From: Emcibacter sp.
Lineage (GTDB): Bacteria > Pseudomonadota > Alphaproteobacteria > Sphingomonadales > Emcibacteraceae
Direction: 5' to 3'
Assembly: GCA_021741205.1 (NCBI GenBank)
Contig: JAIOYI010000012.1
Location: 1-64,000 of the forward strand
DNA: 64,000 nucleotides
Shown here piece by piece: positions 1 through 64,000 of this stretch (within the stretch, counting starts at the first letter, position 1; the number at the start of each line of letters is the position of its first letter). The translations under genes were made by a program, and so were the position numbers. The notes beneath the pieces were generated by a model. It was not told where the DNA came from. It ran no database searches and saw nothing but the letters and a program-made list of their open reading frames with translations.

Positions 1-70
1 CCTCCCGCAGCATGGCCAAAACGACTTTGGTTTTAAATCCCGCCGGATAATTCTTGCGTGTTTTACTCAT
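1..70 (-). CDS. IS3-family transposase OrfA, N-terminal 23 residues (partial)
   Basis: Reading the minus strand from the ATG at 70 gives MSKTRKNYPAGFKTKVVLAM and three more codons before the window ends. The pattern of a short basic start followed by an FK-K-V-AL-type helix is typical of the helix-turn-helix OrfA of IS3-family elements, which binds the IS ends and is made into full transposase by frameshifting with OrfB. A purine-rich GGAAGGATC lies just upstream. It cannot be told from this window whether the gene is whole. Confidence 0.65.
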   Translation of the reverse strand, partial: MSKTRKNYPAGFKTKVVLAMLRE

Positions 71-131
71 TCAAATGATCCTTCCTTGATCAAAATAGTA
101 GCTTAACACACTGTCCGATTTTCTGGGACCA
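1..131 (-). mobile_element. End of an IS3-family insertion sequence (runs off window)
   Basis: The first 131 bases look like the left-over or intact upstream end of an IS3-family element whose body lies before the window. On the minus strand a terminal sequence begins TGGTCCCAGAAAATCGG at about 131, of the style found at IS3-family ends, followed by a spacer and then the start of an OrfA-like transposase gene at 70. Only one end is visible, so neither the other inverted repeat nor a target duplication can be seen, and completeness cannot be judged. Confidence 0.7.
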
Positions 132-161
132 CCTCTTTACACATCACACATTTTATTTATT

Positions 162-2090
162 TTATTTATTTTTCTGTAATTTTTCTTGCATTCCTTGGTG
201 AGCAAAACAAACTGAGAAACAACTTCCTTCACCAGCTTTACTTTCAACATCCATAGTTCCACCCTGAAGTTCGACTAAATTTTTAACAATCGCAAGCCCC
301 AATCCGACACCACCATACATTCGATTATGATTCATGTCTTTCTGCACAAAAAGCCCAAATATCTTTTCCTTGTCATTATAATCAAAGCCAACACCGTGAT
401 CTATGACATCAATCATAAAATTATCATTTTTTAGATATAAATTTACTTCTATCGTATCATTTGTCTTGGAAAATTTAATAGCATTGTCAATTAGGTGCAT
501 CAGAACGCGTTTCATATGCCGAAAGTCAAGATAAATATCATGAACATCTTCGCTCATGGAGAACTGAATATCGATAGATTTTTCTAATGCCCTATTATAC
601 ATTAAATTCATCACATTATCCACAAGTGACTGAGCGAAAAATAAACTGGGCTCATACTTAACAGACCCTAATTCAAAACTTGTGACATGCAAAATATTCT
701 CAATTAAACTTAAAAGTGCATTACCGCTCGAATTAATATAAGTTGCGTAATCCTTATAATAAGGAACGTTAATTTTGCCCACATGTTCTTCGGCAATCAT
801 TGTGCTAAAACCTATAATAGCATTAAGAGGTGTTTTGAGTTCATGACTTACCGTTGATAAAAATTGTGCTTTGGCAATATTTGCCTCTTCTGCGCTGCTT
901 TTGGCTTTGCGTAATTCCTCTTCACGCTTCCAACTTACGGTCACATCCTGCATAGTGCCCTCAACTCGGATAGGCGTTCCATCTTTCATTCTAAAAATTT
1001 CACCTAATGATTCCACATTTTTTTCAGAACCATCAGGAAGGACTATACGATGGGTCACATTAAAGGTTTGATCATTTTTTAAGGCCTGCGTGATGGCCGC
1101 ATCAACACAATTCCTGTCATCCTCATGGGTATTTTTCAGAAAATCATCATAATTTGGGTAAAAAGATCCCTTTGAAAGTCCAAAGATATTATAGATTTCA
1201 TCAGACCAAGACATTTCATTAGACGCTATGGTCCATTCCCAATTACCAAGTTTTGCAATTCTTTGGGCGCGAGAAAGGCGAGATTCACTTTCCTTTAAAG
1301 CCTTATGGGATTCAATAATATCCGTAATGTTTTTGCCTTCCATAACAATAAGTGTGGATTTCTTATTGTCATCCCTGATAAGCGTCAGAGTGATCTCCAA
1401 AACCAATTTACGTTTATTTATACCAAAGGCATTAACAATTAATTTTCTAGGTTTTTCAGCTTTTACCTTTAAAACCGCATTATGGATAAGAGAATAATCC
1501 ATCTCATCCGCCCAAAAATTACAATCCCAAATTTTCTTGCCAATATATTTTTCTGGCTCACTTTGTGCCAACTGGAGTGCCGTATCATTAAATTCTCTTA
1601 CCTCGCATTCCCCGTCCAGCAAAATCGTATAATGATCAGAGGTATTAAATAATGTTCTGAATTTTTTTTCTTCTTCCTTAATTCTTTTTTCCTGTTTAAG
1701 CCTATTACTTATGTCTCTGCAAATTGCCGTATAGCGGCATAGACTTCCTTCAGGATGTTTTTGTATAGAAATATCAAGGGGTACCTTATCACCGTTCTTA
1801 TTAATCCCAAAAAGATCAGAACGTTCCCCCATATAGCGTGCCTTCTGAGAAGACGCTTCATATTTATGAATAAAATCAGCATGAATAGTATGAATAGGTT
1901 TTGGCAATAGAATATTAAGCGATTTTCCTAGAACTTCTTCTTCTTTATAACCAAATATATTTTCAAAAGCCTCATTAACAAGAACAATATTATGATTGCT
2001 ATCAAGCGATATGATCGCATCAACAGTAAAATCAATAATTTCTGCTAATATCTCCCTACTATTTTCATTTCTTATCGCATGCTTTGTCAT
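162..2090 (-). CDS. PAS-domain sensor histidine kinase
   Basis: A 642-residue hybrid of sensing and kinase domains with no obvious membrane segment, so probably cytosolic. Three PAS/PAC units are visible at roughly 15-130, 145-260 and 280-390, the last ending in a PAC-like VEGTMQDVT. A HisKA domain follows with SHELKTPLNAI (phospho-acceptor His416). The HATPase domain has the N box DNAIKF (Asn536), DHGVGFD and GGVGLGLAIVKNL. There is no receiver domain and no response regulator next door, so it is an orphan kinase whose signal is unknown. The start is supported by AGGG 8 nt upstream. The gene lies between an IS end and a 600-bp spacer, so it may be in a region open to rearrangement. Confidence 0.9.
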   Translation of the reverse strand: MTKHAIRNENSREILAEIIDFTVDAIISLDSNHNIVLVNEAFENIFGYKEEEVLGKSLNILLPKPIHTIHADFIHKYEASSQKARYMGERSDLFGINKNGDKVPLDISIQKHPEGSLCRYTAICRDISNRLKQEKRIKEEEKKFRTLFNTSDHYTILLDGECEVREFNDTALQLAQSEPEKYIGKKIWDCNFWADEMDYSLIHNAVLKVKAEKPRKLIVNAFGINKRKLVLEITLTLIRDDNKKSTLIVMEGKNITDIIESHKALKESESRLSRAQRIAKLGNWEWTIASNEMSWSDEIYNIFGLSKGSFYPNYDDFLKNTHEDDRNCVDAAITQALKNDQTFNVTHRIVLPDGSEKNVESLGEIFRMKDGTPIRVEGTMQDVTVSWKREEELRKAKSSAEEANIAKAQFLSTVSHELKTPLNAIIGFSTMIAEEHVGKINVPYYKDYATYINSSGNALLSLIENILHVTSFELGSVKYEPSLFFAQSLVDNVMNLMYNRALEKSIDIQFSMSEDVHDIYLDFRHMKRVLMHLIDNAIKFSKTNDTIEVNLYLKNDNFMIDVIDHGVGFDYNDKEKIFGLFVQKDMNHNRMYGGVGLGLAIVKNLVELQGGTMDVESKAGEGSCFSVCFAHQGMQEKLQKNK

Positions 2091-2693
2091 AATATACCCT
2101 GAATACTATTCATACACACCAAAAAAATAATCTCGCAAAACGTATTAATAAAACAATTTCTATAGACATCTATTTTGATTGTATACTAGCCCATATAATG
2201 CATTTATAATTTAGGCTTATATTACTTATTTTCTACATATGATCTGCGCCATAACTATTTTATTTAAGATATAAAATTTTTGTCATGGCTATACCCATTC
2301 TAACGCCTTAAACAATAATAACTAAAAACTTACGGAATGGTTAAATTATGAAGGGCATAGGCCATATATTGCGAATTATTATAAATTTAATCCAAAACAT
2401 ATGCCAAAAGATATAGACTCATTGATATAGTATGATTTTCTAGAATATTTATTTTTCCCATTGTAACTATATATATTAGAAAAATATTATACAACTTATC
2501 ATTGTTGGAGCGAATCAAATATAAACGAACTAAATAATTGTGGTAGAGCGCCATTATCAATGACAAAATGCCCATAATAATATCTTATATTCCGTTATAT
2601 TGCTGTAATTTTAGACATATTGCATGCTTTCTGCCGGCATTACGACATATTATAATCAGAACTCATTTCAAGGTGACCTAAATATAGGTAACA
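2091..2693. other. Intergenic spacer, 603 bp, no gene seen
   Basis: An AT-rich stretch between the divergent sensor kinase and saccharopine dehydrogenase genes. It must carry promoters for both. The only open frame of note (2387-2575, minus) has no ribosome binding site, is rich in Ile/Leu/Tyr as expected from AT-rich DNA, and resembles nothing I recognise. No clear inverted repeat or RNA gene was seen. Confidence 0.5.
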
Positions 2694-2708
2694 ATGGAGC
2701 TTCTTATT

Positions 2709-3824
2709 ATGGGCAATGATATCATTTGGCTGCGACGTGAAAACCGTTTGACAGAAAGAAGAACCCCTCTTTTACCCCAAGGGGCTAGAACATTGATCGA
2801 GCATGGTTATAATGTTATTGTTGAGCATTCTCAAAAACGTATTATCGCTGATAGCGAATATGAGAATGCGGGCTGCACGATCGTGGCAAGCGGGTCATGG
2901 GTCAATGCGCCGAAAGAGGCTATCATTCTTGGTTTAAAAGAACTCCCCCCCATACCAGAAAAATTGAAAAACACACATATCTATTTTGCTCATGCCTATA
3001 AAAGTCAAAGTGGCTGGCAGGAACTTTTATCCCGTTTTACAAAAGGTGGTGGTAATCTTCTTGATTTAGAATATATGGTGGATCAAAACGGCAAACGTGT
3101 CGTTGCCTTTGGATATTGGGCAGGATACATGGGAGCGGCTCTGGCCTTACTTCATTGGCACAGCAAACAAAATGGTTCTTCTTATTTGGATCAGGGTTTA
3201 TCGCCTTTTGAAAAAGCATCCGCATTAGACAAAGTGATTGAGAAATTAAAATCTCCAACAAGAAACCCAAAAGTTCTCATTATTGGTGCGGGCGGCAGAA
3301 GTGGCAAAGGAGCCTTTGAAATTCTTTCTCATCATGGTGCGGACATAACATGTTGGGGGCGTAATGAAACCAAGAATATCGACCGAAAACTGATTATTGA
3401 TCATGATATTCTGATCAATTGTGCTTTTGTCAAACATAAGATTGCGCCTTTCCTTCGCAAAAATGACATCACAAACAAGATGCGACTATCTGTTGTTGCG
3501 GATGTCTCTTGTGATCCTTTTAGTAGCTTTAACCCTATCCCTCTCTATCATGACACCACAACCTGGGATAGCCCCTATATAAATGTTCAGGGTGATCTCG
3601 GACAACATGCCATTGACATTATTGCCATTGATAATCTTCCCTCCCTGCTCCCCCATGAGGCAAGTATTGAATTTTCTGAACAGCTTTTGCCCCATCTCAT
3701 CACTTTAAAAAACAGGGCTCATGATCCCGTCTGGTTGCAAACACAAGCATCCTTTGATAAAGCCGTAAACACGTTAAATAATAACATTATAATTGTCCCA
3801 CAACCTAGTCATGCTATAGGATGA
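2709..3824 (+). CDS. Saccharopine dehydrogenase, lysine-forming (LYS1-like, AlaDH/PNT fold)
   Basis: A 371-residue protein close in size to fungal LYS1 (about 370). It catalyses the NAD-linked interconversion of saccharopine with lysine plus 2-oxoglutarate. The N-terminal half has the AlaDH/PNT-type pattern, including the R-E---ERR-PL start and the GLKELP motif (about residues 77-82). A Rossmann segment VLIIGAGGRSGKGA lies at about 193-206. The start at 2709 is preferred over an ATG 15 nt earlier because GGAG sits 8 nt upstream and the protein then begins, as homologs do, just before the IWLR strand. It overlaps the next saccharopine enzyme gene by the ATGA at 3821, so the pair is translated together and forms one two-step route. 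Confidence 0.85.
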   Translation: MGNDIIWLRRENRLTERRTPLLPQGARTLIEHGYNVIVEHSQKRIIADSEYENAGCTIVASGSWVNAPKEAIILGLKELPPIPEKLKNTHIYFAHAYKSQSGWQELLSRFTKGGGNLLDLEYMVDQNGKRVVAFGYWAGYMGAALALLHWHSKQNGSSYLDQGLSPFEKASALDKVIEKLKSPTRNPKVLIIGAGGRSGKGAFEILSHHGADITCWGRNETKNIDRKLIIDHDILINCAFVKHKIAPFLRKNDITNKMRLSVVADVSCDPFSSFNPIPLYHDTTTWDSPYINVQGDLGQHAIDIIAIDNLPSLLPHEASIEFSEQLLPHLITLKNRAHDPVWLQTQASFDKAVNTLNNNIIIVPQPSHAIG

Positions 3825-3847
3825 CGTCCAAAATCTTAAGGAAAAAT

Positions 3848-5041
3848 ATGTCTTCTCCCTCTATAAAACAAAGACCTGCTATTCATTGGATCGGTGCTGG
3901 ACTTGCATCGGGACCAGGTATCATTGCCCTTGCCAAAAAATGGGGCAATATAACTGTATGGGACATGTCATCAAAACATATTGAAGACCTAAAAAGCACG
4001 CTTACTATGGGTGAAATATTAACTTACCGCCCTCTCAATATTGACGATGATATTATGAGAACAGAATTTTGTACAATGCTCCATGAGGGTGACATTATTA
4101 TATCAATGCTACCTGCATCATTTCATATAAAGGTTGCAAATATTGCTCTTGCTGAAAAATGTCATCTGGTTACGTCTAGCTATCTTTCTGATGAAATGCG
4201 GGCATTAGACAAAGAAGCCAAATCAAAAAATATTTGTCTTGTAAATGAAGTTGGACTTGATCCTGGAATTGATCATCTTTTTACCCATTTAATTGTTGAT
4301 GCGGCCCGACAAAAAGGTATTTTAGGCAAAGGAGATATCATTGATTTTATTTCCTATTGTGGTGGCATTCCTGCCAAAAACACTCCCTTCACCTATAAAT
4401 TCAGTTGGACACCGCTTGGGGTCTTAACGGCCTTAACCAATCCAGCCAGATTTATTAAAGACTGTAAGGAACATGCTATTTCAAAGGCATGGGAAGAAGT
4501 GAGCGAACTTTCCCTCTATGGCGAAAAATTTGAAGTTTATCCTAACCGCAACAGTCTGCCTTATATTGAAGAATATGGTCTTTCGGGCGAGAAAAATTTA
4601 CGAAACTTTGTGCGCGGAACCATGCGACTTTCTGGTTGGAAAAAAGCATGGAAAGAAATTTTTTCATTTCTGGAATATGCCCCACCTCAAGACCTTAAAA
4701 CATTATCCGATCAATTATGGCAAGATCATCAATATAAGGCCGACGAACAGGACAGAGTTGTTCTTTATGTTGCCTTAAGCGCAACTAAGCCTGCGACAGA
4801 AAATGACACCCCTTATTGGACGGGGTCTCTTTCTTTGGATATGATTGGTCAAGGATGGCAAAGTGCTATGGCGTCTTGCGTATCGCTCACGGTTAGTGAG
4901 GCGGTCAATGCCGTCATGGACGGGCGACTTTCATCAGGTGTAGGGGTGGCACCTCATGACATAAAAGAAGCCAAGATGTGGCTTAAAAACCTGCAAAAAC
5001 AAGGCATTCCCATTCAAGCAGAAAATATTGACCTAACATAA
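3848..5041 (+). CDS. Saccharopine dehydrogenase, glutamate-forming (LYS9-like)
   Basis: A 397-residue saccharopine dehydrogenase family protein. It interconverts saccharopine with glutamate and 2-aminoadipate 6-semialdehyde. Seen in the sequence are the nucleotide-binding HWIGAGLASGPGI near the N-terminus, NEVGLDPGIDH at about residues 136-146, YCGGIPAK at about 175-182, and a C-terminal SSGVG. The start at 3848 has AAGGA 7 nt upstream. An in-frame ATG at 3821 overlaps the previous stop and would add nine residues. With its partner it supplies both halves of the saccharopine route, which in bacteria more often degrades lysine than makes it. That direction is inference. Confidence 0.85.
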   Translation: MSSPSIKQRPAIHWIGAGLASGPGIIALAKKWGNITVWDMSSKHIEDLKSTLTMGEILTYRPLNIDDDIMRTEFCTMLHEGDIIISMLPASFHIKVANIALAEKCHLVTSSYLSDEMRALDKEAKSKNICLVNEVGLDPGIDHLFTHLIVDAARQKGILGKGDIIDFISYCGGIPAKNTPFTYKFSWTPLGVLTALTNPARFIKDCKEHAISKAWEEVSELSLYGEKFEVYPNRNSLPYIEEYGLSGEKNLRNFVRGTMRLSGWKKAWKEIFSFLEYAPPQDLKTLSDQLWQDHQYKADEQDRVVLYVALSATKPATENDTPYWTGSLSLDMIGQGWQSAMASCVSLTVSEAVNAVMDGRLSSGVGVAPHDIKEAKMWLKNLQKQGIPIQAENIDLT

Positions 5042-5060
5042 TAATATCTTCTGGACCCTA

Positions 5061-7886
5061 TTACCCCATAGCGCCGATAAAGGCGGAAACGGACTGTGAT
5101 ATGCGCCGAATTTGATCGTAAGTAACTTCAATTTCATCAAAAATTTGGCGATTTTCATATTTATAACCCTGAACCTCATCCCCTTTAAAACTTATTTCTT
5201 CCGGGTTATCAGGATCAATTTCATAAGCCCCCTCTAGGGGAAAAATTTCCCGTAATAACAATATAGTGGGCGAAATTTGAAATCTTAGAATTTTTAAAAT
5301 AAGGTCATCGACGCTCAATCCCTTATGATCCCGAAATCGTGGGATTCGAGTAATAAGCATAAACATCTTCTGAACCAACGTCATCCGCACCACATGAAGC
5401 AAAGTATAGTATGTTTTTTCTTCGCTGTTTAATCCATACCGGGGGGCGGGCATTTCTCGACCCTTAATGCCGTCCCGTAAATACATCAAATCTTCACGCA
5501 GCGTAAACTCAACCCGATTTAACCCCTCGGATACACCATGTTTTCTAATCATTTTAGCCAGCCGTAACATGCGGTTCTGGTCATGGCTCTCTTCTTCATG
5601 GTTTGCGGTATGCATCCAATAACGTGGGCGGAACAGAGCCGTATAGGCACCGAGGAAATCCTCATCCGTTACATCCAAAGCCGCCGAAACAAGTTTCATG
5701 ATATGGCGCAATCTAGGAGAATGATCATACATCTTCCAAAAACCATAACCATCCTGTGAAATAGCAATCCCCACCCCACCCAAACTATTGGCGAGAAAAC
5801 CTAGTTGATGCAGCAGCATATTATTGGGGATAGCCCTAATCTGTGATAATTTTTCCAAAGGCCGACTGGCCACGCCCTCATCCTGACGAACCGTCATACG
5901 AGACCCAGAAGGATAAGACACATCTGTCCCCAAGATAGAAATCATTCTCATAAAATCAGGATTATCTGAAATAACATTATTATAGCCCTTTACGGTCAGG
6001 AAGAAATCGAGCGACCATCCAATATTCTCATAAAAAGGGTCTGCATCTGATTCAACAGGAGACAGCATATTTTCCATAACACGACTAAGGGTTGCAAAGG
6101 CCAGATCAGGCGTATGTAGCCAAAGATACCCATCTCCCCCCTGAAGACTAAATTCCTGTTTATAGGTAACATTATATTCCTTCACCAACCGCCGTGCTTC
6201 GGGTGTATGCATATAATTTAGCCGCCCCTCAAAACCGTCTGGATGCCCGCCCCGTCCCACGGATTCACCGCCCGTATCAAAAATGACCAGCTCCACATCC
6301 GCCAAATCAAATTTTCCCCATAATTTGATAAGTTTAATACGCAACCGTTCAATAGCAAGACCTGCGGCAACCTGTCCCAAATAACGACCCGCATCAGAAT
6401 ATCCCGCCTGAATACAAAGACGCTTACGCTTTTTAACATAAGCAAAATAATGTTTATTCTCGAGCAACTCCTCAATCACCTCGGCACCACGCACCAAGGC
6501 CTGATCTGTCTCGAACAAAGGCGATATATCAACATGATCATCTACCCCGAATAATTTGGCATAACATAAAGCCGCCAGAACCGTGAAAGGCGTGTCTGAC
6601 TCCGCAATCAAGAAGCGAATTGGGGTCGCATTATCAATATATTTTAAAAATTGAGCAACAATCATAAATAATCGTTTGGCTGTGGTTTGTTCATGCAAAA
6701 TCGTTTCATAGCCAATTTTTTCAGATTTGATATGATCCAATAATTTGCTCGCCGCCTTCATATAACGTCTGCGGCTTGTGGCATCATCGGGATCTTTTTC
6801 CAGAGCCACCATCGGACGGATCGCATTATGCAGCTGCACAGCATTTAAACGAAAATGGACATGAGAAATTCCCGTTCTGAAATTGTCAAATATTGTCCTG
6901 AATATGATCAAATCAGAAATGGTATGATCATTATCTGCTGCTTGAATTTGCTGATCCAGAGCCGCCATAATCATGGACGGAATATCAGAGGCCATATGAC
7001 GGCTTTCCACCATATAACGGGCAAGTTCTCGCACCCCATCCACATCATGTGCGGACTTTGGAATATTCTTTATATCCCGAGTAAACACATCTTTGAGGTT
7101 AAGCAGTAATTTTGTTACGCTTTCATCACCGGAAATACTCTGCCAATAATCCAGATAAATTTCCATCTGTCGTAAGGCCATTCGGCTTCTGAATTTAACG
7201 CTATCCACCCATGTAATATCGTCTCGCCCATCCACATCAAAACCAACCCAGCTTGCCGCCGTGACCAATTTTAAATTAAGCTGTTTCCAGTTATCGGGGT
7301 ATATGTCACGGGCAACGCCGATGACCGTTTCATATAAATACCTTATGGCCTGTTGTAGATTGAGCAAGGCCCGCTCAGATTGCATAAATTCATATTCAAG
7401 GGTCAAACCATCATCGGGACGTTTTTTACAGGTTATCAATTTAATTTCTGCGGCATCTTCCGAAAGAGAGCCATCAATAAGTCCCGCCAATATGCCATAT
7501 TGATCATGACTAAACCCAAAGGTTGGGTGAGCTGTCACAACAATACCCGCCACTTCCCGTTCCACGATTGTCCGAAATTCCGCAAAAGATTTTCCTGTGC
7601 TTATTCTCTTAAAACAATCGGCGAGCTTTGACCGGTTTATCTTTTGATCCGTTTCCTGCAAATAGGTCTTTGCGCGTCTGCCCCGACTTAAAAAACCTTG
7701 AACCGAAAGATCTTCAATGACGCTATTAATATTCACGGGCGAAAAATTATCAGTCTTCATTTCTTTTAAAAGATGATAGGACATTTGTTGATAAGGATTG
7801 ATCAAAGGTGTCTCATGTGAGAAGCGTTTGCATTCTGCCAACTTAAGCGACAATTCCTCTAACGCGATTGATGATTTCTTAAACAT
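5061..7886 (-). CDS. Divergent phosphoenolpyruvate carboxylase family protein
   Basis: At 941 residues it has the length and motif order of PEP carboxylase, which makes oxaloacetate from PEP and bicarbonate. The motifs are altered. The catalytic-histidine block reads VVTAHPTFG (His120) where the usual form is TAHPTE. WVGFDVDGRDD at about 213-223 matches the W-GGDRDGNP block. GYSDAGRYLG at about 495-504 matches the GYSDS-KD block. GGESVGRGGHPDG at about 539-551 matches the glycine-rich loop. The protein ends AMG rather than NTG. The changed glutamate and lysine positions suggest altered kinetics, regulation or substrate. It is a convergent neighbour of the saccharopine pair with no operon partner. 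Confidence 0.75.
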   Translation of the reverse strand: MFKKSSIALEELSLKLAECKRFSHETPLINPYQQMSYHLLKEMKTDNFSPVNINSVIEDLSVQGFLSRGRRAKTYLQETDQKINRSKLADCFKRISTGKSFAEFRTIVEREVAGIVVTAHPTFGFSHDQYGILAGLIDGSLSEDAAEIKLITCKKRPDDGLTLEYEFMQSERALLNLQQAIRYLYETVIGVARDIYPDNWKQLNLKLVTAASWVGFDVDGRDDITWVDSVKFRSRMALRQMEIYLDYWQSISGDESVTKLLLNLKDVFTRDIKNIPKSAHDVDGVRELARYMVESRHMASDIPSMIMAALDQQIQAADNDHTISDLIIFRTIFDNFRTGISHVHFRLNAVQLHNAIRPMVALEKDPDDATSRRRYMKAASKLLDHIKSEKIGYETILHEQTTAKRLFMIVAQFLKYIDNATPIRFLIAESDTPFTVLAALCYAKLFGVDDHVDISPLFETDQALVRGAEVIEELLENKHYFAYVKKRKRLCIQAGYSDAGRYLGQVAAGLAIERLRIKLIKLWGKFDLADVELVIFDTGGESVGRGGHPDGFEGRLNYMHTPEARRLVKEYNVTYKQEFSLQGGDGYLWLHTPDLAFATLSRVMENMLSPVESDADPFYENIGWSLDFFLTVKGYNNVISDNPDFMRMISILGTDVSYPSGSRMTVRQDEGVASRPLEKLSQIRAIPNNMLLHQLGFLANSLGGVGIAISQDGYGFWKMYDHSPRLRHIMKLVSAALDVTDEDFLGAYTALFRPRYWMHTANHEEESHDQNRMLRLAKMIRKHGVSEGLNRVEFTLREDLMYLRDGIKGREMPAPRYGLNSEEKTYYTLLHVVRMTLVQKMFMLITRIPRFRDHKGLSVDDLILKILRFQISPTILLLREIFPLEGAYEIDPDNPEEISFKGDEVQGYKYENRQIFDEIEVTYDQIRRISQSVSAFIGAMG

Positions 7887-8053
7887 AAATTTCCTGACCT
7901 TTAATGCAACCTATCTCATATTACTGTCTTGCCATATTTTTACAATGTCCCATTGGCCTAAAATACAAAAGAAACTTAAACTATCGACTTCAAGTTATTT
8001 TAACTGTAAAAGCATTCTCTTATAAATATACGATAAAGGCTTGATATTATCTG

Positions 8054-8914
8054 ATGCTTGAATTTGGTAAAACCCATTCTTTAATTGTCCTGAAACATGT
8101 GGATTTCGGTGTCTATGTTGGCGAACATCCTGTGGGCGAAATACAAGAAGAAATCCTGCTGCCAAAGCGTTATCTCCCCGAAAATAGCGATGAATGGGAA
8201 ATAGGCTGCTCCTTACCAGTATTTCTTTATTTTGATTCAGAAGACAGACCGATTGCCACAACGGAAATACCCTTTGCCGAAGTGGGTGACTGCGCCCACC
8301 TCTCTGTTGTTGAAAAAGGCAGTTTTGGTTCTTTTCTGGATTGGGGACTTTCAAAGGATCTGTTTGTCCCCTTTAAGGAACAACGTGTTCCCATGGAGGC
8401 GGGTCGTTCCTATGTGGTTTATCTTTACCTTGATAACACGGGCCGCATTGCCGCAAGCTCTCTTCTGAGCAAATATCTTCCAGAACTGAACGAGGGGCAG
8501 TTTAAACCGAGGCAAGAAGTCGATCTTTTAATCGCAAGCCGCAGTGATCTTGGTTATAAGGCCGTCATAAATGGCTCACATTTAGGTCTTATTCACAATA
8601 GCGATATTTTCCGCCCTATAAAAATCGGCGATAAATTTAAAGGCTATATTGGCGAGATACGCATCGATGACAGGATCAACATCACATTACAGAAACCCAC
8701 TGATGAACTGCGAAAAGAATTGCCCGAGATTATTATGGATTATATTATCCAAAAGGGCGGCAGCATTAATTTAACCGATAAAAGCAAGCCCGAAGATATT
8801 AACGCCATATTTCATGTCAGCAAATCAAACTATAAAAATGCCATTGGCAAGCTTTATAAAGACCGCAAAATCATCATAAGTGGTGGCGTAATAACATTAG
8901 CCCATAAAGCCTAA
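8054..8914 (+). CDS. CvfB/YitL-type S1-domain RNA-binding protein
   Basis: A 286-residue protein with the CvfB layout: tandem S1-like barrels followed by a C-terminal winged-helix segment. Recognisable pieces are GVYVG near residue 18, the second S1 strand set KGSFGSFLDWGLSKDLFVPF at about 89-108, a third S1-like unit around GYKAVINGSHLGLIHNSDIF, and the end region HVSKSNYKNAIGKLYKDRKI. Family members bind RNA and affect expression of virulence or stress genes, but the exact target here is unknown. No strong ribosome binding site is seen at the start. A tRNA-Asn gene lies 150 bp downstream on the same strand. Confidence 0.8.
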   Translation: MLEFGKTHSLIVLKHVDFGVYVGEHPVGEIQEEILLPKRYLPENSDEWEIGCSLPVFLYFDSEDRPIATTEIPFAEVGDCAHLSVVEKGSFGSFLDWGLSKDLFVPFKEQRVPMEAGRSYVVYLYLDNTGRIAASSLLSKYLPELNEGQFKPRQEVDLLIASRSDLGYKAVINGSHLGLIHNSDIFRPIKIGDKFKGYIGEIRIDDRINITLQKPTDELRKELPEIIMDYIIQKGGSINLTDKSKPEDINAIFHVSKSNYKNAIGKLYKDRKIIISGGVITLAHKA

Positions 8915-9064
8915 AATGACCATATCCTAGGGCTATTTTCTATAAAAACGCCTTATTGTCTAAATGATTGTCATTTTTTTTAATTTTTATGTTGGCAGGA
9001 TAAAAAACAGATTGTATAAGATGCCTCGCTAGGTCAGAATAAGGCCTACGCAAGTAATAACTGA

Positions 9065-9140
9065 TCCCCGATAACTCAGTTGGTAGAGTAGTAGACTGTT
9101 AATCTATTTGTCACAGGTTCGAGTCCTGTTCGGGGAGCCA
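9065..9140 (+). tRNA. tRNA-Asn (anticodon GTT)
   Basis: A 76-nt cloverleaf with acceptor arm TCCCCGA/TCGGGGA, a D arm containing AACTCAGTTGGTAGAGTA, anticodon loop CTGTTAA with GTT at 9098-9100, TPsiC loop GTTCGAGTC, and an encoded CCA end. A strong hairpin with a T-run follows at 9149-9184. Confidence 0.97.
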
Positions 9141-9148
9141 TTCCTTTC

Positions 9149-9184
9149 AAAGGCTTAAGCATGTTATGCTTAAGCCTTTTTTTA
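9149..9184 (+). terminator. Rho-independent terminator after tRNA-Asn
   Basis: A perfect 14-bp stem (AAAGGCTTAAGCAT with its complement, 3-nt loop GTT) runs directly into a T-tract ending near 9183. It sits nine bases after the tRNA. Confidence 0.9.
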
Positions 9185-9254
9185 TTCTTGGTCACCATTA
9201 ATCTGCCTTAGACGATGATATTGGTGGCTTTTTAGAAAATATAAAGTTTTAAAG

Positions 9255-9284
9255 CATAAAAAAAGGCGAGCCCAAAGGCTCGCC
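9255..9284 (-). terminator. Rho-independent terminator of the TonB receptor gene
   Basis: On the minus strand an 8-bp stem GGCGAGCC/GGCTCGCC with a 4-nt loop is followed by a run of seven or more T residues. It lies about 20 bp beyond the receptor stop codon. Confidence 0.9.
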
Positions 9285-9304
9285 TAAATTCAATGATATG
9301 TCGC

Positions 9305-12300
9305 TTAGAATTTTTTCCGAGCTGTTAAATAAACAGAACGACCTGTGATATCATAACCAACACCATAAGGATAGTTTCTGTCGCTAAACACACCGTCTGA
9401 GTCCACCTTTTCAGGCGCACGATCAAACACATTGCTGACACCCAATGTCAAGCTGTAGTCACCGGGTTTCCATGTCAATGATACGTCATGAACCGCATAA
9501 TTGTTGGTGTGGAAAACAGGACGACATTTGACATTATCTGTTGTATCAAAACATGGCTCATAAGAGGAACCGCCTTCACCAAATTCCAACGCTTCATCGG
9601 TTCCACCCTGAATCCAACGGGTAAACCAAGTCAAACGGAAGTCGGAATAATCAAAGGCAAATCGACCCTGAATGCGCCATCTTGGATTTGTTGGACGTCC
9701 TGCATAATTGGTAATATCTGTTTCAATCTCAAAGATATTTTCTTTCATATAGGAAGCCTTTATATCCGCAGTAACACTAAGGTTATTTGAAGAAACCTCA
9801 AAATCCTGTTGATAGAGCATATTAAGGTCAATACCTTTAGATGTAATCCGACCAATATTAATAAAGGATGTATCCAGTAATATTATTCGTCCAATATTAT
9901 CACGTGTAATACGGTCACAGAAAACGCTCGTGGCATTTGGCTCGTCTAAATTATCATAACATTTGTTTAAAAGAGAGGCTCTGGTTGGCTCCTCAATGCT
10001 ATTTTTAACCTCAATATTAAAATAAGTTGCTGAGAAAGTTAGACGGAATTTCTCAGACCAAGGCTGATCAATAACAACACCATAAGTATAAGATCGTGAT
10101 GTTTCTTCACTAATATCATCGGCACCGCCCGTCACAATTTCTGTAGAAGAAATGGGATTAATATCTGGGCTAAGACCAAGTGAAGTTGGGTCAAGTCCTT
10201 GTGCGGCGCAAGCGGCCAACACATTAGCCTTACGGGTATCATTGGCCGCAATATAAGTAGGATCTTGGCCAATTTGAATATTACGAGCAGCTTCAGGAAC
10301 CACACAAGGGTCAGTAATGGAATTAAATCCTGTGGTACCGTTCAAGAATTGTTCCCGTAAATTTGGCGCCCGATATGATGTACCGTAAGTTCCGCGGAAC
10401 AGGAGCCAGTCTACTGGACGGTATATGGCTTTAACATTATAGGTAAAGGCGCCGTCATAAAAACTTGGGCTTGTATAACGAACAGCACCCGATACGGTCA
10501 ATTCCTCCACCATTGGTTTGCCTTGAACGAGATTAAGTTCTGTTTCGGCAAAAAATTCGTTAAAGTGACTTGTTCCATCAGCACCTTTATCAACATACCA
10601 ATGAATAAACTGTCCCTCAGACGCCACCGCATTTGGATTTGATTCAATGGAATCTTCACGATATTCATAACCAACGACCAAAGCTACCGGCGCATCATTC
10701 CATGGCAAGTTAAACAATGTACCATCCAAGGTAATGCCGCCCATTTTCTGTTCAATGATTGTTTCAAAATAACGGTTACCAAAGACATAATCACGTTCTG
10801 CCTGTGTTGCAAAATCACCACCGCCCTCTTGGAAAATTGACGGCGCATACATATCAACAACCACACAACCATCTGAACCATCACCGCAGATCATCTGACC
10901 TGGATTATCAGGATCCCAACGGGTCGTATCCAAAGAATGATAAAGTTTATCCGCAAGAATACCCTCTGATCTTTCTGTTCCCTTTGATCTTGAATAAGAT
11001 AAATAGGCCTCATACCGCCAATCTCCCTCTTTAACGAAGGGAAGATCACCCTTCAGACCCGCAAGAGTACGTAAATTGCTAACCTTAACATTATTGATGT
11101 TGCGGTCACCATTGATACTCACAATAGGCCTAGATCTTTGGGTCCAGCCATCAAGACCGAAATACACCAAACAACCCTGTCCAAGTCCTTCGCCGCCATA
11201 ATTGGAGCCGCAAGGGTTGGTTGGATTTGCTTCAGAAACCCATGGAAATAATTGGTAGGGGGCATTAACGATTCTCATTGATCTTTTGCTGAACATACTT
11301 TCAAAAAACAATGTCGTATCATGCTCATCATCAAAGGTATATTCACCCGTTGCAAAAATGCTAAAGCGTTCTAGACCTGATTGGAAGTCAGCATCCCTTG
11401 CTGTCTGAGATGCATCAGAATTGTAAAAGGGATCCAAATAATCAACATCCCCAATACCATCATTGTTGGCATCAAAATAAACACTGTCTGAAAATGGGTC
11501 AATAACACCATTACCATTGGAATCATATTGGACAGTTCCTGGATAATATGTACCCCACCAAGGTAATGTTGCTTCGTTAAAATTTGGCACGCCAATGTTT
11601 GTTTCACCATTCTTATAATAAATACTACCCAAATAGCCAACACCTTCTTGAATGCGGTTAATCAAAGCCCCCGTTTTACAATTGCTTTGACTTGCACGGG
11701 GCCACCATGACCCAGCATTTTGCAAAATATTACCATTTTGATCTTCATAATAATTTTCATCGCAACTGTTAACAAAATCACGATCTTTAACCGCAATAGT
11801 TTCACGTTTATAATATTCCCCAGCTATGCTTAAGGATGCATTATCCCATGTTTTACCCCACATGGCGCCTGCCGTATAAACCTCACCACCGCCCGCAAAT
11901 GGTGCCTCAACGGTACCTTCGACTTCAAAACCGTCAAAATTTTTGCGCAAAATAACGTTGGCAACCCCAGCCACCGCATCCGAGCCATAAATTGCTGATG
12001 CACCATCAAAAAGAGCCTCCACCCGTTCAATCATAATAGAAGGAACAAGATTAAGGTCAGGCGATACTGGAGCACCACCTACACCAGATGACGCCATGCG
12101 ACGGCCATTAATTAACACCAATGTGCGTTCAGGATCAAGTCCACGGAAGGATACTGAAGTTGCTCCTGCCCCACCATCCAGAACAAATCCTGTTAGAGTA
12201 TTATCAATTTGAAGGCCTGTTGATTGCACAGAAGATTGCAACATCTCCGTCGCATCAAATAAACCAATTTCTCTTGAAATTTCACCAGAAATAACTTGAA

Positions 12301-12538
12301 TCGGTGAAGCACTGGTAAATTCATTACGTCTGATGCGCGAGCCAGTAACGATGACTTCATCCAATGCGGCATCATCAATATTTTTTTCTACTGATTTGCT
12401 GCTTTCCACAATTTCTTGTTCTGCTTCTTGTTGTTCTGCAGCCTGCGCAGATGATGTAACAATAGCGGCGATGGCCAATACAGATGCCCCGCTTTTTAAA
12501 TATTTATTGAATTTACTTTTCGAAATAAATACGTCCAT
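9305..12538 (-). CDS. TonB-dependent outer-membrane receptor
   Basis: A 1077-residue outer-membrane transporter that would import a bound substrate using TonB energy. After a signal peptide ending near SSAQAAEQ comes a TonB-box-like EVIVTGSRIRR. The plug domain follows with RGLDPERTLVLINGRRMA and the region IERVEALFDGASAIYGSDAVAGVANVILRK, and then a long barrel ending in phenylalanine (ARKKF), as outer-membrane proteins do. The start is set at 12538 because GGAGG lies 7 nt upstream. A longer frame exists but has no binding site. Acidic repeats such as DSNGNGVIDP and DANNDGIGD suggest calcium-binding loops outside the cell. The substrate cannot be told; related large receptors take peptides or glycans. 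It is divergent from a TPR-sulfotransferase gene. Confidence 0.92.
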   Translation of the reverse strand: MDVFISKSKFNKYLKSGASVLAIAAIVTSSAQAAEQQEAEQEIVESSKSVEKNIDDAALDEVIVTGSRIRRNEFTSASPIQVISGEISREIGLFDATEMLQSSVQSTGLQIDNTLTGFVLDGGAGATSVSFRGLDPERTLVLINGRRMASSGVGGAPVSPDLNLVPSIMIERVEALFDGASAIYGSDAVAGVANVILRKNFDGFEVEGTVEAPFAGGGEVYTAGAMWGKTWDNASLSIAGEYYKRETIAVKDRDFVNSCDENYYEDQNGNILQNAGSWWPRASQSNCKTGALINRIQEGVGYLGSIYYKNGETNIGVPNFNEATLPWWGTYYPGTVQYDSNGNGVIDPFSDSVYFDANNDGIGDVDYLDPFYNSDASQTARDADFQSGLERFSIFATGEYTFDDEHDTTLFFESMFSKRSMRIVNAPYQLFPWVSEANPTNPCGSNYGGEGLGQGCLVYFGLDGWTQRSRPIVSINGDRNINNVKVSNLRTLAGLKGDLPFVKEGDWRYEAYLSYSRSKGTERSEGILADKLYHSLDTTRWDPDNPGQMICGDGSDGCVVVDMYAPSIFQEGGGDFATQAERDYVFGNRYFETIIEQKMGGITLDGTLFNLPWNDAPVALVVGYEYREDSIESNPNAVASEGQFIHWYVDKGADGTSHFNEFFAETELNLVQGKPMVEELTVSGAVRYTSPSFYDGAFTYNVKAIYRPVDWLLFRGTYGTSYRAPNLREQFLNGTTGFNSITDPCVVPEAARNIQIGQDPTYIAANDTRKANVLAACAAQGLDPTSLGLSPDINPISSTEIVTGGADDISEETSRSYTYGVVIDQPWSEKFRLTFSATYFNIEVKNSIEEPTRASLLNKCYDNLDEPNATSVFCDRITRDNIGRIILLDTSFINIGRITSKGIDLNMLYQQDFEVSSNNLSVTADIKASYMKENIFEIETDITNYAGRPTNPRWRIQGRFAFDYSDFRLTWFTRWIQGGTDEALEFGEGGSSYEPCFDTTDNVKCRPVFHTNNYAVHDVSLTWKPGDYSLTLGVSNVFDRAPEKVDSDGVFSDRNYPYGVGYDITGRSVYLTARKKF

Positions 12539-12601
12539 TTCTTTCCTCCAATGGCTAAGTTTCCCAGTTCCAAGGAGAGGATAAACATACACGACTATCA
12601 A

Positions 12602-13063
12602 TAGTAATATTGAAGATTAATTGTTAGAGAAATAAGATTACAATTCTCTAATCATTAAGTAATAAGCTTCAAAATACCATATTATATAATATGTTCGTTT
12701 ACACACTTACGCATTATAAAAACCCCTCCCTCAAGCCTTTCATTATTGTATAATTTCAAGACCTAAGGTTATCCTACAGGATATTTAGCCTTATGCAATA
12801 ACTATCGTAAGTTGCCATTCAAATAACGTAGAATATTCTGTTTTCTTTATTATAAACAAAATTATACTGTAAATAAATATTTAGAATCCGTACAAAACTC
12901 ACTAACCTTTAAACAGAAAAAATAATATTACATAAACAAGCTGTGTTTTATGGCAATTTATAACCATTATTATGTTTCGATTCTTATCTATCATGATGAG
13001 AATGAGTTGCCAAAAATATAAAAACTCTATTTATTGTAAAGAAAACAAGCTAGTGGACAAATA
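12602..13063. other. Divergent promoter region, 462 bp
   Basis: A very AT-rich stretch between the TonB receptor (minus) and the TPR-sulfotransferase (plus). It must carry both promoters. Apart from the imperfect inverted repeat at 12980-13003, no RNA gene, ORF or clear terminator is seen. Confidence 0.5.
12980..13003. promoter_or_regulatory. Imperfect inverted repeat, possible operator
   Basis: ATTCTTATC and GATGAGAAT form an inverted repeat with one mismatch around a 6-nt centre, 60 bp before the sulfotransferase start. The size suits a dimeric repressor. It does not match the classical Fur box well enough to name it. Confidence 0.3.
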
Positions 13064-14647
13064 ATGTTAAGCCAAAATCATCAAAAAGATTTCCAAGAGG
13101 GACAGCTATATTTTCAATCGGGTCGCCAGCAAGAAGCCTATAAAATTGCAAGACAATTGCTTTCTCTCTATCCCAAAGATATTTCTTTATTGCTTTTTAC
13201 ATCTAAAGTCACCTTATCCTTACAGCTTTTTGAGGATTCAATAGCCCATGCCATAAAGGCAACCGAAATTGCGCCCGATCGTGCCGATATTCATCTCTGT
13301 CTTGCTGAATGTTATGCCATTTCAAGCCAATGGATAAAATCTGAAATGACGTTAGACAAAGTGGCCGCATTGGAAAATATTGACTTTCAAATATTAGATT
13401 CCATTGCTTCCCTCTATAGTCTTTGCAATAGATATGAGAAAGCGTTAAAAACCATTTCTTATGCCTTAGAATTAAAGCCAAATAATGCAAAATTAATTTA
13501 CAATATGGCAATTCAACAAAGATTTCTGGGTAAAATTGAAGATGCTGAAAAGTCTCTTAATCAGGTAATTGAGCTTGATCCCAATAACACGGAGGCTATT
13601 TATATACTGTCTGGTCTTCGCCGCCAAACAAAAGAATTAAACCATATCCCTCATATTACAGCAGAACGTAATCGTCTCAAAAATAATCATCAGGCCGTAA
13701 TTCAATTAAATTATGCCTTGGCAAAAGAATATGAAGATTTGGGAGAATGGGAAAAATCATTTGAGGCTCTTTCCCATGGCGCCAAAGCAAAACGAGAAAC
13801 ATTTAAATATAATAGCGCCCAAAATATAAAGATATTGCAACGAACGGCCATATTGCAATCCAAAGCCTATCTGTCTACACTGGTAAAGTCCTGTCACAAA
13901 GAAGGCCCCATTTTTATTCTAGGACTACCCAGAACAGGAAGCACTCTGGTAGATACCATTATAAGTTCACACAAAGATGTGGTCTCCGCCGGTGAGCTGC
14001 CTGATTTTCCAAAATATTTTATTGCCCAAATTAACAAACTTCATGAAAATAATAAAATTTATAATCAAGATAAAATGGCGCTGTCCTTAAATATTGACTT
14101 CCAAGAATTGGGGGAGAATTACATAAAGTCTGTAACGGGAAAAATTGGTTCTCATCGCTATTTCACCGATAAATTGCCCTTTAATTTTCAATATTGTGGC
14201 ATGATAAAAAGGGCTTTGCCTAAGGCTAAGATCATCCACGTCAAACGTGACCCCATGGATAGCTGTTATTCTATTTTTAAAGCATTATTTCTATCTCCAT
14301 ATCCATACTCCTATAATTTAGAGGAACTTGCCCAATATTTTATTGCCTATTATAGACTGATGGATCATTGGAGAGAGGCTATGGAAGGTGACATACTAGA
14401 TGTCAATTATGAAGATGTGATTAGAGATCATGAGGCGGAAACAAGGCGCATTATTGATTGGTGCGGTTTGGAATGGGATCCTGCTTGTCTTGATTACCGC
14501 AATACCCATAAGGCAATAACAACCCTGAGCGCTCCACAGGTTCGCAAGGATATTTATTCTTCTTCCATTGGTAAATGGCGTCATTTTGAACAACAGATGG
14601 AACCTGTCCGAAATGCTCTTGAAAAGGCAAAAATTATCTTTAAGTAA
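13064..14647 (+). CDS. TPR-repeat sulfotransferase
   Basis: A 527-residue protein with an N-terminal half of tetratricopeptide repeats (for example YEKALKTISYALELKPNNAK and the unit after it) and a C-terminal sulfotransferase domain. The 5'-phosphosulfate loop is GPIFILGLPRTGSTL at about 279-293 and the 3'-phosphate site is HVKRDPMDSCYS at about 390-401. Such enzymes move sulfate from PAPS to an acceptor and the TPR part may hold a protein or glycan partner. No signal peptide is seen, so it should act in the cytosol. Genes of this type often sit beside TonB receptors in alphaproteobacteria, as here. The acceptor is unknown. Confidence 0.88.
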   Translation: MLSQNHQKDFQEGQLYFQSGRQQEAYKIARQLLSLYPKDISLLLFTSKVTLSLQLFEDSIAHAIKATEIAPDRADIHLCLAECYAISSQWIKSEMTLDKVAALENIDFQILDSIASLYSLCNRYEKALKTISYALELKPNNAKLIYNMAIQQRFLGKIEDAEKSLNQVIELDPNNTEAIYILSGLRRQTKELNHIPHITAERNRLKNNHQAVIQLNYALAKEYEDLGEWEKSFEALSHGAKAKRETFKYNSAQNIKILQRTAILQSKAYLSTLVKSCHKEGPIFILGLPRTGSTLVDTIISSHKDVVSAGELPDFPKYFIAQINKLHENNKIYNQDKMALSLNIDFQELGENYIKSVTGKIGSHRYFTDKLPFNFQYCGMIKRALPKAKIIHVKRDPMDSCYSIFKALFLSPYPYSYNLEELAQYFIAYYRLMDHWREAMEGDILDVNYEDVIRDHEAETRRIIDWCGLEWDPACLDYRNTHKAITTLSAPQVRKDIYSSSIGKWRHFEQQMEPVRNALEKAKIIFK

Positions 14648-14752
14648 AATATAGTTCATCGCAAAAAAAATAAACTTCATCTCTTAACTCTTTGTTTCTC
14701 GTTGGATAAATCATAAATTTCCTTATCTGCATTTTACTAGAAGGAAAATATA

Positions 14753-15076
14753 ATGACTTACACGAATAACATGAAACGACTTGGTATGAGTATGATTATA
14801 GTAATGACCGCATCCTTTCCAGCGGCCGCTTTTTCACAAAATAGCGCAAGTGAAAAAATGGAAATTGCATCAATCTCTATGGCAAGCAATATTTCCAAAA
14901 ATGATGCACGAAAAATAGTCAATGAATATCTCAAAACCAATAAGAAACGCAGTCAACGCATTGGAAAAATTGAATCTTCTGACACGGGTTGGGCTGTGCA
15001 GATTCTTACTCGGGAAAATTTTCCTATTGCAGTTGCAAGAGTTGATAAGGAAACAGGCGCTCTTTCCTTTGAATAA
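14753..15076 (+). CDS. Small exported PepSY-like protein
   Basis: A 107-residue protein with a signal peptide (basic start, MSMIIVMTASFPAAAFS, probable cleavage after the Ala/Ser run near residue 29). The mature part of about 75 residues, with DARKIVNEYL, GKIESSDTGWAVQI and VARVDKETGALSF, has the helix-strand-strand pattern and closing D--TG----- of PepSY domains. These are usually periplasmic and are linked with protease inhibition or metal/redox functions. The start has AGAAGGAAA about 8 nt upstream. It is 105 bp after the sulfotransferase gene and may or may not share its transcript. Confidence 0.6.
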   Translation: MTYTNNMKRLGMSMIIVMTASFPAAAFSQNSASEKMEIASISMASNISKNDARKIVNEYLKTNKKRSQRIGKIESSDTGWAVQILTRENFPIAVARVDKETGALSFE

Positions 15077-15087
15077 AACTGGCCATA

Positions 15088-15372
15088 TTACTTATCCCCC
15101 ATATGACGGAATAAAGTTTTTTCTTTGACTTTACATAAATGACTTGCCCGCAACCATGGGGGGTAAACCCAAATGTACCGCAAGGCTCTTTCAATACGGG
15201 CAAATATATCTCTTTTGCCGATAGAGCATGGGGTAATTTTTGCTCCAAATGCTATAACAAGAACATGTTCCCTTGTATGATCCATACCTTGCCAAGTTGG
15301 ATCACAACCATGATCAGCGGTTATGATGACCATTTCATCAGGCTGTAAGGCCGCCCATATTTCTGGCAACAT
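15088..15372 (-). pseudogene. deoB: C-terminal fragment of phosphopentomutase (deoB relic)
   Basis: The translated 94 residues begin MLPEIWAALQPDEMVIITADHG and continue CDPTWQGMDHTREHVLVIAFG, which is the conserved metal-binding C-terminal block of DeoB (Asp-His and the second His). FARIERALRYIWVYPPWLRASHL then matches the usual F-DIG-T-A--LG-PP--G-SFL tail. A full enzyme is about 400 residues, so roughly 300 N-terminal residues are missing. The frame upstream of 15372 has no DeoB-like sequence and stops within 45 bp. The tail motif is also eroded (RIER for DIG). This is a decaying relic with no binding site. Confidence 0.8.
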
Positions 15373-15718
15373 TTGAAAAAATAACCTAAAAAGAACAAAT
15401 ATTTACAGAAAATTAATTCTATTCATTGTACAGTTTGAATGGTATTAAAAAAATCATAAAAATTGAAATAAAAATATAATCAGGGCTAAAGAGAAGAAAG
15501 TAACTTTTTATGCCCGTTGATTATTCTGTATTATTCAATAAACAATCTCCATTGAATAGAGATGTGTTTTGTCAAACGTCTGACATATTAGAGCCAAACC
15601 CCATAGAAAACCCCATTATAATAGCTTTTTTTATTCTGAAATTTTTATGTACAATAAGGATTTTCAAGAATGACCCATTGGGATGGTTATCTTAAAAATA
15701 ATAAGTTTAGGGGAAAAA
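15373..15718. other. Spacer between deoB relic and HD-GYP gene
   Basis: AT-rich sequence with one small plus-strand frame (15510-15695, 61 codons) that has only a distant weak purine run and no recognisable similarity. Nothing else is supported here. The good AGGGG site at its end belongs to the HD-GYP gene. Confidence 0.4.
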
Positions 15719-16852
15719 ATGGATAAGTGTATAATAAATCTCAAGACGAAACATAATGAATGCTCCATCGTCAATTCACAGCATCATCTATATACTGTTA
15801 TCACGATTTTTTCGAACAACTCGAGCTTAGAGCATAATTCCTGTTCAACAGATTCACACTATAACGCATTAACATTTCATGAGAATAATTCTGAATTATA
15901 TGATGCCCTTAAGCGGCCTGTAAAAGCCGTGATTGTTGATGACTCAATTTCTGTTAACGTCGTCAAAAAAATATTAGACATCACCAATAAAAGAAGAATA
16001 CCCATAGTGGGTCTTGTAGATGACATAAATAATGATTTTACCAAAATATTATCTACTGCCCATATCGTACAAATTATAACAAAGCCAACCACGAACAAGC
16101 TTATTACAAAAACAATTTCCGATGCCATAGACTTAAAAATACAAAAAAGCTTTACTCAATTGCAAACGATGAATAAACAGGCGTTGGAAGAATCCCTTGA
16201 TATATTTTCCCACGTGCCAAATATCGTAAGGTCAAATTACCCCATTAAATTTGAAGATATAATCAACCGTTCCTGCACAATTATTGAAACGGTTGACTTC
16301 TGCGTTGATGACGAAATACTCTTAGCCCTAAAAGAATGTGATAATTATACCGTATCTCATAGCTTTAGGGTATCTATTCTCATGTCCCACTTTGGTCTGG
16401 CTATGGGACTTATACCTCAAGACATAACAATCCTAGCTGCTGGTGGGCTACTGCATGATATCGGAAAATATTTTATTCCCTTTCATATTCTGCATAAAAA
16501 AGAACCCTTAACCAATGATGATCGCATTATTATCAGGTCCCATATTTCAAGAGGAACTCATATGCTCAGAAAGAAATCCAATATTCCTAATGCCATTGTT
16601 GTCATGATGGAACAACATCATGAAAGACTTGATGGATCGGGCTATCCGCATGGTCTTGTCTCATCACAAATATCCGATATCGGTAAAATTGCCGCTATAG
16701 CAGATATTTTTTGTATTATGACAGATGGGCAATCCTATAGAGAAAAACAGTCTGTCGATCGAACTCTGATGGAAATGCATTCAGTGCCAGAAAAAATAGA
16801 CCCCTATTTTTTGTCTATTCTTGCAGATATCATAATGGATAACTCAAGATAA
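15719..16852 (+). CDS. HD-GYP domain protein with a receiver-like N-terminal domain
   Basis: A 377-residue soluble protein. The C-terminal half is an HD-GYP phosphodiesterase domain, with HDIGK at about 246-250, HHERLDGSGYP at about 300-310 and the helix IADIFCIMT. This family hydrolyses cyclic-di-GMP. The N-terminal 140 residues resemble a receiver fold, with VKAVIVDDS as a candidate phospho-site strand, RIPIVGLVDD, and IITKPT giving the conserved Lys-Pro. The start at 15719 has AGGGGAAAA just upstream, preferred to a frame-open start 36 nt earlier. No partner kinase is adjacent; the orphan PAS kinase lies 14 kb away. Confidence 0.8.
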   Translation: MDKCIINLKTKHNECSIVNSQHHLYTVITIFSNNSSLEHNSCSTDSHYNALTFHENNSELYDALKRPVKAVIVDDSISVNVVKKILDITNKRRIPIVGLVDDINNDFTKILSTAHIVQIITKPTTNKLITKTISDAIDLKIQKSFTQLQTMNKQALEESLDIFSHVPNIVRSNYPIKFEDIINRSCTIIETVDFCVDDEILLALKECDNYTVSHSFRVSILMSHFGLAMGLIPQDITILAAGGLLHDIGKYFIPFHILHKKEPLTNDDRIIIRSHISRGTHMLRKKSNIPNAIVVMMEQHHERLDGSGYPHGLVSSQISDIGKIAAIADIFCIMTDGQSYREKQSVDRTLMEMHSVPEKIDPYFLSILADIIMDNSR

Positions 16853-16945
16853 AATAGCGGGAACTTCTTGTAAATTTTATAAAAAACGATAAAAATAGAT
16901 CTGCCTACCTTGAAGATATATTTCTTGAGCAAGGAAGATTTAAAC

Positions 16946-19756
16946 ATGACGAGCATTACGTTTACTCCCCTTATTATTACAGGCTTGATCGTTGCATTAT
17001 TGACTGCAATTGTTGTTGTGGGATTATGGCTTAGACACCGTCGAAAATGCTCAAATTATTCAGAAAATATAGCCTATGAAACGATAAATTGGCACGGCGA
17101 AGAAGCCAATGCCACCCTAAAAATGCTTACCACAACAACCCGTGGGCTCTCAGAAAAGGAAGCATTAGAGCGGCTTAAAAAATATGGCTTAAATAAACTT
17201 CCCATTGGTCAAACCCAAAGTCCTATTATCCGATTTTTAAATCAATTTAATAACATATTGATTTACGTGCTCATGGCCGCTGGCATCGTCACGGGACTTT
17301 TAGGTCATTGGGTGGATGCCAGCGTCATTTTGGGCGTAGTGATTCTTAATGCTATCATTGGATTTATCCAAGAAGGAAAGGCAGAGGATGCTCTACTGGC
17401 GATAAAAAAAATGCTTTCCCCCAATGCCATCGTACTTCGGGATGATCAGCAAAAAACAATAGCCGCAGAAACATTGGTTCTGGGAGACATCGTTCTTTTG
17501 CAATCGGGCGACAAGGTTCCTGCGGATTTGCGGCTTTTTCATATCAAGGGGCTTCAAATACAAGAATCGGCTCTAACCGGAGAATCTCTTGCCGTCGATA
17601 AGACCATAAGCGCAGTAAGTCCAGAAGCTATGATCGGTGACAGAAGTTGCATGGCTTATTCTGGCACTCTTGTTACCCACGGGCAAGGCATGGGCATAGT
17701 CATTGCAACCGCAACCCAAACTGAAATTGGGCGTATCAGCCAATTAGTATCAGAAATTCAAAGCGTAACAACCCCTCTGCTTCGTCAAATTGAACAATTT
17801 AGCCGCTGGTTAACGGGCATCATTCTGATCGCCGCGGTGATGACCTTTATCTTTGGCGTCCTGTTTAGAAATTACACTATGTCTGACATGTTTCTGGCGG
17901 CTGTAAGTCTTGCGGTTGCAGCGATCCCCGAAGGACTGCCTGCCATTATGACCATTACCCTAGCCATAGGTGTCAACCGCATGGCAAAACGCAACGCCAT
18001 AATTCGAAGGCTCCCCGCTGTTGAAACATTAGGATCCGTATCCGTTATTTGTACCGACAAAACGGGTACCCTAACCAGTAATGAGATGACCGTGCGCATG
18101 ATTATTACAACGGACCAAACCTATGAAATCGCAGGCACGGGCTATAATCCTCATGGCAATATAACCTTATCAAAAAATGACATAAACCCAGCTGAGCATT
18201 CCAATCTGATGGAAATACTACGTTCTGGACTATTGTGCAATGAATCGTCTCTCACACAAAAAGACAGTGAATGGTCCGTCAATGGTGATCCGATGGAGGG
18301 GGCATTGCTGGTCTCGGCCCTTAAGGGTGGAATAGATATAAAACATGAGAAAAAACAATATCCCCATATAGACATTATCCCATTTGAGTCCGAACATCGT
18401 TTCATGGCGACCCTTCATCATGGTCACGACAACGCTTCTTTCATCACCGTAAAAGGGGCGCCGGAACGCATCATTGAAATGTCCCGTCTTCAAAGACATC
18501 AGAAAGGCGATCAACCGCTCGATAAAGATCACTGGTTAAAGCAGGTCGATATCATGGCAAAGCAAGGCTACAGAGTGCTTGCTATTGCTGTAAAACCCGT
18601 GGATCAGGGCAAAAAAGAACTTGATTTCAGCGATGTCGATGACAATTTGATTATGCTGGGTCTATTTGGCCTTTTTGACCCGCCCCGTGAAGAAGCCATT
18701 CTTGCCGTGAAAGCCTGTGTCCATGCGGGCATTCGGGTTAAAATGATTACAGGTGATCACGAGGCCACGGCACTCGCCATTGCAAAACAGATCAATCTTA
18801 TTAATCAAAATGAGGTCTTAAACGGACAAGCCTTAGAAACCATGAGTGAAGATGACTTAAGACAGTCTATAGGGGAAATTGATGTTTATGCCCGTGTCAA
18901 TCCTGAGCATAAATTGCTTTTGATCCGATTGATGCAAGAAGACAATTTTATCATTGCCATGACCGGAGACGGCGTTAATGATGCCCCTGCCCTGAAACGG
19001 GCCGACGTGGGTATTGCCATGGGTCATAAGGGAACAGAAGCCGCCAAGGAGGCCGCCGCAATGGTGCTTGCCGATGATAACTTTGCTTCCATTACCTACG
19101 CCATAGAGGAGGGGCGCACAGTTTATGATAATATCAAAAAATCCATTCTTTTTATTTTACCAACCAACGGCGGAGAAACATTGATTATTCTCGGTGCCAT
19201 CCTGCTTGGTTTTCAAGAGCTTCCTCTGACACCGGTCCAAATTCTTTGGATTAATATGTTTACAACCGTTACCTTGGATATTGCATTGGCCTTTGAGCCA
19301 CCCGAAAAAGATGTCATGAGACGCCCTCCTAGAGATACCCAAGAACCTATCATCACGCCCTATCTGGTCTGGCGGATTTTATTTGTCTCTCTTATTATGA
19401 TGGCGGGAACAATGGGACTTTTCCTATGGGAAAAAGCGCAAGGACATACTATTGAATATACCAGAACAGTTGCGGTCAATACAATGGTTGCTTTTGAAAT
19501 TTTCTATCTTTTTAATGCCCGTTATATAACGGCATCCTCGTTAAGTTTTGAGGGGATAACAAAAAATCCTCATGCCTTGATTGCTATTGCTGTTCTCGTG
19601 TTTTGCCAGCTCGCCTTCACATATTTTCCCCCCATGCAATCTTTATTCGGGACTGTAGCCATTGATATTATGGTTTGGGTTCCTATTCTTCTCGTGGCCT
19701 CATCAGTTTTTATTTTAGTGGAAATCGAAAAATACTTTAGACGTCGGATTAACTAA
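16946..19756 (+). CDS. P-type cation-transporting ATPase (P2A-like)
   Basis: A 936-residue pump. It has an N-terminal membrane helix, then the cation-ATPase N domain, TGES at about 210 in the actuator domain, PEGLPA in the fourth core helix at about 327, the phosphorylation site DKTGTLT (Asp370), and [12 protein letters not shown] at about 672-683. About ten membrane helices are expected. The PEGLPA form fits Ca/Mn or related P2 pumps, but the sixth core helix reads [16 protein letters not shown] rather than the SERCA form, so the ion cannot be named. The start at 16946 has AAGGAAG 9 nt upstream. A TTG-started longer frame is less likely. The flavocytochrome gene begins 20 bp downstream. Confidence 0.9.
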
Positions 19757-19776
19757 AAAAATAAGGAGAAAAATAA

Positions 19777-21096
19777 ATGTTCTCAGTTCTTTCGGCGATT
19801 TTTTGGCTTATGGTTTACCTTTTTCTGATTTTGGCTCCCCCATTGACCCTTTTAATTGGCCCTGTACCATCTGGTTCTGGTTTCTGGTGGGATTTTTCCA
19901 TGGCATTGGGATTTTTCAGTTTGTCCATAATGGGTATGCAGTTTCTACTTACAGCCCGTTTTCGATATGCCTGCGCCCCTTTTGGCATTGACATTATTTA
20001 TTATTTCCACCGTTATTTAGCTGTCATAGTCCTTGCCCTTACTTTTTTGCATTTTCTTATTATTTACCTCAACGACCAAACTATTCTTGATATGATAAAC
20101 CCCCAACATGCACCTTGGTATATGACGGCTGGTTATAGCGCCTTCATTTTGCTTGTCTTACTTATTTCAACGTCCCTATGGCGCAAAAAACTGCATATCC
20201 CTTATGATCAATGGCGTATACTGCACATCTTTCTCGCCGTGACAGCTTTCTTACTAGCAAGAGCCCATATTGAAGGGGTGGGTTATTATATTAATGCTCA
20301 TGAGAAGAAGTGGTTATGGAATAGCTACACCTTATTTTGGTTATTTCTTATCGTATATATAAGACTGATTAAACCTTGGTTGATGTTCCAAAAACCTTAC
20401 CGTGTGGTTGAAGTACGGCAGGAACGGGGCAGCAGCTGGACATTGGCGCTGGAACCTGATGGCCACGAGGGAAAAGATTTTAAGCCAGGTCAGTTCACAT
20501 GGCTTACCTTACGAAACTCACCATGGCATCTCAAAGAACATCCTTTTTCTTTTTCTTCCAGTGCGGATCATAAAGAAAGAGTGACGTTCACGATAAAGGA
20601 ATTGGGTGACTTTACACGCACAATAAAAGATACCAAAGTGTCTGAGATTGCCTATTTAGACGATCCTCAAGGTGTTTTCACGATCGATCTGTATCCTAAG
20701 TCTCTGGGCTTTGTATTTATCGCCGGCGGAATAGGGGCAGCTCCCATTATGAGCATGTTACAAACTCTAGCAGACAGACATGACCAGAGACAATTATTGT
20801 TTATTTATGGGAATAACCACTGGGAAAATGTGACCTTTAGAGATGAGTTGGAGAGTTTAAAGACAAAACTAAACCTAAATTTAATCCATGTATTAAAGGA
20901 ACCGCCAATCGACTGGAAAGGCGAGACGGGCTTAATAACCAACGAACTTCTGGTAAAAACAATTCCCAAAGATGCCAAGAAATATGAATATTTTATTTGT
21001 GGACCAGGGCTAATGAGCAATAATATTCAGCGTAGTTTAGGCTTGCTTGGTATCCCACTTGGTCAGATTCACTTTGAACTTTTTGATATGATTTAG
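19777..21096 (+). CDS. Ferric-reductase-like flavocytochrome oxidoreductase
   Basis: A 439-residue membrane redox protein. The N-terminal half has about six helices and two pairs of histidines spaced by 14 (His78/His92 and His150/His164), the pattern that holds two b hemes in ferric reductase and NOX-type proteins. The C-terminal half has the FAD site HPFSFSS at about 255-261 and a pyridine-nucleotide site FIAGGIGAAPIMSML around 310. It would move electrons from cytosolic NAD(P)H across the inner membrane. A ribosome site AAGGAGA lies 9 nt upstream. It is between the ATPase gene and a c-type cytochrome gene (12 bp downstream), its likely electron partner. Confidence 0.85.
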   Translation: MFSVLSAIFWLMVYLFLILAPPLTLLIGPVPSGSGFWWDFSMALGFFSLSIMGMQFLLTARFRYACAPFGIDIIYYFHRYLAVIVLALTFLHFLIIYLNDQTILDMINPQHAPWYMTAGYSAFILLVLLISTSLWRKKLHIPYDQWRILHIFLAVTAFLLARAHIEGVGYYINAHEKKWLWNSYTLFWLFLIVYIRLIKPWLMFQKPYRVVEVRQERGSSWTLALEPDGHEGKDFKPGQFTWLTLRNSPWHLKEHPFSFSSSADHKERVTFTIKELGDFTRTIKDTKVSEIAYLDDPQGVFTIDLYPKSLGFVFIAGGIGAAPIMSMLQTLADRHDQRQLLFIYGNNHWENVTFRDELESLKTKLNLNLIHVLKEPPIDWKGETGLITNELLVKTIPKDAKKYEYFICGPGLMSNNIQRSLGLLGIPLGQIHFELFDMI

Positions 21097-21108
21097 GAGA
21101 ATTAATTT

Positions 21109-21540
21109 ATGCGGGAAAAATGGGCTAAATACATAGCAATTTTCACAGGCTTGCTCATATTATCATTGACAGTTGTTTTTGCTGTAATTCAGAACCCCGT
21201 TAAAAAAAATACTGTTATTACAGAAATGGGAACGGCCTCTCCTCCTGATCATCCCATAGCAACAACAGATAATCTGAATCATATATTGGCCGGTCGTCAA
21301 ATCTATAAACAAAATGGTTGCCAACTATGTCATTCTATCGCTGGAGAAGGCAATCCACGAAACCCACTTGATAATATTGCCACCAAACATAGTGGCGAAG
21401 AAATACGTGACTGGATCACAGGAGCGGATACCCTAAAAGAAAAACTGCCTTCTCATATTTACAATTCTAAGCAGAGATATAAATCTCTTTCACAGGACGA
21501 CCTCAATAATTTGATCATCTATTTGCAGAACCCAAAATAG
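21109..21540 (+). CDS. Membrane-anchored monoheme c-type cytochrome lacking a distal Met ligand
   Basis: A 143-residue protein with one N-terminal membrane helix (about 9-28) and a periplasmic domain with the heme site CQLCH (Cys71, Cys74, His75). No methionine follows the heme site, so the usual Met axial ligand is absent; His94 and His116 are the available candidates. Fold features otherwise fit class I, with LAGRQIYKQNGC before the heme and LSQDDLNNLIIYLQ as the final helix. The start has TAGGAG 8 nt upstream. It closes the ATPase/flavocytochrome gene set and is the likely acceptor or donor for that protein. Confidence 0.82.
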   Translation: MREKWAKYIAIFTGLLILSLTVVFAVIQNPVKKNTVITEMGTASPPDHPIATTDNLNHILAGRQIYKQNGCQLCHSIAGEGNPRNPLDNIATKHSGEEIRDWITGADTLKEKLPSHIYNSKQRYKSLSQDDLNNLIIYLQNPK

Positions 21541-22869
21541 TCACCTTTGGTTTAATCCATTGGAAAGAGATTTACGCATCCGGTGGATACCAAGGAAAAC
21601 AAGGCCAATAATAATAGGCGCAAAGGCCGCACTAACTATAGTTGGATCAATCCCAGACCATAATTGAGCCCCAGCCTTTGCCAAGATATTGACAATACCA
21701 AGAGCATAATAGCTAATAGCCACCACAGACAATCCCTCAACGGTTTGTTGTAATCTAAGCTGAACCTTTGCTCTTCGATCCATAGATTCTAGCAATTCCT
21801 TGTTCTGAGCCTGAAGTGTGGTATTAACCCTAACCTGTAAAAGATTACTCGCTCTGCTCACTCTTCTTGATAATATTGCTATACGATCATCCATACTTTC
21901 AACGGTACGCATAGCAGGACTAAGACGACGGTCAATAAATCCTGAAATCTGCTGTATCCCATCAATGCTCGTTTCTTTAATGTCCTGCACCCTCTTTAAG
22001 ACCAAAGCATAATACGCCTTTGACGCATTAAAACGAAAAGAGGTTTCTGCGGACAGATTTTCGATTTGTGCCGCAAGTCGGGTTAACGTCTCAAGCAGAA
22101 TATGTTCTTGCTCAGGATCATAAATATTGATCATCTTTCCCACATTATCGGCAAGATCCAATTCGATCTCACGGGTTTTATCCCCTACCCGACGGGTTAA
22201 GGACATAGAAAGAAGCGACATCATGCGATAGGTTTCAATTTCCCACAGTCTTTGGAGCAATCGCCCCGTTTGCTGTTCTGTCATTGAGATATTTTTAACC
22301 AATATCCGAGAGAAACCATCTGCGTGCAGGCGAAAATCCGTCCATGCCGTGGCACAATTATTAGAGACCCCGGCTCCTACAATGCGCAAATTACCAAATA
22401 CGTCAAGAAGTTCATCTGGATCATAGCTTGTTTCTCGAGGACATAATGTGATCAATAAATGAACGCCAACCAACATTTTTCCAGGCATCTTATCCACCCA
22501 TTTTTGTGGAATGACAGCCAATGCTGTATCCTGAAACGGTGCCGAACCCATACCTCCCCGAATAAAGGTATAACTGCTAAATTCCGTGTGGCGTTCCCAT
22601 TTCAAAATAAAGGTTTTAAAATCAATAATAAGGTGAGGACTGGGTTCTGCGGCAATAGATAGTCCAAAATGGTGGCATAATTGTTGAATATATTCCCATT
22701 CCCCATTGATGCTGACATCTGTATCATGCAACATAGCAATATGGGTACAACGTGCAGGACTATTAACGGGAACGAATGGCCTGCTATGGACTTCGTTATT
22801 CAAAACAACTCTTTCTGGATGCTGTTCGAATCCCTGATGTACCTTTTTAGTCGTCATTGTATTTTCCAT
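21541..22869 (-). CDS. DUF3422 family membrane protein
   Basis: A 442-residue protein. The N-terminal HPERVVLNNEVHSRPF and later RGGMGSAPF are characteristic of DUF3422, a family of unknown function common in alphaproteobacteria. The middle is helical with a predicted coiled region (SRRVSRASNLLQVRVNTTLQ onward), and two hydrophobic helices near the C-terminus (about 390-430) give a membrane hairpin. The fold resembles other two-helix cation channel-like proteins, but function is not established. Its stop codon abuts the cytochrome stop, so the genes converge with no spacer. Confidence 0.82.
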   Translation of the reverse strand: MENTMTTKKVHQGFEQHPERVVLNNEVHSRPFVPVNSPARCTHIAMLHDTDVSINGEWEYIQQLCHHFGLSIAAEPSPHLIIDFKTFILKWERHTEFSSYTFIRGGMGSAPFQDTALAVIPQKWVDKMPGKMLVGVHLLITLCPRETSYDPDELLDVFGNLRIVGAGVSNNCATAWTDFRLHADGFSRILVKNISMTEQQTGRLLQRLWEIETYRMMSLLSMSLTRRVGDKTREIELDLADNVGKMINIYDPEQEHILLETLTRLAAQIENLSAETSFRFNASKAYYALVLKRVQDIKETSIDGIQQISGFIDRRLSPAMRTVESMDDRIAILSRRVSRASNLLQVRVNTTLQAQNKELLESMDRRAKVQLRLQQTVEGLSVVAISYYALGIVNILAKAGAQLWSGIDPTIVSAAFAPIIIGLVFLGIHRMRKSLSNGLNQR

Positions 22870-23002
22870 TAATTACTTAAAGAAAATCTCATAACGTAGA
22901 ATTATGATTTGCTCAACCGTTATCCTTGGATATACATTCTTTTATTGCCTTTGATATTGTCTTGTATCATAAATGTTTCAAACAATAACGGACTGTAATT
23001 TC

Positions 23003-23959
23003 ATGAAAAAACTATTTCTCCATATTTTATTTTTATTTTGTACCATCACCTACGCTAGTGCAGTTGAAAAAACGGTTGGCGTAAAGATCAGCTTTGCCGA
23101 TATTAAAACGGGACAAAATATTCTTACGGCGGATGATAATTATATGAACCGCATGGCTCCCGCCGAAATCGCCATTCGAAGCGCATCTCAAACACCTGAT
23201 AAAACTACCCATGATTTAAAAGCTTTGTATCAGGAAAATGTCTTAGAATGGACAGAACAGGAAAAGCACGACATTAAGCAGCTCATAGAAAAAAATAGAG
23301 AAAAAATTGATAAACTAAGCCCCCTTCTTCCTTCTGATGTTATTTTGGTCAAAACGACGAATAAAGTAGAAGGCGGCATGCCCCACACTCGAGCCAATGC
23401 CATTATTCTCCCTATTATGGGCGAGCCTATGTCCGAATATCTCTTTTTCCATGAATTATTTCACATTCTGTCAAGACATCAAAAAGATCGCCATCAAAGT
23501 CTGTATGCTTTAATCGGCTTTAAGCCTTGTGTTTTTTTGAATAATGATGAGCTCCGCGCCCAAAGCCTGACCAATCCTGATGTGCCGTCCGAAGGATATT
23601 ATCTGCCTGTTGAGATTGATCACAAACCATCTGCCGTTATGACTTTTCTTCATACCACAAAAAAAGCCTTTGATCCTGAAATAAAGGGGGGCTTTGGCGG
23701 CCATTTCGGCTTTGGGTTGCTCAAAGTAAAGGTTGATAATGGCAAATGCCTAATCGACATAGACGACAAGAATCAGGCACAAATCTTTGATCCAGATACT
23801 GTCCCTGATTTTTTTGCCGCCATCGGTCACAACACCAGCTATATCATCCATGCCGAGGAGGTATTGGCCGATAACTTTGCCTTTGCCATGCTGGGAAAAA
23901 AGGATTTGCCAAATCCCGAAGTCACAGAACATCTAAAAATATGGCTTGGTTTAAAGTGA
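23003..23959 (+). CDS. Putative exported zinc metallopeptidase (HExxH)
   Basis: About 318 residues from the preferred ATG at 23003, where a signal peptide (MKKLFLHILFLFCTITYASA) begins. A frame-open ATG ten codons earlier would spoil it. The mature protein has EYLFFHELFHILSRH, an HExxH zinc motif, and a later HAEEVLADNFAFAML that may give the third ligand glutamate/aspartate. I do not recognise the family by name. It should act in the periplasm or be lipid-free and soluble. The DMT transporter gene follows 35 bp downstream, but functional linkage is not evident. Confidence 0.55.
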   Translation: MKKLFLHILFLFCTITYASAVEKTVGVKISFADIKTGQNILTADDNYMNRMAPAEIAIRSASQTPDKTTHDLKALYQENVLEWTEQEKHDIKQLIEKNREKIDKLSPLLPSDVILVKTTNKVEGGMPHTRANAIILPIMGEPMSEYLFFHELFHILSRHQKDRHQSLYALIGFKPCVFLNNDELRAQSLTNPDVPSEGYYLPVEIDHKPSAVMTFLHTTKKAFDPEIKGGFGGHFGFGLLKVKVDNGKCLIDIDDKNQAQIFDPDTVPDFFAAIGHNTSYIIHAEEVLADNFAFAMLGKKDLPNPEVTEHLKIWLGLK

Positions 23960-23993
23960 CCAAGAAGAAACAAAATAAAACCAAGGATATCAT

Positions 23994-24893
23994 GTGAAAA
24001 TCTTAACAAGGTCACCGCTTTCCAGTGCCACATTGTATATGTTGCTCTACACCTTGACATTTTCAGCTTTGTGGGCCTGTATTCGTCATTTATCCAGTGA
24101 TATTCATCCCCTTGTTCTTGTTTTCTTTAGAACCTTCTTTGGCATGATCTTTATTTTACCTGTTTTATTAAAAATAAAGCTTCCAGCTTTTTCATCAGGA
24201 CTCTACCCGCTTTATTTTCTGAGAGGGGTTTTTAATATTACATCAGTCATAGGTGCTTTTATTACGCTAAGCTATATTCCCATGGCCGATGCGGTTGCAT
24301 TTAGTTATATTGCCCCCATCTTTGCAACAATCCTTGCTGTCTTTATTTTAAAAGAAAAAATTGGTAAGCATAGGATTTTTGCCATCCTCATAGCCTTTAT
24401 CGGTGTTATTATTCTTATACGTCCCGGTTTTCAAGTCATCAATGTGGGTATTGTAACGGCACTCGGGGCCGCCGTCTGTTTTGCAGCAACACTTATCTGT
24501 GTTAAAATATTAACCCGCTATGAGAGTCCAACTATTGTAAGTCTTATGGCCTTTATCATTGGTATTCCCATAAGTTTCATTGCCGCCCTATTCTATTGGA
24601 CCTGGCCAACTGGCGATCAATGGATTTATATTATTGCAATAGGCCTTTTATCGGCATCAGCTCATATCTCATTAGCCAAGGCCCTCTCAAAGGCGGAACT
24701 CAGTGCAATTATGCCGCTTGATTTTACCCGAATTATTTTTGCTGCTATATTAGGCATAAGCCTGTTTGGTGACCCCTTTAATATTATGACCTTTATCGGA
24801 GGGGGAATTATATTGGCCAGTGCCGCCTATACCGCCTATAGAGAGAAAAAAATGACGTTATCCAATATTAAAATCTATCCTGAGAATTCATGA
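23994..24893 (+). CDS. DMT-superfamily (EamA) transporter 1
   Basis: A 299-residue inner-membrane protein with about ten helices and two EamA repeats, as seen in drug/metabolite exporters. ALWACIRHLS, the SYIAPIFATILAVFILKEKI end of the first repeat, and LFGDPFNIMTFIGGGIILA at the end of the second are typical. The start is GTG: AAGGA lies 6 nt upstream and the neighbouring ATG would read straight into TGA. Its stop overlaps the ATG of the next DMT gene (ATGA at 24890), so the two are translationally coupled and may act as a pair. The substrate is unknown. Confidence 0.85.
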   Translation: MKILTRSPLSSATLYMLLYTLTFSALWACIRHLSSDIHPLVLVFFRTFFGMIFILPVLLKIKLPAFSSGLYPLYFLRGVFNITSVIGAFITLSYIPMADAVAFSYIAPIFATILAVFILKEKIGKHRIFAILIAFIGVIILIRPGFQVINVGIVTALGAAVCFAATLICVKILTRYESPTIVSLMAFIIGIPISFIAALFYWTWPTGDQWIYIIAIGLLSASAHISLAKALSKAELSAIMPLDFTRIIFAAILGISLFGDPFNIMTFIGGGIILASAAYTAYREKKMTLSNIKIYPENS

Positions 24894-25765
24894 TAATAGA
24901 GACACCAACAAATAATCTAAAAGGCATCGGTTTTGTCATCATTGTTGGCATGACCATGGCGATTTCTGCCCTAATCATCAGAACGATCGGTAAAGATCTT
25001 GTAAGCTTTGAAGTTATCGCCTTTCGCTGCGGCTTTTCACTGTTATATCTGTTACTTCTCAACGGACACAAGGGCAGAGATTTATTTGCCGTTGAAAGTC
25101 CCTATTTACTCACCATCAGATCGTTTATGTTGGCCATAGTCGTTATAGGAAGCTTTTACGCCATTGTGAATTTACCCCTTGTGCAAGTCACCGCCATACA
25201 ATTTACCAAACCATTATTTCTTGTGATTTTGGCCGCTATATTTCTTGGTGAAAAAATTCACCTTCCCCGAACCCTCGCAACAATATGCGGTTTTATTGGC
25301 ATTTTGATTGTCCTAAGACCAGAAAGCACCGTTCAACTTGCTCAAATCGCTGTGCTTGCAGCCGCCATAGGCATGGCATTTACCGCCATTATTACAAAAA
25401 AACTCACCAGAAACCATTCCACAAGCACCATGGTATTTTATGGTAATTTCTGCATTTTATTGGTCTGTTTAGGCCCCACCATTTTCTATTGGGTTACGCC
25501 TAACCTTTCCCAAATTGCTCTTATCGCCGCATTGGGGGTCAGCACATATCTGGGACAGACATTTATGGTACAGGCCTACCGCTACGGCGAAACCACGGTT
25601 GTCACACCCTTTGAATATTTAAGAATAGTTTTTGTCGCTGCCATAGGATATTTCATCTTTAGTGAAGTTCCCGACACGGGAACTGTTGTTGGAACCCTTA
25701 TTATTTGTGCCTCAACATTGTTTATTGCTGTACGCGAAGCACGAAAAAAAACAAAAAAAACATAA
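24890..25765 (+). CDS. DMT-superfamily (EamA) transporter 2
   Basis: A 291-residue partner of the preceding transporter with the same ten-helix, two-repeat plan. VTAIQFTKPLFLVILAAIFLGEKI closes the first repeat, and FEYLRIVFVAAIGYFIFSEVPD closes the second. The start codon overlaps the previous stop by four bases. Two adjacent EamA proteins that differ in sequence could make a heterodimer or have separate substrates; the sequence does not decide. A basic tail (REARKKTKKT) faces the cytosol. Confidence 0.85.
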   Translation: MIIETPTNNLKGIGFVIIVGMTMAISALIIRTIGKDLVSFEVIAFRCGFSLLYLLLLNGHKGRDLFAVESPYLLTIRSFMLAIVVIGSFYAIVNLPLVQVTAIQFTKPLFLVILAAIFLGEKIHLPRTLATICGFIGILIVLRPESTVQLAQIAVLAAAIGMAFTAIITKKLTRNHSTSTMVFYGNFCILLVCLGPTIFYWVTPNLSQIALIAALGVSTYLGQTFMVQAYRYGETTVVTPFEYLRIVFVAAIGYFIFSEVPDTGTVVGTLIICASTLFIAVREARKKTKKT

Positions 25766-25786
25766 TTTAATCTCGACAGGCGCTTT

Positions 25787-25819
25787 ATGTTACGGCAATA
25801 TGTTACCAAGAAGTAACAT
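25787..25819. promoter_or_regulatory. Candidate operator: ATGTTAC repeats upstream of the SDR gene
   Basis: ATGTTAC occurs at 25787-25793 and again at 25800-25806 (13-bp period), and its complement GTAACAT lies at 25813-25819. The last two make a perfect 7-bp inverted repeat with a 6-bp centre. The site ends 22 bp before the dehydrogenase start, so a bound repressor would block initiation. The regulator is not in the neighbourhood. Confidence 0.45.
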
Positions 25820-25841
25820 TTAACAACTAAAAGAGATAGCT

Positions 25842-26606
25842 ATGGAAATTAAAGGATTATCAGCCATCGTCACGGGCGGTGCATCAGGTCTTGGTGAAGC
25901 AACCGCAAGACGTCTAGCCAAAGCAGGCGCAAAGGTTACTATTTTTGATATGAATGATGAACGGGGCCCTATTGTTGCGTCTGAAATCAAGGGACGATTT
26001 GAAAAAGTAAACGTAGCATCAGAAGAAGACGTGCAAAACGCTCTAGAGGCGAGTGCCGCAGCTCATGGCGAGGCTAGAATTCTTGTAAATTGTGCGGGCA
26101 TTGCTATCGGCGAAAAAACCATAGGACGAGATAATGTCCCTCATGACTTTGCCCGTTATAAAAAAGTGATCGAAGTAAACCTCATTGGCACATTCAATGT
26201 TATTCGGCTTGCGAGTGCCCGTATGGCCGCGCTAGAACCATTAGCAACAACAGAGAGAGGTGTTATCATCAACACGGCCTCCGTTGCGGCTCTCGAAGGA
26301 CAGATAGGACAGGTTGCCTATTCCGCCTCAAAGGGCGGCATTGTTGCCATGACCGTACCACTTGCCCGTGATCTTTCTGGAATTGGTATTCGAGTTTGTA
26401 CCATAGCCCCCGGCCTGTTCCTTACGCCCATGATGAAAGGACTGCCCCAAGAAGCGCAAGATTCTCTTGGTGCGAGTGTTCCTTTCCCTAAACGTTTGGG
26501 TGATCCCGATGAATATGCAAACCTTGCCCAACATATTTGTGAAAATGCTATGTTGAACGGTGAAACTATTCGCCTTGACGGTGCCATTCGTATGGCTCCA
26601 CGCTAA
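25842..26606 (+). CDS. Short-chain dehydrogenase, 3-hydroxyacyl-CoA dehydrogenase type 2-like
   Basis: A 254-residue SDR. It has the NAD-binding TGGASGLGEA (about 11-20), FDMND acidic pocket for NAD preference, NCAG at about 84-87, and the YSASK catalytic Tyr-Lys. The overall pattern, including NDNVPHDF-like RDNVPHDFARYKKVIEVNLIGTFNV and GLFLTPMM, is close to HSD17B10-type enzymes, which oxidise 3-hydroxy-2-methylbutyryl-CoA and other 3-hydroxyacyl-CoAs. AAGAGA precedes the start. It stands alone between a candidate operator and its terminator. Confidence 0.85.
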   Translation: MEIKGLSAIVTGGASGLGEATARRLAKAGAKVTIFDMNDERGPIVASEIKGRFEKVNVASEEDVQNALEASAAAHGEARILVNCAGIAIGEKTIGRDNVPHDFARYKKVIEVNLIGTFNVIRLASARMAALEPLATTERGVIINTASVAALEGQIGQVAYSASKGGIVAMTVPLARDLSGIGIRVCTIAPGLFLTPMMKGLPQEAQDSLGASVPFPKRLGDPDEYANLAQHICENAMLNGETIRLDGAIRMAPR

Positions 26607-26624
26607 GCCACTTAACAGCCAAAG

Positions 26625-26652
26625 AAAAGGAGCCTACATAGGCTCCTTTTTT
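26625..26652 (+). terminator. Terminator between SDR and universal stress genes
   Basis: An AAAAGGAGCCT/AGGCTCCTTTT hairpin with a 4-nt loop is followed by T residues. The flanking A-run on the left means it could also stop transcription of the convergent minus-strand stress gene. Confidence 0.9.
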
Positions 26653-26676
26653 ATTATTCATCGCTATACCAAGACA

Positions 26677-27495
26677 TTAATTTAGGATTATCACATCCCG
26701 GTTAAGCTTACGGATGATTTCCTCACTCTTGTTACCACGCATAGCCGCCAAAATTCCACGGCGGGATAATGTTCCAATAATCACCACATCTGCACCAATT
26801 TTATTGGCCACATTGGCAATAATGGCTCCTGGGCTACCTTGTTCAACATGGATATTTTCCTGTTTTGCACCAGTATCCCTGATCAGCTTAGCTCGATCTG
26901 GAAATTCCAGAGAATCTTCATAGGCATTTACAATATGTTTTTCTGCACCATAAGATTTTGACATCATACGGGCCAGTTTAAGAATTTTATTGTTTAAATC
27001 AACATAGCGTGGATTTTCCGTTTGCATATTTACCGCAGCCAAAATCGTCTTTCGGTGCAATTCCACATGAGGATAAACAAGCAATACAGGACAGGTTGAT
27101 GACCGAAGTAAAGACCATTTTGCCGCAGAAAGGGCACTACCATCCATATTTTCTGAATGATCGGACAGAATAACCATGTCAATATCATTGCGTTTCACTG
27201 CCCCAAGCACTGAATTATGCCAATCCGCCGTCCAAAAAACATCGGCTGTAAATTTAATATTTGCCTCGACCAATGGTTTAACCAAATCCGCAAACCAGCT
27301 GTTGCTGCAATGGAACTCAAACTTATCATTATTCTTGCGCAATTCATCCATCTCAAGGGAAATAAACAAATAAATATTAATCCCACCTTCCAATATTTCA
27401 TTCATTTTAATCGCCCGTTTTAAGGCATATTGGGTATCTTTGGCTGGATCAATGACAACCAAAACATTATTTATTGTTTCGTTATTTTCCGTCAT
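26677..27495 (-). CDS. Tandem-domain universal stress protein (UspA family)
   Basis: A 272-residue cytosolic protein with two Usp domains. The first starts NVLVVIDPAKDTQYALKRA; the second, from about 150, ends GADVVIIGTLSRRGILAAMRGNKSEEIIRKL. That last stretch contains the G-2x-G-9x-G-type ATP-binding loop, while the first domain has the less regular VILSDHSENMDGSALSAAKW. This is the UspE-like tandem arrangement, associated with stress survival. The exact role is unknown. No partner gene is adjacent. Confidence 0.88.
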   Translation of the reverse strand: MTENNETINNVLVVIDPAKDTQYALKRAIKMNEILEGGINIYLFISLEMDELRKNNDKFEFHCSNSWFADLVKPLVEANIKFTADVFWTADWHNSVLGAVKRNDIDMVILSDHSENMDGSALSAAKWSLLRSSTCPVLLVYPHVELHRKTILAAVNMQTENPRYVDLNNKILKLARMMSKSYGAEKHIVNAYEDSLEFPDRAKLIRDTGAKQENIHVEQGSPGAIIANVANKIGADVVIIGTLSRRGILAAMRGNKSEEIIRKLNRDVIILN

Positions 27496-27751
27496 AACTT
27501 ATTCTCACTTTCTCACTTTTTTATCTGTTTTTGGTTTCTAAATATTTTCAATAATATTGAAATATGCCTTCATTTACGATTGGATAATATAAAAATCATA
27601 AAACAAAAAATTGATCTATGATAATATTGTGACTAAAACAGTATTTAATCACTAAAATATAAATTTCAATATACTCATTTCTTCCCTATCTATATTTTAA
27701 TGTCTATAATCATATTCATTGTTACAATAAAGAAAAGTCCACCACAGTATA

Positions 27752-28249
27752 ATGATCAAAATTTTATTCGTATGTTTGGGTAATATTTGTCGATCCCCCA
27801 CCGCAGAAGGGGTTTTCAGACACAAGTTAAATCAGGTTGGTATTCGTGATGGTTATTTGGAAAATATTTACATCGATTCTGCAGGAACAGGAGCCTATCA
27901 CACGGGGCATGCGCCCGACATTCGGGCTCAACAAACAGCACAGAACTATGGCGTTGACCTAAGCAAACTTAAAGCACGCCAAATCACGCGACAGGATTTC
28001 AATGATTATGATTATATTCTGGCCATGGACAGGGATAATATTTCTAACATGAAAAGAATGTGCCCCAAAGACCAACAGCAAAAAATCAAACTTTTCCTGG
28101 AATATTCAAAAAATTATCCAACCATATCAGAAGTTCCCGACCCCTATACTGGTGAAAGGGAGGATTTTGAATATGTTTATAACATCATAGATCAAGGCAG
28201 TTCGGATCTTTTAGAATATTTTCTAAACCATTATGCTTTATCCCAATAA
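27752..28249 (+). CDS. Low-molecular-weight protein tyrosine phosphatase
   Basis: A 165-residue cytosolic enzyme. The P-loop VCLGNICRSPTAEG is at the N-terminus (nucleophile Cys8, Arg14), and the general-acid aspartate is in VPDPYTG at about 131. It removes phosphate from protein tyrosines or small molecules. There is no neighbouring tyrosine kinase or exopolysaccharide gene, so a specific role in capsule control is not supported. AAAGAAAAG lies about 14-20 nt before the start. Confidence 0.92.
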   Translation: MIKILFVCLGNICRSPTAEGVFRHKLNQVGIRDGYLENIYIDSAGTGAYHTGHAPDIRAQQTAQNYGVDLSKLKARQITRQDFNDYDYILAMDRDNISNMKRMCPKDQQQKIKLFLEYSKNYPTISEVPDPYTGEREDFEYVYNIIDQGSSDLLEYFLNHYALSQ

Positions 28250-28348
28250 TTAATATAACGAGAAGGACTTGAAAAATATTATATCTATGCCAATATAAGG
28301 CAGAGTAGCAATGCGTTTTCATTTTATAGAATAAAAGGATGATTTTTA

Positions 28349-29110
28349 ATGGTTGAAGATTATAAGGGTCGTTATGGCACCTCTTCTCATGCGAGCACAG
28401 CCGCCGCCGTTGATGAAGGGCTTCGGGCCTATATGCTCACGGTATATAACTATATGGCTTCTGCACTTACACTGACGGGGCTTATGGCCTATGTTACGGC
28501 CAATGTACCTGCACTATATTCTCTGTTATATAATTTTGAGACTTTGCCAGATGGAACGGTGTATCTTAGCGGCCAGACCATGCTTGGGTTTATTGTTATC
28601 TTTGCACCCTTAGCCTTGGTTCTTTTCCTCAGTTTTGGTATTAACAAAATGCAAGCCTCCACCGCCCAAATGGTTTTTTGGCTCTATGCAGGACTTGTGG
28701 GGATGTCGTTATCCTCAATATTATTTGTTTATACAGGCACAAGTATCGCCAAAACTTTTTTTGTGACCGCTGCGGCCTTTGGATCATTAAGCCTTTATGG
28801 CTACACGACCAAACGCAGTCTTTCTGGCATGGGGTCTTTCCTGATGATGGGTCTGTTTGGCCTTATTATCGCATCCATTGTAAATATTTTTATGCAATCT
28901 AGTATGATGGACTTTATTATTTCTATGGCTGGCGTTCTGATTTTTGCAGGTCTTACCGCCTATGATACCCAAAAAATTAAGCTGATGTATATGCATAGTG
29001 ATGGAAGCGAAACCGCCTCTAAAAAGGCCATTATGGGCGCCCTTAGCCTTTACCTCGACTTTATCAATATGTTCTTGTTTTTGTTACGGTTCATGGGTAA
29101 TCGAAACTAA
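28349..29110 (+). CDS. Bax inhibitor-1/YccA-type membrane protein
   Basis: A 253-residue inner-membrane protein with seven predicted helices. The N-terminal VDEGLRAYMLTVYNYMASAL and the C-terminal GLTAYDTQKIK motif with DFINMFLFLLRFMGNR are typical of the BI-1/YccA family. Members are linked with pH-sensitive calcium leak and with FtsH interaction (YccA). Here ftsH is 16 kb away. An AAAAGGATG site lies about 10 nt before the start. A terminator follows at 29132. Confidence 0.9.
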   Translation: MVEDYKGRYGTSSHASTAAAVDEGLRAYMLTVYNYMASALTLTGLMAYVTANVPALYSLLYNFETLPDGTVYLSGQTMLGFIVIFAPLALVLFLSFGINKMQASTAQMVFWLYAGLVGMSLSSILFVYTGTSIAKTFFVTAAAFGSLSLYGYTTKRSLSGMGSFLMMGLFGLIIASIVNIFMQSSMMDFIISMAGVLIFAGLTAYDTQKIKLMYMHSDGSETASKKAIMGALSLYLDFINMFLFLLRFMGNRN

Positions 29111-29131
29111 ATTAGATCACAGTATTATTCG

Positions 29132-29164
29132 AAACGGCTCCTTTTAAGGGGCCGTTTTTTTTAT
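29132..29164 (+). terminator. Terminator of the BI-1 gene
   Basis: A 12-bp stem AAACGGCTCCTT/AAGGGGCCGTTT (one G-T pair) and a run of eight T residues, 21 bp after the BI-1 stop codon. Confidence 0.9.
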
Positions 29165-29264
29165 AATATTGCAAAGATTAAAAAAACTTTGTTTCCCAAT
29201 ATTAATCATTGCCTTTCAGATGGTTTATAAGTAGTCTGCGGCTCACCTTATAGACACACTATAA

Positions 29265-29341
<77 letters not shown>

Positions 29342-29395
29342 CTAATCCAGATCAAAACTGAGAACTTCCGTATTTAAGGATTTATTTGCTTGCTC

Positions 29396-31277
29396 GTTGC
29401 GGGTTGACCAAGATTTTTGAATAGCTACAATATGCTGCTGCTGCTCGTGCTGCTGCTGCTGGTTGCGGGTTGACCAAGATTTTTGAATAGCTACAATATT
29501 GTATTTTTGTAACACAATCTCGGTCTTGTTGCGGGTTGACCAAGATTTTTGAATAGCTACAATGGCGTGTCTTTTTTTATGCGTAATCAAGCGGTTGCGG
29601 GTTGACCAAGATTTTTGAATAGCTACAATGTATTAAGAGCGCTAAAGCGCAACAATATTGTTGCGGGTTGACCAAGATTTTTGAATAGCTACAATGATAT
29701 TGACCCAATAGCAATAGCATACATTGTTGCGGGTTGACCAAGATTTTTGAATAGCTACAATTGAGGGGAAAACAGTTTTAGAGTGGTTGGGGTTGCGGGT
29801 TGACCAAGATTTTTGAATAGCTACAATATATATAAAAAATAGGTAACACAAGAAAAGTTGCGGGTTGACCAAGATTTTTGAATAGCTACAATTGCGGGGG
29901 GATTTCCCCTACCAAATCGTCAGTTGCGGGTTGACCAAGATTTTTGAATAGCTACAATAAAAATTAATTGCAATATTTATCATTTTTAGTTGCGGGTTGA
30001 CCAAGATTTTTGAATAGCTACAATTGCCCGCAAACAAGGGCCATTTAAAACAAAGTTGCGGGTTGACCAAGATTTTTGAATAGCTACAATGATGATAACG
30101 GCACGTTAATGATGACCATAGTTGCGGGTTGACCAAGATTTTTGAATAGCTACAATTAAATCTTCATCTATAACCTCCCCTTTAACGTTGCGGGTTGACC
30201 AAGATTTTTGAATAGCTACAATTCGTTATCGGCTGCACCGCCTGAACGTTTGGTTGCGGGTTGACCAAGATTTTTGAATAGCTACAATTAATTCTCAACG
30301 CCTTTCATCCACGTTGCCGTTGCGGGTTGACCAAGATTTTTGAATAGCTACAATGTATTAAGAGTGTTAAAGCGCAATAACATTGTTGCGGGTTGACCAA
30401 GATTTTTGAATAGCTACAATCTGCTTATAATGCTGCTGCTGCTGCTGCTTGTTGCGGGTTGACCAAGATTTTTGAATAGCTACAATAAACTCTGTATCAA
30501 ACACATTTGCGTATCTGTTGCGGGTTGACCAAGATTTTTGAATAGCTACAATGTTTCTCCGGAAGACTCGGCAAGGCTTTCAGTTGCGGGTTGACCAAGA
30601 TTTTTGAATAGCTACAATATAATGGACAAGTTCCAGTTGTCCTTAAAGGTTGCGGGTTGACCAAGATTTTTGAATAGCTACAATCCAACCGCTATGCGTT
30701 TGATCGCATTACTGGTTGCGGGTTGACCAAGATTTTTGAATAGCTACAATACTTCAGGCCATGATGCGGGAAGCCGAGCCGTTGCGGGTTGACCAAGATT
30801 TTTGAATAGCTACAATCCACCCCAATATGAACCCTCTGCAAAGTCAGTTGCGGGTTGACCAAGATTTTTGAATAGCTACAATACCAAAAACGGAATATCC
30901 GTTCTCTTTGTTGTTGCGGGTTGACCAAGATTTTTGAATAGCTACAATCTATAATGTCTCTATAGGGCAATATCAAGAGTTGCGGGTTGACCAAGATTTT
31001 TGAATAGCTACAATCAATGTCGTCAGGCGTAACAACGTCTGCAGTTGCGGGTTGACCAAGATTTTTGAATAGCTACAATATTTGCTAAGGAATTAGGCAT
31101 AACGCCTCAGTTGCGGGTTGACCAAGATTTTTGAATAGCTACAATTCACACTGGTTTTTTTTAATAATTGGCGGGGTTGCGGGTTGACCAAGATTTTTGA
31201 ATAGCTACAATAAAATTACATTTTTCAACGGTGCAGGTACCGTTGCGGGTTGACCAAGATTTTTGAATAGCTACAAT
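29396..31277 (+). CRISPR. Type II-C CRISPR array, 29 repeats and 28 spacers
   Basis: Twenty-nine repeats of 36 bp, all identical as read, begin GTTGCGGGTTGACC and end GAATAGCTACAAT. The 28 spacers are 30 nt, except 29 nt at 29828-29856 and 31015-31043. The tracrRNA at 35841 pairs with the plus-strand repeat, so crRNAs are plus-strand, opposite to the cas genes. The 54 bp between tRNA-Arg and the first repeat would be the leader side. Spacers 4 (29630-29659) and 15 (30355-30384) are 26/30 identical. Spacers 1 and 16 are mostly CTG triplets. No degenerate end repeat is seen, so the repeats do not show the polarity. Open frames on the other strand are translations of the repeat. Confidence 0.99.
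29404..29431 (+). promoter_or_regulatory. Repeat-embedded promoter (first of 29 copies)
   Basis: Within each repeat, TTGACC (-35-like) at repeat positions 9-14 and TACAAT (-10-like) at 31-36 are 16 bp apart. Initiation seven bases beyond TACAAT would fall at about spacer base 7, giving a crRNA with a guide of about 24 nt. The coordinates are those of repeat 1; the same holds for all 29 repeats. This matches the known Neisseria II-C design, in which the -10 lies at the repeat end. Activity itself is inferred. Confidence 0.7.
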
Positions 31278-31281
31278 AGAT

Positions 31282-31325
31282 AAGCGCTAACGGATTGAAA
31301 ATACAGAAACGTTAGCGCTTTTCTC
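31282..31325 (+). terminator. Inverted repeat closing the CRISPR array
   Basis: AAGCGCTAACG at 31282-31292 and CGTTAGCGCTT at 31310-31320 form a perfect 11-bp stem with a 17-nt loop, followed by TTCTC. It starts four bases after the last repeat. It reads best as a plus-strand terminator with a short T-tract, which fits plus-strand crRNA synthesis. Confidence 0.55.
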
Positions 31326-31349
31326 ATTTTTAAAGCCGCTATTTCAGGG

Positions 31350-31694
31350 TCAAAATAATAAAAATTGTTCATTTTTTTCTGTATTTTCCCGTTGTTTTCC
31401 CTTGAAAAGCTTGATGTTTTCATATTGTTTGTCGGTAATGGTTACGATTTGCACCGAACCATATTCGGGCAGATTTTCCTGAATGCGTTTTTCAATGGTT
31501 TGGCCACTATCCTTACCCGAAGTCATACGATAATAGACGGAATATTGGGCCATGGCAAATCCTTGATCCAGTAAAAAATTACGGAACTGAGTCGCCGCCC
31601 GACGGTCGGTTTTTTCAACCACAGGCAAATCAAACATGACCAATATCCACAAAATATTATATCCACTTAACCAGAATTGTTGATCGCGAATCAT
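31350..31694 (-). CDS. cas2: CRISPR-associated endonuclease Cas2
   Basis: A 114-residue protein. ILVMFDLPV near residue 17 carries the Cas2 aspartate strand. It is followed by RRAATQFRNFLLDQGFAMAQYSVYYRM and the dimer strand region VQIVTITDKQYENI. With Cas1 it forms the complex that inserts new spacers. It is the last gene of the minus-strand cas9-cas1-cas2 set, with a 2-bp gap to cas1. The C-terminal tail (GKQRENTEKNEQFLLF) is typical of type II Cas2. Confidence 0.95.
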   Translation of the reverse strand: MIRDQQFWLSGYNILWILVMFDLPVVEKTDRRAATQFRNFLLDQGFAMAQYSVYYRMTSGKDSGQTIEKRIQENLPEYGSVQIVTITDKQYENIKLFKGKQRENTEKNEQFLLF

Positions 31695-31696
31695 CG

Positions 31697-32617
31697 TTAA
31701 AATAAATTTCCTGATCTTATGAGTTTTGGAAATTCCAATTTATTTTCCTTTTCATGCAAGCTTGTCACAAATGTTTGGGCCAAACGGTGCATTGAATTCA
31801 TAACCGTCGAGACGCCTTTTTCAAGTCTTACGTCACTGTCCAAAATTTTCGCTAAATCCTTTTTTATATCGGGCGTTAAGGGATCATCGTTTATTTCCCC
31901 CTTATCAATGATTTTCCGCACCGCCATATCCACCAAGGGGCGATAAGGTTCCATAAGGTCATCCACCAAAGCAAAAGGATTTTTACGATTATGATGATGA
32001 ATACCCAAGGCGGGGGTTAAACCCGCCCCACATATGGCCCGCGCGGTTGCCGCCCGTAGAATGCTGTAGCCATAGTTAAGCAAGGTATTTCCCGCCCCCG
32101 TTTCACGGTCACGGCGAAAATCCGAGCCAAATAGGGCGGGCCAATAATGGCGGGCGGCCTGCGCCTCCATATTTTCTGGATCACCAGATTTTACCCTTTT
32201 GATGAGTATTGATAATTCCTGAAGGGGGTTTTCCGATCCCTTAAAATATTCAAGGATTACGGCCTGATTGTTAATTTTTTCCCGCACCACCGATTGCCAT
32301 AAACGCTTCATTAAGGGTTGTCCGCAATCAATTTGCGCCCATAAAATGCCCGTTTGATCAAAATGATTATCATAAGGTAGGGAAAAGGATAAGGGATGGT
32401 AATTTTTACCACAAACCATAATGGGTGCCTTGCGCAGAGCAAGTTCGGCAATCAAGGTTTTTGACAGGGTGATTTGATGGGCCGAAAGGATAAGAACCGT
32501 GATATCATCCAAGGGAACACGACCAATTTCCACATCATCGCGTTTTATGGTCATAAAACCCCGATATTTGGAAAGATAATTACCGTCGGCGGCAATTTCC
32601 ACAACCTGTGTCACCAT
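31697..32617 (-). CDS. cas1: CRISPR-associated integrase Cas1
   Basis: A 306-residue protein of usual type II length. The metal-binding glutamate is in PENMEAQAARHYWP (about 150), and the histidine/acidic site is in LGIHHHNRKNPFALVDDLMEPYRP (about 206-229). It integrates spacers next to the leader. The start lies 3 bp after the cas9 stop, so it is co-transcribed with cas9. All catalytic residues look intact, so adaptation should be possible. No csn2 or cas4 is present, which places the system in subtype II-C. Confidence 0.96.
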   Translation of the reverse strand: MVTQVVEIAADGNYLSKYRGFMTIKRDDVEIGRVPLDDITVLILSAHQITLSKTLIAELALRKAPIMVCGKNYHPLSFSLPYDNHFDQTGILWAQIDCGQPLMKRLWQSVVREKINNQAVILEYFKGSENPLQELSILIKRVKSGDPENMEAQAARHYWPALFGSDFRRDRETGAGNTLLNYGYSILRAATARAICGAGLTPALGIHHHNRKNPFALVDDLMEPYRPLVDMAVRKIIDKGEINDDPLTPDIKKDLAKILDSDVRLEKGVSTVMNSMHRLAQTFVTSLHEKENKLEFPKLIRSGNLF

Positions 32618-32620
32618 TGT

Positions 32621-35600
32621 TCATCCCTTTCGTGTGCCATCGGGTTTAATATATAGCTTTCTTTTAAATGTTGCCTTTAACACATTGATGGAAATAAATT
32701 GCTGTTTGCTATCGGTATCATATTGGGGACGAAGATCAATTAGGTTATTTGTGGTGCTGTATCCCCCAACCCGCATGATTTTATTGTCGTCGCCCTCTTT
32801 CAATTCTATCATGTCATTTTTAAACAGACGGGTGATGAATTTGGCGGCGGGATGAATGGGTTCTCCATCGATTTTGCCATTATTTTTGTCGGGCGTTTTT
32901 CCCTTGCAATCGGCATAGGACCAAAAGACACCCTTCCATTCAAATTCGCCTTTTTTCCATTTGCCTGCCTTTCCCTTTGGTATTTGCCAGATATCCACGC
33001 ATACATATGAATCAGGGGCATAGGCCTTAAAATCTGCCGACGGGATAATAGTTGCCGATTGATTGGAAACTAATATTCTAATGGTTTTGATATTGTTATC
33101 ACGACCAAAATCAGCAAGCACCTTGTCCAGCTTTACCCCATTCGCCTTTGCCTCATAAACATGTTGGGCAATGCGTGTGCGCCAGCCACGGTTACGAATA
33201 GCACCAATTTCCTTATCCGTAAGGGCGGCAATCTTTTTCCGAGTGACGAGATTATATCCCTTAAGATCAGCATCGCGTTTATCGGGTTGGACAATACCGT
33301 AAGCGGTTTCCTTGAACATTTTTCCGTTTACGCCGTGGTCTGCCTTATAAGAAATGATCATACTGTTGAGTTTGTCTTTTAACTGATTGCGCAAGGGTGT
33401 GATATCAGGAAGATTGATTTGAACAAAGTCATTTGCCCCCCGTTTGGTTTGGTTTGATACCTGTTGCAGCATCCCCCGATCCGTCAAACCCACAACAAAG
33501 GCATCAATAGCATGATGACGGTGATCATTTCTTTCTTTATAATTATGATCGCCGATCAGGCTGTTTAAATGCCATTTGCCACGCATCATGGCGGTAAGGC
33601 CGCCAGGGATAGTGGCTATTTTATTTTGATCGCAAATATGGCTCAGATATCGTTTGGTCAATTTTGAAATATGGGCATTATCGGTGAGCTGACGGGCAAG
33701 AAAGCCACCCTCCTTCTCAAATCTTTCCATAGCATCCTGATCAAATCGCCAACGTTTATTTTGGGGAAGCGATTTTGCCCGTTCTGCGATTTTATGCCAG
33801 ACCATTCCTTTATCGGCATGTTGATCATGGCCAAATGCCTCGTAAGGGGTACCGTTGCCTTTCAAGCGGTTTGCTTGTCTTATGGCAACGGTCAGATTTG
33901 CTGTTCCATTATCCAATGTTCTGGAAAATGGTAGGATATGCTCAATCTCGGCCTCCCCATTAAACAACATAGCGGCGGAAATTACCCGCCCTGAAAAGGG
34001 ACAACAACGAGCAAACTCATCACGCCCTAGTTCCTCCCATAGGCGCATTTTTTTTAAATCAAGGCCGCTTGGTTCACGGCCATTATTTAACTCACCAAAA
34101 AGGATAACCCGTTTATCATTTGCCTTGGCAAATTCTTTATTTTGTATGGCAATGTCATCACGTGCCTTGGCTGTTTTCTTTAAATCCCGCACCAGTTCCA
34201 CATGAATTTCAGATGGGGAACCAAAACGATCAATTAAGCGATTGAGTAATTTTCTCAACTGATTTAGGGCCACATGAACGGTAGGATTGTTGATTTTACC
34301 GTAATATTGTTCAGGCTTTTGTGTCGAATCATAATGGGCAGGCTTTGCCCCAATGACGCTACCCTTTAATAATTCCCCATAATAGGGAAGTTTATCCAAT
34401 AAGCGATCAACCTCATATTTACTGTGATGAAAGAACACACCATCATCGTCATAGACTTCACGGACGGCCTTATCATAACCAAGGTTATCCTCTCGCATGA
34501 TAGCCGCACATCTTTCCATAAATTTGCGGGAAAGATGGGTCGTGGCTGATGTTAATTTAAATTTACTTACCGCCTTTGCTTGATCCTCAGTAAATGAAAA
34601 CTCAGAAATCAGATCCACAATAAGCTGTTCATCCTCATCGGCATCATGCAAGATTTCCAGCAAATCATTTTGCTCGGTTGGGGTAAGGCTATGCCATTTT
34701 TCTCCAAGCATTTCATCCTTTTGCATTTCAACGGCGGTTGCATTACCCTTTAAGATATCACGGGAACCATTCTCCAAATTAAATAAGCATTCTCTTGGAA
34801 AAACAAAACTTCCATCGGGATTTTTTAATTTTCTAAGTGAATTGAAGCTCGCCGTTTTTTGTGTGTTCAAAAGCGCAATAACGCTTTTTCTTTGATTATT
34901 GCTAAGCTCGTGTTTTTCTTGATTGCTATCATAATACTGCAGATTGCCGACCTCTTGAAGAATACGAAATTCATGAGCAATGGGTAGGTCTTTATGGGCG
35001 CGGTATTCCTCAATAAAAAATTCACAGCGACCTTTCTCCACGGGTTTTAATTTCCGCTGAAAAAAGATGCCATCAAATGCTTGTTGTTTGTTGCCATTTC
35101 TCAAATCATTCCAATTCTGATCAGACAGATTGTGATGAGGTGCTTGCATTTCTCTAATTTTGTCAAATTCATCTAGATACATGGCACGATCAGCATAAAA
35201 GTCTCCTTCTTCACCACGAAATCTAATGGATTTATTATGCCTTAATTGTTGATAGAGCCATTGTCCCAATGTTTGATCACCAAGTTCATGACGTAATGCA
35301 GAAATTTTTGGCTTAATCTTTCCCGTTTCTTCATCGTCACCGTCACTTTTGCGGTTTGACAAAAAGCCACGTCGTTGCGCAATATGAAACAGCGTGCGCC
35401 CCAATTCATGTGGGTTTAGGATACGTTCCACACTTGCGGCTCTTAATTCATAGGGGTCTAATTTTTCCAATTCTTTTCTTTTTGTTTTATTTTCTGGCAT
35501 TAAACCTAAATCTATTAAGCGATCCATTAATTGATTTTTACGCTGAATTCGCCGATCTCGGTTACGCCTTGCGCCACGTGCCATTCTTCTTGCGACGGCT

Positions 35601-35761
35601 AAACTTTCCCCAACTCTATCTTTACTAGAAGGTTCCCTACCATCTGAAAAAATACGAACCCCAGAGTCTATAAGATAATCTATTGTCCCAGATGGCGTTA
35701 GTGAAAAGGCTGCCCATCCTAGTGAATTCGTTCCCATATCTAATGCTAAACGCCATGTCAT
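32621..35761 (-). CDS. cas9: CRISPR effector nuclease Cas9 (type II-C)
   Basis: A compact 1046-residue Cas9. RuvC-I has LALDMGTNSLGWA (Asp8). The arginine-rich bridge helix is at about 57-76 (ARRMARGARRNRDRRIQRKN). RuvC-II has HVELVRD (Glu522). The HNH domain has IEHILPFSRTLD (His608) and the matching Asn631. RuvC-III has HRHHAIDAF (His749/His750, Asp753). Every catalytic residue is present, so it should cut both DNA strands guided by crRNA-tracrRNA. The size and lack of csn2 fit II-C. An AAGGGG site lies about 8 nt before the ATG. The gene is divergent from tracrRNA, about 80 bp away. The PAM cannot be read from sequence. Confidence 0.97.
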   Translation of the reverse strand: MTWRLALDMGTNSLGWAAFSLTPSGTIDYLIDSGVRIFSDGREPSSKDRVGESLAVARRMARGARRNRDRRIQRKNQLMDRLIDLGLMPENKTKRKELEKLDPYELRAASVERILNPHELGRTLFHIAQRRGFLSNRKSDGDDEETGKIKPKISALRHELGDQTLGQWLYQQLRHNKSIRFRGEEGDFYADRAMYLDEFDKIREMQAPHHNLSDQNWNDLRNGNKQQAFDGIFFQRKLKPVEKGRCEFFIEEYRAHKDLPIAHEFRILQEVGNLQYYDSNQEKHELSNNQRKSVIALLNTQKTASFNSLRKLKNPDGSFVFPRECLFNLENGSRDILKGNATAVEMQKDEMLGEKWHSLTPTEQNDLLEILHDADEDEQLIVDLISEFSFTEDQAKAVSKFKLTSATTHLSRKFMERCAAIMREDNLGYDKAVREVYDDDGVFFHHSKYEVDRLLDKLPYYGELLKGSVIGAKPAHYDSTQKPEQYYGKINNPTVHVALNQLRKLLNRLIDRFGSPSEIHVELVRDLKKTAKARDDIAIQNKEFAKANDKRVILFGELNNGREPSGLDLKKMRLWEELGRDEFARCCPFSGRVISAAMLFNGEAEIEHILPFSRTLDNGTANLTVAIRQANRLKGNGTPYEAFGHDQHADKGMVWHKIAERAKSLPQNKRWRFDQDAMERFEKEGGFLARQLTDNAHISKLTKRYLSHICDQNKIATIPGGLTAMMRGKWHLNSLIGDHNYKERNDHRHHAIDAFVVGLTDRGMLQQVSNQTKRGANDFVQINLPDITPLRNQLKDKLNSMIISYKADHGVNGKMFKETAYGIVQPDKRDADLKGYNLVTRKKIAALTDKEIGAIRNRGWRTRIAQHVYEAKANGVKLDKVLADFGRDNNIKTIRILVSNQSATIIPSADFKAYAPDSYVCVDIWQIPKGKAGKWKKGEFEWKGVFWSYADCKGKTPDKNNGKIDGEPIHPAAKFITRLFKNDMIELKEGDDNKIMRVGGYSTTNNLIDLRPQYDTDSKQQFISINVLKATFKRKLYIKPDGTRKG

Positions 35762-35802
35762 GATATTTCCCCTTAAATTGATAACAAGTTAATTGTTTTA
35801 TA

Positions 35803-35834
35803 TTGACTCACACAACCAAAAGAAGCAATATAAT
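35803..35834 (+). promoter_or_regulatory. Candidate tracrRNA promoter
   Basis: TATAAT at 35829-35834 is placed so that transcription would start at about 35841, exactly at the tracrRNA anti-repeat. TTGACT at 35803-35808 is 20 bp upstream of it, longer than ideal, so the -35 is uncertain. Confidence 0.55.
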
Positions 35835-35840
35835 AGATGA

Positions 35841-35923
35841 GTGTAGCTACTCAAAAATCTTGGCAACTTGTTAACAAGACTTTTGTCATAAGATTTAAAG
35901 ACTGGGTTCGCCCAGTCTTTTTT
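35841..35923 (+). ncRNA. tracrRNA of the type II-C system
   Basis: An 83-nt RNA gene. It starts GTGTAGCTACTCAAAAATCT and continues TGGCAACTTGTTAAC, which is the complement of the repeat with one A-C mismatch and one bulged U. The inner part pairs through several G-U pairs with the GTTGCGGGTTG end of the repeat. After the anti-repeat comes a small nexus-like hairpin (GAC-TTTT-GTC at about 35879-35888) and then a perfect 10-bp terminator stem AAAGACTGGG-TTCG-CCCAGTCTTT with a T-tail. This pairing fixes the crRNA strand as plus. Confidence 0.92.
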
Positions 35924-36246
35924 CGTTTAAAGAAAGATCAATATATTCATTTATATATTCTTATTTGTACGTCTAATAACAACCTCCCAGTTCTCGTTTT
36001 CATCTTTTTCGGTGCACCAATTTTTTAGTGACATAGGTGCAATCCTCTTTTCCTAAGAACTGCCGACACACGCATGCTGCAACAGCGGATTTTCTTAACT
36101 CTCAAAAAAAATGCATTTTTTTATTTCCTTTTTGAGGAATGGTTTTTCAGTAATAACAAAGAATAAGGAATAGGGTTGTTATGTCGATAAAAGATATGCT
36201 ATAAAAAGGAAATTAATTCTAATAAAATAGCATAAAGTGGAACAAA
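35924..36246. other. Spacer between tracrRNA and Lrp gene, 323 bp
   Basis: No gene is seen. It contains GGTGCACCA at 36011-36019, an imperfect echo of the tRNA-Arg 3' end (TCGG-TGCACCA against TCGGGTGCACCA). This may mark the right border of the CRISPR-Cas insertion. The last 80 bp are AT-rich and would carry the Lrp-gene promoter. Confidence 0.4.
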
Positions 36247-36714
36247 ATGAACTTTGATAAGATAGATTTAGCACTACTTGACTTATTGCAAAAGGATATT
36301 AGTATACCGATTGATGAATTGGCAAGGCGGGTGGGATTAACGAAAACTCCCTGTTGGCGGCGAGTTCAGAAATTGGAGAAAACAGGTGTTATTAAGGGTC
36401 GGGTTGCGCTTTTAAATGGGGCGTTATTGGATCGCAATGTATCCGTCTTTGTACAGGTAAAAACCAGTCAGCATAATCGGGCATGGCTAGAAAATTTTTC
36501 AAAAGTTGTTTCCGATTTTCCAGAAGTCGCGGGATTTTACCGGATGTCGGGAGAATATGATTATCTGTTACGGGTTATTGTGAAAGATATTGTGGCTTAT
36601 GATAATTTCTATAAACGATTTATCGAAGCGACGAGCCTGACCGATGTTACCTCTAATTTCGCTATGGAAGAAATTAAGAATTCCACAGAAATATATCTTG
36701 GGAATTTTCATTAA
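36247..36714 (+). CDS. Lrp/AsnC-family transcriptional regulator
   Basis: A 155-residue protein with an N-terminal winged helix-turn-helix (IPIDELARRVGLTKTPCWRRVQKLEKTGVIKG, about 19-51) and a C-terminal RAM ligand-binding domain (VFVQVKTSQH through GEYDYLLRVIVKD). Such regulators respond to amino acids and often control an adjacent gene. Here the class V aminotransferase gene follows 48-60 bp downstream on the same strand, so it is a plausible target. Confidence 0.92.
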   Translation: MNFDKIDLALLDLLQKDISIPIDELARRVGLTKTPCWRRVQKLEKTGVIKGRVALLNGALLDRNVSVFVQVKTSQHNRAWLENFSKVVSDFPEVAGFYRMSGEYDYLLRVIVKDIVAYDNFYKRFIEATSLTDVTSNFAMEEIKNSTEIYLGNFH

Positions 36715-36773
36715 TATTCCAATGACGGGCGCCGCATATTTTGTTCGTTGGGTAATATGAGGTGTTAAGTAAT

Positions 36774-38453
36774 ATGAATAACCAGTGTGACAATCAGTCG
36801 AAACTTATAGAACAAATAAGGCAATCTATTATCGGCGAAGGCATGCTTTTCCAAACCCCCTTTGGACTAAGACCTTTAATCTATGCCGATTATACCGCAT
36901 CAGGGCGATCACTGACATTTATAGAAAATTATCTTAGGGAAAATATTTTACCCTTCTATGCCAATACCCATTCCGTAGGGTCGGTTACAGGACGGCAAAC
37001 CACAGCATTTCGAGAAGAAGCCCGCTCCTTAATCCGAAAATCCCTAAAGGCCAGTGATCAGGATGCAGTTATTTTCTGTGGATCCGGTGCCACCTCCGCT
37101 ATTCAGAAAATCATTGAAATTTTGAATATTCGTCTTCCAGCGGGCCTTGATGATCAGTATGGTTTTTCCGCACAGATATCTCCTCAAGATCGCCCCGTTA
37201 TTTTTGTCGGATCTTATGAGCATCATTCCAATGAACTGGCTTGGCGGGAAAGCATCGCCGATATGGTTGTTATTCCTTTAAACAAGAATGGTGGCATAAA
37301 TACAGAGATTTTGGAAATTGAGCTCGAAAAATATCAGGACAGGCCGTTAAAAATAGGCAGTTTTTCTGCCGCCTCAAATGTAACAGGTTTAATTTCGGAT
37401 GTTAAGACTATAACCCGCTTATTGCATCAAAGGGGAGCCTTGGCCTTTTGGGATTATGCGGCGGCGGGACCTTATGTTCCTATTGATGTATCGGGGGTAC
37501 AAGATGACATGGGGGACACGTCCTTAGATGCCCTTTATATTTCGCCTCATAAATTTATTGGTGGTCCTGGTACTCCTGGTGTACTTGTCATTAAACGCAA
37601 ACTCATGACCAACCGCGTTCCATCCATTCCGGGGGGCGGCACGGTGTCTTATGTTTCTCCAACAAGTCATCGCTATCTTCCTGCGGGCGAAAGTAAGGAA
37701 GAAGGTGGAACCCCTGCTATCGTTGAATCCATTCGGGCTGGCATGGTTTTTCAATTAAAGGATGCCGTGGGGGCAAAAACCATTGAAAAACTGGAACATG
37801 ATATGGTGAGGCGTGCCATTCAACGCTGGTCTAAAAATTCCAATATTCAGATTTTAGGTAACCTTGAAGCCAAACGAATATCCATTATTTCCTTTCTGAT
37901 TATATGGCAAGGAAAACCATTGCATTTTGGGTTTGTTGATGCATTGATTAATGATTTATTTGGCATCCAAGTTCGGGGGGGATGTTCCTGTGCTGGACCC
38001 TATGGCCATGAATTGTTGGGTATTAATATGGTGCGTAGCCAAGCTATAGCCGATGCAGTGGATCAGGGATATAATATTTTAAAACCGGGATGGTTACGCT
38101 TAAATTTCAATTATTTCATTGATGAGGAAAGTTTCGAATATTTACTGAAAGCCGTTGAATTGATTGCACTATATGGCTGGAAACTCCTTGGGCAATACCA
38201 ATATGATCCGGATCATGGGGTCTGGCGTTTTGGTCAAAAAATGACAATTCCCTGTCGCACGTTAGGTGAAATATCCTATGATAATGGCGCCTTTCAAACA
38301 CCTCCACATGAAAATTTAGGGGTGCGAAAGCCCCTGAGCCATTATCTTGAACAGGTGGAGGCCTATTTAAAAGATGTAACGTTTAATGAAAATATTCCCC
38401 CGCACTATTTACCAGAAAAATACGAAGAATTGCGCTGGTACATTACCCCGTAG
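36774..38453 (+). CDS. Large PLP-dependent class V aminotransferase / cysteine desulfurase-like enzyme
   Basis: A 559-residue PLP enzyme, well above the usual 380-420 for SufS/IscS types. Seen are YADYTASGRSLTFIE near the N-terminus, NTHSVGSVTGRQT, the FCGSGATSAIQK phosphate-binding block, the Schiff-base lysine in ISPHKFIGGPGTPG (about residue 259), and VRGGCSCAGPYGH with a cysteine where desulfurases keep theirs. The extra length is a C-terminal domain of about 130 residues. The start at 36774 has GAGGTG about 10 nt upstream; a GTG 12 nt earlier is the alternative. Substrate is unknown. It follows an Lrp regulator gene. Confidence 0.8.
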   Translation: MNNQCDNQSKLIEQIRQSIIGEGMLFQTPFGLRPLIYADYTASGRSLTFIENYLRENILPFYANTHSVGSVTGRQTTAFREEARSLIRKSLKASDQDAVIFCGSGATSAIQKIIEILNIRLPAGLDDQYGFSAQISPQDRPVIFVGSYEHHSNELAWRESIADMVVIPLNKNGGINTEILEIELEKYQDRPLKIGSFSAASNVTGLISDVKTITRLLHQRGALAFWDYAAAGPYVPIDVSGVQDDMGDTSLDALYISPHKFIGGPGTPGVLVIKRKLMTNRVPSIPGGGTVSYVSPTSHRYLPAGESKEEGGTPAIVESIRAGMVFQLKDAVGAKTIEKLEHDMVRRAIQRWSKNSNIQILGNLEAKRISIISFLIIWQGKPLHFGFVDALINDLFGIQVRGGCSCAGPYGHELLGINMVRSQAIADAVDQGYNILKPGWLRLNFNYFIDEESFEYLLKAVELIALYGWKLLGQYQYDPDHGVWRFGQKMTIPCRTLGEISYDNGAFQTPPHENLGVRKPLSHYLEQVEAYLKDVTFNENIPPHYLPEKYEELRWYITP

Positions 38454-38485
38454 GCAAGATTCATATCATTAAGAATACTTAAACT

Positions 38486-38998
38486 TTAGTCTGGAATATT
38501 AAAATCCACCTTTTGTTGCTGATTACCCTTAACAAATATACGGGTGCGGATTTTTTTGTTCCATTCCACATTTACGGTATTTTTCTGATCCGAAAATAAA
38601 TTCATAAATAGGCGATTTATGATCGTGATATCAGAGGGATCGCTAGGTAATGGAGCTTCTTGATAAATTTGAACCATGTCGGCTTTATAATCCGCCCATA
38701 TCCATGTGAGAGGTATTTTTGCACCATTTTTATCAAACAGAGCGAAGTCACTCTCGACAAGTTTTTGCAAATAATAGTTTCTTTTTGCAAGGGTTAAATC
38801 CGCAACATGATCTGCCTCTCTTCTTAAAAAATCGTCCACATCATGGGTAACAAGTCGGTGAGTAATTTCAATGGTTTTTTTGTCATCATTCAAATCCATT
38901 TGGGTGAAGGAGGCATAAAAACGGTGAGCATGGCCAACCGAGGCCATGCCCAACATTAATATAATCACCCCTATTATTGGCGTGAATGAAATTTTCAT
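38486..38998 (-). CDS. DUF6702-like exported protein
   Basis: A 170-residue protein with a signal peptide (MKISFTPIIGVIILMLGMASVGHA). The mature part begins HRFYASFTQMDLNDDKKTIEITHRLVTHDVDDFL, the pattern of the DUF6702 family of unknown function. It should be periplasmic. Its ATG overlaps the stop of the M1 peptidase gene (ATGA at 38995-38998), so the two proteins are made together. The pairing of these two families suggests a shared job, but none is known to me. Confidence 0.7.
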   Translation of the reverse strand: MKISFTPIIGVIILMLGMASVGHAHRFYASFTQMDLNDDKKTIEITHRLVTHDVDDFLRREADHVADLTLAKRNYYLQKLVESDFALFDKNGAKIPLTWIWADYKADMVQIYQEAPLPSDPSDITIINRLFMNLFSDQKNTVNVEWNKKIRTRIFVKGNQQQKVDFNIPD

Positions 38999-41364
38999 TT
39001 TTTATCTTTTTTGGTCTTTTTATCTGTTTCGTCACTGTCCAATTTCGTATCAAATTCCTTCATCATATTACGCTTGCTTTTTTCCTTAACAAGGTCAAAA
39101 CGGGATTTTTCGATACGGCGTGGGAAATAGTTATTATCCATATCGCCGTCCGCTGTTTCGAAATAAGGGTCAAGGGTCACTGATGTTATGATCTTGTCTG
39201 TCACCAGCATTCGGGTCGCATTTTTTGAATTTTGACGCCATATTTCCGCATTAAGACGCATATCTTCTCGACTACCGTCCTCGTAATTAATCTCGAGAAA
39301 AATTGGCATAACAAGTCCACCCTTGTTGCTAAAGTCCATCAAATAAATATTTGATTTTTCATTGAGTAATGCCTTCTGCCAATCTTCTAAACCCTCCATC
39401 AAATCCGCATAATCATTGCGTTGCTTATTGGTCACAGTGAATTTATCATGTTCATTATAAAAATCCCGTAATTCAGGAAAACGATCCGTCCTTTTTTGTA
39501 AATTTTTATCTGCCTTGCGGGCGGGGGCAAGTCCCCTTTCCTTTTCTTTGTTCTGCTTAAATATTTCTTCAATGTCTGGATTGTGGCTATTGATATTGAA
39601 AAGGCGCACATTATCCAGCGAGATATCTACATGTTCCGTGGTATAGAACCAACCCCGCCAGAACCAATCAAGATCAACACCGCTCGCATCCTCCATGGTA
39701 CGGAAAAAATCCGCTGGTGTCGGGCGCTTGAATTTCCACCGTCGGGCATATTCACGGAAGGCAAAATCAAATAATTCCCTTCCCATAATGGATTCTCGTA
39801 ATATACGAAGCGCAATCGCGGGCTTACCATATGCATTATTGCCAAACTGCAATATCGATTCACTATTGGTCATGATGGGCACCTGTTTTGTGCTCTTCAT
39901 ATAGTCCACAATCTGGTAGGGTTCCGCCCTGCGGGTGGGATAGTCTTTTTCCCATTCTTCTTCGGCAAGATTTTGCAGGAATGTGTTCAACCCTTCATCC
40001 ATCCATGTCCATTGCCGTTCATCGCTGTTCACGATCATGGGAAAATAATTATGACCAACCTCATGAATAATGACTGATACCAGACCATATTTTGTAAGGC
40101 GCTCATAGGTCTTTTTACCTGTTTCCTTATCCTTTGTGGGACGGGGGCCATTGAAACATATCATGGGGTATTCCATACCGCCAACGGGGCCATTAATGGA
40201 CTGGGCCACGGGATAGGGATAGGTCAAAGAATATCGGTTATAAACCTCTAAGGTGTGAATAATAGCATGGGTTGAGTATTTTTCCCAAAGCGGATTACCC
40301 TCTTCTGGATAAAATGACATAGCCATAACCGTCTTATTATTTTCTGGCTGGTAATAACCTTGGGCATCCCACAAAAATTTTCTAGACGATGCAAAGGCAA
40401 AATCACGTACATTTTCTGCCTTAAAATGCCATGTTTTTGTGGTTGTTGCCCGCTTATTCAATTTCTGGGCAGCTTCCTCTGTGGTGATAATCATTACAGG
40501 TGACTTTGCCGTTTTTGCATCGTTCAGCCGTTTTTGCTGAGTTTCTGTTAACACATCACTTGGATTTTGTAATACACCCGTTGCGGAAACAACATGATCC
40601 TCTGGCACCGTGATAGACACATCATAATCACCAAACTCAAGAGTAAATTCCCCATTTCTCAAAAATTGCTTATTGGTCCAACCATCATAATCCGAATAGA
40701 CCGCCATACGAGGATACCATTGAGCAATCTCATAAATATAATTACCATCTTCTTCAAAAAATTCCATGCCACCGCGGGAACTAATGATTTTTGCATCTAT
40801 AATATTATAAGACCATTCAATGGCAAAATTAAAGACCTGTCCCGGGCGCAACGGCGACGGCAGATCAATACGCATCATAGTATCATTAATAATATAACGA
40901 AGATCCGCTCCGCCACTGTCACGAACAGCGGCAATTTTATAACCCCCTTCATATTTTTTCTCATATATTTCTTGGCGTATGACACCGTAATCTGCTTTTG
41001 CCTCATTGGCGGCAAAATTTGATTTTCGTTCCCCAGAATTATGAGCAAAGCGGTTTTGATCAAGCTGTATCCATATATAATGCAAAATATCTGGTGAATT
41101 ATTGTAATATTTAATGTCAGCAGAACCTATAATACGCTGTTTCTCATCATCCAATGTTACATCAATTTTATAATCAGCCTGCTGCTGCCAATATTTATGG
41201 CCAGGCGCACCAGACGCACTGCGGTACACATTTGGTGTCGGTAGCACCTCATCGCTTAATTGTCTGAATTTATCATTCAGCTGTTCAATAGTTTGCGCAA
41301 ATGTAACATTTGCGTAGAGTGACGTAAAAAATAAGATTATCCCAATCAGAACATTTTTTTTCAT
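38995..41364 (-). CDS. Exported M1-family metallopeptidase
   Basis: A 789-residue zinc peptidase with a signal peptide (MKKNVLIGIILFFTSLYANVTFAQ). The gluzincin motif is HEVGHNYF with the third ligand in WMDEGLNTF, and the M1 exopeptidase motif appears as GGMEYPM where GxMEN is usual. The substrate-side C-terminal part is long and ends in a very charged tail. It probably removes residues from peptides in the periplasm. It heads a two-gene set with the DUF6702-like gene. The final stretch of about 25 residues is Lys/Asp-rich. Confidence 0.88.
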   Translation of the reverse strand: MKKNVLIGIILFFTSLYANVTFAQTIEQLNDKFRQLSDEVLPTPNVYRSASGAPGHKYWQQQADYKIDVTLDDEKQRIIGSADIKYYNNSPDILHYIWIQLDQNRFAHNSGERKSNFAANEAKADYGVIRQEIYEKKYEGGYKIAAVRDSGGADLRYIINDTMMRIDLPSPLRPGQVFNFAIEWSYNIIDAKIISSRGGMEFFEEDGNYIYEIAQWYPRMAVYSDYDGWTNKQFLRNGEFTLEFGDYDVSITVPEDHVVSATGVLQNPSDVLTETQQKRLNDAKTAKSPVMIITTEEAAQKLNKRATTTKTWHFKAENVRDFAFASSRKFLWDAQGYYQPENNKTVMAMSFYPEEGNPLWEKYSTHAIIHTLEVYNRYSLTYPYPVAQSINGPVGGMEYPMICFNGPRPTKDKETGKKTYERLTKYGLVSVIIHEVGHNYFPMIVNSDERQWTWMDEGLNTFLQNLAEEEWEKDYPTRRAEPYQIVDYMKSTKQVPIMTNSESILQFGNNAYGKPAIALRILRESIMGRELFDFAFREYARRWKFKRPTPADFFRTMEDASGVDLDWFWRGWFYTTEHVDISLDNVRLFNINSHNPDIEEIFKQNKEKERGLAPARKADKNLQKRTDRFPELRDFYNEHDKFTVTNKQRNDYADLMEGLEDWQKALLNEKSNIYLMDFSNKGGLVMPIFLEINYEDGSREDMRLNAEIWRQNSKNATRMLVTDKIITSVTLDPYFETADGDMDNNYFPRRIEKSRFDLVKEKSKRNMMKEFDTKLDSDETDKKTKKDKK

Positions 41365-41427
41365 TATCCAGAATTCCAGAAGTTATTATTGTTATATAAA
41401 TTACGGGTTATGTTAGCGACAACAACA

Positions 41428-42222
41428 TTAACTGTCAATTGTCACGGCATGGTTTAATGGCCCCTTGCCATGGCCATAACCTGGTGCCTGTGCGATTGCT
41501 TTATGGATATAGTTCTCTGCCCGCAAGACCGCTGATTCAAGACCCATGCCCTGCCCTATGCCCGTCGCAATTGCAGAGGCCAGCGTGCAGCCCGTCCCAT
41601 GCGTATGAGTTGTATTCAGTCTTGGGCTTGAATATTCACTGCTCTTGTCTGATGTCATCAATATATCGGTCAAAATATCGCTGGAAAGATGTCCACCTTT
41701 AATCAACACGGCCTTTACCCCCATACAAAGCATCTTTTCCCCTGCCCGTTTCATATCATCAATGGTCACAATATCATCCATTCCAGAAAGAAGTGCAGCC
41801 TCCATAAGATTAGGGGTCAAAAGCGTAATTGATTGAAAAATATCAGAAATGAGGATTTCTATTCCCCTTTTATCCAACAGTAAATGTCCGCTTGTGGACA
41901 AAATAACTGGATCAACAATCAGGGGGATATCATTATAATCTGAGAAAATAGGGGCAAGCTTTTCAACGATCTCTGCTGATGCCATCATGCCAACTTTGAT
42001 GCAGTCTGGCCTTATATCTGTTAAGACTGCGGTAACTTGATCTGCAACGATTTTGGCATCAACAGGATTGACACCAAAGACTTGCTTTGTATTTTGAACC
42101 GTAAGCGCCGTAATGGCCGCCATGGCATAGCCGCCAAGGGCAGAGATAGTTTTAATATCGGCCTGAATACCTGCCCCACCACTGGGATCAGACCCGGCAA
42201 TGGTCAGTATTTTTCCATTCAT
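41428..42222 (-). CDS. thiD: Hydroxymethylpyrimidine/phosphomethylpyrimidine kinase ThiD
   Basis: A 264-residue cytosolic kinase of the ribokinase fold. It phosphorylates HMP and HMP-P for thiamine synthesis. Seen are ILTIAGSDPSGGAGIQADIKT at the N-terminus, VDPVILSTSG, and the ATP/anion-hole block THGTGCTLASAIATGIGQG near residue 205. It is 18 bp downstream of glmM and follows it on the transcript. No other thiamine gene and no TPP riboswitch is seen in the gap. Confidence 0.94.
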   Translation of the reverse strand: MNGKILTIAGSDPSGGAGIQADIKTISALGGYAMAAITALTVQNTKQVFGVNPVDAKIVADQVTAVLTDIRPDCIKVGMMASAEIVEKLAPIFSDYNDIPLIVDPVILSTSGHLLLDKRGIEILISDIFQSITLLTPNLMEAALLSGMDDIVTIDDMKRAGEKMLCMGVKAVLIKGGHLSSDILTDILMTSDKSSEYSSPRLNTTHTHGTGCTLASAIATGIGQGMGLESAVLRAENYIHKAIAQAPGYGHGKGPLNHAVTIDS

Positions 42223-42240
42223 GGTAATAAACGTGACGCC

Positions 42241-43590
42241 CTAAGCTGATGATCTTTCAACAGTGGCTACAATATCATTCACCACGGATGTAATCAACTT
42301 ATCATCTGGACCTTCTGCCATCACGCGGATCAAGGGTTCTGTTCCTGATTTTCGAATAACAATACGACCCGAACCATTCAAGCGATTTTCACCATTCATA
42401 ATGGCCGCTTTCACATCTTTATTATCCAAGGGATTAGCCCCAAGTCCATAGCGTACATTTTTCAAAAGCTGTGGGTAGGGGGTAAAAAGACTGCAAACCT
42501 CGCTGACGGGTTTTCCGCTTGTGACCAACACGGATAATATCTGTAGTGCCGCAATTAAGCCGTCACCCGTAGTGGCATAATCGCTCAGAACAATATGTCC
42601 TGATTGTTCACCACCAAGATTTAAATTTTTCTCTCGCATGGCTTCGACCACATAACGATCCCCCACGGGGGTACGAACCAGATCAACGCCAATGCTTTGC
42701 AAATATTTTTCAAGTCCAAGATTAGACATAATGCTCGCCGCAACCGCATTGTTCCGCAATGTTCCATTCTCTTTCATATATTTTGCAACCGTCGCCATAA
42801 GCTGGTCGCCGTCGATAATTTGACCGTTTTCATCACAAACAATTAAACGATCCGCATCGCCGTCAAGGGCAATACCAATATCCGCATTATGAAGCACCAC
42901 CGTTTCACAAATTAAACTCGGATAAGTGGACCCGCATTTTTCATTAATATTAATGCCATTTGGATTTACCCCAATAGCCACGACCTCGGCACCCAATTCC
43001 CATAATACACTGGGTGCAGATCGGTAAGCCGCCCCATTAGCACAGTCCAAAACGATTTTAAGCCCATCAAGTCGTTGTTCCTTTGGAAAGGTATTTTTGG
43101 CAAATTCCATATAGCGTCCAACCGCATTATTGAGCCGTTGCGCCCGTCCAAGTTTAGCAGACGGTACCAGATTATCCGCATAACCATTATCCATACGATC
43201 TTCTATTTCAAGTTCAATTTCATCGGATAATTTATAACCGTCTGGACCAAATAATTTTAGGCCATTATCATAAAAAGGGTTGTGAGAGGCGGAAATCATC
43301 ACACCAAGATCCGCCCGAAGCGATCTTGTCAACATAGCAACCGCAGGAGTCGGCATCGGTCCCACCATTATCACATCCATACCCATTGAAATAAAACCTG
43401 ATGTCAGGGCTGGTTCCAACATATAGCCTGAAAGTCTTGTATCCTTACCAATAACAACACGGTGTTGATGTTCCCCTCGTGTAAAATGCTTTGCAGCCGC
43501 CATACCAACCCGCATGGCAATCTCTGCTGTCATGTTTCCCTCATTCGCCTTGCCACGGATCCCATCTGTACCAAAATATTTTCTTGTCAT
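42241..43590 (-). CDS. glmM: Phosphoglucosamine mutase GlmM
   Basis: A 449-residue enzyme making glucosamine-1-phosphate from glucosamine-6-phosphate for peptidoglycan and LPS. It begins [14 protein letters not shown]. The phosphoserine loop is [18 protein letters not shown] (about residue 100), the metal loop is LDGDADR at about 240-246, and the C-terminal phosphate site is [14 protein letters not shown]. This is the common folP-glmM order. The gap to folP is 145 bp. Confidence 0.97.
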
Positions 43591-43735
43591 GATTTTTTTG
43601 CTTTTATCTTAGTTTAATCGATTGATTTATTATGAATGTCATATCATGGAGTTCTTAATACTTGCTAAATATAGGCTGTAAATCAAAAAAAAGATATAAT
43701 TATGACGATGTCATCATTTTTTATTTATCGATCTA

Positions 43736-44839
43736 TCAATCTGTTACAGCACACCAAACGGCTCTTGACTGAACTGTTTCTGTGACGTCATGAACCCGTA
43801 ATATTTGAATAGCCTGATCATAAGCCATTTGCCCCAAGGCAAGCGATCCTGCCAGTCTTTCTGATGGCTTTTTTTCACCCGTTATGTGACCGATAAAGCT
43901 TTTGCGGGAAACCCCAAGCAATAGGGGAACACCAAGTCCGTGAAATAAGGATAAATTAGCCATCAAAGCAATATTATGGTGAACCGTTTTACCAAACCCA
44001 ATACCCACATCAACGATCAATCTGCTCTGATTTATGCCATGTTCCTTGCAGACACTAATCCGTTTTTCCAAATAATCATAAACGTCCAACACCACATCAT
44101 CATACTGGGGGTTATTTTGCATGATATCAGGATTATTTTGGGCATGCATTAATATTATGGGACAGTTTGACCTTGCCATAACGTTGAGTGCGTTATCATC
44201 ATGGCTCAAGGCACTCACATCATTGATCATATCCGCCCCTGCCCTCAAGGCGGCCTCCATAACCTCCGCATTGCGGGTATCAATGGAAATGGGAACAGTG
44301 ATAGCCGACAATTTTTCAATCACTGGAATAACCCGATCAAGCTCCTCTGCCACAGAAACTTTATCGGCTCCTGGTCTTGTGGATTCACCGCCAATATCAA
44401 TAATATCCGCACCTTGAGACACCAAATCATGGGCGTGCCCCACGGCCTCATCCAATTTATTATACTGCCCTCCATCAGAGAAACTATCGGGTGTCACATT
44501 AACAACACCTTGAATCAAGGGTCGTGACCAATCCAGTTTTTTATGCTGTCCAAGCGTCATAGTCTGTCGGGAGGCCGAAATCTTCATCAATAGGACGGAT
44601 ATAACATCCTGTTCTACACGATCAAGATCACCCATATATTGATTAAGATCAGAGACCAAAATCATATCCTCTTTTTGACGTACCCCTGCCTGTCTATAAA
44701 TAATTCTGAGCATACTAAAGGCTAATGCACCGCCGCATAACCATTTTGCTTGCCCAACTTTTACTGAACGAGAAGCACAACAGCCCCTGAGAAACCCCAG
44801 AGGCTGTATGTATATTTTATAGTCGGAATATCCGTGCAT
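43736..44839 (-). CDS. folP: Dihydropteroate synthase FolP
   Basis: A 367-residue enzyme that joins the pterin diphosphate to p-aminobenzoate. The catalytic part begins at about 107 with IQGVVNVTPDSFSDGG, followed by GADIIDIGGESTRPGA, and VDVGIGFGKTVHHN. The extra 100 residues at the N-terminus (IYIQPLGFLRG and WLCGGALAFSML) resemble the extension I know from alphaproteobacterial FolP, so the long start is kept. It begins 12 bp after the ftsH stop. This is the sulfonamide target. Confidence 0.94.
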   Translation of the reverse strand: MHGYSDYKIYIQPLGFLRGCCASRSVKVGQAKWLCGGALAFSMLRIIYRQAGVRQKEDMILVSDLNQYMGDLDRVEQDVISVLLMKISASRQTMTLGQHKKLDWSRPLIQGVVNVTPDSFSDGGQYNKLDEAVGHAHDLVSQGADIIDIGGESTRPGADKVSVAEELDRVIPVIEKLSAITVPISIDTRNAEVMEAALRAGADMINDVSALSHDDNALNVMARSNCPIILMHAQNNPDIMQNNPQYDDVVLDVYDYLEKRISVCKEHGINQSRLIVDVGIGFGKTVHHNIALMANLSLFHGLGVPLLLGVSRKSFIGHITGEKKPSERLAGSLALGQMAYDQAIQILRVHDVTETVQSRAVWCAVTD

Positions 44840-44851
44840 ATGATTTAAAGT

Positions 44852-46783
44852 TTAATTATCAGGGACAGGATCAACGACAAAGCCCTTTTTATCCTTATCA
44901 TCATCGGGCTTGACGCCTGCGGTTGGAACCGAACTTGCGGGTGGTGTATTTTTTGAATCATTATCATCAGAGATATTCTTCTCAATATTCTTACCCGCAA
45001 TGATATTATCAATATCTTCCCCTGTGAGCGTTTCATATTCCAATAAGGCATTGCCAAGTTTATCCAACAATTTTCGATGATCCGTCAATATTTTCTTTGC
45101 CCGTTGATAGCTTTCATCAACAAGTCTTCTCACTTCCTGATCAATTAATTTTGCGGTTTCTTCTGAAACATCATGGGTGCGGGATACCGAATGTCCTAAA
45201 AAGACCTCCTCCTGATTATCGCCGTATTGCAACAAACCAAGTTTCTCGCTCATGCCCCATTTTGTAACCATGGCGCGTGCCAATTTTGTGGCCATAGAAA
45301 TATCGCCCGATGCGCCAGAGGAAACCTTGTCATAGCCAAAACATATTTCTTCGGCCACACGTCCCCCCATAGCAACCGCAAGATCAGCATGCATTTTTTC
45401 ACGGGCATAGGAATAATTATCCCGCTCTGGCAAACGCATCACCATACCGAGTGCCCGACCGCGGGGGATGATTGTTGCCTTATGAATCGGATCAGATGCC
45501 GGACATTTTGCCGCAACCAAGGCGTGGCCTGCCTCATGAAAGGCAGTCATGCGTTTTTCTTCTTCTGTCATGACCATAGAACGTCTTTCAGCACCCATCA
45601 TGACCTTATCTTTGGCCTCTTCAAAGTCATCCATACTGACCACACGTTTGCCTTTTCTTGCCGCAAGCAATGCCGCCTCATTAACAAGGTTCGCAAGGTC
45701 AGCACCAGAAAAACCAGGTGTCCCACGGGCAATAGTCCGCACATTGACGTCTGCTGCCAATTTTGGTGTCTTTTTAATATGTACTTTTAAAATTTGTTCA
45801 CGCCCAACAATGTCGGGATTTGGAACCACAACCTGTCTGTCAAAACGCCCAGGACGCAACAAAGCAGGATCCAAAACATCAGGGCGGTTTGTGGCCGCCA
45901 CAAGGATAACACCCTCATTAGCCTCGAAACCATCCATTTCCACCAAAAGCTGGTTTAAGGTCTGTTCCCGTTCATCATTGCCCCCGCCAAGACCTGCGCC
46001 ACGGTGACGGCCAACGGCATCAATTTCATCAATAAAGATAATACAAGGTGCGTTTTTCTTGGCCTGTTCGAACATATCACGCACACGGCTTGCGCCCACA
46101 CCCACAAACATTTCAACAAAATCAGAACCAGAAATGGTGAAGAATGGCACATTGGCCTCACCCGCAATGGCCCGTGCAAGCAGGGTTTTACCTGTACCAG
46201 GGGGACCAATTAACAAGGCACCCTTTGGTATTGTACCGCCCAGACGTTCAAATTTTTGAGGATCTTGCAGGAATTCAACGATTTCTTCTAATTCTTCCTT
46301 GGCCTCGTCAATGCCCGCCACATCCGCAAAGGTAACACGTCCCTGTTTTTCGGTAAGCAATTTTGCCTTGGACTTACCAAAACCCATCGCCTTGTTACCG
46401 CCACCCTGCATCTGACGCATAAAGAAAATCCACACGCCAATCAAAACAATCATCGGCAGCCAGCTCAACACCACATTAAGAAATGTGCCTCTGTCCTCTG
46501 GCAAAGAGGTGATCGTCACCCCTTTTGTCCGCAAATCACCAACAAGATTGGGATATTCAGGCGCATAGGTATGGAATTTCCCTCCTGATGCTTCACTGTA
46601 TTCCCCAACAATATCTTGTCCTTGAATGGTGACTTTGCTGATCTGTCCATTATCAACCCGATCAAGGAAAGTGGAAAAATCAATTTCTGCCTGTGCACCC
46701 TGACGGGCGCCGCCATTAAGTGCAGAATAAAGCGTTAACAGCAGGATTATTATAATCGCCCAAATAGCAATATTGCGGCCCAT
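44852..46783 (-). CDS. ftsH: ATP-dependent zinc metalloprotease FtsH
   Basis: A 643-residue inner-membrane protease. An N-terminal membrane helix (about 5-20), a periplasmic segment, and a second helix ([15 protein letters not shown], about 108-122) lead to the AAA domain with [18 protein letters not shown] (Walker A), [13 protein letters not shown] (Walker B) and the SRH. The zinc site is HEAGHALVA. It degrades membrane and regulatory proteins. Operon order tilS-ftsH-folP-glmM is as usual. The tail is low-complexity Asp/Lys rich. Confidence 0.98.
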
Positions 46784-46933
46784 ATTTCATATATCTTTCG
46801 GTTATCGTTATCTTAAGAGGTTTCATGCTCTTTAAATTATTTACAATAAATAAGACTTATTACAGACGAAACAAGCCAGAATAGTGTTTTTTCTTATTAT
46901 TTCTTTATCTTAGCGTCATTTTTTCTAAATATT

Positions 46934-48232
46934 TCATTTTAGCGTGGCATTAAAACACGCTTTGAACCCATTTTTTTCAAATCCCTGAATAAAATCAGGC
47001 AATAAAACCGAACCATCATGAGAAATTATACACGGCAGGCTATCCCGAATAATTTTTAATAGTTTCAATTTCTTAAGATCGGGATGATCTTGACAGGCCT
47101 TTTTCCATGATGCCGCCCCAAGTTTTTGTAACCGTCCTGTTTTTCCCTCATTTTCAACGAGAAAACGACCATCCCACAGTGTAACACAACTATTCTTAAG
47201 ATCAATGACATCATCAATAGCTGAAGATTCTCTTGAGATCATGATCTGATTGCCCGCCATAGGCGTAATAAGACACCCCCTCAAGGTTTGACCCATAAAA
47301 TCAGCCTCTTTCAAGTTATGGTATAATGCCTCTAATTTCGTCAATCGTGGGCTATATGGCCCACCGCTCAATTCACGCACAAGATATGACAGCAGCCGCA
47401 AGGAAATTTCCTCGTGAGCGGCGAGAAGAATGTCTAAATTCACCACCGCATAGGCCTCGGGATGAAACCGCACAGCCCTCTCGCTCAATTCATCTGTTAA
47501 GGATTGCAGCAGAGATTGCACCCGCCCCATTCTTACGGCGGTTTTCGCCATTCTTTCTGTGTTTAGACCCTCAATATCACTATCACGCAATAAATTTCGT
47601 ACCTTAATACGGGTATAACTTTCATTTTGGTTACTGGGATCTTCTATCCAGTTTTGCTTATGGTCTAGCAACGTGGCCTCAAGGCGTTCTTTTGTCACAT
47701 TCAGCAAAGGGCGAACAAGCATAACCGTAGCTCCAGTATCGAGAGACACTGGAAAATCAGATATGCTTTTCATAGCCGACAGCCCATTAACACCACTGCC
47801 CCTGAAAAGCCTGATCAAAAATGTTTCCGCCTGATCACCTTGATGATGGGCGAGAAATAATTTTCTAATTTTGTGCCGTGCGCACCAATTTCCCATTAAC
47901 GTATAACGGGCGAGCCTCGCCTCATCCTGAATATTACTGTGGGGTTTTTCACCCTCCCACTTTAAGATAAAATGGGGAATATCATATTTTTTAAGCCAAG
48001 TGCCGACCTGCTCTGCCTCAATCGCAGCCTCAGGCCGCAACCCATGATCAACGGTCAAGGCTGTTAGGGAAATACCCTGTCCCCTGCACCATTCCCCTAG
48101 CAATATAGCAAGCGCAAGACTATCCGCTCCGCCAGATACAGCAACAGCCACCCTATCGTCATTTATAGCTTCCCTTGTCTGAAAAAATTCAGAAAATTCG
48201 GTGAGAGAAAGGGATATTGTCGGACTTGTCAT
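46934..48232 (-). CDS. tilS: tRNA(Ile)-lysidine synthase TilS
   Basis: A 432-residue enzyme that turns C34 of tRNA-Ile2 into lysidine, so that AUA codons are read as isoleucine. The PP-loop VAVSGGADSLALAILL is at about 29-44, and the motif LAHHQGDQAETFLIRLFRGSG at about 126-146. It is essential in most bacteria. It lies 6 bp after cpoB and before ftsH with a 150-bp gap that may hold an ftsH promoter. Confidence 0.95.
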   Translation of the reverse strand: MTSPTISLSLTEFSEFFQTREAINDDRVAVAVSGGADSLALAILLGEWCRGQGISLTALTVDHGLRPEAAIEAEQVGTWLKKYDIPHFILKWEGEKPHSNIQDEARLARYTLMGNWCARHKIRKLFLAHHQGDQAETFLIRLFRGSGVNGLSAMKSISDFPVSLDTGATVMLVRPLLNVTKERLEATLLDHKQNWIEDPSNQNESYTRIKVRNLLRDSDIEGLNTERMAKTAVRMGRVQSLLQSLTDELSERAVRFHPEAYAVVNLDILLAAHEEISLRLLSYLVRELSGGPYSPRLTKLEALYHNLKEADFMGQTLRGCLITPMAGNQIMISRESSAIDDVIDLKNSCVTLWDGRFLVENEGKTGRLQKLGAASWKKACQDHPDLKKLKLLKIIRDSLPCIISHDGSVLLPDFIQGFEKNGFKACFNATLK

Positions 48233-48238
48233 GCCAAT

Positions 48239-49108
48239 TTATCGGCAACCAGCTCGTTGCTCTTCGGACAATCGCTTGGTCTTATTTTCTGAGCTATCTG
48301 GGAAACGTGATCCAAGTTCACGGTAAGCATCACAGGCATCGGTTTTTTCGCCCATGGCAAATAATGACATACCAATTTTCAATAAAAAAGCAGGTGCCTT
48401 TTGGGATTTTGGATAATTATTATATCCTTCAAGAAAGGCTCTTGTTGCCTTGGTATAATCTTTGCGCACATAATAGGTTTGCCCGAGCCAATATTGAGCA
48501 TTGCCCGCCAAATCTGAATTCGGGTAACGCTTTATAAATTCGCCCAGCGCTGTTTCGGCCTTGTCATATTGTCCCATAGTCACAAGTTTTTGAGCATAGC
48601 TATATTGATCCTGTTCTGAGCCTTGTGGCAGATTTTCTTGTTCTGCAACAGTATTCCTATTCTGATTTGATATATCGTCATCAAAAGACGATTTTTCATC
48701 CATAGAGCTCGCGGGGCCTGTTTTCTCCAATTCTTTTAACCGAAATTCATAATCACGCGCCATGGTTTCTATAGTTTGTTTTAACTTATCAATCTGAAAA
48801 TTGCCCTCTTCAATGCGGCCCGTAAGCTGCCTAATCTCTGTTTCAATTTGAGACAAGCGAACCTCAATACCCGCAAGAGATGTACCACTTACCCCTGTAG
48901 AAGGCACAGAAGATAGAGCTTGTGGTTCATTCTGTGGAAATTCACTACCCGGCGTAAAAACTTTTCTTTGAACCGCCTTTAATTGTTTTTCAATAATTTC
49001 TAACCTTTTACTGATGGACGTTGACTCTCCATAAGCAACAGAGGTCATCTCCATTCCTGTAACGACCGTTATGACCAGACAAATGAGATTAAATTGTTTG
49101 AGGTTCAC
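48239..49108 (-). CDS. cpoB: Tol-Pal system protein CpoB/YbgF
   Basis: A 289-residue periplasmic protein with a signal peptide (through SVAYGES). Next is a coiled-coil segment (about 32-55 and 75-125, LSQIETEIRQLTGRIEEGNF), which in the family makes it a trimer. A C-terminal TPR domain follows from about 165 (SYAQKLVTMGQYDKAETALGEF and two more repeats). It links the Tol-Pal machine to peptidoglycan synthesis at division. It follows pal after a terminator-like hairpin, so its expression may be partly separate. Confidence 0.92.
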   Translation of the reverse strand: MNLKQFNLICLVITVVTGMEMTSVAYGESTSISKRLEIIEKQLKAVQRKVFTPGSEFPQNEPQALSSVPSTGVSGTSLAGIEVRLSQIETEIRQLTGRIEEGNFQIDKLKQTIETMARDYEFRLKELEKTGPASSMDEKSSFDDDISNQNRNTVAEQENLPQGSEQDQYSYAQKLVTMGQYDKAETALGEFIKRYPNSDLAGNAQYWLGQTYYVRKDYTKATRAFLEGYNNYPKSQKAPAFLLKIGMSLFAMGEKTDACDAYRELGSRFPDSSENKTKRLSEEQRAGCR

Positions 49109-49176
49109 AATAATTTCCTTAATTTTTAAGATCTTCTGGTTTTTAGAATTTTTTGAAAATATCCCATCACGGAACT

Positions 49177-49214
49177 AAAAAAAACCCGCGCAGCCAAAAC
49201 AAAGACGCGCGGGT
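49177..49214 (-). terminator. Terminator after pal
   Basis: On the minus strand an 8-bp GC-rich stem (ACCCGCGC and its complement, 15-nt loop) is followed by a run of about nine T residues, 25 bp after the pal stop. It separates tolQRAB-pal from cpoB-tilS, or attenuates between them. Confidence 0.85.
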
Positions 49215-49238
49215 ATTCTTGATGTTAGGAATAGAATA

Positions 49239-49778
49239 TTAATTTACGCGAGTGTAACTGCGACGATTCTTTGCCCAAGATGTTTCACCAGAACCCATGA
49301 CCATAGGACGTTCCTTGCCATAGCTCACAGTATGAACGCGAGCTGGATCAACGCCAAGAGCCACAAGGTAATTCTTAACAGAATTTGCCCGACGGTCACC
49401 AAGAGCCAAGTTATATTCCCGTGTTCCCCGTTCGTCACAATGTCCTTCTACAACAACATTGACCGAAGATTGGGCTTGTAGCCATGCAGCCTGACTTTGC
49501 AATGAGGCGCGAGCTTCAGCAGATAGATCATAACGATCATACGCAAAATAGACTAATGCCTCATCCGCCGCAGCATCAAGGGAAGATTGTGTTCCCATAT
49601 CCATTGTTTCAACAACTTCTGGTGGGCTTGCAACCACAACTTCTTCTTCAACAACAGCAGGTTCCGTAGGTGTATTATCCAAAGCATCTTTATTTGTATT
49701 TGAATTCGCACAGGCACTTAACAAAAGCACAGAACCGATGAGTACCCAGTATTTAGTATTTGTAATCAATTTTAACAT
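49239..49778 (-). CDS. pal: Peptidoglycan-associated lipoprotein Pal
   Basis: A 179-residue lipoprotein. The signal peptide ends in the lipobox LLSAC (lipidated Cys23). After a Pro/Glu/Val-rich linker, the OmpA-like domain carries VVVEGHCDERGTREYNLALGDRRANSVKNYL, which binds diaminopimelate of the cell wall. It anchors the outer membrane to peptidoglycan with TolB. It is in the standard tolB-pal order with a 168-bp gap. Confidence 0.97.
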   Translation of the reverse strand: MLKLITNTKYWVLIGSVLLLSACANSNTNKDALDNTPTEPAVVEEEVVVASPPEVVETMDMGTQSSLDAAADEALVYFAYDRYDLSAEARASLQSQAAWLQAQSSVNVVVEGHCDERGTREYNLALGDRRANSVKNYLVALGVDPARVHTVSYGKERPMVMGSGETSWAKNRRSYTRVN

Positions 49779-49946
49779 TTTGTGGTCCTTCCACGTAACT
49801 TATTTTTATTTCTCAACTTATGATATCCCATTCCCTCAAGAATGAACAGCTGCCTATTTTCAACTCTGAAACCGTACTCCAATCGCATGCGGGTAAAACT
49901 ATAGCAGAATCATTTATCTAATCAAGAAGAACAATAACACAATCAC

Positions 49947-51308
49947 TTATCTAATCAAAGGGGACCATGCAGGATCCGATGCATCAAGGGGTGTTACCAT
50001 CTGTCTTTCATTATACCCCGTCAAATCCACGGTCCATATTTGTGTCTCCCCACCCCGTCCACGACTATCAGAAGGGTGTTGACGGAAAAACATAATAACC
50101 CGTCCGTTGGGAGCCCAAGTTGGGCCTTCATCAAGAAAACTCTCTGAAAGAAGCCGTTCTCCACTGCCATCTGGCTTCATAACACCGATGTAAAACTTCC
50201 CTTGATATTGTTTTGTGAAGGCGATTAAATCACCTCGCGGTGACCAAACAGGTGTGCTGTAACGTCCTTTACCAAAACTAATTCTTTTTATATTTTTTCC
50301 ATTAGAATCCATAACATATATCTGTTGGCTGCCGCCACGATCAGAATTAAAAGTAATAAATTTCGAATCAGGTGAATAACTGGGTGATGTATCAATAGCA
50401 GTATGACTTGTCAGTCGTTGAATTTTTCGCGTACGCAGCTCCATAACATAGATATCTGAATTCCCGTTATAGGCCTGAGACATGATAACCTTGTTACCAT
50501 CTGGTGAAAAACGAGGGGCGAAAGTCATTCCTGGAAAATCACCCAATACTTCTTGTTTGCCATTATCAATATTATAAAGATAGACACGCGGATTATCATT
50601 CACATAAGAAAGATAGGTTATTTCCTGAGCCGTTGGTGAGAAACGCGGTGTCAACACAAGGTTTTTACCATTGGTGAGAAAAACATGATTATGACCATCC
50701 TGATCCATAATTGCCAAACGCTTTATCCTGTTTAATACGGGACCACTTTCCGAAATATAGACCACTCTTGTATCAAAATATCCACTTTCCCCCGTTAATC
50801 TTTGATAAATAGCATCAGAGATCAGATGAGAAATACGGCGCCAATTTTTCGGTGAGGTATAATAACGAAGTCCAATCATCTGATTGCCGCCCAGAACATC
50901 CCAAAGTCTAAATTCTACCCGTAATCGTCCATCTTCCTCTAAGGTAATTGAGCCATTCATAAGCGCTTGGGCACCAATAGCTTTCCAATTATTAAAATTT
51001 GGATTTTGCAGAGAGTCCACAGATTTTTTTGAATTGATAAAAGCCGCGTTATCAACCACACGAAACAAGCCTGAACGGGTTAAATCCGCCTTAACAACAA
51101 GAGCAATGCGTTGGCCATAATCTCTAACCGATCCTCCAGAAACAATGTCTCTTTCATTACCAAAAAGATCATCAATAGCAATAGGCAAAGGATCCGCATG
51201 ACCACGGTTAACATCAACCACAATCTTTGCATTGGACACAGGGATCATCAAAAGAAATCCTGCAATGATTGGAATCAGTATTTTCAAAAATTTCACTTGT
51301 TTCTCCAT
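49947..51308 (-). CDS. tolB: Tol-Pal translocation protein TolB
   Basis: A 453-residue periplasmic protein with a signal peptide ([15 protein letters not shown]). An N-terminal domain is followed by a six-bladed beta-propeller whose repeats are easily seen ([70 protein letters not shown]). It links Pal to TolA during outer-membrane constriction. It starts 13 bp after tolA. Confidence 0.97.
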
Positions 51309-51321
51309 TTTTTAAGGTCTC

Positions 51322-52158
51322 TTATCCATTCAACATTTGTTCGGGATCAAAAATAATTTCTATATCACGCCACAGATTATATTGATCCTTGGGCAGAAAA
51401 TTATAAGGTGCACATTTCAGAACGGCTCTAAGGGCGCTTTCAGCAGCCGTTCTAAAATATTCCTGTCCCGGCGCATCCATTCTGGAGGCATCTACGATCT
51501 TGGGAGATCCAATTAACCGACCATCAATATCAAGCCGCATACGAATAGAAACCCTAAGTCCTTCTGCTCCCTTAGCGCCAGCGGGTATATTCCAACATTG
51601 ATTATCGTATATATGCTTATCAATAGCATCAATAATGCTTAATGTTTGTTGTCTTATATCAACATCGCTGATTATTTTCTCCTGACCATATTCCTTATTT
51701 TCTAGCTTTTCAATAATATCTGGTTCCGACTTTTCCCGTTTGTCGAGAAGAGCCGCTAATTTTCCAGTATTAAATCGGCTTGGCTTTGGCTTTGGCGTTA
51801 CTTTTGGTATTCTATTTTCTGCTGTCTGAACAGGTTTCTTGTTTTCAACAGGTTTTTCTTTTGGTTTTGGTTTAGCCTTTATATCAGGAAGCGGCATGGT
51901 TGAGACAAGCTTTGGTGGTTCGGGTGGCATTTCCACCTTGCGTTCAGGCTCGGATTTTTTTTCTGGTTCCTCCCGTTTTGTGGGTTCGGGTTCTTTTTCC
52001 TGAGCCTTCAGCTTGGTCATCTCTCCAATAGAGATTACCTCAATAGGAATTGTTTTCATCTCCACAGGCCTGTCCCGATGAAGCATAGGCAGTCCGATAA
52101 AGCCTAACAGCATAACAGAAACATGAAAAACAATAGATATGATGATAGACGTTCGCAC
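51322..52158 (-). CDS. tolA: Cell-envelope integrity protein TolA
   Basis: A 278-residue protein with one N-terminal membrane helix (IIISIVFHVSVMLLGFIGLP), a long charged Pro/Lys/Glu-rich domain (about 50-125), and a small globular C-terminal domain from about 180 (WNIPAGAKGAEGLRVSIRMRLDIDGRL, then ALRAVLKCAPYNFLP). It spans the periplasm to couple TolQR proton energy to TolB-Pal. It is 7 bp after tolR. Confidence 0.92.
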   Translation of the reverse strand: MRTSIIISIVFHVSVMLLGFIGLPMLHRDRPVEMKTIPIEVISIGEMTKLKAQEKEPEPTKREEPEKKSEPERKVEMPPEPPKLVSTMPLPDIKAKPKPKEKPVENKKPVQTAENRIPKVTPKPKPSRFNTGKLAALLDKREKSEPDIIEKLENKEYGQEKIISDVDIRQQTLSIIDAIDKHIYDNQCWNIPAGAKGAEGLRVSIRMRLDIDGRLIGSPKIVDASRMDAPGQEYFRTAAESALRAVLKCAPYNFLPKDQYNLWRDIEIIFDPEQMLNG

Positions 52159-52165
52159 CTTCTGT

Positions 52166-52594
52166 CTATTTCTCCGTATCTGTTACAAGGGCGACACGAG
52201 AAAAACCAGCGGCATTCATCCGCCCCATCACCTTCATGATCACACCATAATCAACCGTTTTATCCCCATGAATATAAATTCTGTCATCCTTACGATTTTC
52301 AAAAATAACTTTTAATCGGGGAACAAGTTCATTTAATTTGATCACCTCATCCTGAATATAAAGCGTTCCGTCCTTATCAATGGTCAGAGATAAGGGCTTA
52401 GTATTCTCTGGCAAGGCTTTTGCGGCTGAATTTGGCAAGTCTATAGGCACCCCAACCGTAAGCAAAGGTGCCGCCACCATAAAAACAACCAACAACACTA
52501 ACATGACATCCACAAAGGGGGTCACGTTAATCTCGCTCATGGGTTTGCGTCTGCGGCTAAAACTCGATGATTTATGTGCGCCGTGAACTTGCAT
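52166..52594 (-). CDS. tolR: Biopolymer transport protein TolR
   Basis: A 142-residue membrane protein. SEINVTPFVDVMLVLLVVFMVAAP gives its single membrane helix with the essential aspartate. The C-terminal periplasmic domain (YIHGDKTVDYGVIMKVMGRM) is of the ExbD/TolR fold. Its ATG overlaps the tolQ stop by one base (TAATG), so translation is coupled. Confidence 0.96.
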   Translation of the reverse strand: MQVHGAHKSSSFSRRRKPMSEINVTPFVDVMLVLLVVFMVAAPLLTVGVPIDLPNSAAKALPENTKPLSLTIDKDGTLYIQDEVIKLNELVPRLKVIFENRKDDRIYIHGDKTVDYGVIMKVMGRMNAAGFSRVALVTDTEK

Positions 52595-53316
52595 TAATGT
52601 TGTTCCTCGTCTAATTGTCTTGACAGGATAGTCCCGAATTCATCTGCAAAACCCTCTAGACGATTAGCATAGCGGCCAAGGTCATTGCTGATTTTATTAT
52701 ATCCCACAACCGCAGGAACCGCCGCCACAAGCCCCATGGCGGTGGCAAATAAGGCCTCTGCAATACCTGGAGCCACAACCGCCAGTGATGAATTATGAGT
52801 CAAGGCAATATTTTCAAAACTGTTCATAATCCCCCAAACCGTGCCAAACAGACCAACAAAGGGTGCTGTAGAGCCTACGGTTGCCAGAAAGTTAAGATAA
52901 TTTTCCAATTGTTCCATTTCCCGACTGACCGTTACCCGCATGACACGATATATTCTTTCCTGTAAGCCCATGGACAATTTACTGGCTCCCCGTCCTCCAA
53001 CGGAGCGCTGCCATTCTCGCATGGCTGCTACAAAAACCGAGGCCATCGGATGATCTGGGTTCTTTTTTAGCCGACCATAAAGGTCTTCTAGTGAGTTGCC
53101 AGACCAAAATTCCGCATCAAATTTATCCGCCTGAAGGGTCACACGTCGCAAGCGTTTGCTTTTATCAAAAATAATTGCCCAGCACCATATGGATGACCCC
53201 AGCAATGCAAGCATAACAATTTGTACGATCCAGTCCGCCTGTGCAAACATTCCCCAAAGAGAAAAGTCAGGGACATTGCCCCCAAGATCAACGATATCGA
53301 CTGCGTTTTCTGCCAT
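52594..53316 (-). CDS. tolQ: Proton channel subunit TolQ
   Basis: A 240-residue inner-membrane protein with three helices: one near 27-50, and two at about 140-165 (FLATVGSTAPFVGLFGTVWGIM) and 175-205 (GIAEALFATAMGLVAAVPAVVGYN). These are the MotA/TolQ/ExbB signatures. It forms the stator with TolR. It is preceded by ybgC with a 14-bp gap, the usual ybgC-tolQRAB-pal order. Confidence 0.96.
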   Translation of the reverse strand: MAENAVDIVDLGGNVPDFSLWGMFAQADWIVQIVMLALLGSSIWCWAIIFDKSKRLRRVTLQADKFDAEFWSGNSLEDLYGRLKKNPDHPMASVFVAAMREWQRSVGGRGASKLSMGLQERIYRVMRVTVSREMEQLENYLNFLATVGSTAPFVGLFGTVWGIMNSFENIALTHNSSLAVVAPGIAEALFATAMGLVAAVPAVVGYNKISNDLGRYANRLEGFADEFGTILSRQLDEEQH

Positions 53317-53330
53317 TTTTTTCTTATTCC

Positions 53331-53777
53331 TTAAATTACCATCTTTAATTTTTCTACAATTTCTTTCGGCAGCCGTACAGGTCTATCATCTTTGTTAAGT
53401 GCCACAGCCTTGACAAGGGCTTTGGTGATCCTCTCACCAGATCGCCATATATCCTGTTCCATCATCAAACTAGCCCCTCCGAATTTAGACAATCGTGTAT
53501 GCACCAAAACCACATCGCCCAATTTCGCAGGCTTTAAATAGTCAACCTCTGTTCTACTCACCACAAATTTAAAATCATCGGGTTTTTGAAATTTCAGCAT
53601 CTCACCCTGCTCAATTTCGAGTAACCGCAACATGTCAGAACGTCCCCGTTCCATAAATTTTAAATAATTCGCAAAATAAACAATCCCGCCCGCATCTGTA
53701 TCCTCATAATAGACCCGAATGGGCAGGATATGTTCTCCGTCCTTGATAAAGCCAGAATGTGGCAAAATTTCAGCCAT
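53331..53777 (-). CDS. ybgC: Acyl-CoA thioesterase YbgC
   Basis: A 148-residue hot-dog thioesterase. IRVYYEDTDAGGIVYFANYLKFMERGR holds the catalytic Asp. The start at 53777 has GAGGAG 5-7 nt upstream. A frame-open start 12 nt earlier would overlap ruvB. It is the first gene of the tol-pal operon and immediately follows the ruvB stop, so both sets may share transcripts. Confidence 0.93.
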   Translation of the reverse strand: MAEILPHSGFIKDGEHILPIRVYYEDTDAGGIVYFANYLKFMERGRSDMLRLLEIEQGEMLKFQKPDDFKFVVSRTEVDYLKPAKLGDVVLVHTRLSKFGGASLMMEQDIWRSGERITKALVKAVALNKDDRPVRLPKEIVEKLKMVI

Positions 53778-53778
53778 A

Positions 53779-54825
53779 TTACTCCTCAAGCAAATTCATT
53801 TGGGTTTTATTGTGTTCCGAGGGCATAACGATCCCCATATGATCATATCCTTGTGGCGACAACATACGGCCTCTTGGGGTTCTGAGGACAAAACCGGTTT
53901 GTATCAAGTAAGGTTCAATAATTTCCTCAATGGCATCGCGTGGCTCAGACAAGGCCGCCGCCAAGGTTTCAATACCAACTGGCCCGCCATTATAATTAAT
54001 TCCGATACATTTCAGATATTTATGATCCATAGAATCAAGTCCTCTGCCATCCACCTCCAAAAGATTAAGCGCCAAATCAGCCACCCTTGAATCAATGCCA
54101 CCGTCCGCTCTGACAAGGGCATAATCCGCCACCCGCCGCAATAATCGTCCGGCTATGCGGGGTGTACCCCGTGCCCGTTTGGCAATTTCCATTGCCCCGT
54201 CACTAGTCATCTCCACATTCAATACCCTCGCCGCCCGTCGCACGATAGTTTCCAAATCTTCTGCTGAATAGAATTCAAGCCGCACCGGAATCCCGAATCG
54301 ATCCCGAAGTGGCGTTGTGAGGAGACCTGATCTTGTGGTTGCCCCAATCAAGGTAAAGGGCGGCAAATCGATCCGCACTGAACGTGCCGCAGGTCCCTCT
54401 CCGATAATCAAATCCAGATGGTGATCCTCCATAGCAGGATAAAGAATTTCTTCAACCGCTGGATTTAATCTGTGAATTTCATCAATGAACAAAATATCAT
54501 TTTCTTCTAGGTTGGTGAGCAACGCCGCAAGATCACCCGCCTTGGAAATAACAGGCCCTGCTGTTGCCCTGAAATTTACCCCAAGCTCCCGCGCCATAAT
54601 CTGAGCCAATGTAGTCTTGCCAAGCCCTGGTGGGCCATAAAAAAGCACATGATCCAAGGCACTGTCTCTTGCCCGAGCGGCTTCAATAAATATTTTCAGG
54701 TTATCACAAACCTTGCGTTGACCAATAAAGTCATCCAAACGTGTGGGTCGAATGGATAATTCCGCCTCGTCACCATTTTTTTGTGTTCCCCCAACCATAC
54801 GATTATCATCTTTGCGATCGCTCAT
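53779..54825 (-). CDS. ruvB: Holliday junction branch-migration helicase RuvB
   Basis: A 348-residue AAA+ motor. Walker A is [22 protein letters not shown] and Walker B is [12 protein letters not shown]-terminal winged helix ([26 protein letters not shown]) binds DNA. It drives branch migration with RuvA. Its start overlaps the ruvA stop by four bases. Confidence 0.98.
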
Positions 54826-55442
54826 TTGCCAAGCTCCTTCAGACCAAGGCGGATCAAATCAGAAACAGTGAGTGTCTTCTCCGACGATCTAGCAACCTGT
54901 GAAATGGCCATATAGGCCTCTGTTTGACGATAACCAAGATTAACAAGAGCTGATGTGGCATCCTGCAAGTCTGTTCCTTCTGTAGTAAGATTTTGCACAT
55001 TAGATGTCTTCACGTCGATATTGCCCTTGCTTAAGGCAAATTTTGCAACCTTATCCTTTAATTCCGTAATAATTCTTGTGGCAAGTTTCGGCCCAACGCC
55101 CGATGCCCGACCCACCGTTGATTTATCCTGTGCCGCAATAGAGTTAGACAATTCATCCAAAGACACCACCGATAAAATAGCCAAAGCAACCTTTGCGCCG
55201 ACCCCCTGCACCGTCTGCAACAACTTAAACCAATCTTTTTCCAATTCACTGCCGAAACCAAAAAGATGAATATGATCTTCTCTCACATGGGTTTCAATCA
55301 TAAGCGTTGTAAGCTCTCCTACGACAGGCAGATTTCCAAGCGTGCGACCAGAACAGAAAACAAGATAGCCCACCCCATTGACATCAATGATACACCAATC
55401 ATCCCCAATACTATCCACCCGCCCTTTTAATTTGGCAATCAT
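54822..55442 (-). CDS. ruvA: Holliday junction DNA-binding protein RuvA
   Basis: A 206-residue protein that recognises the four-way junction and loads RuvB. It begins [26 protein letters not shown], with HhH motifs around [15 protein letters not shown] and [21 protein letters not shown]-terminal helical domain (from about 155) contacts RuvB. Its ATG overlaps the ruvC stop by one base. Confidence 0.97.
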
Positions 55443-56005
55443 CAGCGACTTCCCTTAAATATAATTTCTGCTCCCACCATGATGGCACTATTCTTTTTGA
55501 ACGCCTCTTTCACAGTGCCATGGACACCGCCACTATGGGCATGACAGATAGCCACCGCCAAGGCATCCCCCGCATCTTCACCGTTAATTTTGGCTTGGGG
55601 TAACAATATTTTCAGCATAGCCGCCACCTGTTCTTTGGCCGCATGACCAGAACCCACCACCGATTTCTTGATATGATTTGGGGAATATTCTGCAACAGGA
55701 ATTCCCGACAGAGCCGGCACCAAAAGGGCAATACCCCTCGCTTGCCCTAATTTCAACGTGGAAGACGGGTTTTTATTGACAAAAGTTTCCTCAACGGCGG
55801 CCGAATGAGGCTCATAGTCCGTGATAACCTGTTGCAAGCCATCATAAAGCTGAACGAGCCTTTCTGCTAGGCTACAATTCACATCGGAATGAACAATACC
55901 ATTGGCAATATGACTGAGGCGGGAACCTTCCACATCGATAATTCCCCAACCGGTTTTCCGTAAACCCGGATCAAGTCCTATCAGTCGTTGCCGCCCTATT
56001 GCCAT
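55442..56005 (-). CDS. ruvC: Holliday junction resolvase RuvC
   Basis: A 187-residue nuclease. [17 protein letters not shown] carries the first catalytic aspartate, [11 protein letters not shown] the glutamate, and [17 protein letters not shown] the last acidic pair. The start is set at 56005 with GAAGG upstream, which leaves a 7-bp gap to yebC. A longer frame overlapping yebC is not supported. It completes ruvCAB. Confidence 0.96.
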
Positions 56006-56012
56006 ATTGCCT

Positions 56013-56762
56013 TCACTCGTTAAGCTGCTCCATAATCTCATCAGAGATTTCATAGTTACCATATATATTCTGCACATCATCAAGATCATCGAGAACATCG
56101 ATCATTTTCAGTAACCTGCGTGCATTTTCCAAATCGACTTCTATTGTATTTTGCGGTTTCCAAATTAACTTCGCCGATTTTGGTTCCTCTCCCACAGCCT
56201 CGATAAGTGCCGCCACAACGGATTGAAGTTCTTCCATAGCACAGTAAATCTCATGAGTTTCATCATCCGACGCCACATCTTCGGCCCCCGCCTCAAGGGC
56301 AATTTCAAACATCTCGTCTGTTGATTTCAGAGCGGCATCAAAAATAATTTCACCCACCTTATCAAACTGAAATGATACACTGCCCGTTTCTCCTAAATTT
56401 CCCCCATTCTTAGAAAAGGCCGTACGAATATCACAAGCCGCCCGATTACGATTATCCGTCAAGCTTTCCACAATGATCGCAACGCCGCCCGGGCCGAAAC
56501 CTTCATAGCGAATTTCATCATAATTTTCCGCATCCCCGCCTTGTGATTTATTAATGGCGCGCTGAATATTTTCTTTCGGCATGCTTTGGGTACGTGCCGT
56601 TTGCACCGCAAGACGCAGCCTCGGATTACTGTCTATATCGGGTCCACCCATTTTTGCCGCAACAGTGATTTCCTTGGAAAATTTACTAAAGAGAGAAGAG
56701 CGCTTTTTATCCTGTGCGCCTTTACGATGCATAATGTTTTTAAACTTTGAATGGCCTGCCAT
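56013..56762 (-). CDS. yebC: YebC/TACO1-family protein
   Basis: A 249-residue protein that begins [20 protein letters not shown], the family signature, and has [19 protein letters not shown] at about 130-150. YebC proteins were long annotated as transcription regulators and are now tied to translation of difficult sequences such as polyproline. It lies upstream of ruvC as in many bacteria. Confidence 0.95.
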
Positions 56763-56903
56763 GTTTAATTCCTGAAAAGCCCTTTTCGGGTCTTTAATAT
56801 TTGTAAAATAAATGTTCAGGACTGTGATAATACACTGACAATCTTTTGTGAACAGGGAAATATAAAAAATTCAAGAAATTCCCCAAAATTTAAGAAAAAC
56901 ACC

Positions 56904-57719
56904 CTATAAAACTGGCATATACTCCTTTAACCTTGCCCCAAGACGCAAAGGCTCAATGCGTTTTGCAAGTCCCGTCTCATCGTCTGTTTCCACAAAAACG
57001 CCACAAATTGTCGCTGCCCCCAAAGCGGGCATAAATCGACCTGATGAAATTTTACGAGTAAAGCGCTGCAAGGGTTCGGCCTTATCCATGCCAATCACGC
57101 TATTATAATCACCGCACATGCCCGCATCGGTCTGATAGGCTGTGCCGCCGTCCAGAATTTGGGCATCTGCAGTTGGGACATGGCTGTGGGTTCCCACCAC
57201 AAGCGAAGCTCTTCCATCACAAAAATGCCCCATAGCCATTTTTTCCGATGTGGCCTCAGCGTGAATATCAACCAATATAAATTTCGCCGTACTACCAAGA
57301 GCATATTTTTTAAGCTCCGCATCCACAGCCGCAAAGGGATCATCAAGGGCATTCATAAAGACCTGCCCCATGACATTAATGACCAACAGATTGCGGCCAC
57401 GCGCATCCTGCACCATGACACTGCCTCGCCCCGGAGTACCCAAAGGATAATTTATAGGGCGGATCAGGCGATTTTCACTGGCAATATGGGTCTTTGTTTC
57501 ATTTTGATCCCAAACGTGATTACCTGTACTGATGACGTCAACGCCACCCGCTAATAATTCATCACAGATTTTTTCTGTAATGCCAAAACCCGCCGCCGCA
57601 TTTTCACCGTTGACCACCACAAAATCAAGCTTTAAGGATTGTCTAAATTCTGGAATTTTTTTAAGTGCCAAATCGCGCCCCGCACGGCCAATAATATCGC
57701 CTAGGTACAATAGTCTCAC
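56904..57719 (-). CDS. YmdB-type (TIGR00282) metallophosphoesterase
   Basis: A 271-residue cytosolic phosphodiesterase. LYLGDIIGRAGRD, VVNGENAAAGFGIT, STGNHVWDQNE and VDIHAEATSEKMA provide the metal ligands, and VVGTHSHVPTADAQIL closes the site. Family members hydrolyse cyclic nucleotides in vitro and affect biofilm in Bacillus. Here it is overlapped by four bases with the 5-formyl-THF cyclo-ligase gene, a common pairing. Confidence 0.9.
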   Translation of the reverse strand: MRLLYLGDIIGRAGRDLALKKIPEFRQSLKLDFVVVNGENAAAGFGITEKICDELLAGGVDVISTGNHVWDQNETKTHIASENRLIRPINYPLGTPGRGSVMVQDARGRNLLVINVMGQVFMNALDDPFAAVDAELKKYALGSTAKFILVDIHAEATSEKMAMGHFCDGRASLVVGTHSHVPTADAQILDGGTAYQTDAGMCGDYNSVIGMDKAEPLQRFTRKISSGRFMPALGAATICGVFVETDDETGLAKRIEPLRLGARLKEYMPVL

Positions 57720-58321
57720 GGTCTATATACTTTCTGTTCTGTTACAATGATATCAAGGGGTTGATCATATTTTCCCACGGGAACATCGTCTCGCCTTTGC
57801 CCCTCGTATGCCACACCTATTGTTGTAAAGTCATGACCCTTTTCTTTATAAATCTCTAGCGTCCTATCATAATAACCGCCGCCATAACCCAGACGATACC
57901 CTCTTTCGTCAAAGGCAAGCAAGGGAACAAGAATAATATCTGGCATCACATAAAGCAAATCCGATTTTGGTACCTTTGTGCCATAACCGCCGTCCTTTAA
58001 TTCTTCAACCATGTCCCATTCTTTAAAAGCGAGATGCTGATTCTTACCATTCATGACAGGCAGCGCACATCGGCATTGAATAGCACTCAAGGCTTTCATA
58101 ATAAACAAACAATCAATTTCCGTTTGAATGGGATAAAAACCTGCCACCACATGCGGCTCAACGCTCTGGGCCTTAATGCCACGCTGAACATCATTGGCCA
58201 ATTCTGGAAGTTTCAATATTTGAGAGGCTATCCGCCTTATGCTTCCCTCATCAGCCTCGGCATGAAGCCGTTCCCGAAGAGATTTCATTTCTTGACGCAA
58301 GGTGGCTTTCTTCTGTGTCAT
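57716..58321 (-). CDS. 5-formyltetrahydrofolate cyclo-ligase
   Basis: A 201-residue enzyme converting 5-formyl-THF to 5,10-methenyl-THF with ATP. KATLRQEMKSLRERL starts the fold, VAGFYPIQTEIDC lies in the middle, and VPLLAFDERGYRLGYGGGYYDRTL is the nucleotide-binding signature. The start at 58321 is preferred to one 51 nt earlier because the family begins near the K-x-LR motif and GGA is 6 nt upstream. The candidate 6S RNA gene lies just upstream, the linkage known from ssrS-ygfA. Confidence 0.92.
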   Translation of the reverse strand: MTQKKATLRQEMKSLRERLHAEADEGSIRRIASQILKLPELANDVQRGIKAQSVEPHVVAGFYPIQTEIDCLFIMKALSAIQCRCALPVMNGKNQHLAFKEWDMVEELKDGGYGTKVPKSDLLYVMPDIILVPLLAFDERGYRLGYGGGYYDRTLEIYKEKGHDFTTIGVAYEGQRRDDVPVGKYDQPLDIIVTEQKVYRP

Positions 58322-58404
58322 TGCTATCCAATAGTTGGCTTGTATTCCGCTATAAAGTGGCGGGACCATCATTGCCGTGATTATTTGAATCCTCCGGAAC
58401 CTAT

Positions 58405-58516
58405 AAAATAGGTGGGCGCCATGTAATCAGGCCACGACCCGATCAGGGACAGCTCCCTTCGGAATGATTATCGCCCCAGGGATAAAGTAAACCACGCACA
58501 GGATAGTACCCGCCAC
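58405..58516 (-). ncRNA. ssrS: Candidate 6S RNA (ssrS)
   Basis: The transcript would begin GGGTGGCGGG and end CGCCCACCT, which pair with two bulges to close the molecule. The middle has CCCTGGGGCGATAATCAT, similar to CCTGAGCCGATATTTCAT in E. coli 6S RNA, and GGGAGCTGTCCC opposite. A promoter fits the start: TTGCTG, 17 bp, then TACATA at 58526-58521. It is directly upstream of the 5-formyl-THF cyclo-ligase gene, the classic 6S position. At about 112 nt it is shorter than usual (150-185), so the ends may extend into the hairpin ACCTAT-TTT-ATAGGT beyond. Confidence 0.62.
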
Positions 58517-58692
58517 CCTATATGTAAGACGTCAAATGATTTTCAGCAATAGCTGAATTGATTTTATGATGATTTTAAACAACAAAAAATAATTTATATC
58601 TTAAATGCGTTTATTCTTTTCATTTTCTCTAAACTACATATACTAAGTGTGAAATATGGAATCATAAATTCTAAAGTATAAGGATATTGAAA

Positions 58693-59976
58693 ATGCATAT
58701 TATCATACTAGGCGGCGGGATTGGTGGCGTATCAATGGCATATGACATGCGCGCCTTATGCACATCAAAGGACGGCCACAAAATCACCGTAATATCTGAT
58801 CGCTCGACATTTCACTTTGTGCCATCCAATCCTTGGGTCGGTGTTAATTGGCGCAAGCGAGAACAAATAGAGGTTCCGCTGGAAAAATATCTCAAAAAGA
58901 AGAATATTGATTTTATCCCCGTTGCCGCCAAGAAAGTTCATCCCGATAAAAACATGGTTGAACTTATTGATGGACAATCCGTGGAATATGATTTTCTAAT
59001 CATTGCAACGGGTCCCAGACTTGCCTTTGAGCAAATCGAAGGTTTAGGCCCCCACGGTGGCTATACCCAATCCGTATGTCATGTTGACCATGCCGAAGTT
59101 GCGGGCGCCGCATGGACAGAATTCAAAAAGAACCCAGGCCCCATTATTGTCGGCGCCGTGCAAGGGGCATCCTGTTTTGGTCCTGCCTACGAACATGCCT
59201 TTATCATGCATCGTGACCTTGCCAAAAATGAAATACGCCACAAAGTCCCCATGACTTATGTTACCTCGGAACCCTATATCGGCCATCTTGGTCTTGGCGG
59301 TGTTGGGGATTCCAAGGGCATGCTTGAATCGGAAATGAGACAAAGAGACATCAAATGGATTTGCAATGCCAAGGTTGATAAGATTGAAAAAGGTCTTATG
59401 CATGTGACAGAACATGATGATTTGGGCAATGTGAAGCAAAGTCACCAACTGCCCTTTTCTTATTCGATGATGTTACCATCCTTTGCGGGCGTTGATGCCC
59501 TAATGGGTATTACAGGACTAGTCAATGAAAAAGGTTTTGTTATCATTGATGACTACCAAAGAAATCCGACCTATAAAAATGTCTTTGCTATTGGCGTCTG
59601 TGTGGCCATTGCGCCCAAGGAAAAAACCGCCGTTCCTGTTGGCATACCGAAAACTGGCTATATGATAGAATCTATGGTCACGGCAACCGCACATAATATA
59701 GCGGATATATGTCAAAATCTTGAACCAACACATAAGGCAACATGGGCGGCCATATGTTTAGCCGACATGGGAAATACGGGTGTCGCCTTTGTCGCCGTGC
59801 CCCAGATACCACCCCGCAATGTGGCGTGGATGAAAGGTGGTCGATGGGTTCATTGGGGTAAGGTGCTTTTTGAATGGTATTTTCTGCGCAAAGTAAGGAA
59901 GGGAACGATCTCGCCTATTTATGAGCGTTACATCCTGCGCTTGCTCGGAATCCGCAAAAGACAGCTTGAAAAATAA
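58693..59976 (+). CDS. sqr: Sulfide:quinone oxidoreductase
   Basis: A 427-residue flavoprotein on the inner membrane that oxidises sulfide and reduces quinone. IIILGGGIGGVSMAYDM binds FAD, and ATGPRLAF is the second nucleotide motif. Cysteines at about 129 (SVCHVDHA), 161 (GASCFGPAYEH) and 355 (AICLADMGNTG) match the three redox cysteines of SQR. The C-terminal part carries amphipathic segments for membrane contact. The start at 58693 has AAGGA 8 nt upstream. No sox or persulfide dioxygenase gene is adjacent, so it may serve sulfide detoxification or supplementary energy. Confidence 0.9.
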   Translation: MHIIILGGGIGGVSMAYDMRALCTSKDGHKITVISDRSTFHFVPSNPWVGVNWRKREQIEVPLEKYLKKKNIDFIPVAAKKVHPDKNMVELIDGQSVEYDFLIIATGPRLAFEQIEGLGPHGGYTQSVCHVDHAEVAGAAWTEFKKNPGPIIVGAVQGASCFGPAYEHAFIMHRDLAKNEIRHKVPMTYVTSEPYIGHLGLGGVGDSKGMLESEMRQRDIKWICNAKVDKIEKGLMHVTEHDDLGNVKQSHQLPFSYSMMLPSFAGVDALMGITGLVNEKGFVIIDDYQRNPTYKNVFAIGVCVAIAPKEKTAVPVGIPKTGYMIESMVTATAHNIADICQNLEPTHKATWAAICLADMGNTGVAFVAVPQIPPRNVAWMKGGRWVHWGKVLFEWYFLRKVRKGTISPIYERYILRLLGIRKRQLEK

Positions 59977-60015
59977 TTCTCCCACATATATTTTTCTTGC
60001 GTATTTATCAAAACA

Positions 60016-60046
60016 AAAAGCCGATAGGAGTAATCCAACCGGCTTT
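60016..60046 (-). terminator. Hairpin between sqr and rpmF
   Basis: AAAGCCG at 60017-60023 and CGGCTTT at 60040-60046 make a 7-bp stem. Read on the minus strand it is followed by TTTTTG, so it terminates rpmF. Read on the plus strand it may also stop sqr. Confidence 0.75.
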
Positions 60047-60073
60047 AATAAAATAAATCATGCTTAAACGATA

Positions 60074-60259
60074 TTAATAGTTATCGTTTGGCTCAAGAAT
60101 TTGACGTCCACGATATTTTCCTGTGCTCAGGTCAATATGATGGCGACGGCGTAATTCACCGCTTTCATTATCTTCTACATATGTATCTGGGCTCAAACTA
60201 TCATGTGAGCGACGATTACCACGGCGATGTGGTGATGTTTTCCTTTTAGGAACAGCCAT
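60074..60259 (-). CDS. rpmF: 50S ribosomal protein L32
   Basis: A 61-residue basic protein beginning [20 protein letters not shown], the L32 signature, and continuing with the [14 protein letters not shown] region seen in proteobacteria. It has no zinc-type Cys pairs, so it is the C-minus form. It is a structural part of the large ribosomal subunit. It is not followed by plsX or fabH, which are its usual companions. Confidence 0.95.
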
Positions 60260-60418
60260 TTTTTTATCCTAACCAATCTTATAATGTCCGATGCCTGCCT
60301 TTGTTGGTATGGCATCCCGCTCCTGAATTCAACATTCAAAGAGCCTAAATCTCAAAAACAGTGTCTTATCGTTAAATGGCACATAAATGTCAAGTGTTTC
60401 TTTAGTCAAATTATACGT

Positions 60419-60718
60419 TCAACCGACAATGTCGCTATGCCGACCAATAAACAACAAAAAAGCCGCCGTTATCACAACTATGGAAAGCAAAGGAACATTC
60501 ACAACAGCATCAAGAATCCCGCCTAAAAAGGCTGGAAAAGGGCTTTCCATGGCGATATCGGTAATGCGATCCAAGCTTTCAGCATCATAATCTTGCCAGA
60601 CTTGTTTTAATGTCATTAAATGAATGGCCTGCCGCTCAAAATATTTCAATATTTCGTAACCGAGCAATAAGACCGCAAAAGCAGATAAGGCATATCCAAC
60701 ATATTTAATAAGTTTCAT
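60419..60718 (-). CDS. Small two-helix membrane protein of unknown function
   Basis: A 99-residue protein with membrane segments at about 6-25 (VGYALSAFAVLLLGYEIL) and 70-92 (VVNVPLLSIVVITAAFLLFIG), separated by a soluble loop with VWQDYDAESLDRI. I do not recognise the family. The start at 60718 is preferred because TAGG lies 9 nt upstream; an upstream ATG in frame would add seven residues. It lies 160 bp upstream of rpmF on the same strand and could be co-transcribed. Confidence 0.55.
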   Translation of the reverse strand: MKLIKYVGYALSAFAVLLLGYEILKYFERQAIHLMTLKQVWQDYDAESLDRITDIAMESPFPAFLGGILDAVVNVPLLSIVVITAAFLLFIGRHSDIVG

Positions 60719-60871
60719 GGCGTTACCTATAAATTGCATATTTCTTATTATATCATATATGGAAATTTTTAGAAAATTATAAAAAAAATGTAAAATTCAA
60801 TATATTAATGCGGATCATGTCTTGCATAGTCGTTCAAGATGGGTATATTGCGCCATTATATCCATGGAAAT

Positions 60872-60961
60872 GGAGAGGTGGCCGAGTGGTTGAAGGCGCA
60901 CGCTTGGAAAGCGTGTATGGCAGCGATGTTATCGAGGGTTCGAATCCCTTCCTCTCCTCCA
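60872..60961 (+). tRNA. tRNA-Ser (anticodon GGA)
   Basis: A 90-nt serine tRNA with the long variable arm: acceptor GGAGAGG/CCTCTCC, D arm GGCCGAGTGGTTGAAGGC, anticodon loop TTGGAAA with GGA at 60906-60908, TPsiC GTTCGAATC and an encoded CCA. Its last 19 bases recur 161 bp downstream. Confidence 0.97.
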
Positions 60962-61123
60962 TTTATGAAAGCTCCGCAAGGAGACTTTTATAAAGGATAG
61001 AAGGGAAAGAACCCGAGAAGAGGGTTCGGTGAAAGCCCTAGGCTTGAACGACGCCGAACTTTTATGAGGCGGTCCCGTATCTTACGGGATGAGCAAAGCG
61101 AACAATCCCTTCCTCTCCTCCAT
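60943..61123 (+). repeat. Duplicated tRNA-Ser 3' end flanking a hairpin-rich segment
   Basis: AATCCCTTCCTCTCCTCCA occurs as the tRNA-Ser 3' end (60943-60961) and again at 61104-61122, each followed by T. The 142 bp between them contain three clean hairpins: CTCC-GCAA-GGAG at 60972-60983, GAACCC/GGGTTC at 61009-61027, and a perfect 7-bp TCCCGTA/TACGGGA at 61073-61089. This is the form left by integration at a tRNA gene (attL/attR), with no integrase present. A structured small RNA is the alternative reading. Confidence 0.8.
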
Positions 61124-61149
61124 ATATATTTCCCATTATAATATATGAT

Positions 61150-61181
61150 TTGGTTATTTGGTTATTTGGTTATTTAGTTAT
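61150..61181. repeat. 8-bp tandem repeat at the end of the amidase gene
   Basis: TTGGTTAT is repeated three times, followed by a one-change copy TTAGTTAT. The array covers the amidase stop codon (61170-61172) and its last codons, so slippage could move the stop. Confidence 0.85.
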
Positions 61182-62723
61182 TTCTGGCCGGATTCGTGCG
61201 ATATGGCCCGAGGCCTCTTCAAAGGCATATCCCATTTGAAGGGCGGCGAGATCAGATTGATTACGCGCCACAATTTGTATCCCCATGGGGAGACCATTTT
61301 TATAAAAACCAATGGGCATATTAATCACGGGGCATCCCGTTAACGTCATCAAACAATAAACTGTCATCCATTGATGATAGCTTTTCATCTCTCGTCCATT
61401 CACGGTTTTTAGCCAATGAATATTTTTATCAAAGGGGAATGCCTGTGCGCCCGGTAAAATCAAATAATCAAAATGATCAAATAACGTATCAATGGATTGA
61501 TACCATAGGGTACGGCGCTTTGTTGCCACATAGACATCATCGGCGGACCGCTTTAAATAATTTTCCACCTCCCATTGGACTTCTGGTTTCATAAGAGCCC
61601 GTTTTTCCTCGTTGCGGTACAAATCCACAAGTCCTCCACCCACCTGAAAATTACGCAAAACAAGCCACGCTGCCCAAGCATCCTCTGGCGCTGTTTTTGG
61701 CATAGCATGGTCAACTGTGCATCCCAAGGCTTCAAAATTTTTCAAGGCGTCTTCGCACATGTCCATAATACCGTCTTCCATCGGAAGATAACCCTTAAGA
61801 TCACCCAACCACCCTATTTTAGCACCTTTAAAATCCTTCTTTAAATTTTCCGTAAAACGGCCTGTATCTTGTTTGAGGGATAGGGGATAACGGCTGTCAT
61901 ATCCCGCTAAGGTAGAATGCAACATCGCCACATCGCTGACCGTTCGTCCGAGCGCCCCTTCGGTCCCCATGGGGGCTGAAAAAACATCACCCGCTGGCAA
62001 ATAAGGAATGCTGCCAAAGGAGGGGCGAAATCCAACCACATTATTAAAGGATGCAGGATTTCGTAAAGAACCCGCCATATCGCTTCCGTCTGCCACAGGC
62101 ACCATATGCGTGGCAAGCGATACCGCCGCACCCCCGCTGCTGCCACCCGATGTTTTACTTTGGTCATAGGCATTGGCGGTCGTTCCATAAATATTATTAT
62201 AAGTTTGGCAGCCAAGACCAAATTCTGGCACATTTGTTTTGCCGATAAAAATAGCTCCCGTTTTGCGCATGCGTGATACAATGAGCTTATCTTCCTCTGG
62301 GATAAAATCCTTAAAAAGCGGGGAGCCAAAGGTTGTTTTTATGCCCGCAGTAAGAGCCAAATCCTTAACCGCATGGGGCATGCCGTGCATCCAGCCAAAA
62401 TAGGTACCGCTGGCAAGCTCCCGATCCTTATGATGGGCAGCTTCCATCAATTTTTCTCGGCTCTGCAGGGCAACGATAGCATTCACAAGCGGGTTAAGGC
62501 GATCAATGCGGTCAAGATAAGCAGACATTACCTCAGCACAAGATAAATCACGATTTTTGATCATTGTTGATAACTTTACAGCAGAAAAAGCCGTAATATC
62601 AGTTTGGGACGTGTTAATTTTTGAATTTTGTATTTCTTTTGCTTGACTATTCTGAACCGAACCAAACAATGTTGCCGCAACCGATGTGCTCGCTATTTTT
62701 GCTATAAAGGCTCTTCGATCCAT
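61170..62723 (-). CDS. Exported amidase-signature hydrolase (probable Tat substrate)
   Basis: A 517-residue amidase. The N-terminus MDRRAFIAKIASTSVAATLFG has the twin-arginine pattern RRAFI followed by a hydrophobic stretch, so it is probably folded first and then exported to the periplasm. The catalytic Ser-Ser-Lys set is visible: lysine in HAVKDLALTAG (about 111) and the serines in KTSGGSSGGAAVSLATHM (about 190-207). Substrate cannot be told from sequence. The divergent neighbour is the malonyl-CoA decarboxylase relic. Confidence 0.88.
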   Translation of the reverse strand: MDRRAFIAKIASTSVAATLFGSVQNSQAKEIQNSKINTSQTDITAFSAVKLSTMIKNRDLSCAEVMSAYLDRIDRLNPLVNAIVALQSREKLMEAAHHKDRELASGTYFGWMHGMPHAVKDLALTAGIKTTFGSPLFKDFIPEEDKLIVSRMRKTGAIFIGKTNVPEFGLGCQTYNNIYGTTANAYDQSKTSGGSSGGAAVSLATHMVPVADGSDMAGSLRNPASFNNVVGFRPSFGSIPYLPAGDVFSAPMGTEGALGRTVSDVAMLHSTLAGYDSRYPLSLKQDTGRFTENLKKDFKGAKIGWLGDLKGYLPMEDGIMDMCEDALKNFEALGCTVDHAMPKTAPEDAWAAWLVLRNFQVGGGLVDLYRNEEKRALMKPEVQWEVENYLKRSADDVYVATKRRTLWYQSIDTLFDHFDYLILPGAQAFPFDKNIHWLKTVNGREMKSYHQWMTVYCLMTLTGCPVINMPIGFYKNGLPMGIQIVARNQSDLAALQMGYAFEEASGHIARIRPEITK

Positions 62724-62912
62724 ATTTTTTTCCTTCTTATACTTTTATATGCATCCCCACCTGTTATCGCTCTGATAAAATCTTATCATGCCAAATGCAT
62801 TTAAGCGATAAATAAAAATTAGTTGAAAAACTTTCATTTTTGAACCCTAATATAAAAAATCTTTATGATATCTGCTATAATTGACAAAAAATGCCTTGGA
62901 AGGAAGAGTATA

Positions 62913-63209
62913 ATGGTTATTTACGGCGGATTAATGGGCATCACGAGTGGTGTTACAGGCGGACTTGCCAAGGTAAAATCAAATGGATATCCACTGGATC
63001 CCGTAGCACGTTTCCATCTTGGTAATGGGGCAAGTCTTGAGCGCATTAACTGGCTTTCTGATACATCAAAAAAAGGCATGAACCAATCATTGGGCATGAT
63101 GGTCAATTATCTCTATGATATTGATAAAATACAGAAAAACCATGAACGCTATGCAGCATTAGGTGAAATTACACTATCTAGCTCTGTGCAAAAACTTTTA
63201 AAATCTTAA
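62913..63209 (+). pseudogene. C-terminal relic of malonyl-CoA decarboxylase (matA-like)
   Basis: From about residue 25 the 98-codon frame reads PLDPVARFHLGNGASLERINW and then QSLGMMVNYLYDIDKIQKNHERYAALGEI, the conserved C-terminal end of malonyl-CoA decarboxylase. The full enzyme has about 400-450 residues, so three quarters are missing. The first 20 residues (MVIYGGLMGITSGVTGG) are not from that family. A good GGAAGGAAG site precedes ATG 62913, so the fragment may still be translated. The upstream 190 bp to the amidase gene hold no more of it. Confidence 0.75.
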
Positions 63210-63234
63210 ACTATAGAAATTTTGGAATCCCCTA

Positions 63235-64000
63235 ATGAATGCAAATTTATTTAATGTCATAGAAAAAAACATTGAGAATATTGACAAAAAATTCATCGAA
63301 ACCGATCAGGGAAAAATATATTCTTACGGCGATATGCTCACCCTCTCAGCTCAATATGCCAATGCCCTTGTATCCCTTGGTGTTAAGGCAGATGACAGAA
63401 TTGCGGTGCAAGTGGACAAAAGCCCCGAAGTTTTGTTTCTTTATCTGGCTTGCCTGCGGGTGGGCGCCATTTATTTGCCGCTTAATACCGACTATACTCT
63501 GAGCGAGGTTACCTATTTTTTGAAGGATGCCGAGCCCATTCTTGCAGTTTGTCAACCAAATCAAATAAGCGGATTTGAGAACATCGCCCGTACCACAGGC
63601 GTCAAGCATATCCAAACGATGGATAATCTGCGTGACCGTGCTGCACAATCAAAAATCCTGTTTAATACTGTCCCAAGAAAGCCTCATGACCTTGCGGCAA
63701 TCTTGTACACATCTGGGACAACGGGTCGTTCAAAGGGTGCCATGCTCACCCATGATAATTTGATCTCAAATGCTCGGGTTTTGGTTGATTACTGGCACTT
63801 CACATCACAGGATTGCTTGCTGCATGCGCTGCCTATTTATCATACGCATGGTCTTTTTGTGGCAACAAATACGGTGCTGTTATCGAGAAGCTCTCTTTTA
63901 TTCATGCCGAAATTTTCGGTGTCTGAACTGGAAAGATTAATGGCACAAGCAACCGTCATGATGGGCGTTCCAACCCATTATCATCGTCTTTTAGCTTCTG
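63235..64000 (+). CDS. matB: Malonyl-CoA synthetase-like acyl-CoA ligase, partial
   Basis: The frame starts at ATG 63235 and is open to the window end (255 codons). It belongs to the adenylate-forming family: LAAILYTSGTTGRSKGAMLTHDNL is the AMP-binding P-loop, and LPIYHTHGLFVATNTVLLSRSS follows. The sequence with HxHGLFVA and the position next to a malonyl-CoA decarboxylase relic favour MatB, which activates malonate with CoA. The C-terminal half is outside the window. It begins 25 bp after the relic, as in a matAB operon. Confidence 0.85.
   Translation, partial: MNANLFNVIEKNIENIDKKFIETDQGKIYSYGDMLTLSAQYANALVSLGVKADDRIAVQVDKSPEVLFLYLACLRVGAIYLPLNTDYTLSEVTYFLKDAEPILAVCQPNQISGFENIARTTGVKHIQTMDNLRDRAAQSKILFNTVPRKPHDLAAILYTSGTTGRSKGAMLTHDNLISNARVLVDYWHFTSQDCLLHALPIYHTHGLFVATNTVLLSRSSLLFMPKFSVSELERLMAQATVMMGVPTHYHRLLAS

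Follow-up and report, generated by a model that had tools for sequence, protein, structure and literature searches.

The CRISPR array of a type II-C locus in Emcibacter sp. carries a promoter-like sequence in every repeat, and this raises the question of where its crRNAs begin. We analysed a window of 64,000 nucleotides (positions 1 to 64,000 of contig JAIOYI010000012.1, assembly GCA_021741205.1) together with related cas9 loci. The best reading, which we consider highly probable from the comparison of sequences, is that the crRNAs are made one by one from a sigma70-type promoter within each repeat. The locus has the following features.

29265-29341, plus strand: tRNA-Arg gene, ending 54 nt before the first repeat.
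29396-31277, plus strand (crRNA sense): CRISPR array of 29 identical 36-nt repeats and 28 spacers, its direction taken from the tracrRNA terminators of relatives.
29404-29431, plus strand: promoter-like unit of the first repeat, TTGACC at 29404-29409 and TACAAT at 29426-29431; the unit recurs in all 29 repeats.
31250-31277, plus strand: promoter-like unit of the last repeat, with a start expected at 31284 from the position of the -10 box.
31278-31331, plus strand: conserved 3' leader at the acquisition end, with a hairpin at about 31282-31320 and a T-rich tail; probable intrinsic terminator.
31350-31694, minus strand: cas2, convergent with the array; NCBIfam and PADLOC matches.
31697-32617, minus strand: cas1 of type II; NCBIfam and PADLOC matches.
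32621-35761, minus strand: cas9, 1046 aa; NCBIfam and PADLOC matches.
35840-35923, plus strand: predicted tracrRNA with the anti-repeat at 35840-35875 and a terminator hairpin at 35897-35920 followed by a T-run; the start site is a prediction.

Judged by its gene content, the locus is of type II-C. The operon cas9-cas1-cas2 is on the minus strand and the array is on the plus strand, as is usual for this type; no match to csn2 or cas4 was observed in three flanking ORFs, and a tracrRNA with an anti-repeat is predicted upstream of cas9 and divergent from it. The anti-repeat at 35840 pairs with nearly the whole repeat (score 59, the next best being 34), and a TATAAT box is found upstream of the predicted tracrRNA at 35829-35834. 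The genome encodes RNase III (rnc). Rfam yielded the tRNA, one sub-threshold match on the opposite strand of the tRNA, and no CRISPR RNA. The 53 N-terminal residues of the product of the gene at 36247-36600, beside the tracrRNA, weakly match Csa3 and CARF3 in PADLOC; by eye, we take it to resemble an Lrp/AsnC-type regulator.

All 29 repeats contain TTGACC at positions 9-14 and TACAAT at positions 31-36, 16 nt apart, and the end of TACAAT is the repeat-spacer junction, exactly as given in a preliminary description of this sequence. The same description stated that TG is absent from the place of an extended -10. Indeed, all 29 copies have AG there, and thus the unit is not an extended -10 of the Neisseria type. 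It matches the sigma70 consensus at ten of 12 positions with a spacing of 16 nt, and so has the near-consensus boxes and the 16-18 nt spacing of a sigma70-type promoter. A promoter scan of the region 29100-31500 produced 33 sites, 29 of them the plus-strand repeat units at 10/12, whereas shuffled sequences produced 5.7 on average (sd 2.7); the 29 copies count as a single independent event.

An exact search of the same genome found the 29 array copies of the repeat and none beyond the array. The promoter motif is not enriched in this genome: the pattern TTGAC-N(17-19)-TANNNT has 307 occurrences, 29 of which are the array copies, versus 272 for the reversed control pattern, and the stricter TTGAC-N17-19-TATAAT occurs 5 times versus 9 for the control. 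Matches outside the array occur about once per 18 kb of strand, which corresponds to a chance of about 5e-4 per given 36-nt stretch and strand. Thus the motif by itself is weak evidence, and the case rests on conservation among relatives.

The spacers are 30 nt long in 26 cases and 29 nt in two. Spacers 4 (29630-29659) and 15 (30355-30384) have four differences, all of them transitions, and spacers 1 (29432-29461) and 16 (30421-30450) are both CTG-rich; these two related pairs likely reflect repeated sampling of related targets. A protospacer search for PAM and direction produced 0 matches in phage sequences and two weak matches in plasmids (E 0.5), taken as chance. An exact search of viral contigs gave no match for the repeat or for five of the 28 spacers, three of which were queried as 24-25 of their 30 nt.

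Related loci were collected from named genomes (80 cas9 loci kept of 536 confirmed), from 385 genomes of the class, 46 of which had a match, and from 398 genomes of the phylum, 39 of which were above the family cut-off. Our own script found 98 arrays with 83 unique 36-nt II-C repeats, which form 53 clusters. The controls were 33 repeats near other cas1 genes, mostly type I-like, for which 40 regions with cas1 matches were taken.

The direction of transcription can be fixed without using the letters of the repeat, from the position of the terminator relative to the anti-repeat. Among 82 repeat types (that of L193 left out), 65 have a clear anti-repeat. In 53 of these 65 systems a terminator follows the anti-repeat at a distance of up to 100 nt; one system has a terminator within an equal distance on the other side, and this one has the downstream terminator too. 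When 52 repeats are oriented by the tracrRNA terminator alone, their direction coincides with that of the promoter motif in all 52 and disagrees in none. The claim that the repeat promoters point into the next spacer is thereby confirmed as to direction, and it is further borne out by the conserved register, the absence of a 5' leader promoter and the -10 boxes of the oldest repeats, all described below. In the treponemal locus L052 (9965-17579), cas9 is on the plus strand, and two ORFs resembling cas2 and cas1 by size and place are on the minus strand. The array lies between and faces the putative cas2/cas1, so that its direction seems to follow cas2, not cas9.

The 52 oriented repeats were compared with the sigma70 consensus in 50 registers. 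The best fit has the -10 at positions 31-36 and a spacing of 16 (8.33 of 12; the next is 6.48, the median 3.4), and the reverse strand reaches 4.85 at best. Scored separately, the -10 reaches 4.58 of 6 when it ends at position 36 but no more than 2.60 in any other place, and the -35 reaches 3.75 at position 9 versus 2.92 or less in other places. TA...T is kept at the -10 in 49 of the 52 repeats. Over the 53 clusters the score averages 8.36; shuffling the repeats lowers it to 3.95 (sd 0.18), and on the reverse strand it is 4.40. None of the 33 control repeats, which are shorter and richer in GC than the II-C repeats, scores above 6 anywhere.

This conservation does not coincide with pairing. 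In the 65 systems with a clear anti-repeat, positions 14-25 are paired in 91-100%, position 9 in 62%, position 35 in 42% and position 36 in 28%. However, among 64 repeats (67 unique repeats minus three that are not 36 nt long), 61 have retained T36 and 59 have retained T9, whereas the better-paired middle varies. Thus pairing with the tracrRNA does not explain the conservation of these two positions. The clade of the window's Cas9 spans Alphaproteobacteria, Binatia, Gammaproteobacteria and Spirochaetes, and TTGA and TA...T are invariant in 16 of its 17 repeat types. The 17th (L048) has CCTACT with TG; it is the clade's one type without TTGAC and was left out of the table of positions. Alphaproteobacterial and treponemal II-C arrays such as L039, L040, L043 from Insolitispirillum peregrinum DSM 11589 (TTGACC-16-TAAGAT), L206, L051 and L070, known here from sequence, have TTGAC-16-TANNNT without TG at the junction, as in the window's array, but differ from it in the spacers, the repeat middle and the letters of the -10.

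One could suppose that the array is transcribed from outside, for instance by read-through from the tRNA-Arg gene, into one long precursor, and that TTGACC and TACAAT are kept only for tracrRNA pairing or Cas9 binding. The tRNA gene faces the array, no terminator-like site is listed between it and the first repeat, and an rnc gene together with an anti-repeat pairing with most of the repeat would suit such a precursor. However, in the 16 repeat types of the Cas9 clade T36 and T31 are invariant although paired in just 25% and 56%, respectively, in contrast to positions 15-28, which vary but pair in 75-100%. The 5' flanks of relatives speak against it as well: conservation is at most 0.10 bit at each of the last 30 positions before the first repeat (72 arrays), and the last 100 nt before 65 arrays contain no excess of promoters (best score 6.09 versus 6.36 in shuffled sequences). 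These arrays and flanks thus have no conserved leader promoter upstream, as expected of II-C arrays with crRNA promoters in the repeats, and the window's array is without a recognisable 5' leader. We consider an external precursor improbable, and transcription from the repeats remains the preferred reading. Read-through from tRNA-Arg could yield an extraneous crRNA such as those treated in the accessible part of PMC12080349.

The oldest repeats provide a further view of this register. Acquisition of spacers at the 3' end of II-C arrays is described in the available text of PMC12638026. In agreement with it, of the 85 arrays with both flanks, 46 are more degenerate at the first repeat and two at the last, and the two ends of the other 37 are equal. 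The ends of the window's own array are equal in degeneracy and its first repeat is undecayed; its 3' flank matches the 3' flanks of relatives. For the counts of decay and truncation, each repeat type with a sufficiently long 5' flank was represented by a single array (70 and 69 arrays, respectively). In the 36 decayed first repeats of the 70, mutated cells number 119/288 at positions 1-8, 27/216 at 9-14, 26/576 at 15-30 and 1/216 at 31-36. Among 26 truncated first repeats, 20 retain 24 nt or more of the 3' end. Since no spacer precedes the first repeat, its 3' part is most simply explained as kept to serve spacer 1 as a promoter. However, decay or truncation proceeding inward from the edge would spare the 3' end without selection too, and the -35 is not specially spared.

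Recognition by Cas1-Cas2 is another possible reason for the conservation of T36 and the repeat edges. If the conserved ends, TANNNT included, were mainly an integrase recognition site, promoter activity would be incidental. This would fit the fact that the 3' end of the repeat abuts the conserved leader, the apparent entry point of new spacers, and that GTTG at the opposite end is conserved too. However, integrase recognition predicts neither that the best-scoring -35 lies at exactly 16 nt, nor that TA...T is kept in the oldest repeat, at the far end from acquisition; and the promoter activity of the C. jejuni repeat has been measured, according to the accessible text of PMC3656092. An origin mainly in integration therefore seems very improbable to us, the preferred explanation of the conserved 3' end still being a promoter in each repeat.

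The two boxes of this promoter probably do not have equal weight. The preliminary description treated the -35 as the key element, and suggested that TTGAC-16/17-TANNNT be sought in related II-C repeats. We considered 80 repeats, leaving out the 37-nt repeat of L193 and those of L080 and L081, which lack TA at positions 31-32. As this set was selected for TA, the figures to use for TA are the counts in 64 and 52 repeats given above. TTG is at positions 9-11 in 32 of the 80 and at positions 8-10, that is with 17-nt spacing, in 15; TG is present in 32, together with the -35 TTG in 17, and 18 repeats have neither. TTG at a spacing of 16 or 17 is present in 47 of 80 repeats versus 2.5 expected when positions 5-30 are shuffled, a figure inflated by shared ancestry; the window's form, TTGAC without TG, is seen in 17. 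Repeats with TTG at 9-11 come from loci of lower GC content (mean 0.487 versus 0.573, p=1.3e-4), and all 15 repeats of hosts with GC below 45% have TTG or TG. The idea of a trade-off between -35 strength and TG did not hold: Fisher's test gave p=1.0 at each of the cluster levels 0, 3 and 5, and p=0.70 at level 7.

One possibility is that the -10 alone is the working promoter, whereas TTGACC reflects the shared ancestry of the part of the repeat bound by Cas9 and adds little. TTG at 9-11 is limited to the 32 repeats, it shows no trade-off with TG, and in old repeats the -35 decays more than positions 15-30. These three observations speak against the -35 as the key element, and they agree with a working -10 alone, as does the location of TTGACC at the inner edge of a conserved block 1-14 that includes the stem bound by Cas9 and tracrRNA. 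The presence of TTGA in 16 of the 17 repeat types of a Cas9 clade of several phyla, the excess of TTG at spacing 16 or 17, inflated as it is by shared ancestry, and the presence of TTG or TG in every repeat of the low-GC hosts point the other way, and on balance we find a -10 acting alone rather doubtful, if plausible. Probably, the -10 is the common core and the -35 is a lineage variant strengthening it.

From these observations we infer the following course of crRNA production. RNA polymerase would bind TTGACC-16-TACAAT of repeat n and start transcription about 5-7 nt into spacer n. The transcript would cross repeat n+1, and that copy would pair with the tracrRNA. The guide, of about 24 nt, would have a primary 5' end, and the 3' end alone would need trimming, probably by RNase III acting on the repeat:tracrRNA duplex. 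The start about 7 nt into the spacer and the guides of about 24 nt, both proposed in the preliminary description, agree with the crRNAs of C. jejuni, which are primary transcripts starting at position five of each spacer (accessible text of PMC3656092), and with those of Clostridium cellulolyticum, which contain 23-26 nt of spacer (accessible text of PMC7038990). However, there is no excess of purines at base 7 of the spacer: 13/28 in the window, and 0.490 versus 0.505 in 1509 spacers. In these 1509 spacers (83 repeat types), positions 28-29 are purine-poor (0.43) and position 30 is A-rich (0.305); this bias next to the following repeat perhaps originates in acquisition. The further proposal that RNase III would not be needed does not follow, because rnc is present, the long duplex of the anti-repeat with nearly the whole repeat is conserved, and C. 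jejuni combines repeat promoters with 3' trimming by RNase III.

In N. meningitidis, Zhang et al. (2013) reportedly found a functional promoter in each repeat, a dispensable RNase III and no external leader promoter. The promoter there is an extended -10 with TG, whereas the window's repeat has a -35 and no TG. The repeat of L189, which we take to be the meningococcal repeat, has no TTG at the -35. In C. jejuni, both dRNA-seq and primer extension have established repeat promoters (Dugar et al. 2013, PMC3656092). According to the accessible part of that paper, its II-C array is similar to the window's in having 36-nt repeats, a -10 at the end of each repeat and a tracrRNA. The repeat end GGTAAAAT is an extended -10, whereas TG is absent from the window's repeat, and 3' trimming by RNase III and tracrRNA is demonstrated in C. 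jejuni, while for the window's array it is only expected. The II-C array of C. cellulolyticum is also opposite to the cas genes and has a promoter-like repeat end, but the likeness is to an extended -10 only, and the internal start is unproven there (available text of PMC7038990). Repeat promoters have been suggested for F. columnare and F. psychrophilum and were not found in R. anatipestifer, as far as the available text of the source goes. They are called general for II-C in the accessible parts of PMC12080349 and PMC12638026, so that the array does not depart from a II-C rule. Repeat-driven crRNA synthesis is a known II-C trait, of which the window's array has a fuller -35/-10 form.

The start expected for the last repeat, 31284, lies beyond the array and faces the convergent cas genes. 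The main stem of a hairpin in the 3' leader (-20 kcal/mol, z -5.25) begins approximately at this position, and the hairpin may cap the outward promoter of the last repeat. Strong hairpins within 60 nt past the last repeat are found in 58 of 72 arrays, followed by a T-run in 46, compared to 12 hairpins, two of them with a T-run, in the 5' flanks read outward, and three hairpins in shuffled 3' flanks. Among 69 hairpins the T-run is preferentially on the side given by the direction of the array (5.07 versus 3.06 of 8; values of 5 or more in 47 versus 7; Wilcoxon p=1.5e-9). RNAalifold predicted no pair in 14 hand-picked flanks nearest to the window's type, and seven pairs, five of them compensatory, with a covariation term of -0.23 kcal/mol, in 18 flanks picked for a similar hairpin offset. 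As these flanks were hand-chosen from the 72, the evidence from covariation is weak, and the counts over all 72 are better.

Position 13 past the last repeat is A in 90% of the 72 arrays (1.41 bits). Within the leader hairpin of such 3' flanks (e.g. 31278-31337 in the window), a motif close to TAAC-N3-TTGA keeps a constant distance to the last repeat; it is perhaps an anchoring site of the integrase. L106 has a second array, apart from the first, with a near-identical copy of the leader, and thus the leader element travels with the array. In the second arrays L054:19094-20119 and L153:14674-15302, the 3' end is degenerate and the leader hairpin is missing; these arrays are probably fragments cut from the main array.

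Taken together, a II-C array would have one more repeat promoter than spacers, the last one facing cas2-cas1-cas9, and the leader at the acquisition end would double as an intrinsic terminator shielding the cas operon from antisense transcription. We put this forward tentatively, its chances being in our view slightly below even. Since new spacers enter between the promoter and the terminator, such a cap would always stay in place. All repeat promoters would read toward the newest spacers, and run-through accumulating in that direction could favour recent memories despite the 3' position of the leader. A terminator after convergent genes is unsurprising; that the terminator is the leader is less expected. 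We found no statement that the leader is a terminator in the literature searched or in the accessible parts of PMC12080349, PMC8092290 and PMC5006608; subscription papers lay mostly outside this search, and absence is therefore unproven. The available text of PMC5006608 describes a palindrome in a II-C leader. Feussner et al. (2025), in the accessible text of PMC12080349, describe, as here, a promoter per repeat, acquisition at the last repeat and a decayed first repeat, but their terminators are on the 5' side, whereas the hairpin described here is on the side of the 3' leader. If the leader is indeed a terminator, this would explain how an array of outward promoters can stand head-on against its own cas operon.

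A complete -35/-10 promoter in the repeats of a multi-phylum clade would widen the known range of repeat promoters past the extended -10, and such a repeat would be a self-contained unit for multiplex guide expression. For the bacteria themselves, promoters within repeats would turn every CRISPR memory into a gene of its own, and the array would no longer depend on a leader promoter.
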